From: SAR116 cluster bacterium AG-447-C21
GTDB lineage: Bacteria; Pseudomonadota; Alphaproteobacteria; Thalassobaculales; Thalassobaculaceae
Direction of reading: 5' to 3'
Assembly: GCA_003212315.1 (NCBI GenBank)
Contig: QCQB01000004.1
Location: 62,001-126,000 of the forward strand
DNA: 64,000 nt
In this document: positions 1 to 64,000 of the stretch, piece after piece
Layout: every line of letters begins with the position of its first letter
Numbering within the stretch: the first letter of the stretch is position 1
The notes under the pieces: model-generated
What the model was told of the DNA's origin: nothing
Databases searched by the model: none
Seen by the model: only the letters and a program-made list of their open reading frames with translations
Made by a program: the position numbers and the translations under genes

Positions 1-249
1 GAACAAAATTCCTACCAACGACACTATCGCATCGGCTTTCTGGATTACTTTTTTAATATCATCGCGATTTACCACATCCGTTTGAATGATGCTAACACTC
101 CCATTACCTTCGATTTTTTCTAAAAATCTTGCTTTTGTGGGGTTTCGGCAACCGACTATCACGTTTACGTTTTTATTGACTAAACTTTTAACAATTTCAC
201 GACCGATGAAACCACTGCCTCCCAAGACTACAACTTTATTTTTTTTCAA
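1..249 (-). CDS. Complex I NDUFA9-like NAD(P)-binding protein, 5' part only
   Basis: Only the first 83 codons lie in the window; the gene runs off the left edge. A Rossmann loop GGSGFIG is at residues 10-16 and the segment ADAIVSLVGIL at 72-82 is typical of the atypical extended SDR family related to the 39 kDa (NDUFA9) accessory subunit of respiratory complex I, which many alphaproteobacteria carry as a separate gene. The start is taken as TTG at 249 because AGGGAG lies six bases upstream and no in-frame ATG precedes the first Rossmann strand. The family is often annotated as epimerase/dehydratase, but catalysis is doubtful. The family call is good; the role is inferred from family only. Confidence 0.7.
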   Translation of the reverse strand, partial: MKKNKVVVLGGSGFIGREIVKSLVNKNVNVIVGCRNPTKARFLEKIEGNGSVSIIQTDVVNRDDIKKVIQKADAIVSLVGILF

Positions 250-431
250 GATAATCTCCCTAGAGAACTCATTCAGTTCAACAATAAATCTCTGTGAGCG
301 TCTTCACCGATAAGTTTTTTCAAAGAACTTTACAACAAAATTTTTACGATTTAATTTAAATTCTCTCAGTACATATAGCTAAAATTTATTCCTACATTTC
401 AAGTCCAAATCGAGTATTATTGCAGGTTTAA

Positions 432-518
<87 letters not shown>

Positions 519-604
519 TCCTTTTAACTAACATATTAATATTAATTTATTTATTTGAATTTGGTCAGATTAACAAATAATATTTTGGGTGAAAAAGTAT
601 ATCG

Positions 605-1729
605 ATGTGGAAAAGAATTTTTACAGGTTCAATTTTTATAGTCATTTTAAATATTTCAGGATTATTAGATTATAAAGCAGCTTCTGAAGAAATAAATACT
701 TCTAAAATCAAAATTGAGAAAATTGGACCAGTTTACTTACCCTGGGGAGTGGCGGTCCTGACGCCTTACGAAGTACTTGTTACAACGAAAATTGGAAAAC
801 TTTTTTTATTTAACTTAGATACAAAAACGAAAACACTGATAACTGGCATACCACGTTCTGCATTTTATAGACAAGGCGGATTGTTAGATGTTGCTGTCAA
901 AAAAAGAAAAGATGGCGATTATATATTCTTATGTTACTCGAAATTAACAGCTAGCGAGAACTTAACGGTTGCTATCTCAAAAAGTAAATTATCAGGAAAC
1001 AAACTGATTAAAACCCAAGACATATTCATTTCAAACTATTCGTCAAAGAGTGGCGTTCACTTTGGTTGCAGATTAGCCCTAAACGATATTCATCTCTTTG
1101 CCTCACTAGGCGACAGAGGCGATAGAAATAATGCACAAAATCCAAATAATCATCCTGGCTCTATTATAAAGATCCCACTCTACGGAAAAGCGAAAACAGG
1201 AAACCTTGGCTGGCTTTCAGAAATATACTCAATTGGACACAGAAACCCTCAAGGGCTGCACTTTCAGAAATCTACAGGCCAGTTATGGTCCCATGAACAT
1301 GGGCCTCGTGGTGGCGATGAGATCAATATCATAAATAAATATAACAATTATGGTTGGCCTAAAATATCCTACGGCAAAGAGTATATAGGAGGAAATATCG
1401 GCCTCAATTACTCTCCTGAAGGATTTACAGACCCAATTTGGATATGGACACCAAGTATAGCCCCCTCGGGATTAACTTTTTATGAGGGCAAAATGTTCAA
1501 AGAATTTTATGGGAAATTATTAATAGGTGCACTGAAATATCGATGCATTTATCTAATTAGTTTATCATCCGATAATCAACCTGAAAAAGAAGAATGCATT
1601 TTTAAGAATATATTTGGGCGCGTTCGAGATATTGAGGTTATGGCTGACGGCAGCATTCTAGTGATTAATGACGAAAAAAATGGCCATCTTTTTCGTCTAT
1701 CAAGGCCGCATATCACAAATCTTAATTAA
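605..1729 (+). CDS. PQQ-dependent sugar dehydrogenase (YliI/Asd-like), periplasmic
   Basis: This 374-residue protein belongs to the soluble PQQ glucose/sorbosone dehydrogenase family (six-bladed beta-propeller; oxidises aldose sugars in the periplasm). Residues 1-26 look like a signal peptide: Trp-Lys-Arg, then a hydrophobic stretch ending near Ala-Ala-Ser. Family motifs run in order: PWGVAV (46-51), GGLLDVAV (91-98), VHFGCRL (151-157, His152 in the place of the catalytic His), SLGDRGD (168-173), GHRNPQGL (211-218), EHGPRGGDEIN (231-241) and NYGWP (248-252). The gene is monocistronic with its own AT-rich upstream region. No PQQ biosynthesis genes are in the window, so the cofactor must be made elsewhere or imported. 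The substrate is not predictable. Confidence 0.88.
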   Translation: MWKRIFTGSIFIVILNISGLLDYKAASEEINTSKIKIEKIGPVYLPWGVAVLTPYEVLVTTKIGKLFLFNLDTKTKTLITGIPRSAFYRQGGLLDVAVKKRKDGDYIFLCYSKLTASENLTVAISKSKLSGNKLIKTQDIFISNYSSKSGVHFGCRLALNDIHLFASLGDRGDRNNAQNPNNHPGSIIKIPLYGKAKTGNLGWLSEIYSIGHRNPQGLHFQKSTGQLWSHEHGPRGGDEINIINKYNNYGWPKISYGKEYIGGNIGLNYSPEGFTDPIWIWTPSIAPSGLTFYEGKMFKEFYGKLLIGALKYRCIYLISLSSDNQPEKEECIFKNIFGRVRDIEVMADGSILVINDEKNGHLFRLSRPHITNLN

Positions 1730-1884
1730 TTGTCTTGCGTTGATGATTTTTTAAAATGATAAATTTTTTATCTCCAAGCATCCAGCAAAATTGATCTAAT
1801 CATAGATGATATTCATTGTGATTTTGTAATTATATTTTGTTTACTTACTTTTTTTGAAAAAGATCAATATTGCATTAATTACAC

Positions 1885-1913
1885 TTGACATGTACTTAAT
1901 GAATTATTATTAC
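1885..1913 (+). promoter_or_regulatory. Sigma-70-type promoter ahead of the 52-aa gene
   Basis: A perfect -35 hexamer TTGACA at 1885-1890 is followed, after 17 bases, by TATTAC at 1908-1913 (4 of 6 matches to TATAAT). Transcription would start near 1920, about 20 bases before the ATG at 1940. It is one of the best promoter matches I noticed by eye in the intergenic regions. Confidence 0.45.
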
Positions 1914-1939
1914 GTTTTTGTTGAAATTGGAGTAATTAA

Positions 1940-2098
1940 ATGTCAGAAACGAATTTACAAAAAATTGTCAAAGACGCTGAAAGTTTGGAATTTGATGATT
2001 TGATTAAAATCAAGAAGATATTGGACGAAACAGTCGCTAAGCAACGCGATTATGACGATGTGGTTATAACCCGGCAGGGTGCACCTTATTACACGTAA
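1940..2098 (+). CDS. Small 52-aa protein of unknown function
   Basis: The frame runs from ATG at 1940 to TAA at 2096-2098. It has GGAG at 1929-1932, seven bases ahead of the start, and a good promoter 30 bases further up, so it is probably real despite its size. The product is highly charged: the N-terminal two thirds (MSETNLQKIVKDAESLEF, then DDLIKIKKILDETVAKQRDY) should be helical and possibly a short coiled coil, and the tail VVITRQGAPYYT is polar and aromatic. There is no signal peptide or membrane segment. It lies convergent to the protease gene. I do not recognise a family. Confidence 0.55.
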   Translation: MSETNLQKIVKDAESLEFDDLIKIKKILDETVAKQRDYDDVVITRQGAPYYT

Positions 2099-2159
2099 AT
2101 AACCGTTCGATTATTTCCAGTTGTTCCTATGGCACTTTTCGTTTTGCTTGAATATTACA

Positions 2160-4862
2160 CTAGAAAAAAATAGATTCTACCGAGTAACTGCCTGAAGTTT
2201 GAGACAATTCCCCAATGTTTGCCATGACATTCAAGTAATAGTCACCTGTGCTCGGAGCGGTATACGATACAGAAGCTTCAAACCCCGTTCCACTATCATC
2301 ATCTTGCGCAACCAAGGTATTGTTTTCATTATATAAGAAAGCTTGAGGGTCCCAAAGAGTTCCATGATTACTATGTGAACCCCGAACATCAAACCTATAA
2401 GTTGTATCTGCTTCGAGTGAAAATCGGAACATATCCCTGTCGCCAAGGAAATCAATATTACCAGCAAAAATAGTATTTAGGTTTGCAAGCGATGCCCCGT
2501 TTATAGTATCGCCAACTATGTCTCCAAGACTGCTCGTAGCAATAGATGTCTGTTTAACATCTAGCTGATACGAACCAGTCAAAGCTGAACTAAATGCACC
2601 GGCCTCTATATATATTTCGCCTGTCGACGGAGCAGTATAACTTAACAAACTTTCAAACCCCCGACCTCCATCGTCGTTTTGACCAAGTACTTCTCCGTTA
2701 ATATCTAAAACACGCAACAGTGGGTCGGTTAATGTACCTACATTCGAAGTCGAACCTTTCATATCGATTTGATATGTTGCACCGGATGTCACGGATAAAG
2801 AGAAAACATCTTTATCGCCGCCAATCTCTATGTTTCCCGTTTGGGAGATGCCAGGAGTTATAGAAGTTAACCCAAGTGAAGGCGCATTGGCTATATCATT
2901 GTCAGCAGAGCCCCCCGATGCCCCGACGGAAATCTCATACGTCCCTGTATGTGTATCAAATGCACCAGCTTCCACATACAATGTTTCAGTAGTCGTCGGT
3001 GTATAAATTATTTGTGATTCTAACCTAAAACCACCATCATCATTTTGACCTAAAATGGTTCCGGTCGAGTCCTTTAATGTCAATAATGGATCTCGCAAAT
3101 TGCCAACAGAAGACCAAAAACCTTTCTGATCTATCGTATAGGTGACACCAGCCTGAACGTCTAAGGAGAAAATATCAGTATCGCTTGCAATCTCTAAATT
3201 ACCAGATTGATTAGTCCCAACACTCAAGGCCGTATTACCACCAATATTACCAGAATGATCATCTTGGATAGTGACGTCAGTAACGTCTAATTGGTATGTA
3301 CCGGTCAAACCAGAACTGAAAGCACCCGCCTCTATAAAAAAATCTCCACTTGTTGATGGAGCGAAAGTTAAACTAGACTCAAATCCAGTTCCTCCATCGT
3401 CATTTTGAGCTATCTGAGAGCCATTAGAATCTAAAATCGTAACAATTGGATCTGTCAAAGTCCCAAGTGCCGAAGGCTCCCCCCTAAGGTCAATTAAGTA
3501 AGTTGAGCCTGCTGTTCCAGAAACTTTGTAAACATCCTTATCTCCACCTCTTTCTAAGTTTCCTATTACGGAAACTCCCGGAGCCACTGCTGTGTTTGAT
3601 CCTATTGAATCTGGATGGTCATCTGTGCTTGGCTGTTGCAAAGTTGGTGCATCTGGAAGTGTTCCTCCGGCAGCCAAAAGCCCAAGTGCATTTACATCAA
3701 GTACTCTATAATTACCGCCTGTCGCTGGATCTGAGAAAGTAGATGCCGATTGCTGGAGAAATGTCTCAAAATCATCGACTGATAAGTTAGGATTGAGTTG
3801 GCTCATTAATGAAGATACACCGGCGACATAGGGAGTTGCCATGCTCGTTCCACTCAATGTTTGCGTTGTTGCTCCAACCCCAGGAGCAGCATTGGTTATT
3901 CCTGTACCTGGCGCGAATACTTGTGTGATCGTTGTATCTCGCTGAGAATAACTTGCTGCGCCTTCATTTACGCTATCTAAGGCACTTATTGCTAACGCGT
4001 TGGGATCTGATGCTGGTGTCCCCACTCCCTCAGCATTGAATGATGCAAAACTATTACCAGCTGCTACAAAAGTTATCACACCTTGTGACTTCAACGCAGC
4101 GATTTCATCACTTAACGATGACAACTGGGTCGAGGACGAATTATCTGAAGCCCCGAGGGACATATTAACCGAAGTGATGTTATAGGTCGCACGATTATCT
4201 AAAACCCATTGTAACCCTGCCTCTATACTAGAAAAAGAACCACCATTTGCTCCTAAAACCTGAATTGCTGCCACATTAGCCCCTGGGGCAGTACCAGGGA
4301 ACGTTGCATCTGATGACATCGCGATCCCAGCTACATGTGTTCCATGAGTATCTGAGTCTTGCGCCCCATTACCATCACCGTGAAAATCCGCAGACGCCAC
4401 GATGTTATCGGAAACACCGTCACCATTAGTATCAGCTCCAAAAAATGGATGATCTAAATCAATCCCCGTATCTAACACAGCTATAGTCGTTCCACTGCCA
4501 TCAATAGTCGGATTCGCTGTTTTAAAGGCCTCCAAGTTTGTCGCGGCCGAAGCGGTCGCTGCCACACCAAATGTTAAATTGGACTTTGTTGTGATTGTGG
4601 GAACAAAATTTCCCCCAACAGAACTACTATTTACCGACATTGATGCAATAAGCGACTTTTCGGTATATTCGTCAGCATCTGCCTTCATGTTACTATCGCT
4701 GGCGGATAGGACAAAGTTACTCGACGTCTGGGATATACCGTCATCGGCAAGCACTAAAATATTGTTATCCCCTATACCGTCTTTGAGCGTATACCCATAA
4801 ATCTGGCCAGATCGTTCGTTAAAGTTCAGGTACTCAGGCAGTTCTTCGCCAGTCGAGGACAT
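2160..4862 (-). CDS. Subtilisin-like (S8) serine protease with four PPC repeats; main fragment of a frame-broken gene
   Basis: This is a 900-residue secreted-type peptidase. Residues 1-55 resemble the end of an Ig/dystroglycan-type domain (YLNFNERSGQIYGY). The S8 catalytic domain covers about 100-395: Asp131 (AVLDTGID), His173 (THGTHVAG), oxyanion Asn270 (VAAGN) and Ser340 (SGTSMATPYVAG), a complete triad. Residues about 410-900 hold four bacterial pre-peptidase C-terminal repeats of some 115-120 residues, each with a GGDKDVF/SDTDIF-like strand, a TLTDP-like strand, a (Q)NDDGG loop and an (I)EAGAF or equivalent strand. The ATG at 4862 has no ribosome site. The same frame is open upstream through the ten-C tract, where it lines up with the preceding fragment if one C is removed, giving one protein of about 1094 residues. 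The natural start is therefore probably at 5445. Such proteins degrade extracellular protein. Confidence 0.88.
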   Translation of the reverse strand: MSSTGEELPEYLNFNERSGQIYGYTLKDGIGDNNILVLADDGISQTSSNFVLSASDSNMKADADEYTEKSLIASMSVNSSSVGGNFVPTITTKSNLTFGVAATASAATNLEAFKTANPTIDGSGTTIAVLDTGIDLDHPFFGADTNGDGVSDNIVASADFHGDGNGAQDSDTHGTHVAGIAMSSDATFPGTAPGANVAAIQVLGANGGSFSSIEAGLQWVLDNRATYNITSVNMSLGASDNSSSTQLSSLSDEIAALKSQGVITFVAAGNSFASFNAEGVGTPASDPNALAISALDSVNEGAASYSQRDTTITQVFAPGTGITNAAPGVGATTQTLSGTSMATPYVAGVSSLMSQLNPNLSVDDFETFLQQSASTFSDPATGGNYRVLDVNALGLLAAGGTLPDAPTLQQPSTDDHPDSIGSNTAVAPGVSVIGNLERGGDKDVYKVSGTAGSTYLIDLRGEPSALGTLTDPIVTILDSNGSQIAQNDDGGTGFESSLTFAPSTSGDFFIEAGAFSSGLTGTYQLDVTDVTIQDDHSGNIGGNTALSVGTNQSGNLEIASDTDIFSLDVQAGVTYTIDQKGFWSSVGNLRDPLLTLKDSTGTILGQNDDGGFRLESQIIYTPTTTETLYVEAGAFDTHTGTYEISVGASGGSADNDIANAPSLGLTSITPGISQTGNIEIGGDKDVFSLSVTSGATYQIDMKGSTSNVGTLTDPLLRVLDINGEVLGQNDDGGRGFESLLSYTAPSTGEIYIEAGAFSSALTGSYQLDVKQTSIATSSLGDIVGDTINGASLANLNTIFAGNIDFLGDRDMFRFSLEADTTYRFDVRGSHSNHGTLWDPQAFLYNENNTLVAQDDDSGTGFEASVSYTAPSTGDYYLNVMANIGELSQTSGSYSVESIFF

Positions 4863-4887
4863 CGCTGTAACAGATCCATTAAATCCA

Positions 4888-5445
4888 TTACCCCCCCCCC
4901 AAATCCATAACGATACTCACTGGCAAATTAAATGAACCACTTATTTCCGTCTCAACGGTATCAAACCTATTGGAAACAATTATCGTCGACTGCTGACTAG
5001 CAAGTTGCTCAGCTTCCCGCGTATCCACCACCCCACCGTAGCCTATTATTCCTTCCGAAGTATACGAGCTGGAGGCTTCGAAATTCTCTATCTCATTGAT
5101 GTCTGTGGAATAATGATGAAATCCCGTTTCGGTATTGAAAAATCGATGAACCGCCTGCGTCCCATCCACTTCGGTTTGAAAAAGTCTGAAGACATTACCC
5201 TCTTCCACAAAGTCAGCGTTTGATCGCAACACCTCTATTTCAAGCGGGTCTGCGGTAAAAACGTGATCATTTGTGCTGGTATTTAAAAAACGAGTAAATT
5301 GGAGATCGCCACTCTCAAAACCCTCAAAAGCTGCTTTTTGATTCAAGCCACCCTGCAGGGTTTCCCCCTCCTCTGCAGCAGCATAGTGCAAAAAGTTATC
5401 ACCAGAATATTGAACGATGAGTTCATTATAAACTTTGGATACCAT
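4888..5445 (-). CDS. N-terminal fragment of the secreted protease: DUF5648-like repeats
   Basis: This 185-residue frame starts at ATG 5445 behind a GGGAAA ribosome site. It contains beta-rich repeats of the type FTRFLNTSTNDHVFTAD, VHRFFNTETGFHHYSTD (residues about 50-130), resembling DUF5648, a domain found attached to secreted hydrolases and surface proteins. The frame ends in GGG-stop immediately at the ten-C tract (4891-4900), and the sequence continues in another frame into the S8 protease. With nine C the two parts fuse in frame (MDLGGG, then NGFNGSVTAM). No classical signal peptide is visible at the start, so export could be by a type I system; this is inference. Alone the fragment would have no enzymatic role. 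Confidence 0.75.
   Translation of the reverse strand: MVSKVYNELIVQYSGDNFLHYAAAEEGETLQGGLNQKAAFEGFESGDLQFTRFLNTSTNDHVFTADPLEIEVLRSNADFVEEGNVFRLFQTEVDGTQAVHRFFNTETGFHHYSTDINEIENFEASSSYTSEGIIGYGGVVDTREAEQLASQQSTIIVSNRFDTVETEISGSFNLPVSIVMDLGGG
4891..4900. repeat. Ten-C homopolymer at the frame break in the protease gene
   Basis: Exactly ten C on the plus strand (ten G in the coding strand) lie where the reading frame of the protease shifts. The upstream frame reads Gly-Gly-Gly-stop across it; the downstream frame is open through it. Loss of one G, or gain of two, joins the two. Such tracts change length by slipped-strand mispairing in phase-variable surface genes, and they are also a common site of sequencing error. 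Confidence 0.9.
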
Positions 5446-5565
5446 CTTTTTCCCATTCTTTCGAATTTATACAAGGAGCTTACTTATTCCTAAGTGTATC
5501 TGAACAATCAAAAAAATATAGGCCTACCTTGTGTTTTAACTCACAATCCAAATATTTTTTATCAA

Positions 5566-6246
5566 TCACGAATTCGTCTTCACTTGATCCTTGTAGAATT
5601 TTCTATTCGTTTTTATTTGTTCAATAACTTCAGTTAATCTGTCTCTATCCGCTGTTTCATATTTTAATCTCAGTTTTGTTTCTCTTAAAAACGGGATAAT
5701 CTGAACTAAAGGATCACCTTTTTTAAATGAGATCGAGTCCTCTTCATCCTCTAAGCAAATGGCTAATGGTATATTTATCATATTGTAATAGGTGTCAGAA
5801 CGGACTGCTCCAGACAGGCAAAATGCGTTTCTATGCCCGTTTCTATTAAACGGTTGAGTGAATAGGCAGGAGTATCCTTTTGGAACAGTAAACACCCAAG
5901 GAAGCCCAATTTTAATAACATGATAGTTTTCGAATTCTGAATTTTTATACTGTTTTGCTTCATGGCCTCCAATAATTGGGTAACCAATATGATCACATTT
6001 TATTATTTTTCCAGATTTCTCCGCAATCCCAACATATTCGAAAGTCATATCACATGGGAATTCTACAATTATACCTTGAATCATGCACTCAATCGCCGGC
6101 AAGCAGTCTGACATATTAAGTGTATTGGAAGTTAGGGCCGCCTTCCTTAATTCCTTCATCCAGTTAGGAAAATAATCGGACGCTGCCCTAGGGTTTTCCC
6201 ACCAGTCCGCAAGTCCATCAACTCTTTTGATACTTACCTCAACCAT
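5566..6246 (-). CDS. Uncharacterised 226-aa protein, phage/DUF6065-like
   Basis: The start ATG at 6246 is preceded by GGGGT. The N-terminus has WWENPRAASDYFPNWMKEL, then a Cys-containing segment (LPAIECMIQGIIVEFPCD), a central Gly-rich stretch and a C-terminal charged helix (residues about 185-226). The pattern of an aromatic N-terminus, an acidic-capped membrane-free body and 'LP...WM' recalls uncharacterised proteins found in marine phages and some bacteria (DUF6065-like); I cannot confirm that membership. No signal peptide or membrane helix is visible. It is a single gene between the protease (same strand) and a divergent CoA-transferase. Function unknown. Confidence 0.65.
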   Translation of the reverse strand: MVEVSIKRVDGLADWWENPRAASDYFPNWMKELRKAALTSNTLNMSDCLPAIECMIQGIIVEFPCDMTFEYVGIAEKSGKIIKCDHIGYPIIGGHEAKQYKNSEFENYHVIKIGLPWVFTVPKGYSCLFTQPFNRNGHRNAFCLSGAVRSDTYYNMINIPLAICLEDEEDSISFKKGDPLVQIIPFLRETKLRLKYETADRDRLTEVIEQIKTNRKFYKDQVKTNS

Positions 6247-6438
6247 TTATTACCCCATGTTTATTCGAATTTTATATATCCTAATAGGTTAGCGCTTATA
6301 AACGAATGAAGTTAGCAATTTTCCCAACTTAAGCTTTCTATAAAAATGGTATTGTTGCTATAAACACTCAGTATTATCTTAATAGAGTTAATTCTTCTAT
6401 CACGTTTATTCTAAGATTTTTTGTTTGGGGCGATTTAA

Positions 6439-7644
6439 ATGGCAGGTGCATTAAAAGGCATAAAGATTCTGGATCTAACCTCTGTTGGTTTTGGTCCATA
6501 CGCTTGTCAAATTTTGGGCGATTATGGTGCAGAGATAATTAAAATTGAATCTCCCGATGGAGATATTACCCGAGGGATAGGGCCATTTCGTAATAATGGA
6601 ATGGGTCACTTTTTTTTAAATGCAAATAGAAATAAACGTAGTCTAGTTCTCGATCTAAAGAAAGGCGCTGCTAAGAGAATATTTTTTAACTTGGTAAAAA
6701 GTGCCGATGTAGTTATGACATCTATTAGGCCCGCGGCTATGGATCGATTAGGGCTAGGCTTTGATGATTGTATTAAGATAAATGAAAAATTGATATACGT
6801 TGCGTTAGTTGGATTTGGGCAATCGGGACCATATGCGAAAAGACCCGCCTATGACGATATTATTCAAGGTGTTTCTGGAATGGCCTCAATGCAAGGAGGT
6901 AGAGATGGGGACCCCATTTTTGTGAATGCGTCTATTTGCGATAAAATATGTTCTCAAATTGCCGCACATGCTACTCTAGCGGCACTCTATAGTAGAACAA
7001 ATGATGGGATTGGTCAGTTAGTCGAGGTGCCGATGTTCGAATCAATGGTAGGATTTAATCTAGTAGAGCACCAGTCAGGCATGACCTTTGAACCCCCCAT
7101 GGGAGATAGAGGGTACGAACGATCCATGGCGAAGCACCGCAAACCCTATGCCACATCGGACGGTTTTGTTTGCGCACTTCCATATACAACAAAACATTGG
7201 CAAACTTTCTTTTCTATAATGAAAAGAGATGATTTGGTGAATGATCCGCGAGTCGTAAATGCAAAAATAAGAAGTGAAAAAATTGCCGAACTTTATGAAC
7301 TAGTATCCGAATTAGTAAAAGATTGGACAACGAACGAGCTTTTAGAAGCTCTGCATGTTGGCGACATTCCACACGGCGAAGCAACCGAATTAAATAACTT
7401 AGAAAATGACCCTCATTTGAGTGAGATAGATTTTTTCCAATTGATAGATCATCCATCAGAGGGGAAAATAAAACTAACTTCACCTCCAGTAAATTTTTCT
7501 GAAACTCCTGCAACTATTGATCGATTACCTCCGCTACTAGGGGAACATAACAAAGAAATTCTAAAGGAGATTGGATATACTGATGAAGAAATATCAAAAC
7601 TTCACGAAGACCAAATCATAGGTTGTTCAGATATAGGCCAATAA
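6439..7644 (+). CDS. CaiB/BaiF (class III) CoA-transferase
   Basis: This 401-residue enzyme moves CoA between carboxylic acids through an aspartyl-CoA anhydride. It opens with GIKILDLTSVGFGPYACQ and AEIIKIESPDGD, typical of the family. Asp168 in SICDKICS takes the position of the catalytic Asp. VEVPMFESM (about 194-202) is the usual following strand, and the C-terminus has DIPHGEATELNNLENDPHL. Length matches the family (about 390-410). The substrate pair cannot be told from sequence. The gene has GGGGCG ahead of the ATG and stands alone, divergent from the 226-aa gene, and is followed 60 bases later by the RNase D gene. It may be involved in catabolism of an organic acid. Confidence 0.9.
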   Translation: MAGALKGIKILDLTSVGFGPYACQILGDYGAEIIKIESPDGDITRGIGPFRNNGMGHFFLNANRNKRSLVLDLKKGAAKRIFFNLVKSADVVMTSIRPAAMDRLGLGFDDCIKINEKLIYVALVGFGQSGPYAKRPAYDDIIQGVSGMASMQGGRDGDPIFVNASICDKICSQIAAHATLAALYSRTNDGIGQLVEVPMFESMVGFNLVEHQSGMTFEPPMGDRGYERSMAKHRKPYATSDGFVCALPYTTKHWQTFFSIMKRDDLVNDPRVVNAKIRSEKIAELYELVSELVKDWTTNELLEALHVGDIPHGEATELNNLENDPHLSEIDFFQLIDHPSEGKIKLTSPPVNFSETPATIDRLPPLLGEHNKEILKEIGYTDEEISKLHEDQIIGCSDIGQ

Positions 7645-7705
7645 ATTCTCACCTGTAGATTCAGCAGAAAATAATACGGAGTAATAATCAAATGAAAATA
7701 AGTAT

Positions 7706-8317
7706 ATGCCTATAAATTTATACAAAGGGGATTTACCTTCCGGTCTTAATCTTGGTCCAGTTGTCGCCATAGACAGCGAAACGATGGGATTAAAACCCCA
7801 AAGAGATAGATTGTGCTTGATACAACTATCTTCAGGAGACGGAAATGCGCATTTGGTTCAGTTTGAACGATGCAACTATACCGCTCCAAATCTAGTTAAA
7901 TTATTAGAAGACTCAGATGTAACAAAGGTATTTCATTATGCACGCTTTGACGTGGCTATTATAAAAAAGTATCTTAAAGTTCAAACAAATTCAATTTATT
8001 GCACAAAAATTGCCTCTAAACTCGTTCGAACCTATACCGATAAACATGGACTCAAAGACTTATGCAAAGAATTGCTCAACCTTGATCTATCTAAGCAACA
8101 GCAATCCTCCGATTGGGGCGCTAAAAATCTCACAGAAGAACAAAAAACATATGCTGCCTCCGATGTTCTTTATTTACATAAAATTAAGGAGATTCTCGAT
8201 CAACGTTTACTTAGGGAAGAACGAGTCAAACTAGCGAATTTTTGCTTTGAATTTCTTCAAACGAGGGCTAACTTGGATCTGATAGGTTTTGAAAATGAGG
8301 ATATTTTTAGTCATTGA
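7706..8317 (+). CDS. Ribonuclease D-type 3'-5' exonuclease
   Basis: This is a short (203 aa) DEDDy exonuclease: Exo I motif AIDSETMGL with Asp23 and Glu25, Exo II FHYARFDVAII with Asp82, Exo III YAASDVLYL with Tyr149 and Asp153. It lacks the HRDC domains of Escherichia coli RNase D, as is usual for the short alphaproteobacterial version that sits just upstream of lptC. It would trim 3' ends of structured RNA such as tRNA precursors. It is first in the chain leading to lptC, lptA, lptB and rpoN on the same strand, with 53 bases before lptC. Confidence 0.88.
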   Translation: MPINLYKGDLPSGLNLGPVVAIDSETMGLKPQRDRLCLIQLSSGDGNAHLVQFERCNYTAPNLVKLLEDSDVTKVFHYARFDVAIIKKYLKVQTNSIYCTKIASKLVRTYTDKHGLKDLCKELLNLDLSKQQQSSDWGAKNLTEEQKTYAASDVLYLHKIKEILDQRLLREERVKLANFCFEFLQTRANLDLIGFENEDIFSH

Positions 8318-8370
8318 ACAGCAAACCTGATATATGTAATCAGTTGATAATTAAATTAAAATTTATTTGA

Positions 8371-9054
8371 TTGAATGTTTACTTGAATATTATCTCAGAA
8401 AAAGCTTCTCCTAAACGACGGCTAAGATTGTCGCAACGAAGTCAATCCAAAAAAATATATTCCCGTTCGGGAAGAATTAGTAGCTTAATCAAGCTTTTCT
8501 TCCCAGCTATAGCTTTGGCTATAGTGGGGCTTACTTTTGCTTGGCCTCAAATAATGCCCGATAAAAGGAAGTTTGGTGTAACCGCAAACCTCGTAGAAGA
8601 AATAGGAGTGGATGGACTCTTAATCGAGCAACCAAAATATGTTGGAATGGATAAGTCCCAACGCCCTTATCAAATCTCAGCCATAAGCGCCGCACAAAAA
8701 GACAAGTCTGACGATCAAGTTATTCTTCAAGGCCCAAAAGCCGATATCTTTCTAAACACGTCCGGCTGGATAGCAATCAATTCAAATCAAGGGGTATATT
8801 ATCGCAGCAACCAAGTCCTGGAACTGTCAGGTGACGTCATTGTTTTTCACGATAAAGGATATGAATTCAGAACAAAGTCTTTAAAAATAGATTTATTAAA
8901 TGGGATAGGGTCAAGCACGAGTCAAGTTAACGTTCACGGATTGGCCGGCGAAATATCATCACAGGGGCTCGAGATTAACCGAGAAGGAACAAGGGTTCTT
9001 TTTACTGGCAAAACCAAAGCCATTTTAAGAGGCTCACGCGGGAGTGATTTGTGA
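8371..9054 (+). CDS. lptC: LPS export protein LptC
   Basis: LptC anchors the periplasmic LptA bridge to the LptBFG transporter. The 227-residue product has a basic N-terminal tail, one membrane helix at about 37-56 (LIKLFFPAIALAIVGLTF) and a periplasmic domain with the family stretch PKYVGMDKSQRPYQISA. The only possible starts are TTG at 8371, directly after an in-frame stop, or TTG at 8383; no ATG is in frame near there and no strong ribosome site is visible. The 3' end overlaps lptA by four bases (GTGA), so the two are probably translationally coupled. Position between RNase D and lptA supports the call. Confidence 0.88.
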   Translation: MNVYLNIISEKASPKRRLRLSQRSQSKKIYSRSGRISSLIKLFFPAIALAIVGLTFAWPQIMPDKRKFGVTANLVEEIGVDGLLIEQPKYVGMDKSQRPYQISAISAAQKDKSDDQVILQGPKADIFLNTSGWIAINSNQGVYYRSNQVLELSGDVIVFHDKGYEFRTKSLKIDLLNGIGSSTSQVNVHGLAGEISSQGLEINREGTRVLFTGKTKAILRGSRGSDL

Positions 9055-9890
9055 GCAGTTTAAAAATATCAAATATGATAGTCGTATGTTTACTAACACT
9101 GTGCTTTGTAATAAGTCAGGACAGAAATAATACTGCTTTTTCCCAGTCAAACTTTGAAACAAAATTTGACCCAATACACATCGAGGCAAACGAAGGTATC
9201 GAGTGGTTATCTGACGAAAAAGTTTATATTGCACGCGGTGAGGCAACTGCGAAACAAAATAACTTCCAATTGAAATCTGATGTCATAAAAGCTCACTATC
9301 GAGAAACGCAAACAAGCGATACTGAAATATATCGGTTAGAAGCTATTCGCGAGGTGATCGTATTAAGCTCCAACCGAATAGCTTATGGTGATTATGGTGT
9401 CTACGATTTAGATAATAGTGTCACAGTATTAACAGGAAAAAACCTTAGATTAAAAACTGCCTTAGAAACTATAAAAGCCAGAAAACGTATAGAATACTGG
9501 GACAAAAAGAGATTAGCGATTGCAAAAGGGAATGCAACCGCTCAAAGAGGAGAAAAACAAGTTAGGGCTGACACTTTGTCGGTGTACTTTTCAAAAACTA
9601 AAGATGAGTCCCTAGCTGCGAATCGAATAGAGGCGGTTGGCAACGTGAAAATTTCCACACCAAACGAGGTGGCGGTTGGTGATGAGGCAGTCTATTATAT
9701 AGAAAAAGAACTTGTTACCCTATTGGGACATGTTAAAATTACCAGAGGAAAGTCACAATTGAATGGTTCTATTGCGGAAATAGATTTGAAGACTGGTAGG
9801 AGCCGTTTGCTATCTAAATCAGGGCTTGATGGCAATCAAAAAGTAAGAGGACTATTTACTCGTGATGTGAAGCAACCTGAAAAAAAGTGA
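9051..9890 (+). CDS. lptA: LPS transport periplasmic protein LptA
   Basis: It begins with GTG at 9051 inside the lptC stop. Residues about 9-32 form a signal peptide ([14 protein letters not shown], then AFS). The mature protein is two tandem OstA/LptA-type beta-jellyroll modules: [28 protein letters not shown], of which the part [12 protein letters not shown] (about 55-67) is diagnostic, and [18 protein letters not shown] (about 152-170). At 279 residues it is longer than E. coli LptA (185). Alphaproteobacterial LptA proteins are often longer. It carries LPS across the periplasm with LptC and LptB, its neighbours. Confidence 0.88.
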
Positions 9891-9894
9891 TTTT

Positions 9895-10698
9895 ATGGTT
9901 AATAAAGAAATAGATATCCCCTCGCGAAATAAACAGCGCCAAGACCCCAATAGAACACCAAGATTGGTGAGACAAAATGGGGGTTTAGTCGTAAAGAATA
10001 TAGGGAAAAGGTTCAACATGCGCCCTGTAGTACGCGACGTCAGCCTGCATCTAAATCGAGGCGAAGCAGTCGGACTATTAGGACCAAATGGTGCCGGAAA
10101 AACAACATGTTTTTATATAATAACTGGTCTTATAACTCCTAATTACGGATCTATCTTTCTAGATGGAACAGATATTTCGGAATTACCAATGTTTAAAAGG
10201 GCACGATTGGGCATTGGGTATCTTCCTCAAGAAGCCTCTATTTTTCGAGGTCTTTCTGTCGAGCAAAATATTCGCTCAATCTTGGAAGTTACAGAATCAA
10301 ACAATGATCGGTGTGATGCATTATTAGAAGACCTTTTAGCAGAATTCTCGATTACTCATCTGCGCAGAACCCCCGCTTTGGCGTTATCTGGAGGGGAGAG
10401 ACGACGAGTCGAGATTGCCAGATCGTTGGCGTCACAACCAAACTTCATACTTCTTGACGAACCATTAGCAGGGATAGATCCAATTGCACTAAATGAAATA
10501 AGGGATCTCATAGCCCATTTAAAAGACAGAGGGATTGGCGTTTTGATAACGGATCATAATGTTAGGGAAACTTTAGACATTATCGATAGGGCTTATATAT
10601 TAAACGACGGTGCCGTTCTAATGGAGGGACCACCTTCTGAAATAGTAGCTCATAAAGACGTACGGCGAGTTTATCTCGGCGACCGGTTTAAACTATAG
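9895..10698 (+). CDS. lptB: LPS export ABC transporter ATPase LptB
   Basis: This is the cytoplasmic ATPase that drives LptFG. Walker A is GPNGAGKT (63-70), the Q-loop is in YLPQEASIF (109-117), the signature is LSGGE (164-168), Walker B is FILLDEP (184-190) and the switch His is 221 (TDHNV). The sequence [17 protein letters not shown] is typical of LptB. It has about 30 extra residues at the N-terminus compared with the E. coli protein (241 aa). It starts four bases after lptA. All residues needed for ATP hydrolysis are present. Confidence 0.95.
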
Positions 10699-10708
10699 GG
10701 CGCGCACA

Positions 10709-12283
10709 ATGGCCCTCTCACAACGGTTAGACCTCAGGCAGTCACAGTCTCTTGTGATGACGCCACAGCTACAACAAGCCATTAAACTATTACAATTATC
10801 TAACCGTGAGCTTTCAGATTTTGTTGAAGATGAACTTGAAAAAAACCCCATGCTAGAAAGAGATGAGGGTGAAAGCTCAACTCTACAAGAAGCGAATTCA
10901 GATAACATGACAGCCTATGATGATGCACAAGCTAATGAAGCGAACGCCCAAATTAGCACTGATGAGTTTGGTGAGGAAGCAACCGAGGACACGATGATGA
11001 GAACTACGGCTGAAACACTACCAGAGCAAAATGACGATCCAAATGACGTCGATTACGAAAATAATTGGGGCAGCGCTAGTTCCGAGAATACTGCAAACGC
11101 CGATAATTTTGGCCAAACAAATAACGAATGGACAAACAGCGGTAGTGGAGGAAATACAAGCTTTGACTCCGACAAGTTTAACATAGATGAAACGGCAAGT
11201 GACAGCAAAACTTTAAGGCAACATCTTTACGAACAATTAGGGATCGATTGTCCTGACCCAAAAGAACGTATTATTGGTGCGTATTTAATAGAGATGATTG
11301 ATGATACTGGCTATTTTCTCAATGATTCATCCGACTTAATGGAAACCCTTGGTTGTTCGCAGTTGGAAATCGATAATGTTTTTGAAAAATTGCAGTATTT
11401 CGAACCTTCTGGGGTTTTTGCCCGCAATTTGTCCGAGTGCCTGGCATTTCAATTGAGAGATAAAAACCGTCTAGATCCAGCCATGGCAACATTATTGGAT
11501 AATTTAGAGTTAATAGCGCAACACAAAATTAATGAGTTGAAAAAAATCTGCAATGTTGATGATGAAGATATGACTGAAATGATAGCAGAAATTCGTGCTC
11601 TGAACCCAAAACCGGGTTTAATTTATGAACAAGCTATCGAGGAAAATATAGCTCCAGATGTTTTAATGAAAGAAACGCCGGATGGAGCATGGATAGTGGA
11701 GTTGAACCCAGATAACCTGCCCAAGGTTTTAATAAATAACACTTACCATGCCAAAGTATCGAGAAAACATCTGCAAAAATCTGATAAAGAATTTATTAAC
11801 GACTGTGTCCAATCAGCAAACTGGCTTGTTAAATCTTTGCATCAGCGAGCAACAACGATTATTAAGGTAGCCTCCGAAATAGTTTCCCAACAGGATGCAT
11901 TTTTTCGATTCGGGGTTCAACATTTGAAACCCCTCGTCTTAAGAGATGTCGCCGAGGTTATAGGAATGCATGAAAGCACTATTAGTCGGGTAACTAATAA
12001 TAAGTATATTGCGACCCCTAGAGGAATGCTGGAGCTAAAGTACTTTTTTACATCCTCAATAGCATCAGCAGGAGGAGGGGACGCTTTTTCTGCGGAAGCA
12101 GTGAAATTTAAAATAAAATCACTTATAAACGAGGAACCAGCATCAAAAATTTTATCTGATGATAGAATCGTAGAATTACTCAAAAGTCATGGGATTGATA
12201 TTGCGAGACGAACAGTAGCAAAATACAGGGATGCTCTAAAAATACCATCCTCCGTACAACGCCGACGGCAAAAATCACTCTGA
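10709..12283 (+). CDS. rpoN: RNA polymerase sigma-54 factor
   Basis: The 524-residue protein has region I at the N-terminus (RQSQSLVMTPQLQQAIKLLQ, residues about 9-28), which binds enhancer-binding ATPases. A long acidic, Asn-rich region II follows at about 50-170, longer than in E. coli (total 477 aa). Then come the core-binding domain, the helix-turn-helix region (LRDVAEVIGMHESTISRVTN) and the RpoN box ARRTVAKYR at 499-507, which reads the -24 element. The start is ten bases after lptB, as in many proteobacteria. No enhancer-binding protein is in the window, and I found no convincing -24/-12 promoter here. Confidence 0.97.
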   Translation: MALSQRLDLRQSQSLVMTPQLQQAIKLLQLSNRELSDFVEDELEKNPMLERDEGESSTLQEANSDNMTAYDDAQANEANAQISTDEFGEEATEDTMMRTTAETLPEQNDDPNDVDYENNWGSASSENTANADNFGQTNNEWTNSGSGGNTSFDSDKFNIDETASDSKTLRQHLYEQLGIDCPDPKERIIGAYLIEMIDDTGYFLNDSSDLMETLGCSQLEIDNVFEKLQYFEPSGVFARNLSECLAFQLRDKNRLDPAMATLLDNLELIAQHKINELKKICNVDDEDMTEMIAEIRALNPKPGLIYEQAIEENIAPDVLMKETPDGAWIVELNPDNLPKVLINNTYHAKVSRKHLQKSDKEFINDCVQSANWLVKSLHQRATTIIKVASEIVSQQDAFFRFGVQHLKPLVLRDVAEVIGMHESTISRVTNNKYIATPRGMLELKYFFTSSIASAGGGDAFSAEAVKFKIKSLINEEPASKILSDDRIVELLKSHGIDIARRTVAKYRDALKIPSSVQRRRQKSL

Positions 12284-12334
12284 TTTTCGTCGCCTAGCGT
12301 TATCAATAATTAGTTCTTTTATACTTGTGGAAGG

Positions 12335-12363
12335 TTGACTTGGAGTAAAACCAGACATAATGT
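12335..12363 (+). promoter_or_regulatory. Possible promoter ahead of ptsN
   Basis: TTGACT at 12335-12340 is followed by an ATAATG/TAATGT stretch around 12357-12363, at a spacing of 15-17 bases depending on which hexamer is used. It lies in the 150-base gap between rpoN and ptsN and would give ptsN transcription independent of rpoN. It is a weak prediction by eye. Confidence 0.3.
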
Positions 12364-12435
12364 CCCGTCGACAAAAATACTGATGACTGTTTTCGAATTT
12401 AACAACAATTTGGTTGCTTCTTTTTGGATGCCGTA

Positions 12436-12894
12436 ATGAATATAATAGATTTTATATCGGCCGATGCTGTGGTTCCAGATTTCAAAGCGTCGAATAAACG
12501 GCAAGCTCTACAAATACTTGGCCGAAAGGCTGCTGATATCGCTGGATTAGAGCAGCATCTTGTGATGGATATCCTCATGGAAAGAGAACGACTAGGTTCA
12601 ACCGGCGTAGGCGCCGGCGTCGCTATTCCTCATGGCAAGGTCGCTAATTTAAACAAGTTATACGGTGTGTTTGGCAAAACTGACGAAGCAATAGAATTTG
12701 ATTCGATTGATGAACAGCCCGTCGACTTAATTTTTCTACTATTGGCACCCGATATAGCAGGAGCAGATCATCTAAAGGCACTTTCTCAAATATCCCGAGT
12801 GATGAGCGATAGTCAAATGTGCGGAAAATTAAGGAAGTTAAATTCGCGGGATGACATCTATACATTATTGACAGAAGCAACTGACCAAAAATAA
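12436..12894 (+). CDS. ptsN: PTS IIA-like nitrogen-regulatory protein PtsN (EIIA-Ntr)
   Basis: This 152-residue phosphoacceptor belongs to the nitrogen phosphotransferase chain (PtsP-NPr-PtsN), which in alphaproteobacteria regulates K+ transport, stringent response and nitrogen-related functions. The phosphorylated His66 is in GVAIPHGKV, preceded by the family stretch RERLGSTGVGAGVA. ATG at 12436 is chosen over TTG at 12424 because MNIIDFI matches the usual PtsN N-terminus. In many relatives a hibernation factor gene (hpf/raiA) lies between rpoN and ptsN; here the gap is only about 150 bases and has no such gene. Confidence 0.92.
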   Translation: MNIIDFISADAVVPDFKASNKRQALQILGRKAADIAGLEQHLVMDILMERERLGSTGVGAGVAIPHGKVANLNKLYGVFGKTDEAIEFDSIDEQPVDLIFLLLAPDIAGADHLKALSQISRVMSDSQMCGKLRKLNSRDDIYTLLTEATDQK

Positions 12895-12988
12895 AAATAT
12901 TAACAATTGTAACTTAAATATGCCTGCAATTAACGCTGGTTTTTGATAAAGCTGGGAATCAGATGGATCAAGTTTTTAAGGAGATGAT

Positions 12989-13684
12989 GTGACAGTACAT
13001 TCCGATAGTTTACCCAATAAAAACCCTAATGCTGCATACCCTGCGAAACCAAAAGATTCTTCTAGTCTCATAATACTTAAAAAGGATAACCTAGGGGTGC
13101 AAGTGTTGATGGGAAAAAGAGGACGAAAAGCAGTTTTCAGCAATGCTTATGTATTCGCAGGGGGGAAAGTTGATCCTTGCGACTCCCTCCCCAAACCCGC
13201 TAGCGAGCTTAATCCAGATATAGCGAGGAGAATATCGAGCGATACCGCAAAAGCTAAGAGCTTTGCTATGGCGGCTGTACGCGAAGCCTATGAAGAAACC
13301 GGTTTTCTATTAGGAGCATCAGGGGATTTAGGTGAGACTGGAAATGAGAGTTGGGATGAAATTCGCTCTATGAATTTAGCTCCTAATCTCGAAAAAATGC
13401 ACTATGTTGGACACGCAATAACGCCTGCGTCGAAAGCCGTAAGGTTCAATGCCCGTTTTTTTTACACCTGGGTACACGAGATGAGCGGAATATTAGGCGG
13501 AAGCGGTGAATTATCAGATCTAGCGTTTCTAAGTCTGCGGGACGCATTAAGCTTACCAATGGTGGACGTTACTGAGTTTATGCTAGAGGAAATGATTCGT
13601 AGGGAACAAACCGACTTTGCCGCCCCGACGACGTATCCATTTTTTGGATATAGAAAAGGACGCCAATATCAGCGATATACCTGA
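12989..13684 (+). CDS. NUDIX hydrolase
   Basis: This 231-residue protein starts at GTG 12989 behind AAGGAG. The NUDIX helix is present (REAYEETGFLLG, Arg98, Glu99, Glu102, Glu103), so it should hydrolyse a nucleoside-diphosphate-linked substrate with Mg2+. The Gly-rich start of the box (FAGGKVDPCD, about 57-65) is separated from the helix by an insertion of roughly 30 residues, unlike the canonical 23-residue box but like an alphaproteobacterial subgroup that resembles CoA/NADH-type pyrophosphatases. The substrate is unknown. It follows ptsN by 94 bases and is convergent to the metallo-hydrolase gene. Confidence 0.82.
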   Translation: MTVHSDSLPNKNPNAAYPAKPKDSSSLIILKKDNLGVQVLMGKRGRKAVFSNAYVFAGGKVDPCDSLPKPASELNPDIARRISSDTAKAKSFAMAAVREAYEETGFLLGASGDLGETGNESWDEIRSMNLAPNLEKMHYVGHAITPASKAVRFNARFFYTWVHEMSGILGGSGELSDLAFLSLRDALSLPMVDVTEFMLEEMIRREQTDFAAPTTYPFFGYRKGRQYQRYT

Positions 13685-13702
13685 TTAGCCAAATAAAAAT
13701 AT

Positions 13703-14608
13703 CTAAACCCGAATTTGATAATGACTATTTATAGTCATACCATCTGAGGAGATAATCTTTTCCTGCTCGACTAAATATATTACGGTGGCAAATAGAGACC
13801 TAGCGGCAGCAGCATATAGTTCTTGAGAAATATCCGCATACACTTCAGGTACCATCTCCTTCACAGTTTTCCTGCCAGATTGCAAACAAGCTAAGATTTT
13901 ATCTTCCCGCTCTCTCCTATGGGCTATAAAATCCTGCACCATTTGTTTCGGATTCCTTATTTCAGGTCCATGCGCAGGGTAATAAATATCATCCTTCCTT
14001 AAAAGCATTTTTTCTAAGCTGCGCATATAATCCCCCATATCTCCATCGGGTGGAGATACGATGCTTGTGGACCATCCCATAACCTGATCACCAGGAAAAA
14101 GTATTTTACGAGAATCCCAAGAAAAACATATGTGATTTGATGTATGACCGGGGGTATGTAGACATGATACGGACCAATCATCTCCCTCGATAACGGAACC
14201 ATCTTTAACAATTTCATCCGGAATGAATTCCATATCCCCTCCTGCCTCCACCTGTGCTTCTTTTTTTATTTTTCCGCTACCATGCGGACCAAATCCATAA
14301 GTGGGAGCAGAGGTCTTCGCCTTGAGTTCTTTTGCTGCAGGGGAATGATCATTATGGGTGTGAGTTATCAGAATATGTGATATGCGTTCTGACCCCAGAC
14401 CTTTTATCAAAGCATTCACATGTTCAGAAAGATCTGGTCCAGGGTCTATCACAGCGACGCGACCGTAGCCAAGAATATAAGTACCTGTCCCCCGAAAAGT
14501 AAATGGCCCAGGATTATTAGCCGTAATTCTTCTGATACCGGGTTCTATATCCTCTATAACTCCATAAGGTACATCAAAGTCTCGATTAAACGGAATTTTG
14601 ATACTCAT
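13703..14608 (-). CDS. Metallo-beta-lactamase-fold hydrolase (LACTB2-like)
   Basis: About 301 residues from ATG 14608, with GTG at 14620 as an alternative that would overlap the upstream stop. The metal-binding motif is THTHNDH (82-88: His83, His85, Asp87, His88), followed by HTPGHTSNH and PAHGPEI, which supply the remaining zinc ligands. The C-terminal helical part (QDFIAHRREREDKIL) is that of the LACTB2/winged-helix subgroup, hydrolases of esters, thioesters or RNA. The gene overlaps or abuts the FAH-family gene, so the two are co-translated. The substrate is unknown. Confidence 0.85.
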   Translation of the reverse strand: MSIKIPFNRDFDVPYGVIEDIEPGIRRITANNPGPFTFRGTGTYILGYGRVAVIDPGPDLSEHVNALIKGLGSERISHILITHTHNDHSPAAKELKAKTSAPTYGFGPHGSGKIKKEAQVEAGGDMEFIPDEIVKDGSVIEGDDWSVSCLHTPGHTSNHICFSWDSRKILFPGDQVMGWSTSIVSPPDGDMGDYMRSLEKMLLRKDDIYYPAHGPEIRNPKQMVQDFIAHRREREDKILACLQSGRKTVKEMVPEVYADISQELYAAAARSLFATVIYLVEQEKIISSDGMTINSHYQIRV

Positions 14609-14616
14609 AATCTCTC

Positions 14617-15465
14617 TCACTCACCAATAATTGGGTTCCTTAGAACCCCTATTCCAGATATTTCAATCTCACAGACATCCCCTGGCCGCATCCACACTTG
14701 TGGATTTCTTCTGGACCCTACGCCCCCCGGAGTTCCTGTTGCGATGACATCACCCGGAGAAAGCTCCGTAAATGCGGAGATATAATTGATCAACTTTGGA
14801 ATAGGAAAAATCATATCGGCAACTTTAGCATGCTGCATTATTTCACCATTTAAACGTGATTCTACAGTAACATTATCTAGATCCACCAGCTCTTCAGGTG
14901 TCACCATCCAAGGTCCAAAGCCACCGGTAGCCATAAAATTCTTACCCGCCGTAAATTGTGTGGTATGTCGCTGGTATTCCCGGACACTCCCATCATTGTA
15001 ACAAGAGTAACCCGCTATGTAATCAAATGCTTCCTCCTCAGGGATCCGGCGTCCAGGTTTACCAATAATAATTGCCAGTTCTGCCTCAAAATCCAAAGTA
15101 TCTGATTCCATTGGTGCAATAATGGCTTCCCCATGGCCTATCTGCGCATTTGCAAATCTGACAAATATCGTAGGCTCGCCCACTTCTCCATGCCCGCCCT
15201 CTAATCTATGGTCATGGTAATTTAGACCGACACACAATATTTTATCTGGATTGCCTATTACAGGAAGATAATTGATGTCTTCTAGACGTATATCTATCGG
15301 TTTTACTCCTAATTCAGCACCAATTTTCTCGAGGCAATTATTGGCTATCGCCGATTTTAAATTTGGAAAGCTTGATGCTGTGCCGGCATCCACCAATACA
15401 GCTCCTTCTTCTTTCATCAACCCCCACGTCTCTTTTCCATGGATAGTAAAGCTACCAAAACGCAT
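14617..15465 (-). CDS. Fumarylacetoacetate hydrolase-family protein
   Basis: A 282-residue enzyme of the FAH superfamily (C-C bond hydrolases, decarboxylases or hydratases acting on oxo-acids). Motifs: ILCVGLNYHDH (76-86), metal ligands Glu127 and Glu129 in DFEAELAIIIG, Asp158 in CYNDGS, and ATGTPGGVGSRRNPQ near the C-terminus. ATG at 15465 is preferred over TTG at 15480, because TGGAG lies eight bases before it and falls inside the longer frame. It sits between an epimerase gene and the metallo-hydrolase in a minus-strand operon, which fits catabolism of a sugar acid or aromatic-derived acid, but this is inference. Confidence 0.9.
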   Translation of the reverse strand: MRFGSFTIHGKETWGLMKEEGAVLVDAGTASSFPNLKSAIANNCLEKIGAELGVKPIDIRLEDINYLPVIGNPDKILCVGLNYHDHRLEGGHGEVGEPTIFVRFANAQIGHGEAIIAPMESDTLDFEAELAIIIGKPGRRIPEEEAFDYIAGYSCYNDGSVREYQRHTTQFTAGKNFMATGGFGPWMVTPEELVDLDNVTVESRLNGEIMQHAKVADMIFPIPKLINYISAFTELSPGDVIATGTPGGVGSRRNPQVWMRPGDVCEIEISGIGVLRNPIIGE

Positions 15466-15534
15466 ATTTATTTTCTCCAATAAAAAGGATCAAAAACCGT
15501 TTTCGATAAATGAAGCCTAGTTAGAAATTAAAAA

Positions 15535-16536
15535 CTATTTCCAGAACCCTCGCGAACTCAACATCCAGTCTTCGAAATCTTTATAAATCTCTGGAATATT
15601 CTTCGACAATTCGTATCCTGTATCTATCGTGAGCTTCTCAGAAGACATTGTCACCCTATCTCGTTCTCCAAATAGGTCTACATTCGCCTGTTCACCGGCA
15701 TACGCGAACCTATATTTAAATTCAGGAAAGGTTTTGGCTAAACATTTACACCATTCCTCTACACTCCAGGCTATGCCCGAGGTTATATTATATAAATCAT
15801 AAGTTAAATTTTCTTGATCCATAATAGCGTATAATGCCTCCGCAACATCGCGGCTGTAGGTCCAATCCCGCCTTTCCTTTCGGGACAATATTGCAGTAGA
15901 ACCAGAAAGTGCTAATAAACTGGCTTGCATTGGAGCACTAAGGGTATCTCGTAACCCTGTATCGTATTCCCATGGTCCAAAAATAGCACTCAGTCGCACA
16001 TTACAAACATTCACGTTCATAAGGCTCCCTAATCGCCGAGTTATTCGTTCACTGGCAAATTTTGATATAGCATAGAGAGTGACGGGGTCCTCTCTCGTTC
16101 CGTATTCATCTAAAACACCATCCCACCCAGTATCACCGAAGCCACCGTCTCCATAAGCAGACCCCGAACTAATATTTATAATACGCTTAACAGTTCCAGC
16201 AGCTTTTGAGGCCTTCAACGAATTAATCAATCCCATTACATTTACAGATAAAACAATCTCAGGTTCCTCCAGCTCCCTTTTTTGTCCAGCTGTGACCGCT
16301 GCACCGTGGAAGATCCGTTCTATATTGTTGTCTTTTATGATGCGGAGGACATTATCCAGGTTCGTTACATCACCCTGAACCAAGCTAAATTCTCCAGGTA
16401 AACTTGAGAATGCTCGTTCAGCCTCACTCGGTAATGGTATTTTATCAAAGGCGATTATTCGATCAGACCGACGTAAACCGGTCTCCACGAGATTTAAACC
16501 AACAAAACCGGAACCACCAATAACAAGGGTTGTCAT
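15535..16536 (-). CDS. NAD-dependent epimerase/dehydratase family protein
   Basis: Extended short-chain dehydrogenase of 333 residues. The NAD loop is GGSGFVG (7-13), the catalytic set is Ser124-125 region (ISSGSAYG), Tyr155 and Lys159 (YAISK). The substrate-binding half has SAIFGPWEYDTGLRDTLSAP and VEEWCKCL. The overall pattern resembles D-erythronate dehydrogenase/UDP-sugar epimerase-like proteins used in sugar-acid catabolism rather than in LPS synthesis, but I cannot fix the substrate. ATG 16536 has AGG seven bases upstream. The next gene downstream is the FAH-family hydrolase (54-base gap), and the pair may work on the same substrate. Confidence 0.85.
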   Translation of the reverse strand: MTTLVIGGSGFVGLNLVETGLRRSDRIIAFDKIPLPSEAERAFSSLPGEFSLVQGDVTNLDNVLRIIKDNNIERIFHGAAVTAGQKRELEEPEIVLSVNVMGLINSLKASKAAGTVKRIINISSGSAYGDGGFGDTGWDGVLDEYGTREDPVTLYAISKFASERITRRLGSLMNVNVCNVRLSAIFGPWEYDTGLRDTLSAPMQASLLALSGSTAILSRKERRDWTYSRDVAEALYAIMDQENLTYDLYNITSGIAWSVEEWCKCLAKTFPEFKYRFAYAGEQANVDLFGERDRVTMSSEKLTIDTGYELSKNIPEIYKDFEDWMLSSRGFWK

Positions 16537-16552
16537 CTGATACCTGCCAATT

Positions 16553-17080
16553 TTATTTGACGTCGGCAGCTACTTGAACTTTGATCATTTTATCTGGATT
16601 TGCTGGAGGCTCACCTCGTTCGATGTTATCAACAAATTCCATTCCAGAGGTAACCTTCCCCCAAACTGTGTATTGATTATTCAAAAATTGGGCGTCGTTG
16701 AAGCATATAAAAAACTGACTGTCGCCACTATGGGGATTTTGAGATCTAGCCATTCCAACTGTTCCCCGAACAAATGGTTCGTCTGAAAATTCGGATCGAA
16801 GTTTCTCACCAGAGCCTCCAGTACCCGTTCCTGTTGGATCACCTGTTTGAGCCATAAAACCCTCTATAACTCGGTGGAACACGATGCCATCATAAAAACC
16901 TTCTCTTGCAAGTTCTTTAATCCTATCAACGTGCTGCGGCGCTAGATCTGGTCGCAGGTCGATAACAACACGGCCATCTTTGAGGTCTATATATAATTGA
17001 TTTTCGAGGTCTTTTGCCTCTGTACTACTCGCAGTCATAATAAAAAACAATGCTCCAATTAATAAAAGTAAACGACCCAT
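16553..17080 (-). CDS. Peptidyl-prolyl cis-trans isomerase, cyclophilin type, exported
   Basis: A 175-residue cyclophilin with a signal peptide at residues 1-22 (LLLLIGALFFIMTASSTEA). The catalytic region is intact: FHRVIEGFMAQTGDPTGTG with the active-site Arg and Gln, then FFICFNDAQFLNNQYTVWG with the substrate pocket. It would accelerate prolyl isomerisation in the periplasm. It is flanked by cobQ upstream (55 bases) and the epimerase downstream (16 bases), so it is probably in the same transcript without functional relation. Confidence 0.93.
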   Translation of the reverse strand: MGRLLLLIGALFFIMTASSTEAKDLENQLYIDLKDGRVVIDLRPDLAPQHVDRIKELAREGFYDGIVFHRVIEGFMAQTGDPTGTGTGGSGEKLRSEFSDEPFVRGTVGMARSQNPHSGDSQFFICFNDAQFLNNQYTVWGKVTSGMEFVDNIERGEPPANPDKMIKVQVAADVK

Positions 17081-17135
17081 GCCACACTCCAGGGATCAAG
17101 GTTAATAATGAAATTTACACAATACTCACGTGCAA

Positions 17136-18608
17136 TCAACGTGCAAGCGCGAAGAGCGATTTTACATTTATATATTTTTCGAGATGGTCTGCTAATTTGT
17201 CCAAGGTGCTCTCAACTTCCCAATTGAAATCAATAGATTTTTCTTTTTTCAGTCCAAGGTTGTTTAAGAACGCGCTTCTAAAACTATTCGATGCAAAGAT
17301 ACCATGAATATAAGAACCCATTATGCGTCCATCGTGTGATGATGCACCGTCAAATTTGACTTTCCCATCCTCTTCAAGGCGTATTATTGGTCGATTGCAG
17401 TCAAAGCCGCTTGTTTTACCAATATGAATTTCGTAACCCGATATATCAGCATCGAACATCGTATCTTTACCCCTGACGCTCGTAAGAGTTTTTTTGGAAG
17501 TTAGAATAGTTTCAACATCTAGAAAACCCAAACCATCAATCTCTTTTTCAGAGCTTTCTATACCCATAGGATCACTAATTTTTTTTCCCAACATCTGATA
17601 TCCACCACACAGTCCTAGAATACTTCCTCCTCGTCGCACATGCGAGGCTATATCTATATGCCAGCCTTGTTCCCTTAAAAACATTAGATCACCTATGGTA
17701 GATTTAGTACCAGGTAATAAAATCATATCTGCATCTACCGGCATTACTTCACCTGGCCGAACCAAAATCAAATCTACACCTGGTTCCATTCTTAAAGGGT
17801 CAAGGTCATCAAAGTTGGCAATTCTCGAAAGTTGGGGGACTGCCACTATAAAGCCATTTCTTTCTGAGCTCACTATAGCTTTCAGCCCCATTGCATCTTC
17901 TGCAGGAAGTTTTGAGGCTTCTTCGAACCATGGGATCACTCCAAGTCCCTTCCACCTTGTAAATTTTTCAATTTGTGCCATTCCATCCGAAAATAGCGAT
18001 ACATCCCCTCGAAATTTATTAATAATAAAAGCTTTAATTTGTGCTCTATCTATATCCGAAAGCACTGCTTTAGTTCCTACCATACTTGCTATTATGCCAC
18101 CTCTATCAATATCGCCAATCAAGACAACAGGAATATTAGCCACTGTTGCAAATCCCATATTAGCTATATCATTTGCTCGAAGATTAATTTCAGCGGGGCT
18201 GCCAGCTCCTTCTATTAATACTAAATCCGCCTCTTCTCTAATTTTCTCAAAGCTATCCATAACAAACGGAAATAAGTCTTCCTTCATCTTTTGATATTGC
18301 TTTGCCGTCGCATGTCCATAAAGCCGACCCTGAACTACAATCTGAGAACCATTTTCAGTCTCTGGCTTAAGTAAAATTGGATTCATGTGTATACTTGGTT
18401 CGATCCCTGCAGCCAATGCTTGTAATGCTTGTGCTCGACCAATTTCCCCATTATCGGGAGTTACTGCTGCATTATTTGACATGTTCTGAGGTTTAAACGG
18501 TCGAACACATATACCTTTTTTTGAAGCTAATCGGCATAAACCAGCTACAAATAACGACTTCCCAACATCCGACCCTGTACCTTGAAACATTAAAGCCCTA
18601 GCGGCCAT
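17136..18608 (-). CDS. cobQ: Cobyric acid synthase
   Basis: CobQ amidates four carboxyl groups of adenosylcobyrinic acid a,c-diamide with glutamine and ATP in B12 synthesis or salvage. The 490-residue protein has the P-loop-like GTGSDVGKS (10-18), NMSNNAAVT (42-50), EGAGSPAEINL (133-143), and a C-terminal type 1 glutamine amidotransferase domain with Cys334 (LGLCGGYQMLG) and a distal His (SYIHGIF). It is the only cobalamin gene in the window. I see no cobalamin riboswitch upstream; the space before it is just 30 bases after the SDR gene, so it is co-transcribed. Confidence 0.97.
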   Translation of the reverse strand: MAARALMFQGTGSDVGKSLFVAGLCRLASKKGICVRPFKPQNMSNNAAVTPDNGEIGRAQALQALAAGIEPSIHMNPILLKPETENGSQIVVQGRLYGHATAKQYQKMKEDLFPFVMDSFEKIREEADLVLIEGAGSPAEINLRANDIANMGFATVANIPVVLIGDIDRGGIIASMVGTKAVLSDIDRAQIKAFIINKFRGDVSLFSDGMAQIEKFTRWKGLGVIPWFEEASKLPAEDAMGLKAIVSSERNGFIVAVPQLSRIANFDDLDPLRMEPGVDLILVRPGEVMPVDADMILLPGTKSTIGDLMFLREQGWHIDIASHVRRGGSILGLCGGYQMLGKKISDPMGIESSEKEIDGLGFLDVETILTSKKTLTSVRGKDTMFDADISGYEIHIGKTSGFDCNRPIIRLEEDGKVKFDGASSHDGRIMGSYIHGIFASNSFRSAFLNNLGLKKEKSIDFNWEVESTLDKLADHLEKYINVKSLFALAR

Positions 18609-18638
18609 ATTTTACCTTTGCCATTAAACGTTTCAATA

Positions 18639-19376
18639 TCACCATGTCTCTATCCAAGGCCTCAAATCCATCTCAAAAGTCCACGCATTCCTTGGTTGCT
18701 GGTGTAATGCCCAATAGGAATCAGCGATAGAGTCCGGATTTAATATACCGTCTTGATCCTTCTTTGAATAACGATCGGGGAACATTTCTTTTATCCACTC
18801 CGTATCAATAGCACCGTCTATCACGACATGCCCAACATGGATACCTTTAGGAGATAGTTCCCGCGCCATGGATTGAGCAAGCGCCCGCAACCCATGCTTT
18901 CCAGCTGCAAATGCCGAATACCCATTTCCACCTCGAACACTTGCCGTAGCACCAGTAAATATAATAGTCCCGCGTTCACGGGTTCTCATATAATTAGAGA
19001 CTTCCCTGCCCATTAAAAAACCGCCAAAGCAGCACATTTCCCAAACTTTAAAAAATACGCGCGACGTAGTTTCTGAAATGCCAAAGCGAACGTTCCCACC
19101 CACATTATAAACTGCCACTTCTATCGCACCTATTTCATCTTCTACCTTTTTAACGAAAGATACCATTTCCTCTTCGCGGCGAGCATCAACTCCAAATGGA
19201 TGAACAATTCCTCCGGCAGACCTGATATGCTCCGTAATCCGGTTAAGCCTTTCAACCTTTCGACGGGTTATGACTGCTTCGTAACCTTGCATAGCGAACT
19301 TCTTAGCTATTGCCCCACCAGTAGCATCACCAGCCCCAATAATTAAGGCTACACCTTTACCATCATACTTCGGCAT
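18639..19376 (-). CDS. Atypical short-chain dehydrogenase with Phe in place of the catalytic Tyr
   Basis: 245 residues from ATG 19376; the longer GTG start at 19388 is rejected because GGAG would overlap it. The nucleotide loop is IGAGDATGG (13-21). Where classical SDRs have Tyr-x-x-x-Lys, this protein has Phe156-Ala-Ala-Gly-Lys160 (SAFAAGKHGLRAL), and the NNAG strand is YNVGG. A large subgroup annotated as SDR with 'VIDG' (here HVVIDGAIDT) shows the same change, so the fold is conserved but the usual proton donor is missing. The reaction is unknown. It lies between the CmcJ-like gene and cobQ on the same strand. Confidence 0.82.
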   Translation of the reverse strand: MPKYDGKGVALIIGAGDATGGAIAKKFAMQGYEAVITRRKVERLNRITEHIRSAGGIVHPFGVDARREEEMVSFVKKVEDEIGAIEVAVYNVGGNVRFGISETTSRVFFKVWEMCCFGGFLMGREVSNYMRTRERGTIIFTGATASVRGGNGYSAFAAGKHGLRALAQSMARELSPKGIHVGHVVIDGAIDTEWIKEMFPDRYSKKDQDGILNPDSIADSYWALHQQPRNAWTFEMDLRPWIETW

Positions 19377-19493
19377 AAATTTGTTCACTCCAATTTATAG
19401 TTAACTGTGCGATTTCAAAACAACTTTCAGTTTTCTCGTCTATATTAATAAACTTAGACAGCTTTAATTTTGCATCAAAATTGCGCTTAGTGA

Positions 19494-20297
19494 TTATTTA
19501 AATACTGCCAACACACGCGTTTCTATGCTTCTGCGCGGTGGCGCCTCTGCTTTTGCAGTAGGATTATCGAATGACGTGTGCGGACAATAAACCACCCTAT
19601 CCGGGCGCTGGTCCATTTGTTTTAAAATAATGACCTCTTCGGTAGTCATTTCTGGAAAATAACACCACCGATGGTCAGGATTATACACTGGCGCAGCAAC
19701 CAAGCTATCTCTGTTGCGACCGGTGTAATAATAATCTATTACATCTTCCCGCGGGAGGGTACCTGCATCAATAAATGCAAGTGGATTATTTATAGCAGGG
19801 TTATCAAATGGTTGCCATGTGTTGAACCAGGCGTACAATTCCCCCTTTTTAGGCTCTACACCGTTATCTCGGAGAACATCATGGGACATACTTTCAATAC
19901 GCTCTACGTTGTAATCACAATGCACAAACCGAGCGTACCCATCATTAAAATCAACTGGTTTCTCTGTCCTTACCAAAAATCCATAATGATAAGCGACGGA
20001 GGCACCTGTAACCTGACAAATTAAATTTCGCATTTCAGGAAGGTATATCTCCTTGATAACTTTTTCATCTCTGAAGTTACCACAGGATGAAACATTCTCG
20101 ACCAGAGTAAACCCTGTTTTTTCAAGGCCAATTTCATCTTTAATAATTCTTGGGCGGGCGTCGTGCACCTTTATATCTTGGTAAGCTGTATTCTCCCTAC
20201 GCGACTCTTTCGAGCCGATGCGAGGCGCTTCATCACGCCCCTTCCATTCAGAATTGATATAACGCACTTTCGTAGATACGAGCGAAGTATTGGACAT
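19494..20297 (-). CDS. CmcJ/NvfI-family Fe(II)/2-oxoglutarate-type oxygenase
   Basis: A 267-residue protein of the CmcJ/NvfI/AsaB family, best known from fungal and actinobacterial secondary metabolism (cephamycin 7-methoxylation, hydroxylases and desaturases) but also widespread in proteobacteria. Features seen: GYARFVHCDYN with the His-x-Asp iron site, KGELYAWFNTWQPFDNP with the conserved Trp, AFIDAGTLPREDV, and near the C-terminus DRVVYCPHTSFDNP with the distal His. ATG 20297 is preferred to TTG 20312, as AGG lies at a good distance. It starts the minus-strand unit that continues to the SDR and cobQ. The substrate is unknown. Confidence 0.82.
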   Translation of the reverse strand: MSNTSLVSTKVRYINSEWKGRDEAPRIGSKESRRENTAYQDIKVHDARPRIIKDEIGLEKTGFTLVENVSSCGNFRDEKVIKEIYLPEMRNLICQVTGASVAYHYGFLVRTEKPVDFNDGYARFVHCDYNVERIESMSHDVLRDNGVEPKKGELYAWFNTWQPFDNPAINNPLAFIDAGTLPREDVIDYYYTGRNRDSLVAAPVYNPDHRWCYFPEMTTEEVIILKQMDQRPDRVVYCPHTSFDNPTAKAEAPPRRSIETRVLAVFK

Positions 20298-20479
20298 AAG
20301 TCTACCTGCCAAATTATTATTTCAAATGAAATCAGTATGCAGTCAAATGCATAATTTTATCAAGGTTGAGACTAAACTTTTTACCGTAATCGCAATCTCC
20401 CAAAATATAATGGGCACTTGCATCCCGCCACTTAAGCGATACACTTCTCAAAACATATGACAACAGTGGATTCATAAAT

Positions 20480-23272
20480 ATGGCCGATAAAACAACTCAA
20501 AATGTTGTGTCCAAACCTCATTTTTGTCTAGTCGACGGATCTGGCTTTATTTTTCGTGCTTTCCATGCGCTGCCTCCAATGAGTAGGGAAGACGGAACCC
20601 CAACAAATGCTGTTTTTGGCTTTACCAATATGCTGATAAAATTGATTGACGATTTAGAAGCGAATCATTGCGCAGTCATATTTGATACGGCCCGTAAAAC
20701 CTTTAGAAATGACATTTATGATCAATACAAGGCTAACCGCCCCCCTGCGCCCGAGGAATTAATCCCACAATTCTCTATCATTCGAGAGGCAGTAAAAGCC
20801 TTTAACCTAGCTTGTATTGAAATGGAAGGCTTTGAGGCCGACGATTTAATAGCCTCTTATACAAAACTTGCTATTAGGGAGGGCGCAAAGGTCACCATCG
20901 TATCTTCCGATAAAGACCTAATGCAACTGGTCAGTAATGAGGTAGTAATGCATGACCCGATGAAAAATAAATATATTGGCGTCGCTGAAGTTATTGAAAA
21001 GTTTGGCGTAGAGCCAGAGAAGGTAATCGATGTACAGAGCTTGGCCGGTGATTCTGCAGATAATGTCCCAGGAGTTCCTGGTATAGGTGTAAAGACAGCA
21101 GCCCAATTAATAACCGAGTACGGTGACCTCAACTCATTGCTAAGTAATGCTAATAAAATAAAACAGCCCAAAAGACGAGATAATCTGATAAATTTTTCAG
21201 AAATGGCTCTAATAAGTCGTGATTTAGTTACATTAAAAACGGATATTGAAGTTCCTCAATCACTCCAATCATTGAAGATAAGTGCTCCAGACACCCAAAC
21301 AGTGCTCAAATTTCTGAAAACACAAGGCTTTAAGAGGTTAACAGCACGATTCGAGGTTCAAAATAATAACTTTGACGGTACAGCAGAGTTACAAAATACC
21401 GATCAGTCCGAAACTGAAAAAAGCTATGAATTGATCCAAGAGAAAGATCTATTGGAGAAGTGGCTGGAAGAAATCACAAAAATAGGCATCGTGGCTTTCG
21501 ATACAGAGACTGATTCACTTGACGCCACTCAAGCTACGTTGATAGGGATATCTCTTGCAACAAAAAATGGAAAAGCTTGTTATGTACCATTAAGGCATAA
21601 TACTTCGAATCAAAGCAGTCTGTTAACCGATGGGGCTAGTGCGATACAGCAAATACCATTTGACGAAGCTATCGCTTTGGTAAGACCCATGTTAGAGGAC
21701 CCAAGCATACTCAAAATTGGTCATAATATAAAATATGATGCGTTGGTAGTTCAACAAACAAAGAATGGGAGCATAAGACTTAAATCAGTAGATGATACCA
21801 TGTGCCTATCCTATGTTTTAGAGGGGGGTCTTCATGGTCATGGATTAGACGAACTATCAGAGCTGCATTTTGATCATACAAATATAAAATACAAGGACGT
21901 TTGTGGCTCTGGAAAATCACAAATCAGCTTTGCCGAAGTAGATGTAGAAAAAGCACTCGATTATGCTGCCGAAGATGCCGACATGACGTTTAGACTTCAT
22001 AAAAAACTTAAAGGCATGCTGGCTAGGAATAAAATGACAACGGTCTATGAAACATTAGAAAGACCGCTCATTCCAATACTTACCCAGATGGAGAATAATG
22101 GCATAAAAGTTGATCCATTAATTCTCAAAAAAATGTCAGAAGATTTTAGTAAAAGACTAGAAAACCAAGCTGAAGAGATATATTCGACGTCAGGTTCCGA
22201 GTTCAACATTGGCTCTCCAAAGCAATTAGGCGAAGTACTATTCGATAAGCTAGGACTAGCCGGTGGGAAAAAAAATAAAAGCGGGGCTTATGGCACTGGA
22301 GCCGAGGTACTCGAGGAACTAGCCGCCAATGGAAGCAATTTGGCAGAAAAGATTATTGAATGGCGTCAAATTTCTAAACTAAAATCTACCTACACGGATG
22401 CTCTTATCCAAGAAATAAATCCATTAACCGGCAGAATACACACTTCATATTCAATGACAGGAGCCAATACAGGCCGTCTAAGTTCGAATTCTCCAAATTT
22501 ACAAAACATACCTATCCGCACTGAAGATGGCCGAAGGATTCGAACTGCGTTTATAGCTGAAAGCGGAAATACCTTTATCTCGATTGACTACTCTCAGATA
22601 GAGCTTCGTCTACTCGCAGATATCGCAAATATTGAAAGTCTAAAAAAAGCTTTTCATGATGGCATAGACATCCATGCTCAAACAGCTTCCGAGGTTTTCG
22701 ATGTACCGATTGAAAATATAGACCCAATGGTCCGAAGAAATGCAAAAGCAATCAATTTTGGTATAATTTATGGTATCTCGAGTTTTGGATTAGCTCGACA
22801 ATTACGTTGCCCACAAAGCGAAGCAAAAAACTATATAGACTCCTACTTTAGTAAGTATCCTGGGATAAAAACTTATATGGAGGACACTAAAATCACAGCC
22901 CGTGAAAATGGTTATGTTGAAACTTTGTTTGGTCGAAAGATACATTTATCAGGTATTAAAGAGGCCAATCCTGCGCGGCGTGGCTTTTATGAGCGAGCCG
23001 CCATCAACGCTCCTATACAAGGTACAGCTGCGGATATAATCAAACGGGCGATGATAAAAGTTCCCGCCGCATTGGAAGAAGCTAGTTTAGATGCCAAAAT
23101 GCTATTGACAGTTCACGATGAACTATTACTAGAGGTGCCAAACGAGCAATTAGGCGAAACGAAACAAGTCGTTCAAAAGACTATGGAAAATGCTGCGCTT
23201 CCCGCGATAGAAATATCCGTGCCTTTGGTAGCGGAAGTCGGATCAGGTTTGAATTGGGCAGAGGCGCATTAA
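20480..23272 (+). CDS. polA: DNA polymerase I
   Basis: 930 residues with three intact domains. The 5'-nuclease lies at about 15-290 (CLVDGSGFIFRAFHALPP, GFEADDLIASY, SLAGDSADNVPGVPGIG). The 3'-5' exonuclease lies at about 315-510 with FDTETDSL, GHNIKYDAL and YAAEDADMTF, so proofreading residues are retained. The polymerase covers about 530-930: motif A DYSQIELRLLADI, motif B RRNAKAINFGIIYG, motif C TVHDELLLEV. It repairs DNA and removes RNA primers. It is monocistronic or reads into the small VOC gene 38 bases later. Confidence 0.98.
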   Translation: MADKTTQNVVSKPHFCLVDGSGFIFRAFHALPPMSREDGTPTNAVFGFTNMLIKLIDDLEANHCAVIFDTARKTFRNDIYDQYKANRPPAPEELIPQFSIIREAVKAFNLACIEMEGFEADDLIASYTKLAIREGAKVTIVSSDKDLMQLVSNEVVMHDPMKNKYIGVAEVIEKFGVEPEKVIDVQSLAGDSADNVPGVPGIGVKTAAQLITEYGDLNSLLSNANKIKQPKRRDNLINFSEMALISRDLVTLKTDIEVPQSLQSLKISAPDTQTVLKFLKTQGFKRLTARFEVQNNNFDGTAELQNTDQSETEKSYELIQEKDLLEKWLEEITKIGIVAFDTETDSLDATQATLIGISLATKNGKACYVPLRHNTSNQSSLLTDGASAIQQIPFDEAIALVRPMLEDPSILKIGHNIKYDALVVQQTKNGSIRLKSVDDTMCLSYVLEGGLHGHGLDELSELHFDHTNIKYKDVCGSGKSQISFAEVDVEKALDYAAEDADMTFRLHKKLKGMLARNKMTTVYETLERPLIPILTQMENNGIKVDPLILKKMSEDFSKRLENQAEEIYSTSGSEFNIGSPKQLGEVLFDKLGLAGGKKNKSGAYGTGAEVLEELAANGSNLAEKIIEWRQISKLKSTYTDALIQEINPLTGRIHTSYSMTGANTGRLSSNSPNLQNIPIRTEDGRRIRTAFIAESGNTFISIDYSQIELRLLADIANIESLKKAFHDGIDIHAQTASEVFDVPIENIDPMVRRNAKAINFGIIYGISSFGLARQLRCPQSEAKNYIDSYFSKYPGIKTYMEDTKITARENGYVETLFGRKIHLSGIKEANPARRGFYERAAINAPIQGTAADIIKRAMIKVPAALEEASLDAKMLLTVHDELLLEVPNEQLGETKQVVQKTMENAALPAIEISVPLVAEVGSGLNWAEAH

Positions 23273-23310
23273 TTGAAACAGTATTTGATATTACCGATGG
23301 AACCCCAATA

Positions 23311-23691
23311 ATGTTCAGTCATGTTACTATTGGAACGAATAATTTAAATCGAGCTAAAGGATTTTATGATCCAGTCCTTCGTGTTTTAGGTCACCATTGC
23401 TTTTCTGAGGGAGACAAACACCGAGCATATGGCAAGAAAGATGGCGAACAAATTTGGATTATTTCTCCCTTTGACGGTAAAAAAGCAACAGTCGGAAATG
23501 GGACCCACGTTGCTTTTATTGCAAGTGATCGTGAAGCAGTAGATAATTTTCATGCAAAGGCTCTAGCACTTGGAGGGATAAATGAAGGTCAACCCGGACT
23601 AAGGACACATTATCACCCAGCATACTATGGTGCCTATATTCGAGATCTCGATGGTAATAAATTACAGGCTGTTTGTCATAAAAAACTCTAA
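23311..23691 (+). CDS. VOC (glyoxalase/bleomycin resistance) family protein
   Basis: 126 residues from ATG 23311. A longer frame from 23254 would overlap polA and has no support. It begins FSHVTIGTNNLNRAKGFYD with the first metal ligand His and ends DLDGNKLQAVCHKKL, the usual strand with the terminal acidic residue. Full length for a single-domain VOC protein made of two beta-alpha-beta-beta-beta modules. Such proteins are metal-dependent isomerases, dioxygenases or binding proteins; the specific reaction is unknown. It is closely linked to polA, probably by chance. Confidence 0.85.
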   Translation: MFSHVTIGTNNLNRAKGFYDPVLRVLGHHCFSEGDKHRAYGKKDGEQIWIISPFDGKKATVGNGTHVAFIASDREAVDNFHAKALALGGINEGQPGLRTHYHPAYYGAYIRDLDGNKLQAVCHKKL

Positions 23692-23720
23692 TTCTAACAC
23701 GCAACGAATATGATATTCTA

Positions 23721-24290
23721 CTAGCCAGACCACTCACTTACTACTGTGTTTATCGAGGGGCGTTCTCTTTGTTGTGGTTGCTCAAGAGGAGTGCCGATGT
23801 AAATCATTCCTATTATATCAACAGATGGATCATGTCCAAGTGCTACCTTAATCTCTGAATTGTAAGATACCCACTCCGTCAACCACTGAGCTGAATATCC
23901 TAATGCATGGGCTGCATTTAAAATATTCATACACAAGGCACCACCAGATAGTTTCTGCTCCATCTCTGGTATTTTATGGGGAACTATAATATTCGACGTT
24001 ATGACTAACAAACATGGCGCTCGGTTTGGGCGATTTTTCTCAAATTCAATCATAGGGTCTGTAGCGCGGTCCCCATGCTCTTTTTTGAAAGCCCTGGCAA
24101 AAATATCCCCGAGTTTCTTTTGTCCCTTATCCGTGATGATTTGGATACGCCATGGACCAATTTTCCCATGGTCCGGAACCCGCAACCCAGCTTCTATAAT
24201 CGTATTAAGTTCTTCTTTACTTGGACCAGGACCAGATAGATTTCGGACTAAGACTGAACGGCGCGTTCTTAAAAGTTCTATAGCCTCCAT
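23721..24290 (-). CDS. Nitroreductase-family flavoprotein
   Basis: 189 residues with RTRRSV at the N-terminus (FMN phosphate contacts), VPDHGKIGPWRIQIIT (about 38-53), GALCMNILNAAHALGYSAQWLT and IGMIYIGTPLE near the C-terminus. These are hallmarks of the NfsB/YdjA-like FMN-dependent reductases acting on nitro compounds, quinones or similar. It is of compact YdjA-like size. It is on the minus strand upstream of hemH with a 128-base gap that holds no recognised gene. Confidence 0.9.
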   Translation of the reverse strand: MEAIELLRTRRSVLVRNLSGPGPSKEELNTIIEAGLRVPDHGKIGPWRIQIITDKGQKKLGDIFARAFKKEHGDRATDPMIEFEKNRPNRAPCLLVITSNIIVPHKIPEMEQKLSGGALCMNILNAAHALGYSAQWLTEWVSYNSEIKVALGHDPSVDIIGMIYIGTPLEQPQQRERPSINTVVSEWSG

Positions 24291-24418
24291 AATTGTTTAT
24301 GCCTTTATTTGATTGATTGCTTTCTTAAAAATAACAAAAGAAAATAAAACGGCAAGGACTAATTGCGAATCGTTCTCATCCTTATATAAACTATAAACGG
24401 ATTGGATGTTTATTCAGA

Positions 24419-25480
24419 TCAGCTTGTTAAAGCGGGAAACCAACCATTCAACTCCTTTAATATTTGATGCTCTAAAACCTTTAAGCCTGCGTCTCCAGAA
24501 TTTAAACACGGAATAAAGGTAAAGTTTTCACCCCCAGATTCATAAAACGTGTCCCTCAGGCCAATAGCAACTTCTTCCAAAGTTTCTACACAATCGGAAA
24601 CAAAACCAGGTGAGATAATTGCTACGTTTTTTATCCCCGTCTTCGGGAGATCCTCAACAACATTTTGTATATAAGGTTGTAACCACTCCTCCCTACCAAA
24701 CCTCGACTGGAACGCTACCCGTACTTTATCCGCTGGCCAGTCAAGCTCTTCTCGCAAAAGTCTGGACGTTAGCAGACAATGGCAGTGGTAGGGATCTCCA
24801 GCCGTTAAATAGCGTTTTGGCAGGCCATGAAAAGATGTCAAAAGTAGGTCAGGACTCCAATCAAGTTTAAGAATATGACTTTTTACTGATTCAGCCAATG
24901 CAGTAACATAACTGGCGTCGTCCGGATAAGCGGGCGCAGTTCTGACCGCCGGCTGCCAACGCATCGCAGACAAGGCAGCAAAGGCCTTGTCGTACGCTGT
25001 GGCAGTGGTGGTAGCACTATATTGCGGGTACAGAGCTAAAAGCAAAATTCTGCGGCAACCTTTCGATCGCATAATCTCTAGTTTACTTTCTATAGAAGGG
25101 TTTCCATATCGCATTGCCCAATCAACAACCAAATTGTCTTCCTCTTTATCCATCATTCTTTGCAGAAACTCTGACTGATTTCGAGTATGCAAACGGAGGG
25201 GCGACTCGTCAGTTTCCTCAACCCAGATCTCCTTATATGCCTTACCAGCAATGCTTGGTCGTACGTTAAGGATAACTAGATTAAGGAGTAATTTCCAAAA
25301 AATCGGATTTACATCAATCACACGACGATCTGATAAAAACTCCTTCAAATAACGCCTGATCGACCAGAAGTCTGTTGCATCTGGCGTGCCCAGATTAATC
25401 AATAGAACACCAACCCTTTCTCTGGGGATAATAGGGTGGTCTGGCGGCATTGATAGCTGAGTTTTTTGCATTTTACTCAT
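24419..25480 (-). CDS. hemH: Ferrochelatase
   Basis: HemH inserts Fe2+ into protoporphyrin IX, the last step of heme synthesis. The 353-residue protein has VGVLLINLGTPDATD at the start, YGNPSIESKLEIM, the active-site His in TSFHGLPKRYLTAGDPYHCHC, and the C-terminal Glu-rich motif PGFVSDCVETLEEV. Length is typical. Two Cys and His close together in the DPYHCHC segment occur in many proteobacterial forms. It lies downstream of infC on the same strand with an 86-base gap. Confidence 0.97.
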   Translation of the reverse strand: MSKMQKTQLSMPPDHPIIPRERVGVLLINLGTPDATDFWSIRRYLKEFLSDRRVIDVNPIFWKLLLNLVILNVRPSIAGKAYKEIWVEETDESPLRLHTRNQSEFLQRMMDKEEDNLVVDWAMRYGNPSIESKLEIMRSKGCRRILLLALYPQYSATTTATAYDKAFAALSAMRWQPAVRTAPAYPDDASYVTALAESVKSHILKLDWSPDLLLTSFHGLPKRYLTAGDPYHCHCLLTSRLLREELDWPADKVRVAFQSRFGREEWLQPYIQNVVEDLPKTGIKNVAIISPGFVSDCVETLEEVAIGLRDTFYESGGENFTFIPCLNSGDAGLKVLEHQILKELNGWFPALTS

Positions 25481-25566
25481 GACGGGAAAGATAGTCCAAA
25501 AAGTGATGGTGTCTACTCAACGCAGTTCACAAATACTGAAATAACCATTATGAGACTTGGAGACCT

Positions 25567-26103
25567 TTATTTAGGAGCAATCACCATAATCATCTGGCGT
25601 CCTTCTAATTTCGGAAAAGCTTCGATCTTAGCAACTTCGTCGGTGTCTTCACGAACCCTATTGAGGACATTGACTCCCAACTCTTGATGCGCCATCTCTC
25701 TACCACGAAAACGGAGTGTAACTTTAACTTTATCACCTTCGTCCAAAAACTTTTGAACACTGCGCATTTTCACTTGATAGTCATGCTCATCTATATTCGG
25801 ACGCAATTTTATTTCTTTAACTTCGATTACTTTCTGTTTCTTTTTGGCTTCGTTCCGCTTTTTTTGAGCCTCAAATTTAAATTTTCCATAATCGAGAATT
25901 TTACAAACTGGGGGGTCTGCATTTGGAGAAACTTCCACTAAATCCAGTCCGTGTGAGTCGGCTTCAGCTATGGCGTCTTCTGTTTTCATGACGCCTAGTT
26001 GCTCGCCATCTGGTGCTATACAACGAACCTCTTCGTTCAGTATATCGGCATTCACTCGCGGGCCATGTTTGACCGGCTGATGATTAAATGGTGGTTTGAC
26101 TAT
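25567..26103 (-). CDS. infC: Translation initiation factor IF-3, apparent ATA start
   Basis: IF-3 binds the 30S subunit and checks initiator tRNA and start codon. The N-domain ([20 protein letters not shown]), linker and C-domain ([16 protein letters not shown]) are complete. The frame is open upstream of the GTG at 26055 and encodes [15 protein letters not shown], the normal IF-3 lead-in to VNADI, back to ATA at 26101-26103. A stop (TAG) lies directly before ATA, and AGGAGG ends six bases ahead of it. I therefore start the gene at ATA (178 aa), a non-standard codon like AUU in E. coli infC, which allows IF-3 to repress its own synthesis. GTG 26055 (162 aa) is the alternative. It is the partner of thrS upstream. 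Confidence 0.93.
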
Positions 26104-26109
26104 CTAAAG

Positions 26110-26157
26110 CCTCCTATTTCTGTTTCATTTAATAAAGTTGACTCCCTATTTAGGAGG
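26110..26157 (-). promoter_or_regulatory. infC ribosome site in a possible stem with the thrS 3' end
   Basis: In the transcript, CCUCCUA (26157 to 26151, in the last codons of thrS) is perfectly complementary to UAGGAGG (26116 to 26110), the infC ribosome-binding site, with a 34-base loop between. The 7-bp stem would hide the site. A ribosome finishing thrS (stop at 26146-26148) would cover or melt the 5' arm and expose it, coupling infC translation to thrS. Confidence 0.5.
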
Positions 26158-28059
26158 TCTCGATTCATCTACTAGTTTATTAATTGCGTCGTCAAGCGCA
26201 AGGATTTCTTGAGTTTTACCACCAAGACGACGAATTGCAACCGTTCCTTGATTTTCTTCTCGCTCCCCAACCACTATAATTACTGGAATTTTCGCTCGGC
26301 TATGCTCTCTTACCTTATAATTGATCTTCTCATTTCTAACATCCTTACCTACCCGCAAGCCTGCCTTTTTCAGTCCTTCGAATACCTTATTAGCGTATTC
26401 GTCAGCATCGCTTGTTATCGTAGCAACCACGCCCTGCACCGGTGAGAGCCACATAGGAAATTTTCCAGAATATTCTTCGATTAAAATACCAATCCACCTT
26501 TCCATCGAGCCTAGAATTGCCCGGTGTAGCATCACGGGTCTGCGCTTCGATCCATCTTGAGCTATGTAATTAGCATCCAACCTCTCCGGCAGAACAAAAT
26601 CAACCTGTAAAGTGCCACATTGCCAATCGCGGCCAATCGCATCCCTAAGAACAAATTCTAATTTTGGACCATAAAATGCACCTTCTCCCGGATTAAGGGT
26701 AGTATCCAGACCAGCGGCACTACAAGCATCCCTCAAGGCTGTCTCTGCGCGATCCCAAGTGCTATCGTCACCTGCTCTTACTTCAGGTCTATCAGAAAAT
26801 TTGACATGAATATCCTCAAAACCAAAATCCTTATAGATCTGCCTCAATAGATCACAGAAGATAATGCTCTCGGTTGTTATTTGGTCTTCGGTACAAAATA
26901 TGTGAGCATCATCTTGAGTAAATGCCCTAACTCGCATGATGCCATGCAAAGCACCGGAAGGCTCATTTCTATGACATGAGCCAAATTCTGACATCCTTAA
27001 AGGTAAATCACGGTAGCTTTTTATGCCCTGTTTATATATTTGAACGTGACCGGGGCAATTCATGGGTTTAAGCGCTAAAGTTCTGTCGTCCTCACTTTCT
27101 GCAGTGAACATATTTTCTCTAAACTTGTCCCAATGACCAGATGCTTCCCACAACGCCCTATCAATCAGCTGTGGAGTTTTTACCTCCTTGTAACTACCAG
27201 CATCGAGGCGTCGTCGAACATGAGCCTCTATCTCTCGATACAATGTCCATCCCTTTTCATGCCAAAAAATGGATCCAACAGCTTCTTCTTGCATATGAAA
27301 AAGATCCAAATCTCGCCCTAATCTTCTATGATCCCTTTTTTCAGCCTCCTCCAACATCAATAGATATGATTTAAGCTTTTTCTCGTCCGGCCAAGCCGTT
27401 CCATAAATCCGCTGCAGCATCGGCCGCGATGAGTCGCCCCGCCAATACGCACCCGCGACGCTCATTAATTTAAAGGCATGTCCTACATGCCGGGTCGAGG
27501 GAGCATGAGGCCCCCTACACAAGTCTAAAAAATCCCCCTGTCGATAGAAAGATAAAACTTCCCCATCCGGTATTGCTTCTACCAGCTCGACTTTAAAAGG
27601 TTCATCTATGCTTTTATAATGATCGATTGCATGTCCCCGATCCCAGACTTCGCGTTGTATTTTATCATCTCTATCAACAAGCTCATGCATACGCTTTTCA
27701 ATTTTTCCAAGGTCATCTTGCGAAAAAGGCGTTTGTCTGTAAAAATCATAATAAAAACCGTTTTCAATCGAAGGCCCTATCGTTACTTGCGTTTCGGGAA
27801 ATAACTCCTGGACAGCTGCAGCCATTACGTGAGCACAATCATGCCGTATCAAAGGAAGCGCTGACTCGTCACTTCTTGTAATGAAGGCCACTTTTGAGTC
27901 GTTTATAATCTGGTGATCAAGATCTAACTCGATGCCGTCAACAAGCATTATTAATGCAGCCTTCGCTAATCCCGGACCAATATCACTGGCGAGTTGAAAT
28001 CCTGTTATTGAATTATCAAAGCTTCGTACACTTCCATCTGGTAAAGTGATATTCGGCAT
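26146..28059 (-). CDS. thrS: Threonyl-tRNA synthetase
   Basis: 637 residues: TGS domain at 1-62 ([15 protein letters not shown]), editing domain at about 63-225 ([16 protein letters not shown], with the HxxxH-type zinc site of the family), catalytic class II core at about 245-535 with motif 2 [18 protein letters not shown], zinc-binding Cys in [11 protein letters not shown], and the anticodon-binding domain to the end. It charges tRNA-Thr. The ribosome site AAGGATC precedes ATG 28059. The 220-base leader has two inverted repeats that may be regulatory. infC follows, the usual bacterial arrangement. Confidence 0.98.
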
Positions 28060-28088
28060 AAGTGGATCCTTTTGGGCAAGCTGCTCGC

Positions 28089-28108
28089 TAAGTTACTAAT
28101 ATAACTTA
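28089..28108 (-). promoter_or_regulatory. Hairpin in the thrS leader
   Basis: TAAGTTA and TAACTTA form a perfect 7-bp inverted repeat with a six-base loop, 30-50 bases upstream of the thrS start and just ahead of its ribosome site. A second inverted repeat with arms ACCGG/CCGGT and an A-rich loop (28145-28175) lies further upstream in the same leader. E. coli ThrRS represses its own mRNA through leader stem-loops; a similar role here is only a guess. Confidence 0.35.
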
Positions 28109-28282
28109 TATTTATTAATATTTAACAACACAAAATTAACGGTAACCGGCTTTTTTTGCCGTCTTTTTGTCCGGTAGAGTTTCTAACGTTTGTTTGTGTG
28201 GTTTTCAACCTCGATAATAAGTTAGTCTTCTTTAAATGTATTATTTAAGCTAATAAAAGCAGACAAAATAGAAATACGACAC

Positions 28283-28609
28283 ATGGACCAAGCACGTTTA
28301 AAATCTAAAATCATTATCGATGCTATCATCCGCATTTGCAACGACCGAGGATTGCCTGCAACTGTAGCACGGTTAGGTGATCCCGATGCTGGAAGCATAT
28401 ATATCAAAGTAAGTAATATCGTCTATGATTGTCTGATTTATACACAACAAAGACAAACTGATGAGACTATAAAATGGGTGGAGACGCCAACCAAAGATAT
28501 CTTAAGTGAAACTGAGGCAGACGCATATCTGGAACGACAGATAAAATATGATGAGGACGTTTGGGTAGTAGAAATAGAGGACCCTAAACTCAGGAACCCA
28601 TTTGATTAG
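28283..28609 (+). CDS. DUF1491 family protein
   Basis: A 108-residue protein that starts ARLKSKIIIDAIIRICNDRG and continues TVARLGDPDAGSIYIKV, the signature of DUF1491, a small family almost confined to alphaproteobacteria. The C-terminal part has ETEADAYLERQIKYDEDVWVVEIED, also typical. Function is unknown. It is divergent from thrS and convergent with the EamA transporter; the two stop codons overlap in the sequence TTAG at 28606-28609. Confidence 0.88.
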   Translation: MDQARLKSKIIIDAIIRICNDRGLPATVARLGDPDAGSIYIKVSNIVYDCLIYTQQRQTDETIKWVETPTKDILSETEADAYLERQIKYDEDVWVVEIEDPKLRNPFD

Positions 28610-29496
28610 TGTCTTATCCGTTTATATTCTAGTAACTGAACGATTATAATCCCCAAAAGCACCATAAAAGCGCCAACTAACCTTTCCCCAGTTAAAATTT
28701 CATTAAAAATTACAACTGCAGCAACAATGCTTGCTACCGGCTGGAGGTTATTGAATAAACCCGTTGATTCAGGACCTATTCTCTGAATAGAAAAATAGAA
28801 AAGAGGAATTGAGCAGGATTGCAACAAAATAATCAGAGCAAACCCCCACCAGCCAACCTTATTTTCAGGAAATCTCAATTCTTCTAACTCTATAGCCAAA
28901 ACTAAAATTATAACTGCAGCTATAATCGATTGATAAAAAACAATCACGAAGGGGTGGACATTTTTTACTCTTCGGTTCACCCATACAATATTGATAGCGC
29001 AGGCTATTCCTGCTGTTAAGCCAATAATGATCCCCCTATAATCAAATTGCTCAAAGCCAATGCCCAGCATGACGCCCAACCCAGAAAAAGTTATCCCTAT
29101 GGCTATCAATTTAATTAAACCCGGATATTTTTTATTAATGACTGCGTTAATCAAGGTTACTAGCGGAGGGTATATAAAAAAAAGCAATGCCGCCAAGCTG
29201 ATCGGAATATATTTAGTAGAACCAATATTCCCAAATGCCATATGTGAGAATAGCGCCCCTAGTATAAGCATATTTAGACACATCGGCCAGGATAAGCGAA
29301 GCGATATTCCCATTAGAATACATAGCCCTGCCATAAAAATCACAGAAAACAACGCCCTAAATAAAGCAACAGCTAATGGCGTAGTCCCCCCTTCAAACGT
29401 CATAGGCCCTAGAGCAACGGCAAGCCCTAACCCTATTGAGCACAAAACGGCAAAAAGGATCCCAGTAATTGTTTTTGAGCCGCTCAAACTGGACAT
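28606..29496 (-). CDS. EamA/DMT-family transporter
   Basis: About 296 residues with ten predicted membrane helices in two EamA repeats (first around GILFAVLCSIGLGLAVALG, second around FDYRGIIIGLTAGIACAIN). These are inner-membrane exporters or exchangers of amino acids and other metabolites. The frame could begin at TTG 29511, but ATG 29496 is preferred. The C-terminal helix with FNEILTGERLVGAFMVLLG and the basic end EYKRIRH are typical of the family. The substrate is unknown. Confidence 0.88.
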   Translation of the reverse strand: MSSLSGSKTITGILFAVLCSIGLGLAVALGPMTFEGGTTPLAVALFRALFSVIFMAGLCILMGISLRLSWPMCLNMLILGALFSHMAFGNIGSTKYIPISLAALLFFIYPPLVTLINAVINKKYPGLIKLIAIGITFSGLGVMLGIGFEQFDYRGIIIGLTAGIACAINIVWVNRRVKNVHPFVIVFYQSIIAAVIILVLAIELEELRFPENKVGWWGFALIILLQSCSIPLFYFSIQRIGPESTGLFNNLQPVASIVAAVVIFNEILTGERLVGAFMVLLGIIIVQLLEYKRIRH

Positions 29497-29564
29497 TGAT
29501 ATATTCGCCAAAAGCTAATTTTCCTTTGCACTATAAAATTTCTATTGGCGAATTTCTGCATATG

Positions 29565-29585
29565 GAAATATTTTAAAAATGTTTC
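29565..29585. promoter_or_regulatory. Imperfect 21-base palindrome upstream of a TauD-type gene
   Basis: GAAA-T-ATTTT and AAAAT-G-TTTC flank a central A, with one mismatched pair. It lies between the divergent EamA and dioxygenase genes, 70 bases ahead of the latter, where an operator would be expected. AT-rich chance symmetry is possible. Confidence 0.3.
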
Positions 29586-29658
29586 TCATCGTATATAACA
29601 TGGATAATCTAAGTTTGGTGAAGCCTGCAATACTAATTTACCTTTTTGTGAAGGATTA

Positions 29659-30501
29659 ATGGAAAAATACAGACATATTATTGTTCAACCTATCTCTGGA
29701 TCAATTGGTGCAGATATTTACAATGTAGATATATCCCAACCGATAGGGAAAGATGTTTTTAAGGAGCTTGAGGACGCATTCTTGAAATATTTGGTTATAT
29801 GTATCCGTGATCAAAAATTAGAGCCTTCATCACAGCTTAACTTTGCTAAACTTTTTGGTGAGCCAATGATTTACCCTTTTGTGAAAGGGCTTCCCGAATA
29901 TCCTCAGGTTACTCCGGTAGTTAAAGAAAAAACGGAAACAATAAATTTTGGTGGCCTTTGGCACTCGGACACATCCTATGAAAAAACGCCCCCGTTAGGA
30001 ACGATGCTCTATGCACGAGAACTACCACCCTATGGGGGAGATACCGAATTTTCTAATATGTATCTGGCATATGAGACACTCTCGACCGGGTTGAAGAATT
30101 TACTAGAGGAATTAGTCGCTGTTAATATATCTGGCAAAGGTCGAGTTCAAAATACACGCGCTCCGATGAGAAATTCAGCTCCCACAGACAAAGATGAGGC
30201 ATCCTTTCTAGCGGAACATCCAGTCGTAAGGACACATCCTAAAACGGGTAAAAAGTCATTATATATAAATACTGCCCATACAAGCCATTTCAAAGGAATG
30301 TCCGTAGAAGAAAGTGAACCTCTACTTAACTATTTATTTCAACACCAAATCAAACCAGAATTAACTTGCCGCGTGAAATGGAGCGTAGGAACTCTCACCT
30401 TCTGGGACAACCGATGCACGCAACATAATCCTTTAAATGATTATCACGGTTTCCGACGTGAAATGCACCGAGTAACACTAAAAGGTGATGCACCGAGATA
30501 A
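29659..30501 (+). CDS. TauD/TfdA-family Fe(II)/2-oxoglutarate dioxygenase (first of three)
   Basis: 280 residues with the 2-His-1-carboxylate site: His102 and Asp104 in LWHSDTSYE, His256 in WDNRCTQHNP, and the 2-oxoglutarate-binding Arg in RREMHRVTL (267-271). Family members oxidise taurine, alkylsulfates, phenoxyacetates or similar compounds, releasing sulfite, an alcohol or an aldehyde. The substrate is not predictable. It starts with ATG behind AAGGA and stands alone between the EamA gene (divergent) and fliG. Two paralogues occur at 33550 and 41898. Confidence 0.9.
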   Translation: MEKYRHIIVQPISGSIGADIYNVDISQPIGKDVFKELEDAFLKYLVICIRDQKLEPSSQLNFAKLFGEPMIYPFVKGLPEYPQVTPVVKEKTETINFGGLWHSDTSYEKTPPLGTMLYARELPPYGGDTEFSNMYLAYETLSTGLKNLLEELVAVNISGKGRVQNTRAPMRNSAPTDKDEASFLAEHPVVRTHPKTGKKSLYINTAHTSHFKGMSVEESEPLLNYLFQHQIKPELTCRVKWSVGTLTFWDNRCTQHNPLNDYHGFRREMHRVTLKGDAPR

Positions 30502-30621
30502 GATTAATTCATTTAAAATAAATCCTAAATATATGAGAAAAACTATGTTATATTCTATATGTTGGGTGCAGCAGGGTGGACGCATAAAAGGCAACCATAA
30601 AAACGATGAGGAACTAAAACG

Positions 30622-31644
30622 ATGGGATTGAGGATCCGAGAGGATTATAGAAATATTTCTGGGCCGGAAAAATCGGCAATCCTATTAATGTCCTTGGGCG
30701 AAGATCAAGCGGGTAAATTATTCGCCCTGCTTGATGATGAGGAAATAAAAGAAATATCCCAAGTAATGGCTGGTCTAGGAACAGTCAGTTCAAATATCGT
30801 TGAACGACTGTTCGTTGAGTTTGCCGAAAGTGTCTCGTCGACAGGGTCTTTAGTTGGCTCTATGGATAGCACACAGAGACTTTTGGCAAAAATACTGGGT
30901 GAAGATCGTGTTAACGATGTCATGGAAGAAATTCGAGGTCCTGCAGGTCGCACGATGTGGGATAAGCTGGCCAATGTGAACGAGCAGGTTTTAACTAATT
31001 ATCTAAAAAATGAATATCCACAAACGGTGGCAGTAATTCTGGGGAAAATCGCACAGAGCCACGCTGCGAAAGTATTGGCCATCCTTCCAGAAAATTTTGC
31101 TATGGAAGTAGTTATGCGGATGCTTCGAATAGAAGCGGTGAATAAAGATATTGAAAAAGATGTCGAACGTGTTCTCAGGACCGAATTTATGTCGAACCTG
31201 GCACGGACGAATAGACGAGACAGTCACGAAACTATGGCAGATATTTTTAGTAACTTAGATAGGGCTACTGAAGACCGGTTTTTGACAGCATTAGAAGAGC
31301 GCAACAAAGATGCCTCAGAGCGAATCCGGGCTCTAATGTTCACATTCGAAGATTTGAAAAATGTTGACCCTGCTGGAATTCAGACGCTTATGCGAGTGGC
31401 CGACAAAGATAAAATGACGATAGCGCTTAAGGGTGCATCTGACGAACTTAAAGATTTGTTTTTTTCCAATATGTCCGAGAGAGCCGCTAAATTACTCCGT
31501 GAGGACATGGAAGCCGCCGGAGCGGTTCGCTTGAAAGATGTTGAAGACGCGCAGACCGCCCTAGTACAATCTGCTAAAGAGTTACAGGATAAGGGCGAGA
31601 TTATAATAGGCGGTGGATCGGGAGATGATCAGCTTATTTTCTGA
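30622..31644 (+). CDS. fliG: Flagellar motor switch protein FliG
   Basis: 340 residues, close to the family norm (about 330-345). The N-domain has [20 protein letters not shown], the middle EHPQT-like motif appears as [14 protein letters not shown], and the C-terminal domain has the charged torque helix [20 protein letters not shown]. FliG forms the C-ring with FliM and FliN and contacts MotA. No other flagellar gene is in the window, which is unusual, because fliG generally lies beside fliF, fliH or fliN. Confidence 0.95.
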
Positions 31645-31689
31645 TCAAAAAAGGTTATCGCGCCTTATTCAGGATTACTGAAAAATTCG

Positions 31690-32556
31690 CTACTTTTTCC
31701 CTCGGATATACGGATAAATCATCATTTGATCCTGCGTTGGATTATCAGAAGAAAACTCGGCTATGATTTCGTGAGCCGCAGCTAATAATCGATTTGGCGT
31801 TTGGTCTGAAATCGAACTATTTATAAATAAACCCAAGTCCTTCTCTACTATATGAGCTTCGGCTCCAGATTGATCAAAATTTTTAGTAGCTACATATTTC
31901 GGGAATAAGTGCTGAGTTGCAAAATTCTGTCCAGAGCTTTCGTTTATTACTTCCAACATAGAAGAAATCTCGAGGCCCCCAGCCTCACCATAAGCCAACG
32001 CCTCAGAAGTTGATACATACGACGATATGCATATCGCATTATTCAACACCTTCATGCGTTGTCCTTGTCCTGCTTCAGATCCAACATGATAAATAATCCG
32101 AGAATAACTCTCTATTAATGGCCTTGCTAACATCAATGCTTCTGCATCCCCAGCAACCATGCTAACTAAGGCCCCCTCTTCTGCCCGAAACTTTAAACCT
32201 GATACGGGGCTGTCCAAATATAATATACCAGCTGAGTATAAAATTTCTTTATTTTTAGCGGCAGCTTGTGGACCAATTGTACATGTATCCACAATTACTG
32301 TACCACTTTTAGCTACATCTGCTATCTCGCGGATCACGCTTTCGTTCGATTCTACATTCGGCAATGATAACGCTATCACCTTCGCTTTTTGCGCCAAGTC
32401 CTGATTAGATACAGCTATGATAGCCTTGTCAGGCGACCTCTCTTTTGTACCGGCCAAGTCATAGACAATTAAAGGTATATTCTTGGAAACGATATTTTCG
32501 GCCATTGGGCATCCCATATTACCCAATCCGATAAAACCAAATAAATTCTCTGTCAT
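31690..32556 (-). CDS. 3-Hydroxyisobutyrate dehydrogenase-family NAD(P)-dependent oxidoreductase
   Basis: 288 residues of the beta-hydroxyacid dehydrogenase family (3-hydroxyisobutyrate, tartronate semialdehyde, 2-hydroxymethylglutarate type). The Rossmann motif is GFIGLGNMGCPMAENI (7-22), then DSPVSGLKFRAEEGALVSMV (substrate-binding region near 115-135) and the catalytic Lys in RMKVLNNAICISSY (about 165-178). It is on the minus strand after an SDR gene (32-base gap), an apparent two-gene operon divergent from the second TauD-type dioxygenase. It likely reduces or oxidises a small hydroxy acid. Confidence 0.9.
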   Translation of the reverse strand: MTENLFGFIGLGNMGCPMAENIVSKNIPLIVYDLAGTKERSPDKAIIAVSNQDLAQKAKVIALSLPNVESNESVIREIADVAKSGTVIVDTCTIGPQAAAKNKEILYSAGILYLDSPVSGLKFRAEEGALVSMVAGDAEALMLARPLIESYSRIIYHVGSEAGQGQRMKVLNNAICISSYVSTSEALAYGEAGGLEISSMLEVINESSGQNFATQHLFPKYVATKNFDQSGAEAHIVEKDLGLFINSSISDQTPNRLLAAAHEIIAEFSSDNPTQDQMMIYPYIRGKK

Positions 32557-32588
32557 TCAATAATCCCCCATATATTCCTATAGCCTCG

Positions 32589-33353
32589 TCAAACCTGAAT
32601 ACTCATCCCTCCGTCGATTGCAAGTACCTGTCCATTAACAAACCCGCCTGCATCGGACATCAAGTAAACGGCCCCGCCTCCAAGCTCACTAGGATTGCCC
32701 CAACGGCCTAATGGTGTTTTAGATATGACCCAATCTGAAAACTCTTTATTTTCAAGTAACGCAAGGTTCAACTCAGTCGCGATATAACCAGGCGCGATTG
32801 CATTAACCAAAATTCCCTTTTGACCAACCTCAACCGCCAAAGCTCTCGTTAATGCACGTAACCCCTCTTTAGCAGCGATATACGCTGGGACGGTGGGACG
32901 GGCTTGCGGTCCTAACATGGACACAGTATTTATTATCCGCCCGCCTCCACTATTTGACATAAATCGGATAGCTTCACGGCTCAGACTAAAACAGGAAGTT
33001 AAGTTTGTTGATAAGACATGCTCAAAATCTGCAGTGGTAAAGTCTAAGATAGGGCTTCTATGCTGTACGCCCGCATTATTGATTAGGCCAAAGAGGCTGC
33101 CATTGTTTTGAACAATATCTGACATGGCAGTTAAACCGTCTTCGATCTTCGTGACGTCAAAAACAACATACTCAGCGTCCCAGCCAGCCTCTTTTAATTT
33201 CTCCACTTTTTGCTTTAAGGCAGATCCGTCGCGGGAATTAAGAATAACTTTTGCACCATGTTGCGCTAAAGCTTCAGCCATAGAAAAGCCTATACCTCTG
33301 GACGCCCCTGTAACTAAAATAGTTTTGCCCTGCAGATCAAAAAGTTTACTCAT
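32589..33353 (-). CDS. Classical short-chain dehydrogenase (gluconate 5-dehydrogenase-like)
   Basis: 254 residues with TGASRGIG (15-22), NNAG (92-95), Ser145, Tyr158 and Lys162 (PAYIAAK), so fully catalytic. The C-terminus RWGNPSELGGGAVYLMSDAGG is like gluconate 5-dehydrogenase and 3-oxoacyl-ACP reductase relatives. ATG 33353 has GGAG at a good distance. It is co-transcribed with the 3-hydroxyisobutyrate dehydrogenase-family gene. The 196-base upstream region, shared with the divergent dioxygenase, carries a 16-base palindrome. Confidence 0.9.
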   Translation of the reverse strand: MSKLFDLQGKTILVTGASRGIGFSMAEALAQHGAKVILNSRDGSALKQKVEKLKEAGWDAEYVVFDVTKIEDGLTAMSDIVQNNGSLFGLINNAGVQHRSPILDFTTADFEHVLSTNLTSCFSLSREAIRFMSNSGGGRIINTVSMLGPQARPTVPAYIAAKEGLRALTRALAVEVGQKGILVNAIAPGYIATELNLALLENKEFSDWVISKTPLGRWGNPSELGGGAVYLMSDAGGFVNGQVLAIDGGMSIQV

Positions 33354-33420
33354 AAAACACTCCGAATTACCTATTCAAAGAATCTCACCTGTTCTCATAA
33401 TACTAGATATACAATCCAGC

Positions 33421-33436
33421 ACTATCCTATGATAGT
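33421..33436. promoter_or_regulatory. Perfect palindrome ACTATC-CTAT-GATAGT between divergent genes
   Basis: Arms of six bases with a four-base spacer lie in the 196-base region between an SDR gene and a TauD-type dioxygenase gene that point away from each other. The size and place suit an operator for a dimeric repressor or activator. No regulator gene is adjacent. Confidence 0.4.
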
Positions 33437-33510
33437 AATTCTTTTTCATATTAATATATCCTGTAGATGTTAGTCTCCTAATAAAGGCCTGACAAAGTTA
33501 ACAAATATTT

Positions 33511-33545
33511 TTAAGATCTATTATAAGCGAAAAAAGGGATCTTAA
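33511..33545 (+). promoter_or_regulatory. Hairpin overlapping the ribosome site of the second TauD gene
   Basis: TTAAGATC (33511-33518) and GATCTTAA (33538-33545) are a perfect 8-bp inverted repeat with a 19-base loop. The 3' arm and end of the loop include AGGGAT, the apparent ribosome site for ATG 33550, so folding would hinder initiation. It could equally be a DNA operator. Confidence 0.4.
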
Positions 33546-33549
33546 TTGA

Positions 33550-34377
33550 ATGGTAAATCTAGAGATAAATCCGGTAACTCCTTTTATAGGGGCTGAAATA
33601 AAAAACATAGATCTTAGAAATACGTTACATAAAGAAGAAATATCAAAAATACGTGGCGCATTTTTGAAACACTCGGTGCTTTTTTTTCGAGATCAAGACC
33701 TGAGTATCGATCAACAAAAGACTTTTGGGAAATATTTTGGGGATCTTCATATTCATCCCGCAAGGGATAGAAATGGGATAGAGGGTCATCCCGAAATCCT
33801 CTACATTAATGCCGGTCCAGATACCTCTCGAGTGAATGGCGATGACTGGCACTCTGATGTATCGTGCGATGAAAAGCCTCCAATGGGGAGTATTTTGAGA
33901 ATTTTTGAGGTTCCTAGCAGCGGAGGAGACACTTTATTCGCGAGCATGTATGCTGCTTACGATGCCTTGTCCAGTTCAATGAAAAAATTTCTTGAACCGT
34001 TAACTGCTATTCATGATGGTGGCCCTAATTATATTGATCGTGCAAAACGTGCAGGTATCTATAAACCAGAAAAAGTTTTCCCGTCGAATTCACACCCCGT
34101 TATAAGGACGCATCCAGAAACAAATAAAAAGTCTATCTACGTGAATAGAATTTTCACGCAAAGCATTAACGGCATCCCTAAAGACGAAAGCAAAGCAATT
34201 TTAGAGTTTCTATTTCAACACATCGCAAAACCCACTTTTCAATGCCGATTTAAATGGGAAAAAGACTCCATCGCATTTTGGGATAATAGATGCGCTCTGC
34301 ATCACGCTATGTGGGATTATTATCCAGAGGTTCGACGGGGATATAGGGTAACAATTGCAGGAGATAAACCTCTCTAA
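33550..34377 (+). CDS. TauD/TfdA-family dioxygenase (second of three)
   Basis: 275 residues. Iron ligands His101 and Asp103 are in DDWHSDVSCDE, His251 in WDNRCALHHAM, and the 2-oxoglutarate Arg is in VRRGYRVTI. It is shorter than the other two copies in the segment between ligands. It is followed 65 bases later by the dimethylformamidase-like gene on the same strand, so the pair may be co-transcribed and act on the same substrate, for example an N-alkyl or sulfonate compound. The specific substrate is not predictable. Confidence 0.9.
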   Translation: MVNLEINPVTPFIGAEIKNIDLRNTLHKEEISKIRGAFLKHSVLFFRDQDLSIDQQKTFGKYFGDLHIHPARDRNGIEGHPEILYINAGPDTSRVNGDDWHSDVSCDEKPPMGSILRIFEVPSSGGDTLFASMYAAYDALSSSMKKFLEPLTAIHDGGPNYIDRAKRAGIYKPEKVFPSNSHPVIRTHPETNKKSIYVNRIFTQSINGIPKDESKAILEFLFQHIAKPTFQCRFKWEKDSIAFWDNRCALHHAMWDYYPEVRRGYRVTIAGDKPL

Positions 34378-34442
34378 TAAGAAAATTAGGATATGGAAAT
34401 CTTTATTTTTATTGCCCACTTATTATGATAATTGGATAAAAG

Positions 34443-36650
34443 ATGGATAAAATACCTATCACCGGATATGCAGATCGCTTTTCTCTAGCACCAGGGGAAA
34501 AAATAAATTTTAAAATATCAAGTACCTCAAATGACCCTTACAGAGCCAAATTAATACGAGTTATTTCTGGGGACCCAAATCCTGAGGGACCTGGATTAAT
34601 AGAAGAGGATATAGAATCAGATTTTTCAGGGGTATATCCGTCGCGTCGGCAGACAACTAATCTGGGGTCATATGTCAGAGTGCCCTCAAACAATTCCTTC
34701 AACCCCTCTGGGGGGTTTACACTAGGAGCCACCATTTGGCCGACTAAAATTACTATCCATGATCAATGCATAATTAGCCAATTTAATTCGGCACAAGATG
34801 CAGGCATGGCACTTTTTGTCGGCCCCAAAGGTGCGTCGATAGTAGTTGCTGATGGGCAAAATAATCTAATTAGATTGTCAATAGACAGACCATTATCAGA
34901 GAGACGTTGGTATCATATATGGGCCAGCTTTGATCTTGGATCCTCAAAATTAGAGATCTGTCAAACACCTGTCATCGATAGTTTTGATCTAGATAGCCCG
35001 CTTCGAAAAGAAATATCGTGTTCGACAAAACCAATTCTAATGCCCCAGCAACCACTGATAATTGGAGCTGCAGGAAATAACAAGATAACCAACTTTTTTA
35101 ATGGAAAAATAGAAAGGCCATTTTTCATCAATACCGCCATCAATGACATAGATGCTCTTGATATAGCAAAAGGCGCAAACGATACGAGGATTACGGCTGC
35201 TTGGGATTTTTCTAAAAACATTTCTTCACAAGAAGCCGTAGACATAAGTGGAAATAATTTTACCGGCAAAATTATCAATTTACCCACTAGAGCAGTTAAA
35301 GGTTTCAAGTGGGATGGTAGTTGCTTTGATTGGACCAAAAAACCAGAGCACTATGGCGCGATACATTTTCACGATGACGACCTCTATGATTGCGAGTGGG
35401 AAACTGATTTTAGTTTTCATGTACCAGCAAACTTCAAGAGTGGAGTTTATGCTGCTAAGCTGGAAATTGCAGAAAACATTGCAGAAATGGTTCCTTTTTT
35501 TGTCACCGCACCATTAGAAAAACCTCAGGCAAGAATTTGTATTCTGATACCTACTTTCACATATACCGTTTACGCGAATATTGCCCGTGGGAATACCAAC
35601 AGCGAAATGCGCCAGCGCATGGACGATTGGGGAGCTCAAAAATATAGCGCGGATGACCACACCGAATATGGACTATCTACTTATAATTACCATTCTGATG
35701 GAAGTGGCATTAGTTACTCTTCTCGACGAAGACCGATAATAACAATGCGTTCAAATGTCATATCCTACCCAGGAGTGCCCGGTTCAGGTTGCAGACATTT
35801 TCCGGCCGACAGTCACCTTTGGTATTGGCTAGAAGTAAAAGGATATGATTTTGATATCATAACTGATGACGAAATACATAGGCACGGAGCAGATGTTATT
35901 GATTGTTATGATGTGCTGATGACATGTTCTCATCCTGAATATCACACAAGTAATTCGCTTAACGCTCTTCAGGAATACACAAAGAAAGGGGGACATCTTT
36001 TATACCTTGGAGGGAACGGTTTCTATTGGAAAGTAGCGGTAACTGATCATTGGAAAGATGCTGTTGAAATAAGACGAGGAGAGGGAGGGATACGGGCGTG
36101 GGCTTCAGAACCAGGTGAGTATTATAATGCTTTCGATGGAACCTATGGTGGACTTTGGCGCCGAAATGGTCGTGCCCCGCAGGTTTTGAGTGGTGTTGGG
36201 TTCACCTCTCAAGGAGATCATTTCGGTGCGCCTTACCGACGAACGAGTGCATCATATAGCTCCGAAATTTCTTGGATTTTTGAGGGGATAACAGATGAAA
36301 TTATTGGAGATTTTGGTCTATCCGGTGGTGGTGCAGCAGGGTTTGAACTAGACCGAGCCGATATTGATTTAGGGACACCGCTAAATGCAACGATCATAGC
36401 TTCTTCAGAGGGTCATGATACTAGCTTTGTACTGGTTCCCGAAGATATACTTACCCACCATGACACCTGGCCCCACAAGCCGGTCGAGGAGTTAATCAGG
36501 GCAGACATTGTATATTTTGATACCCCGAACGGTGGCGGCGTTTTCTCTGTTGGTTCTATAACTTTTTGTGGGAGTCTCCCCCACAATAGCTGCGACAACA
36601 ATATCTCAACAATGATTGACAACGTAATTAGAAGGTTTTTAGGCAACTAG
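34443..36650 (+). CDS. N,N-dimethylformamidase large-subunit-like protein
   Basis: 735 residues. The N-terminal 60 residues are a beta-rich segment (GYADRFSLAPGEKINFKIS), then a LamG/concanavalin-like domain at about 70-245 (GGFTLGATIWPTK, RRWYHIWASFDLGSSKLEI). A C-terminal catalytic-like region begins near 330 (FHDDDLYDCEWETDFSFHVP, ICILIPTFTYTVYANIARG, TRYGLSTYNYHSDGSG-like stretch, GGHLLYLGGNGFYWKVA). This is the layout of the dimethylformamidase beta subunit (about 760 aa), an iron amidase that splits dimethylformamide. The small alpha subunit gene is not adjacent. It follows a dioxygenase gene and faces an LLM monooxygenase. The family is convincing; the substrate is unknown. Confidence 0.8.
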   Translation: MDKIPITGYADRFSLAPGEKINFKISSTSNDPYRAKLIRVISGDPNPEGPGLIEEDIESDFSGVYPSRRQTTNLGSYVRVPSNNSFNPSGGFTLGATIWPTKITIHDQCIISQFNSAQDAGMALFVGPKGASIVVADGQNNLIRLSIDRPLSERRWYHIWASFDLGSSKLEICQTPVIDSFDLDSPLRKEISCSTKPILMPQQPLIIGAAGNNKITNFFNGKIERPFFINTAINDIDALDIAKGANDTRITAAWDFSKNISSQEAVDISGNNFTGKIINLPTRAVKGFKWDGSCFDWTKKPEHYGAIHFHDDDLYDCEWETDFSFHVPANFKSGVYAAKLEIAENIAEMVPFFVTAPLEKPQARICILIPTFTYTVYANIARGNTNSEMRQRMDDWGAQKYSADDHTEYGLSTYNYHSDGSGISYSSRRRPIITMRSNVISYPGVPGSGCRHFPADSHLWYWLEVKGYDFDIITDDEIHRHGADVIDCYDVLMTCSHPEYHTSNSLNALQEYTKKGGHLLYLGGNGFYWKVAVTDHWKDAVEIRRGEGGIRAWASEPGEYYNAFDGTYGGLWRRNGRAPQVLSGVGFTSQGDHFGAPYRRTSASYSSEISWIFEGITDEIIGDFGLSGGGAAGFELDRADIDLGTPLNATIIASSEGHDTSFVLVPEDILTHHDTWPHKPVEELIRADIVYFDTPNGGGVFSVGSITFCGSLPHNSCDNNISTMIDNVIRRFLGN

Positions 36651-36700
36651 AATATACGGTACCTTACTGATCTTTAAGAGGCTAATCATCAAGCTGAATT

Positions 36701-38023
36701 TTAATCTTTCTGATTAAGAATTTCGCGTTGGGTGTTTCCTTTATATTCTTTCCTATAAATACCCCTTTTTTGCAACTCGGGGACCACTAGATCAACAAAT
36801 TCTTCAATCGCCCCAGGGGAATGTATGGCCGTCAACATAAAGCCGTCGCCTCCAGCAACATTTATAAAAGCCTCCATTTGATCCGCTATTCCTTGCGGAG
36901 TTCCAACAAACTGTGGCAGGCTAACACTCTGCCCATGTCGAGCTGCAGTCTCGGCGACTGTCATGGGGGTTCCATCAATTTTATGGAAACGGGTGCGCAT
37001 TCTATATAGTTCAGGTTCATTCCGTTCGGACATTAACGCATCAGCAGGTATTTTTGATAAATCAAAATCAAGGTGAGCCGACAAAATCGCCATTCCTCCC
37101 TCTAGTGGAACAAGGGCATTATGTTCCTCCTGTTTTTCACGCGCCTCTGCTTCCGAAGATCCTATGATTGGCTGCATGCCGAATAATATTTTACATGCAT
37201 CTGGATCCCTACCAATATCGGTCATTTGGCTCTTAATAGAATTAAAATAGTTGGCCGCATCTTCGGGTCTTGGTTGAATAGCAAAAATAGCGTCTGCATA
37301 TTTAACCGCAAAATCCTGACCTTTGGGCGAAGTTCCCGCTTGGAATATCGCTGGGCCATTTTGAGGGGACCTCGTTACATTCAAAGGGCCCCTAGATTTG
37401 AAAAATTTACCTGTATGTTCTATTCGATTAACTTTCTCTGGATCTGAAAAAATACCGTTCTCATGGTCCATCTTTACCGCATCAACATCCCATGAATTCC
37501 ATAATTTTTGGCAAACTTCCATGAATTCATGGGCCCTATCATATCTATTATCAGTTGATTGACGTTCTTCTCCATAATTTGCTGCCTGATTACTATTTAT
37601 TGAAGTCACTACATTCCAGCCAGCACGTCCATTGGTAAGATGATCTAATGTTGCCCATAGACGAGCAGCATAAAATGGATGGCTATGGCTGACTGAGAAA
37701 GTAGACGCGACACCTATTTTTTTTGTAGCAGCTGCCATAAAAGATAACAATGGAATAGGATCATGTTCAGGAGCTTGAGTAGCATGCATCAGTGATGGAG
37801 CCATGGCTCCCTTATATGTATCGGCAATATAATTCAGATCCGCAAAAAATACCGTATCAAATAAACCCCGCTCGCAGACCCTTGCTATATGTTGATACAA
37901 CTCGGGCTTATCCCATTTAAAGCCACTGGAGATCGTTTTTGGATGTCTCCACATGCCGAGGCTATGATAGGTCGGACCATGAACCAAAAATTGGGCTAGG
38001 TGGATCTTATTCAACTTTTTCAT
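36701..38023 (-). CDS. LLM-class flavin-dependent monooxygenase (NtaA/SnaA/DszA type)
   Basis: 440 residues with MKKLNKIHLAQFLVHGPTYH at the start, DTVFFADLNYIADTYKG, NGRAGWNVVTSINSNQAANYG (about 130-150) and GPAIFQAGTSPKGQDFAVKYADAIF (about 225-250), diagnostic of the NtaA/SnaA/DszA subgroup. These use reduced FMN from a separate reductase to oxidise chelators such as NTA, alkanesulfonates or thiophenes. No flavin reductase gene is adjacent. It is convergent with the dimethylformamidase-like gene. ATG 38023 has GGAAG upstream. Confidence 0.92.
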   Translation of the reverse strand: MKKLNKIHLAQFLVHGPTYHSLGMWRHPKTISSGFKWDKPELYQHIARVCERGLFDTVFFADLNYIADTYKGAMAPSLMHATQAPEHDPIPLLSFMAAATKKIGVASTFSVSHSHPFYAARLWATLDHLTNGRAGWNVVTSINSNQAANYGEERQSTDNRYDRAHEFMEVCQKLWNSWDVDAVKMDHENGIFSDPEKVNRIEHTGKFFKSRGPLNVTRSPQNGPAIFQAGTSPKGQDFAVKYADAIFAIQPRPEDAANYFNSIKSQMTDIGRDPDACKILFGMQPIIGSSEAEAREKQEEHNALVPLEGGMAILSAHLDFDLSKIPADALMSERNEPELYRMRTRFHKIDGTPMTVAETAARHGQSVSLPQFVGTPQGIADQMEAFINVAGGDGFMLTAIHSPGAIEEFVDLVVPELQKRGIYRKEYKGNTQREILNQKD

Positions 38024-38190
38024 ATCTTCCAGTTACCTTTTAGACAATTTAAGAACCTCAGTCCGGCATTTGTTAAAGTTAAGAATTTACAGTAACTTTG
38101 ACGTATAAAAATAACTAAACACAATGAACAACAAAAATATTTATCTTATGATATAATGTCAGCAGTAATAGATGTTTGTGGAAAAAAGTG

Positions 38191-38556
38191 ATGTCTCAGG
38201 AATATGTTAAAAAAAAATCCCTAGAAGCATTGGATGCATCAGGTGAAAATAAGCAAGAAGCTGCACAATTGTTGCGGGTATGGGCCGAGAGCGACACGGA
38301 ACTCAAAAATTTATTAATTAATCCTTTTTTACCCAACATCTGCGCTCTTGCAATTCAAAGTGCATCAGCCGGCAAAAATAATAGCAATGTCGTAAAAAAG
38401 GCAAATGAAAATTCGCTACTTTCGGCAATAGCCTCATCAGAGACCCTAACCATGTCAAGCACGAGGCAACCGCAATCTCCTCCCCCTAGAAGCAGCGCCC
38501 GACATCAAAAAGCAATTGCCACGCTAGCGGCCGCGTTTAAGCAAAAACAGTCCTAG
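38191..38556 (+). CDS. Conserved-looking hypothetical protein, helical N-terminus
   Basis: 121 residues from ATG 38191; the longer frame from TTG 38176 is unlikely. Residues 1-60 are a compact helical segment with KKSLEALDASGENKQEAAQL and LRVWAESDTELKNLLINPFL, a pattern I associate with uncharacterised alphaproteobacterial proteins (Ala-rich helix, Trp-Ala-x-x-Asp, then Pro-Phe-Leu). The remainder is low-complexity, Ser- and Pro-rich, and ends in a basic helix (RHQKAIATLAAAFKQKQS). No signal peptide. It is convergent with the 214-aa gene, five bases away. Function unknown. Confidence 0.65.
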   Translation: MSQEYVKKKSLEALDASGENKQEAAQLLRVWAESDTELKNLLINPFLPNICALAIQSASAGKNNSNVVKKANENSLLSAIASSETLTMSSTRQPQSPPPRSSARHQKAIATLAAAFKQKQS

Positions 38557-38561
38557 CCCAA

Positions 38562-39206
38562 TTACTTTTCGTTTCTTGCTTTAACCATATTTTCGTAAAT
38601 TGATGCTATATAATCAGAATTGCCACCACTTTGTTCACTTGCCTGAGTTTTATTCTCTGCTGTCTCCGACACACCCTTAGCAATCATATCAGCCGTTGCT
38701 TCATCGGGGGCAATAATTGCTCCGTTTTTTTGAATGCCCGATACTACGTCTTGCGCCTGTTTTCGAAATCGTTGGTAAGAAGTATTCTCTCCTGTTGTGT
38801 CGGCTCTGGCTTTTGGGTCCGAGGCTCGAGCTATAGCCATCGAAAAAATATCTAGAACAAGGTTAGTGTCATAACTATTCAACCATTCATCTACCATCGC
38901 ACCAAAAACATGTTTGATGTAGTTTTGAGCTCCTCGCTCACCCATTAATCCCGAACTTAGTGAGGCATCTGCGGCTTGCACCATTTTTTCTGTCGGTTCC
39001 TTAGGCATAATAATAAAACCTGCCAATTCCAGGGACTGGAGAACCTCTTTACTATCGCCTATATAATTTTCCCATTCGCTTTCTATCAAGAATGCCCCTA
39101 ACATATCTACCTGGCCATTTTGCACACGGTTAACAAACCGGGCAAACTCCTTGGCTAGGTGCTGAACAATGTCAAACTTTTCTTCAATCTGTTCTCGACC
39201 ACGCAT
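38562..39206 (-). CDS. Hypothetical protein with a duplicated PT-x-x-M motif
   Basis: 214 residues from ATG 39206, with AAGGATC upstream; the longer TTG start at 39230 is not used. Two copies of a motif occur: first GFIIMPKEPTEKMVQAAD, ending about 40 residues on at YIKHVFGAMV, and second GAIIAPDEATADMIAKGV, ending about 27 residues on at YIASIYENMV. Each has a Pro, Thr or Ala-Thr, Met, then a terminal Tyr-x-x-hydrophobic-x-x-Met. Similar short motifs are seen in phage-type proteins of unknown role. There is no signal peptide or membrane helix. Neighbours are two other uncharacterised small genes. Confidence 0.7.
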   Translation of the reverse strand: MRGREQIEEKFDIVQHLAKEFARFVNRVQNGQVDMLGAFLIESEWENYIGDSKEVLQSLELAGFIIMPKEPTEKMVQAADASLSSGLMGERGAQNYIKHVFGAMVDEWLNSYDTNLVLDIFSMAIARASDPKARADTTGENTSYQRFRKQAQDVVSGIQKNGAIIAPDEATADMIAKGVSETAENKTQASEQSGGNSDYIASIYENMVKARNEK

Positions 39207-39360
39207 TAAACTGATCCTTTCGAAAAACAAATGAAAAACATAGAACCACCGTTTACCATAACCTCTTAAAAAACTTAAACATTAAATAGACCCAACTTAA
39301 ACCGTATTCTTCACTAAATAATCGGGCAGATACACCCTAACTAAGCTATATCTCTAAAAA

Positions 39361-39699
39361 CTATTCGATCAAGAATTGGGGAAGTGGTTTTTGTAAACTT
39401 CTGTTTTTTGACTCATTGGCATTTTCTCTATCTGAGATGGGCCATCTTCGAGCAGACGAGATTTCCTGTGAGCCTATTGCTTCATGCGCACGATACGTAG
39501 CATCTTCATAAACTTCAATTTTTTGCCACCTTGGCAAAGACTCAAATAATAAACCCGCTCTACTCAAATCTGCTGACTTTCCTGAATTAAATGCGCGGGA
39601 GACCTCTCTTGCAATCAAGTTTGATGACCCAAGTTTCTCGTCCATAACTTGTGAGAGAATTTCTAATGCCGCACGCTCAGAAGAGTTTGTTTTTTCCAT
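39361..39699 (-). CDS. Hypothetical 112-aa protein
   Basis: ATG 39699 has GGGAAAG upstream. The N-terminal part is helical (SSERAALEILSQVMDEKLG), then FNSGKSADLSRAGLLFESLPRW, of which the first half resembles a short helical bundle, and a polar Arg/Asn-rich tail ending PLPQFLIE. No membrane segment or signal peptide. It lies upstream of the 214-aa gene on the same strand (130-base gap) and divergent from the ChaC-like gene. I do not recognise a family. Confidence 0.6.
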   Translation of the reverse strand: MEKTNSSERAALEILSQVMDEKLGSSNLIAREVSRAFNSGKSADLSRAGLLFESLPRWQKIEVYEDATYRAHEAIGSQEISSARRWPISDRENANESKNRSLQKPLPQFLIE

Positions 39700-39814
39700 T
39701 AACTTTCCCTAATTAAAATATTTTTAGATACTGTGGAAAAGATTTGAGTCCAATTCGATTTTTTGCATATAAGAACATAGGTATAAAAAATTACAAACGA
39801 AAACTAATAATTTG

Positions 39815-40495
39815 ATGATAATGAAACAGAATAAAAAAAATATTCTTACTCGTGATTCTATTCTTTCTGGCGATGTACTTGAACTAGTTAAAGCAGAGAA
39901 CCAGTCTATGCCGCTTCTCACAGAGCAAGAGCGAAACGATTCCCTTCTAAGTATGTTCAAAAACAGAACGATCAATCAAGACGTTTGGCTTTTTGGCTAT
40001 GGATCTCTAATTTGGAATCCAGCTATCCATTTTGAACGAAAAAGCATTATGACAATATATGGTTTTCATAGAAAATTCTGCTTAAAAACATATCTCGGCC
40101 GAGGAAGTAAAGAAGTCCCAGGACTCGTTCTAGGTTTAGATCATGGTGGAAGCTGTCGAGGTATTGCATTCAAAATCCCTGCCAAAATAGCTCCAAAGGA
40201 ACTTGAGATAATTTGGAGAAGAGAGATGGTAGGTGGTTCATATATACCCAAATGGTTGACTGGAAAAATAGGAGAGACACAGGTTAAAGCTTTAGGCTTT
40301 ATTGTCGATCGAAAGCAGGATCGCTATATCAAAAAACTCTCAAACCGCGAGACGGCAGCTATCATCTCAAGAGCCAATGGGTTTCTGGGACCATGTGCCG
40401 ACTATTTAATTGAAACTTCGCGACATTTAGAAAATGCAGGAATACCGGACGAAAAACTAAAGGTTTTAGTAAAATTAATTAATCACATTGATTAA
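39815..40495 (+). CDS. ChaC-type gamma-glutamylcyclotransferase
   Basis: About 226 residues from ATG 39815 (39821 is equally possible; no clear ribosome site). The substrate-binding loop is FGYGSLIWNP and the catalytic Glu lies in WRREMVGGSYIPKWL. The C-terminal helix GFLGPCADYLIETSRHLENAGI is also typical. ChaC enzymes convert glutathione to 5-oxoproline and Cys-Gly in the cytoplasm. The roughly 55 residues before the domain are an acidic and polar extension. Confidence 0.92.
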   Translation: MIMKQNKKNILTRDSILSGDVLELVKAENQSMPLLTEQERNDSLLSMFKNRTINQDVWLFGYGSLIWNPAIHFERKSIMTIYGFHRKFCLKTYLGRGSKEVPGLVLGLDHGGSCRGIAFKIPAKIAPKELEIIWRREMVGGSYIPKWLTGKIGETQVKALGFIVDRKQDRYIKKLSNRETAAIISRANGFLGPCADYLIETSRHLENAGIPDEKLKVLVKLINHID

Positions 40496-40520
40496 AAAAA
40501 TAAGATACCAGTGCGTCTTG

Positions 40521-41525
40521 TCAAACAAATGTTCCCGCCAGAGTAAATAGCTCGCCACCTACCCCCAACTTAAAGCGAGACACCCCGGGCATTGAGCTAC
40601 CATCCACCCCGCCCAAATCGAACCATCTTACGCCACGGCTTTTCAGTTCTTTTATGGCATGCCACAGAAGTAAATTATTGGCATTCAGCATACGACCCTG
40701 AGTACCATTCCATGATAAGTAATAAGTAGCTGTATTGCCATGCCTGAAGACCAGGATACCCGAAACGGCCTCTCTTCCTTTGTAAGCAGAGAAAGCAAGG
40801 GTAGACTGCTTATTTCGCATGGCTAACGAAATAGCTAGAATAAACGGTGAGGCTGGCATTCTAAGTCGTTTTCGTCGCCTATTGCCCTCATGCCTAGTCA
40901 ATAACCATTCGAGGGCAGCGCCCCCATATCCCAGTTGAATATTCAATTTTTGTTGTTTTGCTTTTTTGAGCTGATTACGCCATTTTGAGTGCATTTCTTT
41001 TTCTAATTGCTCTTCACTTTTGCTAAGATCGAGCAATATAGAGCTGTAGCCCGTTACAACTTTTTTGCGTCCTAATATCTTAAACAAATTCAACTCTTGA
41101 CTGGAATCAATACATTCAGGCGTCCACATAAGAAAATCAAAATTCTTCCATGAATATTGTTTATTAATCAATGCATAAGTGCTTGATTTATCTTCCAACG
41201 AGACGTTCTTAAAAAATAGTGGTCCCCTCACTATTTTTATCAGCCGTATTGCATTAGCAATTTTCCACTCCACCATTTGCACCATAGCCACGGGTAATTT
41301 CTTTTTATATACGACACTGTGAACTGGCGTATATGGCGTAACTCCAACAAATGCTTCCCCATAACTCCACGTCTGCTCGATAGAGGAAATAGGGACTGAA
41401 TTAAGCCACGCATCCCATTGTCGAGCAGTTACCCCATTGGAGTACAGATCAAGTCCACCGAGGGAACCATTAAAAGTGCCCGGGAGAGTTTGTTTAGCTT
41501 TTGTATTTTGGTTTTTTACCGACAC
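40521..41525 (-). CDS. FemAB/GNAT-fold aminoacyl- or acyltransferase
   Basis: 334 residues, GTG start at 41525. The C-terminal half is a FemAB/lipid II bridge-type GNAT domain: LRMPASPFILAIS, VSGILVFRHGNTATYYLSWN and LLLWHAIKELKSRGVRWFDLGG. In Gram-negatives such proteins are linked to exopolysaccharide, PEP-CTERM or cell-wall modification rather than pentaglycine bridges. The amino-acid or acyl donor is unknown. It is a single gene between ChaC and a small membrane protein. Confidence 0.78.
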   Translation of the reverse strand: MSVKNQNTKAKQTLPGTFNGSLGGLDLYSNGVTARQWDAWLNSVPISSIEQTWSYGEAFVGVTPYTPVHSVVYKKKLPVAMVQMVEWKIANAIRLIKIVRGPLFFKNVSLEDKSSTYALINKQYSWKNFDFLMWTPECIDSSQELNLFKILGRKKVVTGYSSILLDLSKSEEQLEKEMHSKWRNQLKKAKQQKLNIQLGYGGAALEWLLTRHEGNRRRKRLRMPASPFILAISLAMRNKQSTLAFSAYKGREAVSGILVFRHGNTATYYLSWNGTQGRMLNANNLLLWHAIKELKSRGVRWFDLGGVDGSSMPGVSRFKLGVGGELFTLAGTFV

Positions 41526-41685
41526 TCTAGTTAATTTTACATATTATAGTTTCAACACGCCCCATGATCATACCATAACATACCACTTGGATTAAAAAAC
41601 AACAGATAGAGGCATCACAAACATAGCCAAAACGTTATTATATTCTAATGGTTTTAAAGTCCTATTTTTGATATAGCTTTGGTCA

Positions 41686-41889
41686 ATGACGAGATTATTT
41701 AAAAAACCAAGCCGAATCAGAGGAAGAATCGTCCCAGCTCGGCGTTTCACACGACAAGCGTTTTTCTATTTTATACTTTTCGTTGCAATGCCAATTTTAG
41801 GCCTAGCCACTTTGCTAGATCTAATAACCTGGTCCATCGCGACAAATATTTTTGACGCGTCTTGTTATGGAATTGCCTGCTTTTTCTGA
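41686..41889 (+). CDS. Small membrane protein, 67 aa
   Basis: Basic N-terminal tail (RLFKKPSRIRGRIVPARRFT) followed by one or two membrane helices (FFYFILFVAMPILGLATLL) and a Cys-containing end (ASCYGIACFF). The ATG at 41686 has no obvious ribosome site, but the strongly charged-then-hydrophobic layout and the ending with two Cys separated by Tyr-Gly-Ile-Ala argue for a real gene. It faces a TauD-type gene. Function unknown. Confidence 0.55.
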   Translation: MTRLFKKPSRIRGRIVPARRFTRQAFFYFILFVAMPILGLATLLDLITWSIATNIFDASCYGIACFF

Positions 41890-41897
41890 AAAAGAGA

Positions 41898-42749
41898 TTA
41901 GTGGAGCTTAGACCCCTCTATTGTAATTCGATGCATAAGTCGTTTTTCTCCATGGTAGTCATTAATGGCAAAATGCCACGTAGCCCTATTATCCCAAAAA
42001 GCGATTGAACCGGGCTTCCAATCAAACCTGCACGTAAACTCTGGGCGAGTAGCATGAGCATAAAGATATTCTAACAATGGTTGTGACTCGGCATCAGTCC
42101 ATCCCTCAAAACCCAGAGTGAACCCTGGGTTTACATATAGTGCCTTACGCCCCGTCTCTGGATGCGTGATGACTACTGGATGAACCGCATCTTGATTTGC
42201 AGCCTCCGCATTTTTTATCCTACCTACTGTATCGTCTTCTTTCTCTGCCCTGGAGGGACCAAACACATGTCGGCTCGAGTGTCTAGCAGACATACCTTCT
42301 AGTGTTCCCTTTAAACCATCGGATAAAGTTTCGTAGGCGGAGTACATACTAGCAAATACCGTATCGCCTCCACTTTTTGGGACTTCGTGTGCGAATAAAA
42401 TCGATCCTAAAGCAGGTTCTGTGTCATATGAATGATCTGTATGCCAGTTACCGCCTATATTCTTTTTTTGATTCGGCTCTTTTAAGACCATTGCTATCTC
42501 TGGGTAGTCATCTACTTTGGTAAAGAACCGATTGATATTTATTTCCCCCCACCGTCTAGCAAATGTTATTTCTTGCTCCGGTGTTAATTTTTGATCTCTG
42601 AAAAATATCACACCATATTCCCCAAAAGCCGATTTTATCTCCGAAAATTGTTCTTCGGGTATATTATCTTTAAGGTCTACACCGTGTATCTCAGCACCAA
42701 CAGCGCCCGAAATTGGCTTTATATCTAATAAACCAGAGGATAGTTTCAT
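41898..42749 (-). CDS. TauD/TfdA-family dioxygenase (third of three)
   Basis: 283 residues from ATG 42749 (AAGGTG six bases upstream); the longer frame begins with GTG 42758. His103 and Asp105 are in GNWHTDHSYD, His259 in WDNRATWHFAIND, and the 2-oxoglutarate Arg in EKRLMHRITIEG. It is the copy most like classical TauD/alkylsulfatase proteins. It is divergent from a two-gene SDR operon, with an inverted repeat and a palindrome in the shared upstream region. The substrate is unknown. Confidence 0.9.
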   Translation of the reverse strand: MKLSSGLLDIKPISGAVGAEIHGVDLKDNIPEEQFSEIKSAFGEYGVIFFRDQKLTPEQEITFARRWGEININRFFTKVDDYPEIAMVLKEPNQKKNIGGNWHTDHSYDTEPALGSILFAHEVPKSGGDTVFASMYSAYETLSDGLKGTLEGMSARHSSRHVFGPSRAEKEDDTVGRIKNAEAANQDAVHPVVITHPETGRKALYVNPGFTLGFEGWTDAESQPLLEYLYAHATRPEFTCRFDWKPGSIAFWDNRATWHFAINDYHGEKRLMHRITIEGSKLH

Positions 42750-42788
42750 AACGAACACCTTATCAAAAATTCACTGTAGTCAAAGTAT

Positions 42789-42868
42789 AAATATCGCAAA
42801 AATAACTAAGAAGGTCTAATAACTTTTGCATGTTGGTAATAGGGTATGTGATACTTATTGCGATATTT
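42789..42868. promoter_or_regulatory. 11-base inverted repeats and a palindrome between divergent dioxygenase and SDR genes
   Basis: AAATATCGCAA at 42789-42799 and TTGCGATATTT at 42858-42868 are perfect inverted copies 58 bases apart (69 bases centre to centre). Between them, GTAT-GTG-ATAC at 42844-42854 is a short palindrome of the type bound by GntR-family regulators. The region is the shared 130-base control region of two divergent genes. No regulator gene is adjacent. Confidence 0.45.
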
Positions 42869-42885
42869 TAATGGAGGAGTTTTAG

Positions 42886-43650
42886 ATGTCATTATTCGAT
42901 TTAAATGGTCGCGTGGCCATTATCACTGGTGGCAATGGGGGAATAGGTCTAGGAATGGCTTTGGGGCTGGCCAGTTCCGGCGCTTCTATAGCTATTGTGG
43001 GAAGAAATTCTGAGAAGAATAAAACTGCTTCTAAAAAATTAGAGGCAACAGGCGCAAATGTGATTGCGATCGAAAAGGACGTCACAAATGACTTGGCCGG
43101 TACCGAAGTCGCAACGGAAGTTCAAAATAAGTTTGGGCGTATAGATATACTAATCAATAACGCCGGGTCCAATATCCGAAAACGCCCAGAAGATTTATCC
43201 TTAGAAGAATTCAGATGGGTGCAGGATACTAATTTAACAAGCGCCTTTGTATTTAGCCAAGCCATGTATCCACATTTTAAGAAAGTGGGTGGCGGAAAAA
43301 TTATCAATATTGGTTCCATGTATTCTTTATTTGGTGGGCCAGTCTCAACAGCATATTCGGTAAGTAAGGGCGGAATAGTGCAGATGACTAAATCAATGGC
43401 GGCTGCTTGGGCAACCGATAAGATACAAGTAAATGCTGTGCTTCCCGGTTGGATAGATACCGAACTCACGCGCACAGCTAGGGAACAAATTGATGGACTT
43501 TATGAAAAGCAGTTGGCGCGCATCCCTGATGGGCGTTGGGGAACGCCGGAGGACCATGCCGGGATAGCTGTCTTTTTAGCAAGCAATGCTTCGAACTATA
43601 TTACCGGGGCAGCAATACCTGTTGATGGTGGGTTCTCAATATCAGGTTGA
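42886..43650 (+). CDS. Short-chain dehydrogenase
   Basis: 254 residues. TGGNGGIG (14-21), NNAG (91-94), Ser144, Tyr157, Lys161 (TAYSVSK): complete catalytic set. The C-terminal DGRWGTPEDHAGIAVFLAS is typical of 2-deoxy-D-gluconate and gluconate dehydrogenase-like enzymes. The ribosome site AGGAG lies six bases ahead of ATG. It is first of a two-gene operon with another SDR, 65 bases downstream. Confidence 0.92.
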   Translation: MSLFDLNGRVAIITGGNGGIGLGMALGLASSGASIAIVGRNSEKNKTASKKLEATGANVIAIEKDVTNDLAGTEVATEVQNKFGRIDILINNAGSNIRKRPEDLSLEEFRWVQDTNLTSAFVFSQAMYPHFKKVGGGKIINIGSMYSLFGGPVSTAYSVSKGGIVQMTKSMAAAWATDKIQVNAVLPGWIDTELTRTAREQIDGLYEKQLARIPDGRWGTPEDHAGIAVFLASNASNYITGAAIPVDGGFSISG

Positions 43651-43715
43651 GTTATTAAAAAGAATAATAATTCAATATCAATTGGCAGTTTAAAGAAGTG
43701 ATAGGGGATATTTAG

Positions 43716-44474
43716 ATGACTAAAACTGATAAAATAGCAATTGTCACAGGGGCAGGGTCTGGTGTGGGAAAAGCCTCATCCGTAGCACTAGCTGCAGAGG
43801 GGTGGACATTAATATTAGCGGGGAGAAGACCAGAACCACTGAATGAAGTCTCTTCCGAAATCGAAGCTTTTGGGGGAAAGGCAATCGCTATACCTACCAA
43901 TGTCGGTGACCCGGTATCGGTCCAAGAACTATTTAAGACAACACATAGTAGATATGGACGTCTGGACCTATTATTCAACAATGCTGGAACAAATGCGCCT
44001 GGAGTGTCTCTAGAAGAGCTAACTTATGAGCAATGGATAGACGTAGTGAGTATCAACTTGACAGGGGTATTCTTGTGCACGCAAGAAGCCTTCAACATCA
44101 TGAAAAGTCAGTCTCCTATGGGAGGTAGAATAATAAACAATGGTTCAGTCTCCGCTCACGTTCCACGACCGGGTTCTGCCCCATATACAGCAACTAAACA
44201 TGCCGTGACGGGACTAACGCGTTCCACTTCGTTAGACGGAAGGAAGTACAATATTGCATGCGGGCAAATAGATATTGGAAATGCGCTAACTGAAATGGCC
44301 GCGCGCATGACGAAGGGTGTACCTCAAGCTAACGGAAGCACAGAAATTGAACCGGTAATGGATGTATCAAATGTTGCGCAAACAATTGTCCACATGTCGA
44401 GTTTACCCGCTGATGCCAATGTTCAGTTTGTAACAGTCATGGCCACAAAAATGCCCTTCATTGGAAGAGGTTAG
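43716..44474 (+). CDS. Short-chain dehydrogenase
   Basis: 252 residues. TGAGSGVG (11-18), NNAG (88-91), Ser144, Tyr157, Lys161 (APYTATK). The C-terminus ([17 protein letters not shown]) matches a common subgroup with a conserved 'ATKMPF' end. Preceded by AGGGGA. It is the second gene of the SDR pair. The two may carry out successive oxidation steps on the product of the divergent dioxygenase; this is inference. Confidence 0.92.
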
Positions 44475-44532
44475 AAGAGCATAATTGAAAATTGCACGTT
44501 TGTTTAAATTCTAGCATGATATTACGATCTAG

Positions 44533-45756
44533 TTACTTTGGCCCATTAGTATTTAGATTAAATAATTTCGCGGCATTCAAGCCCAAAATGTTTCGTTTTG
44601 ATTGCTCATCTAAGAATGGTAGATCGTAAATAACACTTGGTGTATCAAAATCAAAATGTGGCCAATCGGAAGAAAAAAGTAATTGATCCTTCGCATTAAT
44701 CATTTCAAACGTACATTCCAAAGCTTTCATATTACTTTGTTCCATTGGTTGACAGGAATAAAAGCAATTATCCGACATATACTCACTAGGCATACGCCGC
44801 AGTAGTGGAGCCTCCGACTGCCGCATCAGATATTGATCATCTAACCTTTGCATTAAAAATGGAATCCAAGACAAACCGCTCTCAACCCACATAGATTTTA
44901 ATTTTGGAAATCGCTCGGGGATTCCGTTTAATATCCAGTTAGTCATATGCACGATATTGCACCAAGCAAATCCCAGAGAATGCATTCCCAGAAATGTATT
45001 ACAAGTTGCTAGGGAGGGGTCTTGCCAATGGTAGCCTGCATGAAAAGCAATTGGTTTTCCGCTTTCTTCTATTGCCCTGTACAATTTCATATATTCGTTA
45101 GAATGGACCGGTTTATACCTAGTAGATGTTACGCAAAACCCTATCACATTGGGAACGTCAGCGAACTCCTCAACCATTTTCAACGCTTCATCAGGTGTAT
45201 TAAACGGTAAAACCACAAGTGTCACCATTCCCGGATCGCCGGGTAGAACCCTCTCGGTTAGCCAACGGTTGTAAGCACGCGACAAAAAAACTTCCATATC
45301 TGTCTGTGGATGCATTCCCAGAAATAACATCGGCGTTGGGAAAATGACCATATAGTCCACTGCCAATCCATGCATTGCACGACGCGTAAGAACTACGTCT
45401 CGATGCACGTCTTTCTCTTCGACTACTTCACGTTGGCTGGACTGGTGCGGTATTCGACCACCAACATCTTGATATCGGAGGCCTAAATCTCCGTTTAATC
45501 CATAAGGGGGAGCTCCGACTCTCTCCGACTGATACATTTCCGCTTGATGACGGACCACTGGATCTTCAATGTAGGATGTTATTTCGGCCCAGCTGACGCT
45601 CTCTACGTGATGCGCATCAATATCAACGATGAGCCAATCCGCAAATCCTTTCTTTTCTGCGTCATTTCGGGCATGTGCCAAATAATCTCGCGTATCCGTT
45701 CGTGTATCAAGTTCCTGAACCGGATGCTCAATCGCGGGCTTAATCAAAGCGTCCAT
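44533..45756 (-). CDS. Amidohydrolase (ACMSD-type, metal-dependent hydrolase/decarboxylase)
   Basis: 407 residues in the amidohydrolase_2 family. The first metal motif is DIDAHHVES (Asp47, His49, His50), then AFHAGYHWQ (second His pair), a Glu/Trp-rich WVESGLSWIPFLMQRLD segment, and SSDWPHFDFD with the final Asp. Family members decarboxylate aromatic or picolinic acids or hydrolyse C-C or C-N bonds. It is followed upstream (towards higher coordinates, same strand) by a small protein, a Rieske ferredoxin and a DHA2 transporter, forming one apparent operon. The substrate is unknown. Confidence 0.9.
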   Translation of the reverse strand: MDALIKPAIEHPVQELDTRTDTRDYLAHARNDAEKKGFADWLIVDIDAHHVESVSWAEITSYIEDPVVRHQAEMYQSERVGAPPYGLNGDLGLRYQDVGGRIPHQSSQREVVEEKDVHRDVVLTRRAMHGLAVDYMVIFPTPMLFLGMHPQTDMEVFLSRAYNRWLTERVLPGDPGMVTLVVLPFNTPDEALKMVEEFADVPNVIGFCVTSTRYKPVHSNEYMKLYRAIEESGKPIAFHAGYHWQDPSLATCNTFLGMHSLGFAWCNIVHMTNWILNGIPERFPKLKSMWVESGLSWIPFLMQRLDDQYLMRQSEAPLLRRMPSEYMSDNCFYSCQPMEQSNMKALECTFEMINAKDQLLFSSDWPHFDFDTPSVIYDLPFLDEQSKRNILGLNAAKLFNLNTNGPK

Positions 45757-45780
45757 TTACAATTTCCCTCTTATCATCGA

Positions 45781-46194
45781 CTATTCTATAGTATTCTCAT
45801 TAGGATTTATTTCAAAATCAGTATCATGATAATCCTCAGGGCGTCGTCTAGACCAAAGGCCAAATTCCATCGGCCCAAGCCGCAGGGCCCTAAGTACTTC
45901 TGTAACAGCTGTTAAAGCCTCTGTAGGTGTTACAATTTCATCATATTTACCTAGAACTGGCCTGAAAGTTCTCCCTTCGCCATCCGTTTTAGCTGCATAC
46001 AGCTTAAGAGCCGTTGTCATTAATTTTGCGACTGTATCATCCGAAATCCTAGCCACTTCATTCTTTTCTATCGCTAATTCAGTTCTCTCCCATAACGTGT
46101 CCGCAACATTTTCAAATATAGCATATGGGTCATTTTCCTTGCTAGTTTCCCTAATACCCGTAAGCTCAGGATTTTTATTCTCCAACGATGACAT
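45781..46194 (-). CDS. Hypothetical 137-aa protein in the Rieske/amidohydrolase operon
   Basis: Start at ATG 46194 with GGAGG eight bases upstream, lying inside the end of the Rieske gene (20-base overlap), so the two are tightly coupled. The longer frame from 46212 is rejected. The protein is helical (AIFENVADTLWERTELAIEK), contains SDDTVAKLMTTALKLYAAKT and TPTEALTAVTEVLRALRLG, then an acidic tail. It has no Cys cluster. It may be an accessory or small subunit for the Rieske-dependent or amidohydrolase enzyme; I do not recognise the family. Confidence 0.75.
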   Translation of the reverse strand: MSSLENKNPELTGIRETSKENDPYAIFENVADTLWERTELAIEKNEVARISDDTVAKLMTTALKLYAAKTDGEGRTFRPVLGKYDEIVTPTEALTAVTEVLRALRLGPMEFGLWSRRRPEDYHDTDFEINPNENTIE

Positions 46195-46546
46195 AAATCT
46201 CGCCTCCTTCAATTTGAACCGGTAAGGGATCTAGAGCTATCTCCTCATTCCCTGGATGCTTTCCCGTTCTCACATCAAATTCAAGACCGTGCCATGGGCA
46301 AACAATGTTTATATTATTTTCATCATATAAACGACCATGACTGTGTTTGTTTTCATCTAGGTTTTCGTGAACGCGCGGATATAACCTTCCTTGACAGACA
46401 GGTCCTCCTTGGTGTGGACAAATATTGTTCCAGGCATAGAATTTTTCTCCCAGTCGAAAGACGCCTACCTCAGTCTCCCCAAGATTAAAGACCTTCTTGG
46501 TTCCCTCTTCAAATTCACTTACAGTTCCAATGCGATAAGACTGCAT
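46175..46546 (-). CDS. Rieske [2Fe-2S] ferredoxin-type protein
   Basis: 123 residues from ATG 46546 (AGGGGTG upstream). The [2Fe-2S] ligands are Cys-x-His in CPHQGGPVC and Cys-x-x-His in CPWHGLEFD, a complete Rieske site in a single-domain soluble protein of the NirD/ferredoxin type. An unusual insertion (about 24 residues with Glu/Lys/His, between the two ligand pairs) makes it longer than a minimal Rieske ferredoxin. It would pass electrons to an oxygenase. It is in an operon with the 137-aa protein and the amidohydrolase. Confidence 0.9.
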   Translation of the reverse strand: MQSYRIGTVSEFEEGTKKVFNLGETEVGVFRLGEKFYAWNNICPHQGGPVCQGRLYPRVHENLDENKHSHGRLYDENNINIVCPWHGLEFDVRTGKHPGNEEIALDPLPVQIEGGEIYVIVGE

Positions 46547-46582
46547 GATTAACACCCCTGATTTTTTTTATATTCTAATACC

Positions 46583-48079
46583 TTATTTCTTCACAGTCAC
46601 TAATGAGAGCACTGGCAAAGCTATTAAGCAGGTGAGTGCATAAAAATAAAATATATTATCATAACCAATCATGGAAGATTGCCTAGTCACCTCGGAAACT
46701 AAATTCACCAAACTATCTGTCCAATCATGGTCCCCATCACCTACAACATTTGGAAACCTCAATCTCTCTTCGTAGGGAGTTATACTTTCCATCAACTCAG
46801 AATAACTAATTTTGGATGTCCTTATCAACAGAGTAACACTTATCGCTACAAACACACTTGTGCCAAGGTTTCTTAACAAATGGAAAAATGCTGAGGCTGT
46901 CGGGAAAAGATAATCTGGGATGGTTGAAAAAGTGATAACCGCTAATGGAACCCATAAAATACCACAACCAAAACCCTGGAGGCCACTCGCCCAAGAAACG
47001 GCTGAAAAGCTGACATTGAGATCATATAAGCTCATCAACCAACCACTTAGACCAATACAGGCCATGCCTATCACCATACCAACGCGGGGATCGAAACGCC
47101 CCATTCTAGCTGCAATAAAAAAACCAAGTATCATGCCAACTCCACGCATCGCCAAAATCCAGCCAATCAACAGATCTGGATAACCCTGCAAGTTCTGTAA
47201 CATTGACGGCAAAAGAACCAGAGGCGTGAAATTTAGAGAACCGTAGACAAATACTAAAATGACCCCAAGAACATAATTACGATTCAGAAATATCCTAGGG
47301 TCAATATATGGTTGTCTTGTAAACATCGTATTTGTTACAAACATATAAAATGCAACTGCCATGAAAGTTACAAGACTGATTATGTAAATCGACTCCATCC
47401 AGTCTTCTCGCTCGCCACGATCCAAAATTAATTGCAGGCAAACAATGGCAATAGAAAAAAGAGTAAACCCTAGATAATCAAATTTGTAATTATTTTCCCT
47501 ACCTGCATCTTTCACATACCTCATATTTCCCAAAATGGAAAAAATACCAATTGGGACCATCATAAAGAAAACCCATCTCCAATCATAAACTTCAGATAAA
47601 TACCCCCCCAACGACGGTGCTATTGCTGGCCCTACAACTACAGCCATACCATAAATACCATTTACTTTAGCATGCATGTCTCGGGGGTAGCTCTGTAACA
47701 ATGTCGACTGAGATAACGGCACTAATGGCGCGCCTGCTGCCCCTTGAAGAACTCGAAGAAATATTAATGACTCCAGAGAATTGGCAAAACCACAAGCTAA
47801 CGTTGCAATAGTAAAACTTGCGCTGCAAAAGATTAAAACAGCTCGTCTGCCAAAGATTGCAACCATTGACCCCGTGAGCGGAGTAGCTATAGCCGTTGCC
47901 AGAACATTAAGTGTAATTACCCAGGAAATTTGGTCTTGGCTCGCAGATAGTGCGCCCTGCAATTGCGGCAAGATGATATTCACCATTGTCATAGTCAGCG
48001 AGTAGAGCATCGTTGTACCTGCCATTGTTATCAACAGCAGCAGTCGATAACCTGGACTGGTTTCCATCGTCACTGACAT
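46583..48079 (-). CDS. DHA2-family MFS transporter (14 TM)
   Basis: 498 residues with about 14 membrane helices. The family motifs are LYSLTMTMVNIILPQLQGAL at the start (DHA2 motif), AIFGRRAVLIFC (loop 2-3 motif), LQGAAGAPLVPLSQSTLLQ (motif C-like) and RWVFFMMVPIG. It probably exports or imports drugs or small organics with H+. AGGA precedes ATG 48079. It is the first gene of the minus-strand unit with the Rieske protein and amidohydrolase, and is divergent from another MFS gene. Confidence 0.92.
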   Translation of the reverse strand: MSVTMETSPGYRLLLLITMAGTTMLYSLTMTMVNIILPQLQGALSASQDQISWVITLNVLATAIATPLTGSMVAIFGRRAVLIFCSASFTIATLACGFANSLESLIFLRVLQGAAGAPLVPLSQSTLLQSYPRDMHAKVNGIYGMAVVVGPAIAPSLGGYLSEVYDWRWVFFMMVPIGIFSILGNMRYVKDAGRENNYKFDYLGFTLFSIAIVCLQLILDRGEREDWMESIYIISLVTFMAVAFYMFVTNTMFTRQPYIDPRIFLNRNYVLGVILVFVYGSLNFTPLVLLPSMLQNLQGYPDLLIGWILAMRGVGMILGFFIAARMGRFDPRVGMVIGMACIGLSGWLMSLYDLNVSFSAVSWASGLQGFGCGILWVPLAVITFSTIPDYLFPTASAFFHLLRNLGTSVFVAISVTLLIRTSKISYSELMESITPYEERLRFPNVVGDGDHDWTDSLVNLVSEVTRQSSMIGYDNIFYFYALTCLIALPVLSLVTVKK

Positions 48080-48158
48080 TAAATTCCTACAGCCCTAAAG
48101 GGATCCAACTATTAAGACAAAATTAAAATACGGCCCAAAGTAATAAGCACCAATCATT

Positions 48159-48203
48159 ACCCTATATGGGTCTTCATATAATTTTTAATAATGTATGCAT
48201 ACA
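48159..48203. promoter_or_regulatory. Two palindromes between divergent MFS genes
   Basis: ACCC-TATAT-GGGT (48159-48171) and TGTATGCATACA (48192-48203, a perfect 12-base palindrome) lie in the 198-base region between two transporter genes transcribed away from each other. TGTATGCATACA resembles GntR/FadR-type operators. No regulator is adjacent. Confidence 0.4.
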
Positions 48204-48277
48204 AAATATAGCTATTATCGTAATCTCGATGTAATACCAACTGCCGATTTCAATTCTTTCAATGAAATAACTCAAAT

Positions 48278-49468
48278 ATGACTTTTGAACGCAATGTTCT
48301 GATCTGGATGTGCGTGCTGATTTTCGCAAACCAGCTTGGGTTTGGGGCGATGGTGCCATCCCTACCGTTATATGCAGAAACGTTTGGCGTTTCCGGGGCA
48401 GCGATTGGTTTAGCAATAGGCGTTTATGGCTTGGCAAGATTTGTCCTTGCTATACCCTCCGGCCAAATTTCGGATAAATGGGGAAGGAAGCCAGCGTTAG
48501 CAATTGGGGGATTTCTATCCACAGCCGGAAACTTATTGAGTGTTTACGCTACTGATTATCCAGAATTTTTGATAGCACGATTTATTGCTGGCGCCGGTGC
48601 GGGAATGGTGGTCACAACAGGATCTGTAATTTTAGCTGATATCACAACACCTGCTCGACGAGGTCGAGTAATCGCTATATATCAAGGAACCTTCATTTTT
48701 GCGGTTGGGATAGGACCGCTGCCAGGAGGTCTCCTTGCTCAAAACTTTGGATTACTCGCACCGTTCTGGTTTTGCGCATTCGCCAGTTTCATAGCAGGTT
48801 CAATAGCTCTTTTCAGTGTCAAGGAAACGCGCCATTTGGCTAGGCAAAAAGAGATTAAAGGCACAGTTTTACCCTCCTTAGCAGATCAGTTAAAGATATT
48901 ATCCAAAAATATAGGGTTCGTACTTGTAAGTGGAATAGCACTTTCACATGCTCTAACAAGAACAGGTGGTTTATTCAATATCATTCCTATTATAGGCAGT
49001 TTTCGAATACAACTCGCATACGATGAAATTGGGGTCGCGTTAGCCATTGGCAGTTTACTGGGTCTTTGCGCTGTATATCCGGCTGGTGTTGCAGTAGATC
49101 GTTGGGGCAGGAAAGCGATAATTGTCCCTTTTACGTTTGTGACTGGAATTTCATTTTTACTTTTCGCAGTGGCTGAAACGTTTTTCTGGTTCGCGTTTGC
49201 CAACGCATTGTGGGGCATTGCCTCAGGAATTGGTGGCTCAGCACCAGCAGCCTACGCCGCGGACTCGGCGCCGCCGGGGATGAACGCGTCAGCGATGAGT
49301 TTATTCCGCATGTTAGGTGATATTGGTTACGTTGTTGGTCCAATATTGCTGGGATTTATTGTCGATATTCATGGGACCAATGTGGCACTTTATATGGCGG
49401 CTTCTATTCTATTTATCATAGGCACTTTATTCGCAAGATTTGCTCCGGAGTCATACAAACCAGATTGA
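48278..49468 (+). CDS. MFS transporter (12 TM)
   Basis: 396 residues with about 12 membrane helices. QLGFGAMVPSLPLYAETFG, then SGQISDKWGRKPALAIGG is the conserved MFS loop 2-3 motif, and GTFIFAVGIGPLPGGLLAQ is motif C. This is a DHA1-like proton-coupled transporter. It is divergent from the DHA2 gene and 90 bases upstream of the altronate-dehydratase-like gene, so it may import that enzyme's substrate. The substrate is unknown. Confidence 0.92.
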   Translation: MTFERNVLIWMCVLIFANQLGFGAMVPSLPLYAETFGVSGAAIGLAIGVYGLARFVLAIPSGQISDKWGRKPALAIGGFLSTAGNLLSVYATDYPEFLIARFIAGAGAGMVVTTGSVILADITTPARRGRVIAIYQGTFIFAVGIGPLPGGLLAQNFGLLAPFWFCAFASFIAGSIALFSVKETRHLARQKEIKGTVLPSLADQLKILSKNIGFVLVSGIALSHALTRTGGLFNIIPIIGSFRIQLAYDEIGVALAIGSLLGLCAVYPAGVAVDRWGRKAIIVPFTFVTGISFLLFAVAETFFWFAFANALWGIASGIGGSAPAAYAADSAPPGMNASAMSLFRMLGDIGYVVGPILLGFIVDIHGTNVALYMAASILFIIGTLFARFAPESYKPD

Positions 49469-49560
49469 AGCGAACAAAGCGGCTTTGAAAAATTTATATG
49501 TAAAATAGAATAAAGCAGTTAAAACCTCCGTATTATATATTTAAAAATGGGGGAATTAAC

Positions 49561-51108
49561 GTGTTGAATCTTGACGATAAAAATACGACTGGGCCAGCAA
49601 TTCGATTGAACTCTGCAGATAATGTGTCGATTGCTTTGAGTGAAATAAGTTCAGGAACGACACTTCCAGATACTAATATCGTAACACGCGAAATAATTCC
49701 ACCGGGGTATAAAATAGCTATTGACGATATCCCAAAAGGTGATCCCATAAAAAAATATAATGTCACGATTGGTTTTGCAAAAAATGATATCTTAGCTGGG
49801 ACAATGCTGCATAATCATAACATTGAATTTAAAGAGTTTGATCGCGATTATGCTTATACCAAAGAATTCAAACCATTAGAGTTACTTCCAGAAAACCATC
49901 GAGCCACATTCGAAGGCTTTTTAAGATCGAATGGTACTGCGGGAACGCGCAACTTCATCGCAATCGTCTCTACAGTTAATTGTTCAGCAACTGTCGTTCA
50001 TGCAATAGCAGATCATTTTACAAAAGAACGTATGGCAGAATACCCCAATGTGGATGGTGTGGCGGCCTTCAGCCACCATACTGGTTGTGGCATGGAGTTG
50101 ACAGGCGAACCAATGGACTTACTCCATAGAACTCTTGCCGGATATATCAGGCATCCCAATGTAGCGTCCAGTTTAGTCGTTGGTTTAGGATGCGAACGAT
50201 GCCAAGTAGGTGGTCTTTTTGAATCTGAGAAACTCACTCCCGGGCCTAATTTGAGAACGCTTGTAATGCAAGAGTCGGGAGGAACTAGGCAGACCATTTC
50301 TGATGGCATTGCTGTTGTTGAAGAATTATTAAAAGAAGCAAATAAGTGTAGCCGGCAAACACTCCCTGCGAGCCATATTATGGTCGGATTGCAATGCGGT
50401 GGTTCAGATAGCTTCTCCTCTATTACAGCTAACCCTGCCCTCGGCAAAGCGGTCGATATTCTCTCAAAACATGGGGGGACTGGAATACTCTCAGAAACAC
50501 CAGAGATATATGGCGTTGAACACACTTTAACAGCGAGAGCAGCCTCAGTTGAAATTGGACAAAAATTAATTGAGCGGATTCGTTGGTGGAAAGATGAATA
50601 CGCGGTTGGTCGCGATGTACAGATCAACGGAACCGTAAGCCCTGGCAATCAACAAGGAGGGCTAGCAAATATTCTGGAAAAGTCCCTTGGATCTTCTATG
50701 AAAGGCGGCACTGGCCCGCTGATGGAAGTCTATAAATATGGAGAACCAGTGAAAACCCATGGCTTTGTTTTTATGGATTCTCCAGGATTCGATCCTGTTT
50801 CTGCTACGGGACAGATAGCTGGTGGTGCAAATATGATCGCGTTTACCACGGGCCGCGGATCATGTTTTGGCGCAAAGCCGAGTCCTTCAATAAAACTCGC
50901 AACGAATACACCGATGTTTAAAAGATTAGAGGAGGACATGGATATAAACTGTGGAGCATTACTGGATGGCGAGGTTGATATGGAAGCCATGGGCCAACGA
51001 ATATTCGAATATTTTCTTTATGTAGCCTCAGGCGGAAAAACCAAGAGTGAGAAACTCGATTTAGGTAGACATGAATTTATTCCGTGGAATATTGGTATAA
51101 CTGGTTAG
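49561..51108 (+). CDS. UxaA-family hydro-lyase (altronate/galactarate dehydratase-like)
   Basis: 515 residues, GTG start at 49561 with GGGGAA upstream. The N-terminal SAF-type domain (about 15-85, AIDDIPKGDPIKKYNVTIG, GTMLHNHNIEF) is followed by the catalytic part: GTAGTRNFIAIVSTVNCS, HTGCGMELTGEP, GCERCQVGGLF, LQCGGSDSFSSITANPALG and GRGSCFGAKPSPSIKLATN, as in altronate dehydratase. The His and Cys in the first blocks bind the metal. It would dehydrate a sugar acid to a 2-keto-3-deoxy acid. It follows the MFS transporter on the same strand. Confidence 0.9.
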   Translation: MLNLDDKNTTGPAIRLNSADNVSIALSEISSGTTLPDTNIVTREIIPPGYKIAIDDIPKGDPIKKYNVTIGFAKNDILAGTMLHNHNIEFKEFDRDYAYTKEFKPLELLPENHRATFEGFLRSNGTAGTRNFIAIVSTVNCSATVVHAIADHFTKERMAEYPNVDGVAAFSHHTGCGMELTGEPMDLLHRTLAGYIRHPNVASSLVVGLGCERCQVGGLFESEKLTPGPNLRTLVMQESGGTRQTISDGIAVVEELLKEANKCSRQTLPASHIMVGLQCGGSDSFSSITANPALGKAVDILSKHGGTGILSETPEIYGVEHTLTARAASVEIGQKLIERIRWWKDEYAVGRDVQINGTVSPGNQQGGLANILEKSLGSSMKGGTGPLMEVYKYGEPVKTHGFVFMDSPGFDPVSATGQIAGGANMIAFTTGRGSCFGAKPSPSIKLATNTPMFKRLEEDMDINCGALLDGEVDMEAMGQRIFEYFLYVASGGKTKSEKLDLGRHEFIPWNIGITG

Positions 51109-51133
51109 CATCACTATAAATATATCCTGTTCG

Positions 51134-51149
51134 ATGGTGCGGCACCCAT
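51134..51149. terminator. Weak hairpin between convergent genes
   Basis: ATG-GTG and CAC-C-CAT with a three-base loop form a short stem with one bulge, followed by TTTAATTCTATAG. It lies between the convergent UxaA-like and dimethylglycine-dehydrogenase-like genes. The T-run is poor, so this is only a possible terminator. Confidence 0.25.
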
Positions 51150-51155
51150 TTAATT

Positions 51156-53627
51156 CTATAGTTTCACTCTTTCATTCAGTGGATCGTAGAATGGGCGAAT
51201 ACTCACCTCAGCTTTAACTCGTGTCCCGGCAATATCAATTTCATAATCGGAATTCATTAGTTGCTCAACAGTTTCTCCCCTCTGACACGGTACATAACCT
51301 AGACCCACCGACGCTCCAAGGTAATGTCCAAATCCACCTGAGGTAATTCGACCAACCAATGTTCCATCTCGATAAATAGTTTCATTGTGGTAAAGTAGAG
51401 GCATGCTATCACGCAGTTTAAATTGTAGTAATCGTCTTTCGAGGCCCCTATCTTTTTTAGCTAAAACTGCATCCCGTCCAATAAAGTGTCCAAATTTATC
51501 TATTGGCTTATTCAATTTGACACAAAACCCTAAGCCAGCCTCTAATACATGATCCTCATCTGTTATATCGTGACCAAAATGACGATATGCCTTTTCCAGC
51601 CTGCAGGAATCAAGAACATGCATGCCGCATAATTGAAGGCCTTTGTCACTACCATTTTGAATAATAGTATCAAAAACGTGTTTTGCCATGTCTGTGGGGA
51701 TATATAATTCCCATCCTAATTCACCAACGTAGCTAATTCGATGAGCTCTTGCTAAACCCATCCCTATCTCTATTTCTTTGGCAGTTCCAAATGGGAATTT
51801 TTCATTAGATAATTCTTCGGGCGTAATGGCCTCTAAAAGACTCCGAGATTTTGGTCCCATTAAAGAGAATACAGCCTCTGCACTGGTAATATCTGTAACA
51901 ATACAATGAGCTTCATCTGGGATGTTGCGTTTGATCCACGATAAGTCTCTGACAGCCGAGGTTGCCGCTGTAACCACAACAAACGAAGTTTCCGAAAGCC
52001 TTGTTACTGTCAAATCAGCTTCTATACATCCGGATTCGTTAAGCCATTGGCCATAAACTATTTTGCCGACATCTACAGCAATATCGTTTGCCATAATTCT
52101 TTGTAAAACAGCTTCTGCGTCCCTTCCCTCAACTCGAAATTTGGCAAAAGAAGTTAAATCGAAAAAGCCAACTCCTGTTCTAATGGCCAAATGCTCTTTT
52201 GCAGCATATTCAAACCAGTTTTGTCTTTGCCAAGAATATTGGTATTCTGCTTTTTTTCCGTCCTTGATGTCTTTTACAGGCAAGAACCAATTTGGTCTTT
52301 CCCAGCCCGCTGTCTCACCAAAACATGCGCCAAACTTCAGAAGATCATCATGGATCGGGCTTTTCCTTATTCCCCGAGCAGATGCATATTGCCTATAAGG
52401 AAAGTGATCTGCGTAGAGCAGTCCAAGTGTTTCTTTTGAACGGTGATAAAGATAGGTTTTATTAGCCTGGAACTGTTGCATCCGGCGAATATCTACATCC
52501 CATAAATCGAACGGTGGCTCTCCGGCATCCATCCACTCTGATAAAGCTTTTCCTGCTCCACCGGCAGATTGAATTCCGATAGAGTTAAACCCACAAGCCA
52601 TATAAAAGTTTTTTAGATTTGGTGCCTCCCCAAGCAAATATCTATCATCGGGGGTAAAACTCTCTGGGCCATTGAAAAATAGCTGTATTCCCGCTTTTTC
52701 TAAAAGTGGCATGCGTCGCACAGCAGCATCTAGAATTGGTGAAAAATGTTCAATATCTTCTGGTAATTGGTCAAAACAAAAGTCATCTGGAATTCCATCC
52801 ATGCCCCATGGCTTTGCCTTTAATTCAAATGCTCCAATTAATAATTTACCCGCATCTTCTTTATAATAGGTTGCTTCGTCAGGGACCCTTAAGACAGGGA
52901 GATTTGGTTGCAACTCAGGAATGGGTTCCGTCACAATATAGAAATGTTCACTTGCATGAAGTGGAATATTGACATTGGCCATACGCCCGATTTCACGGCC
53001 CCACATCCCGGCACAATTAACTACATAATCCGCTGCTATTGTGCCTTTGTTAGTCTCTACACCTGTTGCATATCCTTTAGCCTGAGTAACTCCGACCACT
53101 TTAACATCTTCATAGATCTCGGCGCCGTTTTGGCGAGCTCCTTTAGCTAAGGCTAGGGCAATATTTGTTGGATCGGCTTGTCCATCACTTGGAAGAAAAA
53201 GGCCTCCAACAGAATCAGAAATATTTAAAAGAGGATAACGAGCTTGGACTTCATCACAGGATAAAATATCAGCTTCAATACCACAATTTTTTGCCATCAC
53301 GGCACCACGTGAAAATTCCTCCATACGCTCCGAGGTGATAGCCAGAGAGAGAGACCCGTTCCTCTTGTATCCTGTAGCGATCCCTGTTTCTGCCTCTAAT
53401 TCATTGTACAAGTCGGTCGAATAAATTGCTAATTTAGTCATATTGTAGGTAGCTCTTAGTTGCCCTATCAAACCTGCGGCATGCCAAGTGGTACCACTTG
53501 TTAATTGTTTTCTTTCCAGAAGGACAACGTTTTTCCAACCTAATTTTGTTAGATGATAAGCGACAGAACACCCTATGACACCACCACCAACTATCACTAC
53601 TCGAGCTTGACTTGGGAAATCAGCCAT
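51156..53627 (-). CDS. GcvT-family FAD protein (dimethylglycine/sarcosine dehydrogenase-like)
   Basis: 823 residues. The FAD-binding domain starts VVIVGGGVIGCSVAYHL; His49 in TTWHAAGLIG is the position that carries covalent FAD in dimethylglycine dehydrogenases. The C-terminal half (about 425-823) is a GcvT/aminomethyltransferase folate-binding domain (FDLTSFAKFRVEGRDAE, VGELGWELYIPTDMA, ITDEDHVLEAGLGF). Such enzymes demethylate dimethylglycine, sarcosine or related methylamines and pass the C1 unit to tetrahydrofolate. Length agrees with the family (about 810-830). Confidence 0.93.
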   Translation of the reverse strand: MADFPSQARVVIVGGGVIGCSVAYHLTKLGWKNVVLLERKQLTSGTTWHAAGLIGQLRATYNMTKLAIYSTDLYNELEAETGIATGYKRNGSLSLAITSERMEEFSRGAVMAKNCGIEADILSCDEVQARYPLLNISDSVGGLFLPSDGQADPTNIALALAKGARQNGAEIYEDVKVVGVTQAKGYATGVETNKGTIAADYVVNCAGMWGREIGRMANVNIPLHASEHFYIVTEPIPELQPNLPVLRVPDEATYYKEDAGKLLIGAFELKAKPWGMDGIPDDFCFDQLPEDIEHFSPILDAAVRRMPLLEKAGIQLFFNGPESFTPDDRYLLGEAPNLKNFYMACGFNSIGIQSAGGAGKALSEWMDAGEPPFDLWDVDIRRMQQFQANKTYLYHRSKETLGLLYADHFPYRQYASARGIRKSPIHDDLLKFGACFGETAGWERPNWFLPVKDIKDGKKAEYQYSWQRQNWFEYAAKEHLAIRTGVGFFDLTSFAKFRVEGRDAEAVLQRIMANDIAVDVGKIVYGQWLNESGCIEADLTVTRLSETSFVVVTAATSAVRDLSWIKRNIPDEAHCIVTDITSAEAVFSLMGPKSRSLLEAITPEELSNEKFPFGTAKEIEIGMGLARAHRISYVGELGWELYIPTDMAKHVFDTIIQNGSDKGLQLCGMHVLDSCRLEKAYRHFGHDITDEDHVLEAGLGFCVKLNKPIDKFGHFIGRDAVLAKKDRGLERRLLQFKLRDSMPLLYHNETIYRDGTLVGRITSGGFGHYLGASVGLGYVPCQRGETVEQLMNSDYEIDIAGTRVKAEVSIRPFYDPLNERVKL

Positions 53628-53682
53628 TATACTTGTCCGATTCGTACAAAATATCAGTGTTTATTTTATCCACACATTAAAT

Positions 53683-54915
53683 CTAAGCAAGTGACGGATT
53701 TAGTTCAATTCTGCGCGATCGCAAATAGAAATAAACAAAGACAACAAAATTAACAACATTGAAGCAAAACCCACCCACAAACGCAAATTTGTAAGAACCC
53801 ATCACATCATAGATATGACCAGCCATCCACCCTCCGATAGCCATTCCAACTGCAGCAAATCCATATTGGGCCGCAACTCGCCAGCCAATCTGTGTCACAG
53901 GAAACCATAGTCTCAAGATCATGGGATAACACGGCATGATACCAGCAAACCCAATACCGAAAAGCGCTGCCGCTATATAAAGACCCACAAGACTATCTAC
54001 CCAAGCAAAAACCAGCAACATCGTGGCTTGACTGGCAGAGCCAATCAACAAAGTGAGAACGGGTCCAATTTTATCCGAAAGCATACCAAAACAAATTCTG
54101 CTAACAAATCCAAACCCCATCAGAACGGATAAAAGTCCCGCAGCATTAGAAGCAGAATGTCCAAGGTCAGTACCATAACTCACGAGATGCACAACTGGCA
54201 TAGCCATTGCCGAGCAACAGCAGATAACTGCTATCCACAACACCATTTGTACTCTAATGGACGACAATCCCAGAACAAGCCCATCATTATTTACATTCTC
54301 GTTAAGGTGGTCTTTCTGTACTGCAGGGGGATGTGGCCTAATTAACCAAGCTAAGGGAAGCATGGTAATCAGAGAAAATATTGAAAAATAAAAAAAAGTT
54401 TCCCGCCAACCAACTAAATCATTCATGGCCTGGAATATTGGAGGCCACAACACACCTGCCAATCCCTGACCAGACGCTATTATTGCAACGGCTAAACCTC
54501 GTCTTTTATCAAACCAGCGTGTGGCGTTTGCCACCAGGGGTGCTATCATAGCCGCTTTTCCAAAAAGCCCTATTAGAACGCCATTAGCAAGCCACAACTC
54601 CCAACGATCCTGCGTGAAACTTGCCACGAAAGCACCAAGAGCAATCATAAGAGAACCAAATACGGCAGGTCCAAGGATTCCACGACGGTCCATCCATAAT
54701 CCCATAAAAATACCACCGATACCGGCGCCTATCATCATCAGTGAATAGGCCAAAGATGGAACCCATCTCTGCTCACCAAGGTCCGCTGCAATCGGTTTAA
54801 GTGCAACAAAAAGTATATTGGGAGCGCCTAGCGCAATCGTATTCAGCAATAGGGAGGCGATGATAATTATCCAACCGTATGGGATTTCTATACTGGCTGT
54901 TTTCTCTTTAGTCAT
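53683..54915 (-). CDS. MFS transporter (OFA/oxalate-formate-type)
   Basis: About 410 residues from ATG 54915 (GAG upstream); the longer TTG start at 54969 adds 18 hydrophobic residues and is less likely. It has twelve predicted helices with IPYGWIIIIASLLLN at the start, FMGLWMDRRGILGPAVFG (loop 2-3), and SRICFGMLSDKIG and AAQYGFAAVGMAIGGWMAG in the second half, typical of the monocarboxylate/oxalate-formate type MFS. It is divergent from the RraA-like gene and follows the flavoprotein gene with a 55-base gap. Confidence 0.9.
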   Translation of the reverse strand: MTKEKTASIEIPYGWIIIIASLLLNTIALGAPNILFVALKPIAADLGEQRWVPSLAYSLMMIGAGIGGIFMGLWMDRRGILGPAVFGSLMIALGAFVASFTQDRWELWLANGVLIGLFGKAAMIAPLVANATRWFDKRRGLAVAIIASGQGLAGVLWPPIFQAMNDLVGWRETFFYFSIFSLITMLPLAWLIRPHPPAVQKDHLNENVNNDGLVLGLSSIRVQMVLWIAVICCCSAMAMPVVHLVSYGTDLGHSASNAAGLLSVLMGFGFVSRICFGMLSDKIGPVLTLLIGSASQATMLLVFAWVDSLVGLYIAAALFGIGFAGIMPCYPMILRLWFPVTQIGWRVAAQYGFAAVGMAIGGWMAGHIYDVMGSYKFAFVGGFCFNVVNFVVFVYFYLRSRRIELNPSLA

Positions 54916-55114
54916 TACAAGCTCGTCTTTTGATTTTGGTGCAAGCAACAACAATACTTTAAACAGCAAGATCGAGCTTTTGGACCATCAGATATAAAAG
55001 ATCTCTACGATCAACATTCCGAAAAAGCAATTTATTTTTATTTTTTCTACAAACACGATATTCGCACAAACCCGCATTACAGATTACCTAAACAAAGAAA
55101 TACTGCGTTACACT

Positions 55115-55126
55115 CTTACCAGTAAG
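55115..55126. promoter_or_regulatory. Palindrome CTTAC-CA-GTAAG
   Basis: A 12-base near-perfect palindrome lies 55 bases ahead of the RraA-like gene, in the 260-base divergent region with the MFS gene. It overlaps a second symmetric string TACC-AGTAA-GGTA, so the true operator centre is unclear. Weak on its own. Confidence 0.3.
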
Positions 55127-55178
55127 GTAGTTCTTAATAGAAACAGTTTATTTGTGGTAAAAAAAGGGAGGAAAATCA

Positions 55179-55853
55179 GTGTCTATTGGTTTCAGAATAT
55201 TAAATAGAAAACAAAAGGTTGATCCTGATTTAGCTAACCAATTCCTTGAGCTACCCGTGGCAAATGTTAGTGATAGCATGTGGCGAATGACAGCCGGCGG
55301 ATCATCTCTACGCCCCATGCATAAATCAGGTCAAATGGCAGGTGCAGCGTTAACCGTCAAATCTCGTCCCGGAGATAACCTAATGTTGCATAAAGCCATC
55401 GATATGGCAGAACCAGGTGATATAATTGTCTGCGACGCGGGAGGTGATCTCACAAATTCGCTCATGGGAGAATTAATGTTAGCCCATGCAGCTAAGCGGA
55501 ATGTTGGTGGGTTTGTGTTAAATGCTGCCATCAGGGATGTACTAGCATTTCTAGATGTCAATCTCCCCGTTTTTGCTGCAGGAGTGAGCCACCGCGGCCC
55601 CTATAAAGATGGCCCAGGAGAAATCAACGTTCCTATAGCAATAGATGGCATGGTAATCGAGCCAGGCGATCTGGTCATTGGAGACTGGGACGGTGTTCTC
55701 GCAGTGCCGTTTGACGATGTCCAAAGAGTCCTTGAGTTTACAATCTCAAAACAGAAGACAGAGGTGGATCAAATGGCTGAGATTGAGTCGGGTACGAGTG
55801 ATCGTTCGTGGATAGATAAAACGCTAAAGGAGCGCGGATGCGAGATGCCATAG
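55179..55853 (+). CDS. RraA/4-carboxy-4-hydroxy-2-oxoadipate aldolase-family protein
   Basis: 224 residues, GTG start at 55179 behind GGGAGG. The DlpA/RraA-type fold motifs are PVANVSDSMWRM, GDIIVCDAGGD (80-90), the substrate-binding Gly97-Glu98-Leu99, and Arg119-Asp120 (NAAIRDV), the catalytic pair of metal-dependent HMG/CHA aldolases. It could split an oxaloacetate- or pyruvate-containing hydroxy acid. RraA proper (an RNase E inhibitor) lacks the full catalytic set; this copy retains Arg-Asp. It is divergent from an MFS transporter. Confidence 0.85.
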   Translation: MSIGFRILNRKQKVDPDLANQFLELPVANVSDSMWRMTAGGSSLRPMHKSGQMAGAALTVKSRPGDNLMLHKAIDMAEPGDIIVCDAGGDLTNSLMGELMLAHAAKRNVGGFVLNAAIRDVLAFLDVNLPVFAAGVSHRGPYKDGPGEINVPIAIDGMVIEPGDLVIGDWDGVLAVPFDDVQRVLEFTISKQKTEVDQMAEIESGTSDRSWIDKTLKERGCEMP

Positions 55854-55899
55854 GCATGGTCAATTGGTTTTTGTAATAGCTACTCGATCACTCCGAATA

Positions 55900-57210
55900 T
55901 TAATCCGCAGCTAAAATACCCGCGCGACTATCTAAAAACTCCTCAAAACAGCCTATGGCATAATCTAAGTCCTCATCGACCATTGGCAATGATAGATTTA
56001 GCATTCCTCGTCTTGCATGATAAACGCCTGAATTAAGCATATCTAAATGCAGTAGGTCGCGTTTTCGATTAGCTACCGGATCTTTGACGGGTCGAAGAAT
56101 AGGTTTTTCCGTGAAATGGACAGTGTTCATTGAACCAACCCCGGTCACCTGCATGGGCAACGACCTCTTCTCAATGCTATTTGTTAAACGCCGTCTAAAA
56201 CTATCCCCCTTTGCATTTAATTGCCTGCAAGCCTCCGGCGTAAAAAGTTGCGTCAAACCGGCTACGCCAGCGGTCATAGTCATTATATTATTGTTAAAAG
56301 TGCCTGCATGAGGCCAGGCACCATCAGCTTTAGGATTAAACCCTTCCATTATGTCTTCTCTTCCACCGAAAGCACCAAAAGAAACCCCGCCCCCAAGATA
56401 CTTTCCCAATGTTATTAAATCAGGCAAGATTTCCAGATCGCCGTGTCTTCCGCCAGGCGCCAATCGTGATGTCATCACCTCATCAAAGATTAATAGTGAT
56501 CCGGTTTCTTTAGTTGCGCTGCGGAGGGTTTCAAGGAATTCTTTAGAGGCAGGTATACAACCGCTGGAACCCATCATGGGCTCCACAATTACGCAAGCTA
56601 ATTGATCCCCTTCGCGTTTTATCACCTCGCGAGCAATCTCTGGATCATTATAAGGAATGAGGACCATTTCAAAAGGAGCGTTTATGGGTGATGGTGAGGC
56701 AAAATATAGCACTCCTCCATGATACCCACCTTCCATCGCCATTACTTTAGAGCGTCCGGTGAACGCCCTTGCTGCACCAATAGCCATCAGGTTGGCTTCG
56801 GTACCAGAATTTGTAAATCGAATTAGATCCAGGGCAGGGAAACGTTCGACAAGTAAACGGGCGAGCCGTGCCTCCATCATGTTGGGCCCTCCCAACACAA
56901 TGCCGTCCCTAACTGCCGTCTCAATCGCTGACTGAATGATTGGGTTATTATGACCATAAATACCCGCCGTGTATTCACCCAGAAAATCTACAATTTTATG
57001 TCCATCCGCATCGTATAAATGTGCTCCCTCACCTTTCGAAAAAGTTAACGGATAAGGCGCGTAATGCAATACGGTGCGGGTATTACCTCCAGGCATTACT
57101 TCAGAAGCGCTGACATGCATTGCTGCACTGTTTGGATTACGCTGTTTAAAATTATCCTCAGCCTCTGCGTAGGAAGTCTCCAAATCCACGTTTTTTAATA
57201 CAGTGTTCAT
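55900..57210 (-). CDS. Class III aminotransferase (glutamate-1-semialdehyde aminomutase-like)
   Basis: 436 residues from ATG 57210 (AGAGGA five bases upstream); the longer frame from 57249 is not used. The PLP Lys270 is in TLGKYLGGGVSFGAFGG, Asp243 in FDEVMTSR, and the early GNTRTVLHYAPYPLTFSKG is HemL-like. It lacks evidence of being HemL itself: it lies among catabolic genes and has divergent substrate loops, so it is more likely an omega-aminotransferase. Upstream, shared with purB, are two inverted repeats. Confidence 0.88.
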   Translation of the reverse strand: MNTVLKNVDLETSYAEAEDNFKQRNPNSAAMHVSASEVMPGGNTRTVLHYAPYPLTFSKGEGAHLYDADGHKIVDFLGEYTAGIYGHNNPIIQSAIETAVRDGIVLGGPNMMEARLARLLVERFPALDLIRFTNSGTEANLMAIGAARAFTGRSKVMAMEGGYHGGVLYFASPSPINAPFEMVLIPYNDPEIAREVIKREGDQLACVIVEPMMGSSGCIPASKEFLETLRSATKETGSLLIFDEVMTSRLAPGGRHGDLEILPDLITLGKYLGGGVSFGAFGGREDIMEGFNPKADGAWPHAGTFNNNIMTMTAGVAGLTQLFTPEACRQLNAKGDSFRRRLTNSIEKRSLPMQVTGVGSMNTVHFTEKPILRPVKDPVANRKRDLLHLDMLNSGVYHARRGMLNLSLPMVDEDLDYAIGCFEEFLDSRAGILAAD

Positions 57211-57233
57211 ATCGTCCTCTATTTTCAAATGCC

Positions 57234-57310
57234 GATATCTTGATATCATACGATTGCAAAATGTTTTACGCGACAGAATAACTGGAACAACAATATCTTA
57301 TTAGTTCCAG
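57234..57310. promoter_or_regulatory. Two inverted repeats between the aminotransferase and purB
   Basis: GATATC-TT-GATATC (57234-57247) lies 24 bases upstream of the aminotransferase start. CTGGAAC (57282-57288) and GTTCCAG (57304-57310) form a perfect 7-bp inverted repeat with a 15-base loop. Both lie in the shared region of divergent genes. Their role is unknown. Confidence 0.35.
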
Positions 57311-57429
57311 AAAATACTGCAATCAATTATAAAATATTTTCAAAAATATTGTTTAATTTCTGGTTATTACCATTCTAAAATATTAGGTTATCTCTCGTGT
57401 ATGCAAAGATATTTTTAAGGATAGAATAG

Positions 57430-58725
57430 ATGATACCGCGTTACTCCCGTCCCATAATGGAAAAAATTTGGGAGCCAGAAAACCGTTTCCAAATCTGGTT
57501 TGAAATAGAAGCACATGCCTGCGACGCACAAGCAGAATTGGGGATAATTCCAAAAGAGGCGGCACAAGCTGTCTGGGAGAAAGGTGGGTTTGATGTAAAG
57601 CGAATAGATGCGATAGAGGCGGAGGTTAAACACGACGTAATCGCCTTTCTTACTAGCCTCGCTGAGTACGTTGGACCAGAAGCAAGATTTGTTCATCAGG
57701 GAATGACCTCATCGGACGTATTGGACACATGTCTTTCTGTGCAACTCAGTCAAGCTGCCGATATTTTGCTCGAGGACATGGATAATTTACTTGCTGCCCT
57801 AAAACGCAGGGCTATAGAACATAAACTAACTCCGACTGTAGGTAGAAGCCATGCTATCCACGCAGAGCCTACAACATTTGGCGTTAAACTCGCGGGTTTC
57901 TATGCGGAGTTCAAACGAAATAAAGATCGATTAGAAATTGCCCGAAAAGAGATAGCAACCTGCGCTATTTCCGGGCCGGTTGGAACTTTTGCAAGTATAG
58001 ACCCAAAAGTAGAACAACACGTAGCGGACAAACTTGGACTTAAAATCGAACCCGTCTCAACACAGATTATCCCTCGTGATAGACATGCCGTGTTCTTCGC
58101 GGTACTCGGCGTCATAGCAAGTTCTTTGGAACGCCTGGCGGTTGAAGTGAGACATTTACAAAGAACAGAGGTACGGGAAGCTGAGGAATTTTTCTCAGAA
58201 GGACAAAAGGGCTCGTCGTCCATGCCGCATAAGCGAAACCCGGTGTTGACAGAAAACATAACCGGACTGGCGCGGTTAGTTAGAAGCCATGTCATTCCAG
58301 CACTGGAAAATGTAGCGCTTTGGCACGAGCGGGATATTTCGCACTCTTCCGTTGAACGTGTGATCGGTCCCGATAGCACCATTGGGCTAGACTTTGCAAT
58401 GGCAAGAATGACGAATGTGATAGATAAATTAATTGTATATCCAGAAAACATGCAATCTAATTTAGATAAGCTAGGAGGCCTCATACATTCCCAAAGGGTT
58501 CTGCTTGAATTAACTCAAAAAGGAATGACAAGAGAAGAGTCCTACGCAGCAGTCCAGCGCAACGCCATGCCGGTCTGGCTCGAAGGCAAAGACTTTCGGA
58601 ATTTGTTAAAAGCCGATAGCGCTATAGAAAAGTATCTTAACCATAACGAGATCGACGAGCTGTTCGACATGTCTTTCCATATGAAACACATTGATACAAT
58701 TTTTTCCCGGGTTTTTGGGGAATAG
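57430..58725 (+). CDS. purB: Adenylosuccinate lyase
   Basis: PurB splits SAICAR and adenylosuccinate with release of fumarate in purine synthesis. The 431-residue protein has MIPRYSRPIMEKIW at the start, TSSDVLDT (93-100), the catalytic His141 (GRSHAIHAEP), and the superfamily signature SSSMPHKRNP (262-271) with the catalytic Ser. ATG 57430 has AAGGA upstream. It is monocistronic, divergent from the aminotransferase. Confidence 0.97.
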   Translation: MIPRYSRPIMEKIWEPENRFQIWFEIEAHACDAQAELGIIPKEAAQAVWEKGGFDVKRIDAIEAEVKHDVIAFLTSLAEYVGPEARFVHQGMTSSDVLDTCLSVQLSQAADILLEDMDNLLAALKRRAIEHKLTPTVGRSHAIHAEPTTFGVKLAGFYAEFKRNKDRLEIARKEIATCAISGPVGTFASIDPKVEQHVADKLGLKIEPVSTQIIPRDRHAVFFAVLGVIASSLERLAVEVRHLQRTEVREAEEFFSEGQKGSSSMPHKRNPVLTENITGLARLVRSHVIPALENVALWHERDISHSSVERVIGPDSTIGLDFAMARMTNVIDKLIVYPENMQSNLDKLGGLIHSQRVLLELTQKGMTREESYAAVQRNAMPVWLEGKDFRNLLKADSAIEKYLNHNEIDELFDMSFHMKHIDTIFSRVFGE

Positions 58726-58766
58726 TGAGAAAATAAGGGAAAAAACGTCTATTAAAAATGCGAAAC

Positions 58767-59477
58767 TTATAGAATATTAATAGGACGGCGAACGGAAATG
58801 ACTTCTGTCGTTATTGACACATCTAAACACAGCATCTCCACGCCAACATTTTCAGCATGAATAAAAGCCTTTTGATAGTCCGAGTCTATGTCTCCAGCTA
58901 TACAAAAACGGTCACAATCCATGCGTTGGACAAGATATACCATCACCGCTCTGTCCCCGTTTTTAACCTGATTTGCCAATTCATTTAAATGGCGTGCGCC
59001 GCGCGTTGTCACCGAGTCTGGAAACTCAGCTATACCAGGAATAACACCGGTATCCCTTTTCAAATGAACATTTTTAATTTCCACCCAACATCGACCGCGC
59101 GCTGAGTCCTCCAACAACACATCGATCCGAGATCGATCTCCATAATTCACCTCTCTTCTTATGGTCTCATAGCCAGCGAGTTCTGGTATTCTACCCTCTG
59201 TAATAGCCTCCGAAACAATCGTGTTTGGATATCCAGTATTAATCCCAACTAATCCATTTTCATCTTCAAATAATTCAAAAGTGAATGGAAGTTTACGCTT
59301 TGGATTATCCGAGTGGGAGAGCCAAATTTTTGATCCGGGGGTCATCAATCCCGTCATTCGTCCAGGGTTGGGACAATGTGCAGTAACTTTGGTTCCATCT
59401 TCCAGAATCACATCTGCCAAAAAACGTTTGTAACGCTTTACTAATATCCCAGGATGAAGTGGACGAGGCAGTTGCAT
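58767..59477 (-). CDS. sfsA: SfsA family DNA/RNA nuclease
   Basis: 236 residues from ATG 59477, with GGATA upstream; the TTG start at 59489 is rejected. Motifs: LHPGILVKRYKRFLADVILE, CPNPGRMTGLM, SRIDVLLEDSARGRCWVEIKNVHLK with the PD-(D/E)xK-like nuclease site, and FPDSVTTRGARHL. SfsA was first linked to sugar fermentation and is now viewed as a nuclease. Function in this organism is unknown. It is divergent from the CinA-like gene. Confidence 0.92.
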   Translation of the reverse strand: MQLPRPLHPGILVKRYKRFLADVILEDGTKVTAHCPNPGRMTGLMTPGSKIWLSHSDNPKRKLPFTFELFEDENGLVGINTGYPNTIVSEAITEGRIPELAGYETIRREVNYGDRSRIDVLLEDSARGRCWVEIKNVHLKRDTGVIPGIAEFPDSVTTRGARHLNELANQVKNGDRAVMVYLVQRMDCDRFCIAGDIDSDYQKAFIHAENVGVEMLCLDVSITTEVISVRRPINIL

Positions 59478-59526
59478 GGTGCTATCCAATAAGTAAACAA
59501 TTATTCATTCTTGGAAGAGAACAAAT

Positions 59527-60306
59527 ATGGCTTCTGACGACAATACGATCAATCTCGTTACTGCTGCTTTTGTTATAATAGGAAACGAAATACTATCGGG
59601 TAGAACAAAAGATGCAAATTTATCCTTCCTTGCTTCTGAATTATCTAACATCGGAATACGGCTCGAAGAGGTTCGAATCATAAAAGACGACCATGAAATA
59701 ATAGCCGAAACAGTCAGAATTATAAGAAAACAATACGATTATGTTTTTACATCAGGAGGGATTGGCCCAACCCATGATGACATCACCTGCGACTCCATAG
59801 CACAATCCTTTAACCTAGAAGTTTACCATCACCCCGATGCAGTTCAGCGCATGTCTGACCATGCAAGAAAACGAAATGTGGAGTTAAATGAAGCACGGAT
59901 GCGAATGGCACGTACCCCCAAAGGTGCAACTTTAATTCTCAATCCAATATCGGCAGCACCTGGATTTACGGTGGAAAATGTCCATGTAATGGCGGGGGTC
60001 CCAAGTGTGTTCCAGGCGATGGTAAAAGAATTACTGCCGACACTTAAAACCGGTACAAAAGTACATTCAGCAACCGTAATTTGTAATCTGGGTGAAGGTT
60101 TGATAGCCAAGGGACTGGAAGAAATTCAAATTCAAAAACCCAATATCGATATAGGCAGCTATCCCTATTTCCGTTCAGGTGTCTATGGCACCGAGCTTGT
60201 ATTGCGAGGAACAGATATTAAAGATATAGAAGCGAGTGCAGAATCTATTCGGCAACTCATTATAAAAAATGGTGGACACCCCACTACTGAAAAGGACTAT
60301 AAATGA
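59527..60306 (+). CDS. CinA-like molybdopterin-binding-domain protein
   Basis: 259 residues with GNEILSGRTKDANLSFLASE and TSGGIGPTHDDITCDSIAQ, the MoCF-biosynthesis (MogA/MoeA-like) domain of CinA family proteins, plus the KOW/FAD-pyrophosphatase-like C-terminal section. The C-terminal nicotinamide-nucleotide deamidase domain of full CinA is absent. The related COG1058-only form may be an ADP-ribose or FAD pyrophosphatase. It overlaps the enoyl-CoA hydratase gene by four bases, so the two are co-translated. Confidence 0.88.
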   Translation: MASDDNTINLVTAAFVIIGNEILSGRTKDANLSFLASELSNIGIRLEEVRIIKDDHEIIAETVRIIRKQYDYVFTSGGIGPTHDDITCDSIAQSFNLEVYHHPDAVQRMSDHARKRNVELNEARMRMARTPKGATLILNPISAAPGFTVENVHVMAGVPSVFQAMVKELLPTLKTGTKVHSATVICNLGEGLIAKGLEEIQIQKPNIDIGSYPYFRSGVYGTELVLRGTDIKDIEASAESIRQLIIKNGGHPTTEKDYK

Positions 60307-61073
60307 GCATTAACTTAAGCCACAGACAGTCTGGTTCTGGCCATATCACTACTATAACCTACAGTCGTGAAGAAAAATTAAACAGCCTGAATTCCACAGG
60401 CGTCAAGGAACTCCACCAAGCATTCATATCCTTAATGAATGATGAAGACCTAAGAGCAATCGTATTAACTGGCTCAGGATCCAAGGCATTTTTTGGCGGC
60501 GCCGATATATTTGAAATGAGCGAAATGGACCCGAAAGGTGCAAAAGAATTTATAACTTCACTACATAAACTGTTTCTAGCTATACGTTCTCATCCAGTTC
60601 CTGTAATCGCTCGAATTAATGGTTATACGTTGGGTGCGGGCATGGAATTGGCTGCTGCATGTGATTTAAGAGTATCCGTAGACACCGCTATATTTGGGAT
60701 GCCTGAAGTTAGAGTTGGTTTGCCGTCAGTCATTGAAGCAGCTCTGCTTCCCCGGTTAATTGGATGGGGAAGGTCCAACTATCTTGTGTTAACAGCAGAA
60801 AATATAAGCGCAACAAAAGCTTATGAATGGGGTTTTCTTGAAAACATCTGTACCGAGAATAATTTGGATACAGAAATCAATACGATTTCTGATGCAATTG
60901 CCTGTTCTGGAGCAATTGCCGTACGAAGCCAGAAAGCTTTAGTTGGGAAATGGGAAAAACTTTCATTAGAAGATAGTATTAACGCAGGTATCGACGCGTT
61001 TGAGAAAGCTTATAAAACAGACGAACCAAACATAATGATGCAACCATTTTTGAACAGAAAAAAAAGGAAATAA
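60303..61073 (+). CDS. Enoyl-CoA hydratase/isomerase-family protein
   Basis: 256 residues of the crotonase superfamily. The oxyanion-hole segments GGADIFEMSEMD and GYTLGAGMELAAACDLR are present, and catalytic Glu candidates lie in AGMELAAACD and IFGMPEVRVG. It may hydrate 2-enoyl-CoA or carry out a related CoA-thioester reaction. ATG 60303 overlaps the CinA-like stop (ATGA). The substrate is unknown; likely fatty- or amino-acid catabolism. Confidence 0.9.
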   Translation: MSINLSHRQSGSGHITTITYSREEKLNSLNSTGVKELHQAFISLMNDEDLRAIVLTGSGSKAFFGGADIFEMSEMDPKGAKEFITSLHKLFLAIRSHPVPVIARINGYTLGAGMELAAACDLRVSVDTAIFGMPEVRVGLPSVIEAALLPRLIGWGRSNYLVLTAENISATKAYEWGFLENICTENNLDTEINTISDAIACSGAIAVRSQKALVGKWEKLSLEDSINAGIDAFEKAYKTDEPNIMMQPFLNRKKRK

Positions 61074-61095
61074 AAGTAAACCGTACCCGTAAAAC

Positions 61096-62178
61096 TCAAA
61101 TAGAGAAGCGTTTGACTGCCTCAGGATCGAAAGAAAAACCCATCCCTGGACGGTCTGGAATTAAAATATCGCCATCAATCATTTCTATTTTCTCTTTAAA
61201 TAGCTCAACAAACCATGGCATGTGTTCCGCGTAGGTAATGTTGGATACGGCCCCACAAAGCTGCAAACTGTGTTCGGTAAAGATGTGAGGGCTTACGGGA
61301 ATATCGACTGCTGCTGCCATGTGAGCAACCTTTATCCATTCTGACACACCCCCCACCCGCTCTAAATCAGGCATTAAAACATCTGCTGCTCGCCGTTCTA
61401 TCATATCTTGGAAACCATAGCGGGTATATTCGGTTTCTCCGCTCGCGATTGGTGTGTCAAGTTCCGCCGCAACACGGGCTGAACCAGCCAAATCATATGC
61501 TTGAACTGGCTCCTCAAACCAGACTAGATCAAACTGCTCTAGACCTCTGCCAAGCTTTATCGCCTGATTTACACTCAAACCTTGATTAGCATCGACCATC
61601 AAATCAACCGATGGACCTATAACCTCTCTGACGGCAGCAACTCGCTCTAAATCCATATTGCCATCAGGCAATCCAATGCGCATTTTTATGGCTTTGAAAC
61701 CCTCCTGCACAAAAGATCTTGCCTGGGTCTGAAGATCTTCAATTGTCATGGACGTCCATAAACCACCACTAGCATAGGCGGGAACTCGGTCTCTTGAACG
61801 GCCTAACAATCGACCAACAGATGTATTATAATATTTACCCTTTATATCCCAGCACGCCCAATCGATTGCAGCCATTCCAAAAATAGTAACACCTTTATGT
61901 CCAAGGAAATTAATTTCTTTCCACATATCAGAATATAGCGCCTCCGTGTCCAAAGGGTTTTTGTTGATGACTACCGGTCCGAGCGCTTTAATCATCACCT
62001 CTAATACAGGTACCTTGTGCTTCCCTATTACCCAAAGGTAACTCTCCCCAATAATATCTCCATCTGTCTCTATCCAAACCAACAATCCAGCAACACCCGT
62101 TATATTATGTATTGATGTTCCGATTGGCTCTTTGAATGGGATTTCTATTGCCTGAGTGCGAATAGCGGTAATTTTCAT
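61096..62178 (-). CDS. Enolase-superfamily enzyme (mandelate racemase/muconate-lactonizing type)
   Basis: 360 residues. The Lys-x-Arg motif is at Lys165-Met-Arg167, metal ligands are Asp196 (MVDANQG), Glu222 (WFEEPV) and Glu248 (SGETE), and the later His is in VSPHIFTEHS. The capping domain at the N-terminus has IEIPFKEPIGTSIHN. It belongs to the MR subgroup, which dehydrates or racemises acid sugars or related 2-hydroxy acids. The substrate is unknown. It is followed on the same strand, 28 bases away, by the DehI-like gene. Confidence 0.9.
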   Translation of the reverse strand: MKITAIRTQAIEIPFKEPIGTSIHNITGVAGLLVWIETDGDIIGESYLWVIGKHKVPVLEVMIKALGPVVINKNPLDTEALYSDMWKEINFLGHKGVTIFGMAAIDWACWDIKGKYYNTSVGRLLGRSRDRVPAYASGGLWTSMTIEDLQTQARSFVQEGFKAIKMRIGLPDGNMDLERVAAVREVIGPSVDLMVDANQGLSVNQAIKLGRGLEQFDLVWFEEPVQAYDLAGSARVAAELDTPIASGETEYTRYGFQDMIERRAADVLMPDLERVGGVSEWIKVAHMAAAVDIPVSPHIFTEHSLQLCGAVSNITYAEHMPWFVELFKEKIEMIDGDILIPDRPGMGFSFDPEAVKRFSI

Positions 62179-62206
62179 AAAAAATACTCTCTTATATTTA
62201 GTTGTT

Positions 62207-63064
62207 TTATGGACTGTTCAAACCATTGCTTGGGAGCGCATTTAATAGCAGAGTGCCGAATCCTACCATCTGGGGGCTAGTCCCTCTATAAGCGGCTATA
62301 GCCGCCAAGACCTTTTGCTTCTGGTTTTCATCTAGTGGAGGCTCTTTTTCTGTTAGATCTAAGTTACCCCAGATTTCGGAGGCAGAATAAAAAACTTTAT
62401 CCGCTATTGTTTCGCAAATATCTATTATTACAGGGTCGTGCAATAGCGGCCCCAACTCGTTTGCAACATGTTTCAGATACAACGGCCATCTAGCTAAAAT
62501 ACGATAAATACCTGGAATAAATGTTTCGCCTGCCAAAGTCGTAGAAAATATATTGATAACAGCCAACTCACTTTCACTCATGTCTTCCCAAGGGAGCATT
62601 TTTGGCAAGGGTGATAAACAAGGAGGTAATGGAAATTCATTCTTATTTAGAGCAGATTCATCTGACCTCTCACCTAATAAAAGATGGCTCATGCAGCCCG
62701 CAAATATAAGATTGACAGGGCTAACTCTTGTGAATGTAAGACATGTCTCAATGATCATATTTTTCGATACATTATCTATTTGCATATCTGCTAATTCTTC
62801 GTTCGATAGCGGCGTAAGCGGTTTTAAGGCAGATATATCAACCCGCTTCCAACCTACATTCTGTATAAGTCCCGTTTGAAAAGCTGGGAGGGTAATTTTC
62901 CAAATCCACTCTAAAAGCCCAGGATATGTTGCAAGGTGCCTAAATAATGACGAAACATATGGAGCCGCATAATATTCTTTAATTTCCTGATATATTTCAG
63001 CCACCGAACCTGTGGCATCGTCCTCAGATAGTTCCCGCATTCGCTCCATAAATTTATAATCCAT
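62207..63064 (-). CDS. DehI-like (halocarboxylic acid dehalogenase-type) protein
   Basis: 285 residues with DATGSVAEIYQEIKEYYAAPYVSSLFRHLATYPGLLEWIW at the N-terminus, the hallmark of the DehI group of non-stereospecific 2-haloacid dehalogenase-like proteins, which consist of helical repeats (second half: YRILARWPLYLKHVANELG). Many relatives in marine bacteria have no proven dehalogenase activity and may be other halide- or acid-binding proteins. It shares an operon with the enolase-superfamily enzyme. Confidence 0.72.
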   Translation of the reverse strand: MDYKFMERMRELSEDDATGSVAEIYQEIKEYYAAPYVSSLFRHLATYPGLLEWIWKITLPAFQTGLIQNVGWKRVDISALKPLTPLSNEELADMQIDNVSKNMIIETCLTFTRVSPVNLIFAGCMSHLLLGERSDESALNKNEFPLPPCLSPLPKMLPWEDMSESELAVINIFSTTLAGETFIPGIYRILARWPLYLKHVANELGPLLHDPVIIDICETIADKVFYSASEIWGNLDLTEKEPPLDENQKQKVLAAIAAYRGTSPQMVGFGTLLLNALPSNGLNSP

Positions 63065-63144
63065 AAAATTGATCTAAAACATGCTATCGACTACATTTAA
63101 TAGTAAAGCATAAATACAACTTAACTATAGAGGCTATTCCAGAT

Positions 63145-63555
63145 ATGGCACTACCAGATTGCGAATTGAGGGGTATTGATCACGTTGTAATTCGCGTACA
63201 CCAACTCGCTCCTATGTTAAAATTTTACTGTGATATACTTGGCGCCTGTCTAAAAAAAGAAAATGCTGAAATGGGACTCTACCACCTATCTATTGGTAGT
63301 TCGATGATAGACTTGGTTCCAGTGGATGGAAAACTTGGTTTGCAGGGAGGAGATCCTCCTGGCAGAGAAGGTCATAATGTCGACCATATTGCCATACAAA
63401 TTTTTCCCTTCGACGGAGAAAAGATTAGAAAATATTTGATAACTCAGGGTGTCAAGTCAGAGGAACCTGTTATCCGCTATGGCGCTAATGGAAAAGGCCC
63501 CTCGATTTATATCAAGGATCCTGAAGGGAACGGAATTGAGCTGAAAGGTGTCTAA
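63145..63555 (+). CDS. VOC family protein (glyoxalase-like)
   Basis: 136 residues: GIDHVVIRVHQLAPMLKFYCDILG (first His ligand), PGREGHNVDHIAIQIF (second His), and SIYIKDPEGNGIELKGV with the C-terminal Glu ligand, so the full metal-site pattern is present. It resembles methylmalonyl-CoA-epimerase/glyoxalase-like enzymes. It is divergent from the DehI-like gene and convergent with the indolepyruvate ferredoxin oxidoreductase end. The reaction is unknown. Confidence 0.88.
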   Translation: MALPDCELRGIDHVVIRVHQLAPMLKFYCDILGACLKKENAEMGLYHLSIGSSMIDLVPVDGKLGLQGGDPPGREGHNVDHIAIQIFPFDGEKIRKYLITQGVKSEEPVIRYGANGKGPSIYIKDPEGNGIELKGV

Positions 63556-63581
63556 CAATCCAAAGTTTGCGATGGCATTAT

Positions 63582-64000
63582 TTACTCGGCTGCCGTTTTT
63601 GCTAGTTCTGGGTTATTAAATATGGCAAGCGCTTGTTTTTGGTGGGCTTTTGATTCAATAATCGCAGCCTCTTTAACATGCCCGTAACCCCTGATTTTTT
63701 CAGGGATACTCGCTAACTCAACTGCCACTGAATGATTGTCTCGGCTGAGGTTTCGACACACCATTTCTATTACCGAAAAATAATCCTCTATCAATAGTCT
63801 TTCTTGTTTTCTCTCCGCTGTCTTCCCAAAAATATCCCATGCTGTGCCTCTCAATCCCTTTAATTTTGAAAGCAAGCGAAAGCCGTGCATTAACCAGGGG
63901 CCATAAACCTGTTTCTTTAATTGGCCTGTAGAAGGGTCCCGTTTGGAAATAAGCGGCGGGGCTAGATTAAATTCGATCTTGTAATCACCGTCAAACTGCT
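63582..64000 (-). CDS. Indolepyruvate ferredoxin oxidoreductase family protein, C-terminal part
   Basis: The visible last 139 codons continue beyond the right edge. The text YKIEFNLAPPLISKRDP, then GPWLMHGFRLLSKLKGLRGTAWDIFGKTAERK and ELASIPEKIRGYGHVKEA match the C-terminus of the large fused alphaproteobacterial indolepyruvate ferredoxin oxidoreductase (about 1150 aa), which decarboxylates aryl-pyruvates to acyl-CoA. Only the end is present, so catalytic domains cannot be seen here. The translated segment from the ATG at 63890 is not the true start. Confidence 0.85.
   Translation of the reverse strand, partial: QFDGDYKIEFNLAPPLISKRDPSTGQLKKQVYGPWLMHGFRLLSKLKGLRGTAWDIFGKTAERKQERLLIEDYFSVIEMVCRNLSRDNHSVAVELASIPEKIRGYGHVKEAAIIESKAHQKQALAIFNNPELAKTAAE

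What the first reader, a model, noticed from the sequence alone, without database searches (positions are those of the whole stretch)
4888..4902. Secreted subtilisin gene broken exactly at a ten-C homopolymer
The frame from 5445 ends in Gly-Gly-Gly-stop and the downstream frame is open through the same tract. Removing one C (or adding two) fuses them into about 1094 residues with intact DUF5648-like, Ig-like, S8 and PPC parts. This is the classic layout of a phase-variable surface or secreted protein, but also the classic place of a sequencing error.
Basis: partly seen in the sequence, partly recalled or inferred. Interest (0 to 1): 0.62.

Follow-up and report, generated by a model that had tools for sequence, protein, structure and literature searches.

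The report
Protease gene split by mis-sized C-run
An ordinary secreted-type protease gene of a SAR116 ocean bacterium looks cut in two at a run of ten Cs, but the same genome and its relatives show the same kind of break in housekeeping and even essential genes, so it is most likely a run-length error in the assembly and not an on/off switch.

Summary
On the minus strand a 185-aa DUF5648 frame (5445-4888) ends in GGG-stop at a C10 run (4891-4900), and a second frame (open from 4916, ending 2160) carries half of a putative Ig domain, a complete S8 peptidase and four PPC repeats. The phase-variation reading is not supported. The two nearest relatives (99% and 96% N-terminal identity) keep the gene whole at 1094 aa, but their tract is interrupted (G6+AGC, G8+CG) and one base shorter; more distant orthologs have no such tract. 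The genome's G/C runs fall off geometrically with no 9-10 peak. Three other G-run breaks in this genome hit cytosolic genes (Fe-alcohol dehydrogenase, thioredoxin-TPR protein, hydantoinase A), each in a glycine motif, with whole homologs elsewhere. Sister genomes show similar breaks in ribosomal protein S9 and SMC. No coding A/T run of 8 or more is broken (0 of 17). MutS and MutL are intact. The S8 frame is under purifying selection (dN/dS about 0.14). The most economical reading is a homopolymer length error in a draft assembly; a real slippage mutation in the sampled strain is the main rival. The gene is a lineage-conserved subtilase. Reads could not be inspected.

The parts
4888..5445 (-). 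N-terminal frame, 185 aa, DUF5648, ends GGG-stop at the tract
   Evidence: 96-99% identical to the N-terminus of whole genes in sister genomes
4891..4900 (-). C10 run (G10 in the gene); the interval is one base longer than in the two nearest relatives
2160..4916 (-). downstream open frame: remainder of putative Ig domain, S8 peptidase, four PPC repeats, C-terminal SVESIFF
   Evidence: purifying selection
3741..4499 (-). Peptidase_S8 domain with Asp (DTGID 4458-4472), His (HGTHVAG 4326-4346) and Ser (GTSMA 3837-3851) motifs all present
6439..7644 (+). CoA-transferase family III gene, the conserved divergent neighbour in sister genomes

Best explanation
The gene is a whole, lineage-conserved multidomain subtilase (DUF5648 - Ig-like - S8 - PPC x4, about 1094 aa) of a SAR116 bacterium. 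The apparent break is a length error at a G/C homopolymer, arising in amplification, sequencing or assembly of a draft genome. Shown: tract, frames, whole orthologs, equivalent breaks in unrelated housekeeping genes, ongoing constraint. Inferred: that the extra base is absent from the real chromosome. Function inferred from domains: an exported protease of the cell surface or medium, possibly sent out by a type I system.
For: Orthologs are whole in six of seven relatives and the seventh is cut by its contig end. In the same genome G-runs also break Fe-ADH (G11; Pfam match 1-90 then 88-168), a thioredoxin-TPR protein (G9) and hydantoinase A (G8; 1-256 then 247-289), each inside a glycine motif, while homologs are whole with shorter runs. 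In sister genomes G/C runs of 9-13 break rpsI (Pfam S9 1-58 then 60-121), SMC and an FtsJ-type methyltransferase. The broken share of coding runs rises with length in the own genome (8: 1 of 15; 9: 1 of 3; 10: 1 of 2; 11: 1 of 1), while coding A/T runs of 8 or more are 0 of 17 broken. The S8 frame has dN/dS about 0.14 against G001 and 9 synonymous to 3 non-synonymous codon changes on the window's branch. No other disabling change exists in 909 codons. MutS and MutL are intact, so there is no sign of a mutator. Literature: Illumina can create spurious indels in homopolymers, estimated to affect up to 1% of genes in a metagenomic dataset (PMC8808543).
Against: The same paper says such errors matter most above 14 bp, so errors at G8-G11 need an extra cause such as amplification slippage or low coverage. 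The sequencing method of G000 is not known here. The tract also differs from its sisters by substitutions that make it a pure run, which an indel error alone does not explain. A very recent real mutation would leave the same constraint signal. The difference between G/C and A/T runs rests on small counts.
Confidence: 0.78

Rival explanations
1. A real, recent slippage mutation in the sampled cell or strain: substitutions made the run pure, then it gained a base, giving a loss-of-function allele or young pseudogene.
For: The tract in the window is purer and longer than in G001 and G004. Pure G runs are intrinsically unstable. Constraint on a just-broken gene would still look normal.
Against: The same class of break occurs in rpsI and SMC of sister genomes, where a real break would be lethal or nearly so. 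No further decay is seen.
Confidence: 0.15
2. Programmed phase variation: reversible slippage of the run switches the protease on and off in the population.
For: A G10 run inside an ORF of an exported-type protein, in the length range known to switch Campylobacter genes (PMC6321876).
Against: The tract is interrupted in the two closest relatives and absent in the rest. The genome's runs decline 20, 5, 2, 1, 0, 1 for lengths 8-13, with no 9-10 peak as in Campylobacter. Other runs break housekeeping genes. The whole state is the rule in relatives.
Confidence: 0.05
3. The run is real and the two frames are joined by transcriptional or ribosomal slippage on the homopolymer.
For: Long homopolymers allow polymerase slippage (established knowledge from other systems). 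It would also tolerate breaks in essential genes.
Against: No ortholog found carries such a pure tract, so no conserved programmed site exists. It needs many independent rescues, where one technical cause suffices.
Confidence: 0.02

Closest known systems
Subtilase (Peptidase_S8, PF00082) with C-terminal PPC repeats (PF04151) and N-terminal DUF5648 (PF18885)
   Same: Domain matches above Pfam cut-offs and all three catalytic motifs
   Different: The domain order DUF5648 - Ig-like - S8 - PPC x4 is particular; it is conserved in this SAR116 lineage, not unique to the window
Poly-G/C phase-variable genes of Campylobacter and Neisseria
   Same: G/C run of ten within an ORF, at a frame break
   Different: Tract not conserved in orthologs, no genome-wide peak of 9-10 runs, similar breaks in essential and housekeeping genes
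Homopolymer indel errors in draft genomes
   Same: Length-dependent breaks at G/C runs in unrelated genes, off by one or two bases, with whole homologs elsewhere
   Different: Reads not available, so the error itself was not directly seen

Membership tests
Peptidase S8 (subtilase) | Pfam S8 match above cut-off | tested here: met
   135.3 bits against cut-off 21.8, profile 1-274 of 288
Peptidase S8 (subtilase) | Asp, His and Ser catalytic motifs | tested here: met
   DTGID, HGTHVAG, GTSMA present
Homopolymer phase-variable gene | G/C tract of at least 7-8 inside the ORF | tested here: met
   C10 at 4891-4900
Homopolymer phase-variable gene | uninterrupted tract kept in orthologs, with variable length | tested here: not met
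   G6+AGC and G8+CG in the two closest, absent in the rest
Homopolymer phase-variable gene | excess or length peak of such tracts in the genome | tested here: not met
   geometric decline; 4 runs of 10 or more against about 2-3 expected
Homopolymer phase-variable gene | mixed tract lengths within one population | not testable with these tools
   no reads held; the genome collections hold one genome per species
Pseudogene | further disabling changes or relaxed constraint | tested here: not met
   909 codons open; dN/dS about 0.14; 9 S to 3 N on the window's branch
Homopolymer assembly error | same kind of break at G/C runs in genes that are unlikely to be dispensable or switched | tested here: met
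   rpsI, SMC in sister genomes; Fe-ADH, thioredoxin-TPR, hydantoinase A in the own genome
Homopolymer assembly error | raw reads disagree with the consensus length | not testable with these tools
   no reads available

The most novel reading that the evidence does not exclude
Free-living SAR116 bacteria may carry real, freely slipping G/C runs in many genes, including this protease, so that each cell has a different set of broken or slippage-rescued genes; the closest sisters would simply not show the tract at this gene.
Probability: 0.04. Interest if true: 0.55.

Novelty: not a real feature. Interest (0 to 1): 0.1.

Why it matters
Mainly a caution: G/C runs of nine or more in draft SAR116 genomes produce apparent gene breaks that imitate phase-variable loci, so surveys of phase variation in such drafts need read support. 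If the switch were real, it would be a case of phase variation in a free-living open-ocean bacterium.

Tried and rejected
Mutator genome: rejected, MutS and MutL are whole. Pseudogene decay: no further lesions, constraint retained. Tract conserved as a contingency locus: rejected by orthologs. Genome-wide excess of long G/C runs: only mild. A literature search for homopolymer indels in single-cell genomes found nothing. No structure was predicted, because sequence matches settled the domains. The type I secretion scan mostly lists generic ABC transporters; only one match is above the family's cut-off. In one search the third query was an arbitrary placeholder without meaning.

Full report
What is there. 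On the minus strand, a run of ten C (4891-4900) separates two open frames. The upstream one, 5445-4888, encodes 185 aa with a DUF5648 domain and ends DLGGG-stop. The downstream one is open from 4916 to 2160 and holds a putative Ig domain remainder, a complete S8 peptidase with Asp, His and Ser motifs, and four PPC repeats.

Whose gene it is. The window lies in a 2.67-Mb, 120-contig, 83% complete draft. Relatives bearing the gene are named as SAR116 cluster bacterium AG-313-A07 and uncultured Alphaproteobacteria or Rhodospirillaceae drafts, so the organism is placed in SAR116. The gene sits beside a CoA-transferase III gene in sister genomes. Seven relatives carry it; six are whole at about 1099-1116 aa of open frame and one is cut by its contig end.

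The tract in relatives. The two closest orthologs read ATTT-G6-AGC-TAATGG (G001) and ATTT-G8-CG-AATGG (G004), one base shorter than the window over the same interval, and whole. More distant orthologs lack the run. A contingency locus should keep an uninterrupted run; this one does not.

The run in its genome. G/C runs of 8, 9, 10, 11 and 13 number 20, 5, 2, 1 and 1, a roughly geometric fall; the expectation for 10 or more is about 2-3. In Campylobacter the distribution peaks at 9-10 (PMC6321876). No such peak is seen.

Internal controls. Of the runs of 8 or more lying inside reading frames in the own-genome DNA examined, four break the frame: the window's gene, an iron-containing alcohol dehydrogenase (G11 in its GGGS motif), a thioredoxin-TPR protein (G9) and a hydantoinase A (G8). 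The homologs fetched from relatives are whole with shorter runs; for the thioredoxin-TPR gene two sister species have G7 where this genome has G9. These three are cytosolic housekeeping-type proteins broken in conserved glycine motifs. A/T runs of 8 or more inside frames are never broken (0 of 17). In sister genomes, G10 breaks rpsI, a 9-base run breaks SMC, a 10-base run breaks an FtsJ-type methyltransferase and a 13-base run breaks a membrane protein. Ribosomal protein S9 and SMC are not credible phase-variable or discarded genes (established knowledge), so consensus lengths of long G/C runs in these drafts are not reliable. This is the main argument; it transfers to the window by analogy and is not a direct observation of reads.

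Constraint. Against G001 the S8 frame has dS 0.042 and dN 0.0058; on the window's own branch 9 synonymous and 3 non-synonymous codon changes are counted. No second lesion exists. The gene has been functional until very recently or still is. MutS and MutL are whole.

Caveats. Illumina homopolymer errors are described as most frequent above 14 bp (PMC8808543), so an amplification or coverage cause is likely needed as well. The sequencing method of G000 is unknown. The window's run also carries substitutions relative to its sisters that make it pure, so a real, unstable run with a real extra base remains possible (about 0.15).

Export. No signal peptide is evident at the N-terminus by eye. The C-terminus SVES(I/V)FF or SVEAIFF is conserved in the genus and resembles an acidic-plus-hydrophobic type I secretion ending (inference). 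A PrtD-type exporter above cut-off exists at G000:C28:11917-13554, near another DUF5648 protein at C28:9238. This does not affect the verdict.

Verdict. Ordinary gene, apparent break most likely technical; phase variation about 5%.

Noticed in passing
G000:C28:9238-9459 and C28:11917-13554: A DUF5648 protein lies about 2.5 kb from a PrtD-type type I exporter, the only match above that family's cut-off in five genomes of the genus; DUF5648 may mark type I cargo.
   Followed up: no
L031 (G000:C40) position 4900, and L106 (G000:C11) position 3000: A G13 run and a G8 run lie directly upstream of ATG codons (a dioxygenase-like and an HpcH/HpaI aldolase-like gene, named by eye), in the position of a ribosome binding site; their length might affect translation or also be mis-sized.
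   Followed up: no
L151 (G020:C5), L157 (G030:C24), L155 (G030:C10), L146 (G003:C41): Frame breaks at G/C runs of 9-13 in rpsI, SMC, an FtsJ-type methyltransferase and a membrane protein in sister drafts.
   Followed up: partly
L021 (G000:C84:2940-3326): A DUF5648-like stretch with five in-frame stops, apparently a decayed copy.
   Followed up: no

Follow-up and report, generated by a model that had tools for sequence, protein, structure and literature searches.

In the SAR116 cluster bacterium AG-447-C21, the adjacent genes for a small Rieske ferredoxin, a 137-aa protein (p137) and an amidohydrolase-fold protein quite probably encode a multicomponent monooxygenase of the kind formed by amidohydrolase-related dinuclear oxygenases (AROs), with p137 as the third component in this clade. 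The gene set is maintained beyond chance: the trio was found in 20 out of 20 related loci in a first scan, and p137 is under purifying selection (dN 0.13 and dS 1.46 in comparison with locus L004). An earlier sequence-only reading of the same DNA had proposed a coupled set whose small protein may belong to a new enzyme, and this part of the interpretation stands, p137 being probably part of an enzyme other than the usual Rieske dioxygenase.

Gene layout and co-occurrence

The window, i.e., the whole stretch of 64,000 nucleotides that was analyzed, contains all four genes on the minus strand, with the following features:

46583..48079, minus strand: DHA2/EmrB-type MFS transporter, 498 aa (TIGR00711 EmrB/DHA2)
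46175..46546, minus strand: Rieske [2Fe-2S] ferredoxin, 123 aa from ATG (PF00355), proposed electron donor
46289..46420, minus strand: Rieske cluster motif C43-x-H45-x37-C83-x2-H86, with a spacer exceeding the Pfam model
46175..46194, minus strand: overlap of the Rieske and p137 genes, exactly 20 nt, indicative of translational coupling
45781..46194, minus strand: p137, small helical protein of an unnamed family, 137 aa, proposed third hydroxylase component
44533..45756, minus strand: ARO-type hydroxylase (PF04909 Amidohydro_2, "amidohydrolase"), 407 aa, candidate catalytic subunit
45619..45756, minus strand: N-terminal arm of the hydroxylase (residues 1-46, preceding the DxH motif), confined to the p137 clade in the alignment rows compared
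45610..45618, minus strand: metal-ligand motif D47-x-H49, equivalent to AibH2 D25/H27 by the DxH motif
45040..45042, minus strand: metal ligand H239, aligned with AibH2 H211
44881..44883, minus strand: metal ligand E292, aligned with AibH2 E265
44650..44667, minus strand: D364-x2-H367-x-D369 motif, aligned with AibH2 D337, H340 and D342

The genes and their 20-nt overlap are as the sequence-only reading had described them. The p137 gene has a ribosome site (GGAGG) 8 nt upstream and is separated from the amidohydrolase gene by 24 nt. In relatives, the Rieske and p137 genes overlap by 4 to 20 nt in 17 of the 19 cases measured, with a 2-nt gap in the remaining 2. Promoter and terminator scans gave counts within the range of shuffled sequences. 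The DHA2 transporter, which the earlier reading had counted as a member of the set, is probably on the same transcript but is a lineage-specific neighbor; its gene is found at the same place in just 6 of the 20 related loci (4 of these loci have a contig end no more than 0.9 kb upstream) and hence is not core. The sets have genes for transporters and small-molecule enzymes around them, but the flanking genes vary among species and name no substrate.

In whole-genome scans, all 19 p137 places have an adjoining Rieske gene, and 18 of them an ARO gene as well (the Rieske gene of locus L093 was found by a six-frame scan); p137 is thus not a protein that occurs mostly without the other two, the outcome that the earlier reading had set against its own proposal. 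On plasmids, an ARO gene lies, by coordinates, within about 0.2 kb in all 24 records with a p137 match. The order of the genes is variable (Rieske-p137-ARO, ARO-Rieske-p137, Rieske-ARO-p137 and ARO-p137-Rieske), which argues for linkage by function. Phylogenetically, the p137-linked AROs form one clade (support 100/99), in which 18 of 23 AROs adjoin both p137 and a Rieske gene and four are solo, with p137 encoded elsewhere in the genome; all 11 genomes with a clade ARO hold p137 and Rieske genes. Mirror-tree correlations over 11 rows, too few and too closely related to be decisive, are 0.79 for p137-Rieske, 0.76 for Rieske-hydroxylase and 0.64 for p137-hydroxylase. The AG-447-C21 genome additionally has, on contig C9, an AibH1H2-Rieske set of the classic kind that lacks p137.

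Gene linkage would be equally expected if p137 were a dedicated chaperone that served the assembly, metallation or stability of the hydroxylase but had no role during turnover, and the solo clade AROs would fit such a factor acting in trans. Nevertheless, we consider this explanation unlikely. The tightest link of p137 is to the Rieske gene (19/19 places), which it often overlaps, and the Rieske spacing, CxH-x37-CxxH, is fixed in 31 out of 31 p137 systems. Together, this linkage and the fixed spacing fit an electron-transfer part better than a pure metal chaperone.

The proposed hydroxylase and its likely electron supply

No Rieske-domain oxygenase alpha subunit is encoded in the operon, and the Rieske protein, with its 123 aa, has no catalytic domain. 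However, the conclusion of the sequence-only reading that an oxygenase subunit is absent is probably wrong, because the amidohydrolase is probably itself a member of the AROs (AibH2, SfbO and PtmU3), as judged from its sequence, its fold and its metal ligands. In PDB, the five proteins that match it best in sequence are all AROs, namely 8sm7, AibH2 (6m1w_B), 8sm9, SfbO (8sm6) and 8sm8, with E-values of 2e-36 for 8sm7 and 1.5e-29 for AibH2, compared to 3e-8 for the best decarboxylase; the nearest characterized ARO is ~26% identical. Similarly, the best 20 of 845 matches in the fold search are all ARO entries, AibH1 chains among them, with the underlying model (pLDDT 61, and <50 in the ligand-bearing segment 293-372) used for fold alone. 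The protein has the complete AibH2 set of six metal-coordinating residues and the second-sphere acidic residue D369, and these seven residues are conserved throughout 32 of the 33 clade rows, the remaining row being cut by a frameshift. The PF04909 TIM-barrel protein, nearer to AibH2/SfbO than to mononuclear members, shares a transcription unit with a small Rieske protein, as their adjacent or overlapping genes on one strand indicate.

An ordinary mononuclear PF04909 decarboxylase or hydrolase, with the Rieske protein serving a Rieske oxygenase elsewhere, appears very improbable. PF04909 does hold many such enzymes, and decarboxylases occur lower in both the sequence and fold match lists, but the best matches are all AROs, the Rieske and amidohydrolase genes remain paired across loci and in haloarchaea, and D369, at a position where, according to PMC7782822, binuclear members alone keep an acidic residue, is present in every readable clade row. 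Accordingly, the earlier claim that the partner of the Rieske protein must lie elsewhere finds no support, the adjoining ARO-type amidohydrolase being its likely recipient.

Small Rieske partners are regarded as the reductants of AROs (PMC10811679, PMC10401708), and the Rieske protein of the window is likely the electron donor of the hydroxylase. There is no reductase gene in the operon; contig C92 carries the only PF14759-type reductase that was found in this genome, which makes it the foremost candidate for reducing the ferredoxin. The N-terminal arm of the hydroxylase measures 42 to 47 residues in 21 out of 21 clade rows, compared to a segment of 6 to 23 residues in 8 of the 9 rows outside the clade (1 was not measurable).

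p137 and its possible role

p137 has no match in Pfam, NCBIfam or PDB, including profile searches against PDB and Pfam, and its predicted structure (21 alignment rows, pLDDT 62) is all-helical, with no fold match. HTH_62 (PF20552), which we take to be a neighbor of Rieske genes, was rejected as an identity for p137: the Pfam model gave no match, HTH_62 proteins look different, and a Rieske gene lies close by in just 1 of the 10 HTH_62 loci checked. Close relatives of p137 share a very conserved C-terminal block (LGPMEFGLWSRRRPEDYH), the RRRPEDY tail of which is gone in diverged members; in the latter, the only invariant residues are T91 and W114, with K69 and R117 close to invariant. MNIO enzymes, which have a TIM-barrel fold, act on peptides together with partner proteins, and the small size and conserved C-terminal block of p137 could recall a protein substrate, or substrate carrier, oxidized by the ARO, but the loss of the tail and the small-molecule surroundings of the sets make this reading hardly credible.

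In the monooxygenase that we favor, the amidohydrolase-fold protein would bind a dinuclear Mn/Fe or Fe/Fe center through D47, H49, H239, E292, D364 and H367, with D369 in the second sphere, and the Rieske ferredoxin would carry electrons to it from a ferredoxin reductase whose gene lies outside the operon. The reduced center would activate O2 and hydroxylate or dealkylate a small molecule. Most likely, p137 would bind the hydroxylase, with the clade-specific N-terminal arm as a conceivable docking site, and keep it in a productive complex with the long-loop ferredoxin, a supporting role that may be likened to that of the noncatalytic AibH1 subunit in AibH1H2. According to PMC10811679, AROs such as SfbO turn over without any small partner if given ascorbate, so p137 may be dispensable in vitro.

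More tentatively, p137 might found a new family of obligate partners for amidohydrolase-fold Mn/Fe oxygenases, docking on the N-terminal arm and controlling electron entry from the long-loop Rieske ferredoxin, as an independent evolutionary counterpart of the soluble methane monooxygenase effector proteins, although this remains a rather doubtful possibility.

Related systems and significance

As described in the parts of PMC7782822 and PMC10401708 covered here, the 2-aminoisobutyrate monooxygenase of Rhodococcus wratislaviensis, AibH1H2-AibG-AibF, shares with the window a PF04909-fold hydroxylase with an equal ligand set and spacing, an adjoining small Rieske ferredoxin and a permease in the cluster, but has a second, noncatalytic amidohydrolase subunit and a reductase gene, with no p137-like gene listed. 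The window set consists of a single hydroxylase with an N-terminal arm, p137 and the ferredoxin; no second AibH1-like subunit, i.e., one without a D342 equivalent, adjoins it, so an AibH1H2-type heteromer was not found there. The Rieske spacing also differs, x32 in the AibG-like sets seen versus x37 in the window. The AROs of Liu et al. 2024, including SfbO (PMC10811679; PDB 8SM6-8SM9), are likewise single amidohydrolase-fold oxygenases encoded next to a small Rieske protein and include the nearest solved relatives of the window hydroxylase (8sm7 and 8sm6), at 20-26% identity, but the main text mentions no third small protein; nor is p137 mentioned in the main text of PMC10401708. The group nearest to the p137 clade in the tree comprises haloarchaeal pairs (Halostagnicola and Haloarcula) with the same ligands, a Rieske spacing of x36/x37 and overlapping ARO and Rieske genes, but without p137 or the N-terminal arm.

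The coupling or effector proteins of soluble diiron monooxygenases (MMOB and TmoD) are small, cofactor-less and encoded beside the hydroxylase, ferredoxin and reductase. Identity of p137 with such a coupling protein is unsupported by sequence or fold match: no sequence match to MMOB or TmoD was found, and its low-confidence model is all-helical, whereas these proteins are alpha/beta.

AROs are a young enzyme class, for which 555 uncharacterized members are postulated (PMC10401708); apart from the Rieske donor and permeases, few genes are known to co-occur with them. The present clade, in which a third protein is conserved, the hydroxylase has an N-terminal arm and the ferredoxin loop is fixed, provides a concrete starting point for understanding how AROs are reduced and controlled. 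In addition, a set that would probably be annotated as a hydrolase, a stray Rieske protein and a hypothetical protein could be a C-H oxidizing enzyme in marine bacteria.

Gene set of the window and probable identity of the amidohydrolase

The four genes recognized by the sequence-only reading were all recovered at their places on the minus strand.

46583-48079, minus strand: EmrB/DHA2 transporter (TIGR00711, 332 bits; cut-off 230)
46175-46546, minus strand: Rieske protein (PF00355, 53 bits)
45781-46194, minus strand: 137-aa protein, p137
44533-45756, minus strand: amidohydrolase (Amidohydro_2, PF04909, 80 bits)

The 20-nt overlap of the Rieske and p137 genes likewise stands, and a good ribosome site for p137 (ggagg, 8 nt before the ATG) lies within the 3' end of the Rieske gene. 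p137 has no family in Pfam or NCBIfam (top Pfam score 14.3 bits versus a cut-off of 31.4). The dN and dS values of 0.132 and 1.458 against its relative at locus L004, and of 0.032 and 0.211 against that at L002, indicate that it evolves as a protein.

PF04909 proteins adjoining small Rieske proteins are described, in the portions of the reports consulted, as dinuclear Fe2 or Mn/Fe monooxygenases of the amidohydrolase-related dinuclear oxygenase (ARO) class (PMC10811679, PMC10401708; AibH1H2, PMC7782822). The top five PDB matches of the window amidohydrolase are the four ARO structures of PMC10811679 and AibH2 (E 2e-36 to 6e-23), followed by AibH1, PtmU3 (2e-9) and 5-carboxyvanillate decarboxylase (3e-8). 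A profile of the p137-linked hydroxylases is led by the same four structures and AibH2, with AibH1 next; the decarboxylase (46.0 bits) and PtmU3 (45.3 bits) then score nearly equally. With an AlphaFold model of the hydroxylase, whose pLDDT is only 61, the top 20 Foldseek matches are exclusively chains of ARO entries, AibH1 included. Residues H239, E292, D364, H367 and D369 align with AibH2 H211, E265, D337, H340 and D342; D47/H49 correspond to AibH2 D25/H27 by the DxH motif. All seven positions are conserved in 35 of the 37 amidohydrolases compared, the exceptions being a frameshifted gene (L072) and an AibH1-like protein on contig C9 of the same genome, with Q at the D342 site. Collectively, the PDB matches, fold matches and conserved ligands speak against the earlier view that no oxygenase large subunit is present: the missing component is very probably the amidohydrolase itself.

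Linkage of p137 to Rieske and ARO genes

A scan of genome contigs found p137 relatives (55-93% identity) encoded at 20 loci, all in the order Rieske-p137-amidohydrolase, with one Rieske gene cut by a contig end. In whole-genome scans, alignment profile A1 matched in 3 of 398 genomes sampled from the phylum and in 14 of 385 sampled from the class; a wider profile, A4, matched in 3 of 349 from the phylum. The three samples share genomes. Every match falls in the class of the window. Combined, these scans yield 19 distinct places, including that of the window, of which at least two may recur among the first 20 loci, their contigs being equal in length to contigs of that set. The coupling proposed from the window was sustained: the Rieske gene adjoins p137 in 19/19 places and the ARO gene in 18/19, and in the exceptional genome (G408) the ARO gene shares the contig at a distance of 5.8 kb. 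The order is Rieske-p137-ARO at 15 places and ARO-Rieske-p137 at 3.

On plasmids, the window p137 matched 14 records, with weak scores (E 0.04-0.06) in six; a Phaeobacter p137 added 10, and that of L041 retrieved 6 already among the 14. By coordinates, an ARO match lies about 0.2 kb or less from p137 in all 24 records, among which the neighbourhoods inspected were L022-L025, L101 and L102. A search starting from the hydroxylase gave 24 places in 11 of 289 genomes. Of the 23 exceeding 400 bits, 18 have p137 no more than 1.5 kb away, two of these 18 being extra copies alongside a first one; the other five comprise the G408 place and four solitary genes. p137 and Rieske genes are present somewhere in each of the 11 genomes. 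At L066/L069, L074/L078 and L076/L079, two full-length AROs with all ligands flank one Rieske-p137 pair. Two trios that are otherwise intact, L072 (G489:C14) and L102 (Neorhizobium galegae pNgVX), have a hydroxylase gene that looks frameshifted or split.

Partners within the system

In a tree of 47 hydroxylases, with L072 left out, 30 rows with an adjoining p137 and 8 solitary or second copies form a single group on a long stem (support 100/99). The nine rows without p137 fall outside, the haloarchaeal ones nearest, with a program warning of long branches among these outside rows. An arm of 42-47 residues with a conserved (T/S)xxxLxxA-like pattern precedes the DxH motif in 21/21 clade rows checked; outside rows have 6-23 residues there in 8 of 9, the ninth being unmeasurable. 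We infer that this arm is most likely the docking site of p137.

The window Rieske protein is a 123-aa ferredoxin with the motif CxH-x37-CxxH. Its Pfam match spans 94 residues against 73 model positions, and hence the motif halves are separated by some 20 residues more than in the model; PDB ferredoxins align to only one half at a time. The x37 spacing recurs in 31/31 p137 systems examined. Of two haloarchaeal ARO pairs, one shows x36 and the other x37; five further ARO-linked partners, which resemble AibG, the Rieske ferredoxin of AibH1H2, have x32. Across all sets examined, ARO-linked Rieske ferredoxins carry 32-37 residues between the halves, more than the Pfam model, and this stretch is possibly a diagnostic docking loop.

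The same genome holds a second ARO locus.

4427-7047 of L089, contig C9: a pair of amidohydrolase genes with a Rieske gene; no p137

One of these amidohydrolases keeps D at the D342 site and the other has Q, a classic AibH1H2-AibG layout; the set adjoins an adenosine-deaminase-family gene. No mononuclear AibH1-like partner was seen in the p137 clade, and it is plausible that p137 assumes a supporting role of AibH1, the non-catalytic subunit. However, SfbO works without either AibH1 or p137, which speaks against a simple replacement. In the parts of PMC12141560 consulted, AibH1 is auxiliary and AibH2 homologues sometimes lack it. The main texts of PMC7782822, PMC10811679 and PMC10401708, as far as consulted, are silent on any third small protein, and no publication on one was found in the ARO, AibH1H2, AibH2, PtmU3 and SfbO literature, judged mainly by titles and abstract openings.

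Candidate electron source and genomic neighbourhood

The window operon contains no reductase gene. A single ferredoxin reductase of the PF14759 family is encoded in the genome (83% complete), on contig C92 (L090). The sole PF00175 match of the genome (L091) has neighbours that, by eye in the ORF list, resemble an Na+-NQR operon. At L012, the opposite strand encodes a PF14759 reductase 3.8 kb upstream of the trio. We infer the link between reductase and trio.

Around the trio lies a ten-gene neighbourhood.

41898-53627: TauD-like dioxygenase, two SDRs, trio, DHA2, MFS, GarD-like dehydratase and DMGDH-like protein

Its order is conserved in SAR116-type relatives (L004, L009, L010), up to the contig ends in L002 and L003, and partly in L006. 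In the other loci, some of them short, DHA2, second MFS, GarD-, DMGDH-, SDR- and TauD-type genes were not found beside the trio, and at L011 the place upstream of the Rieske gene is taken by an EamA transporter. On Aminobacter niigataensis plasmid p2 (L024), the p137-type set sits within a cluster of CHA-aldolase, RraA-like and 4-hydroxybenzoate 3-monooxygenase genes, which hints at aromatic catabolism at that locus. For the window, the neighbouring genes suggest a role in small-molecule catabolism.
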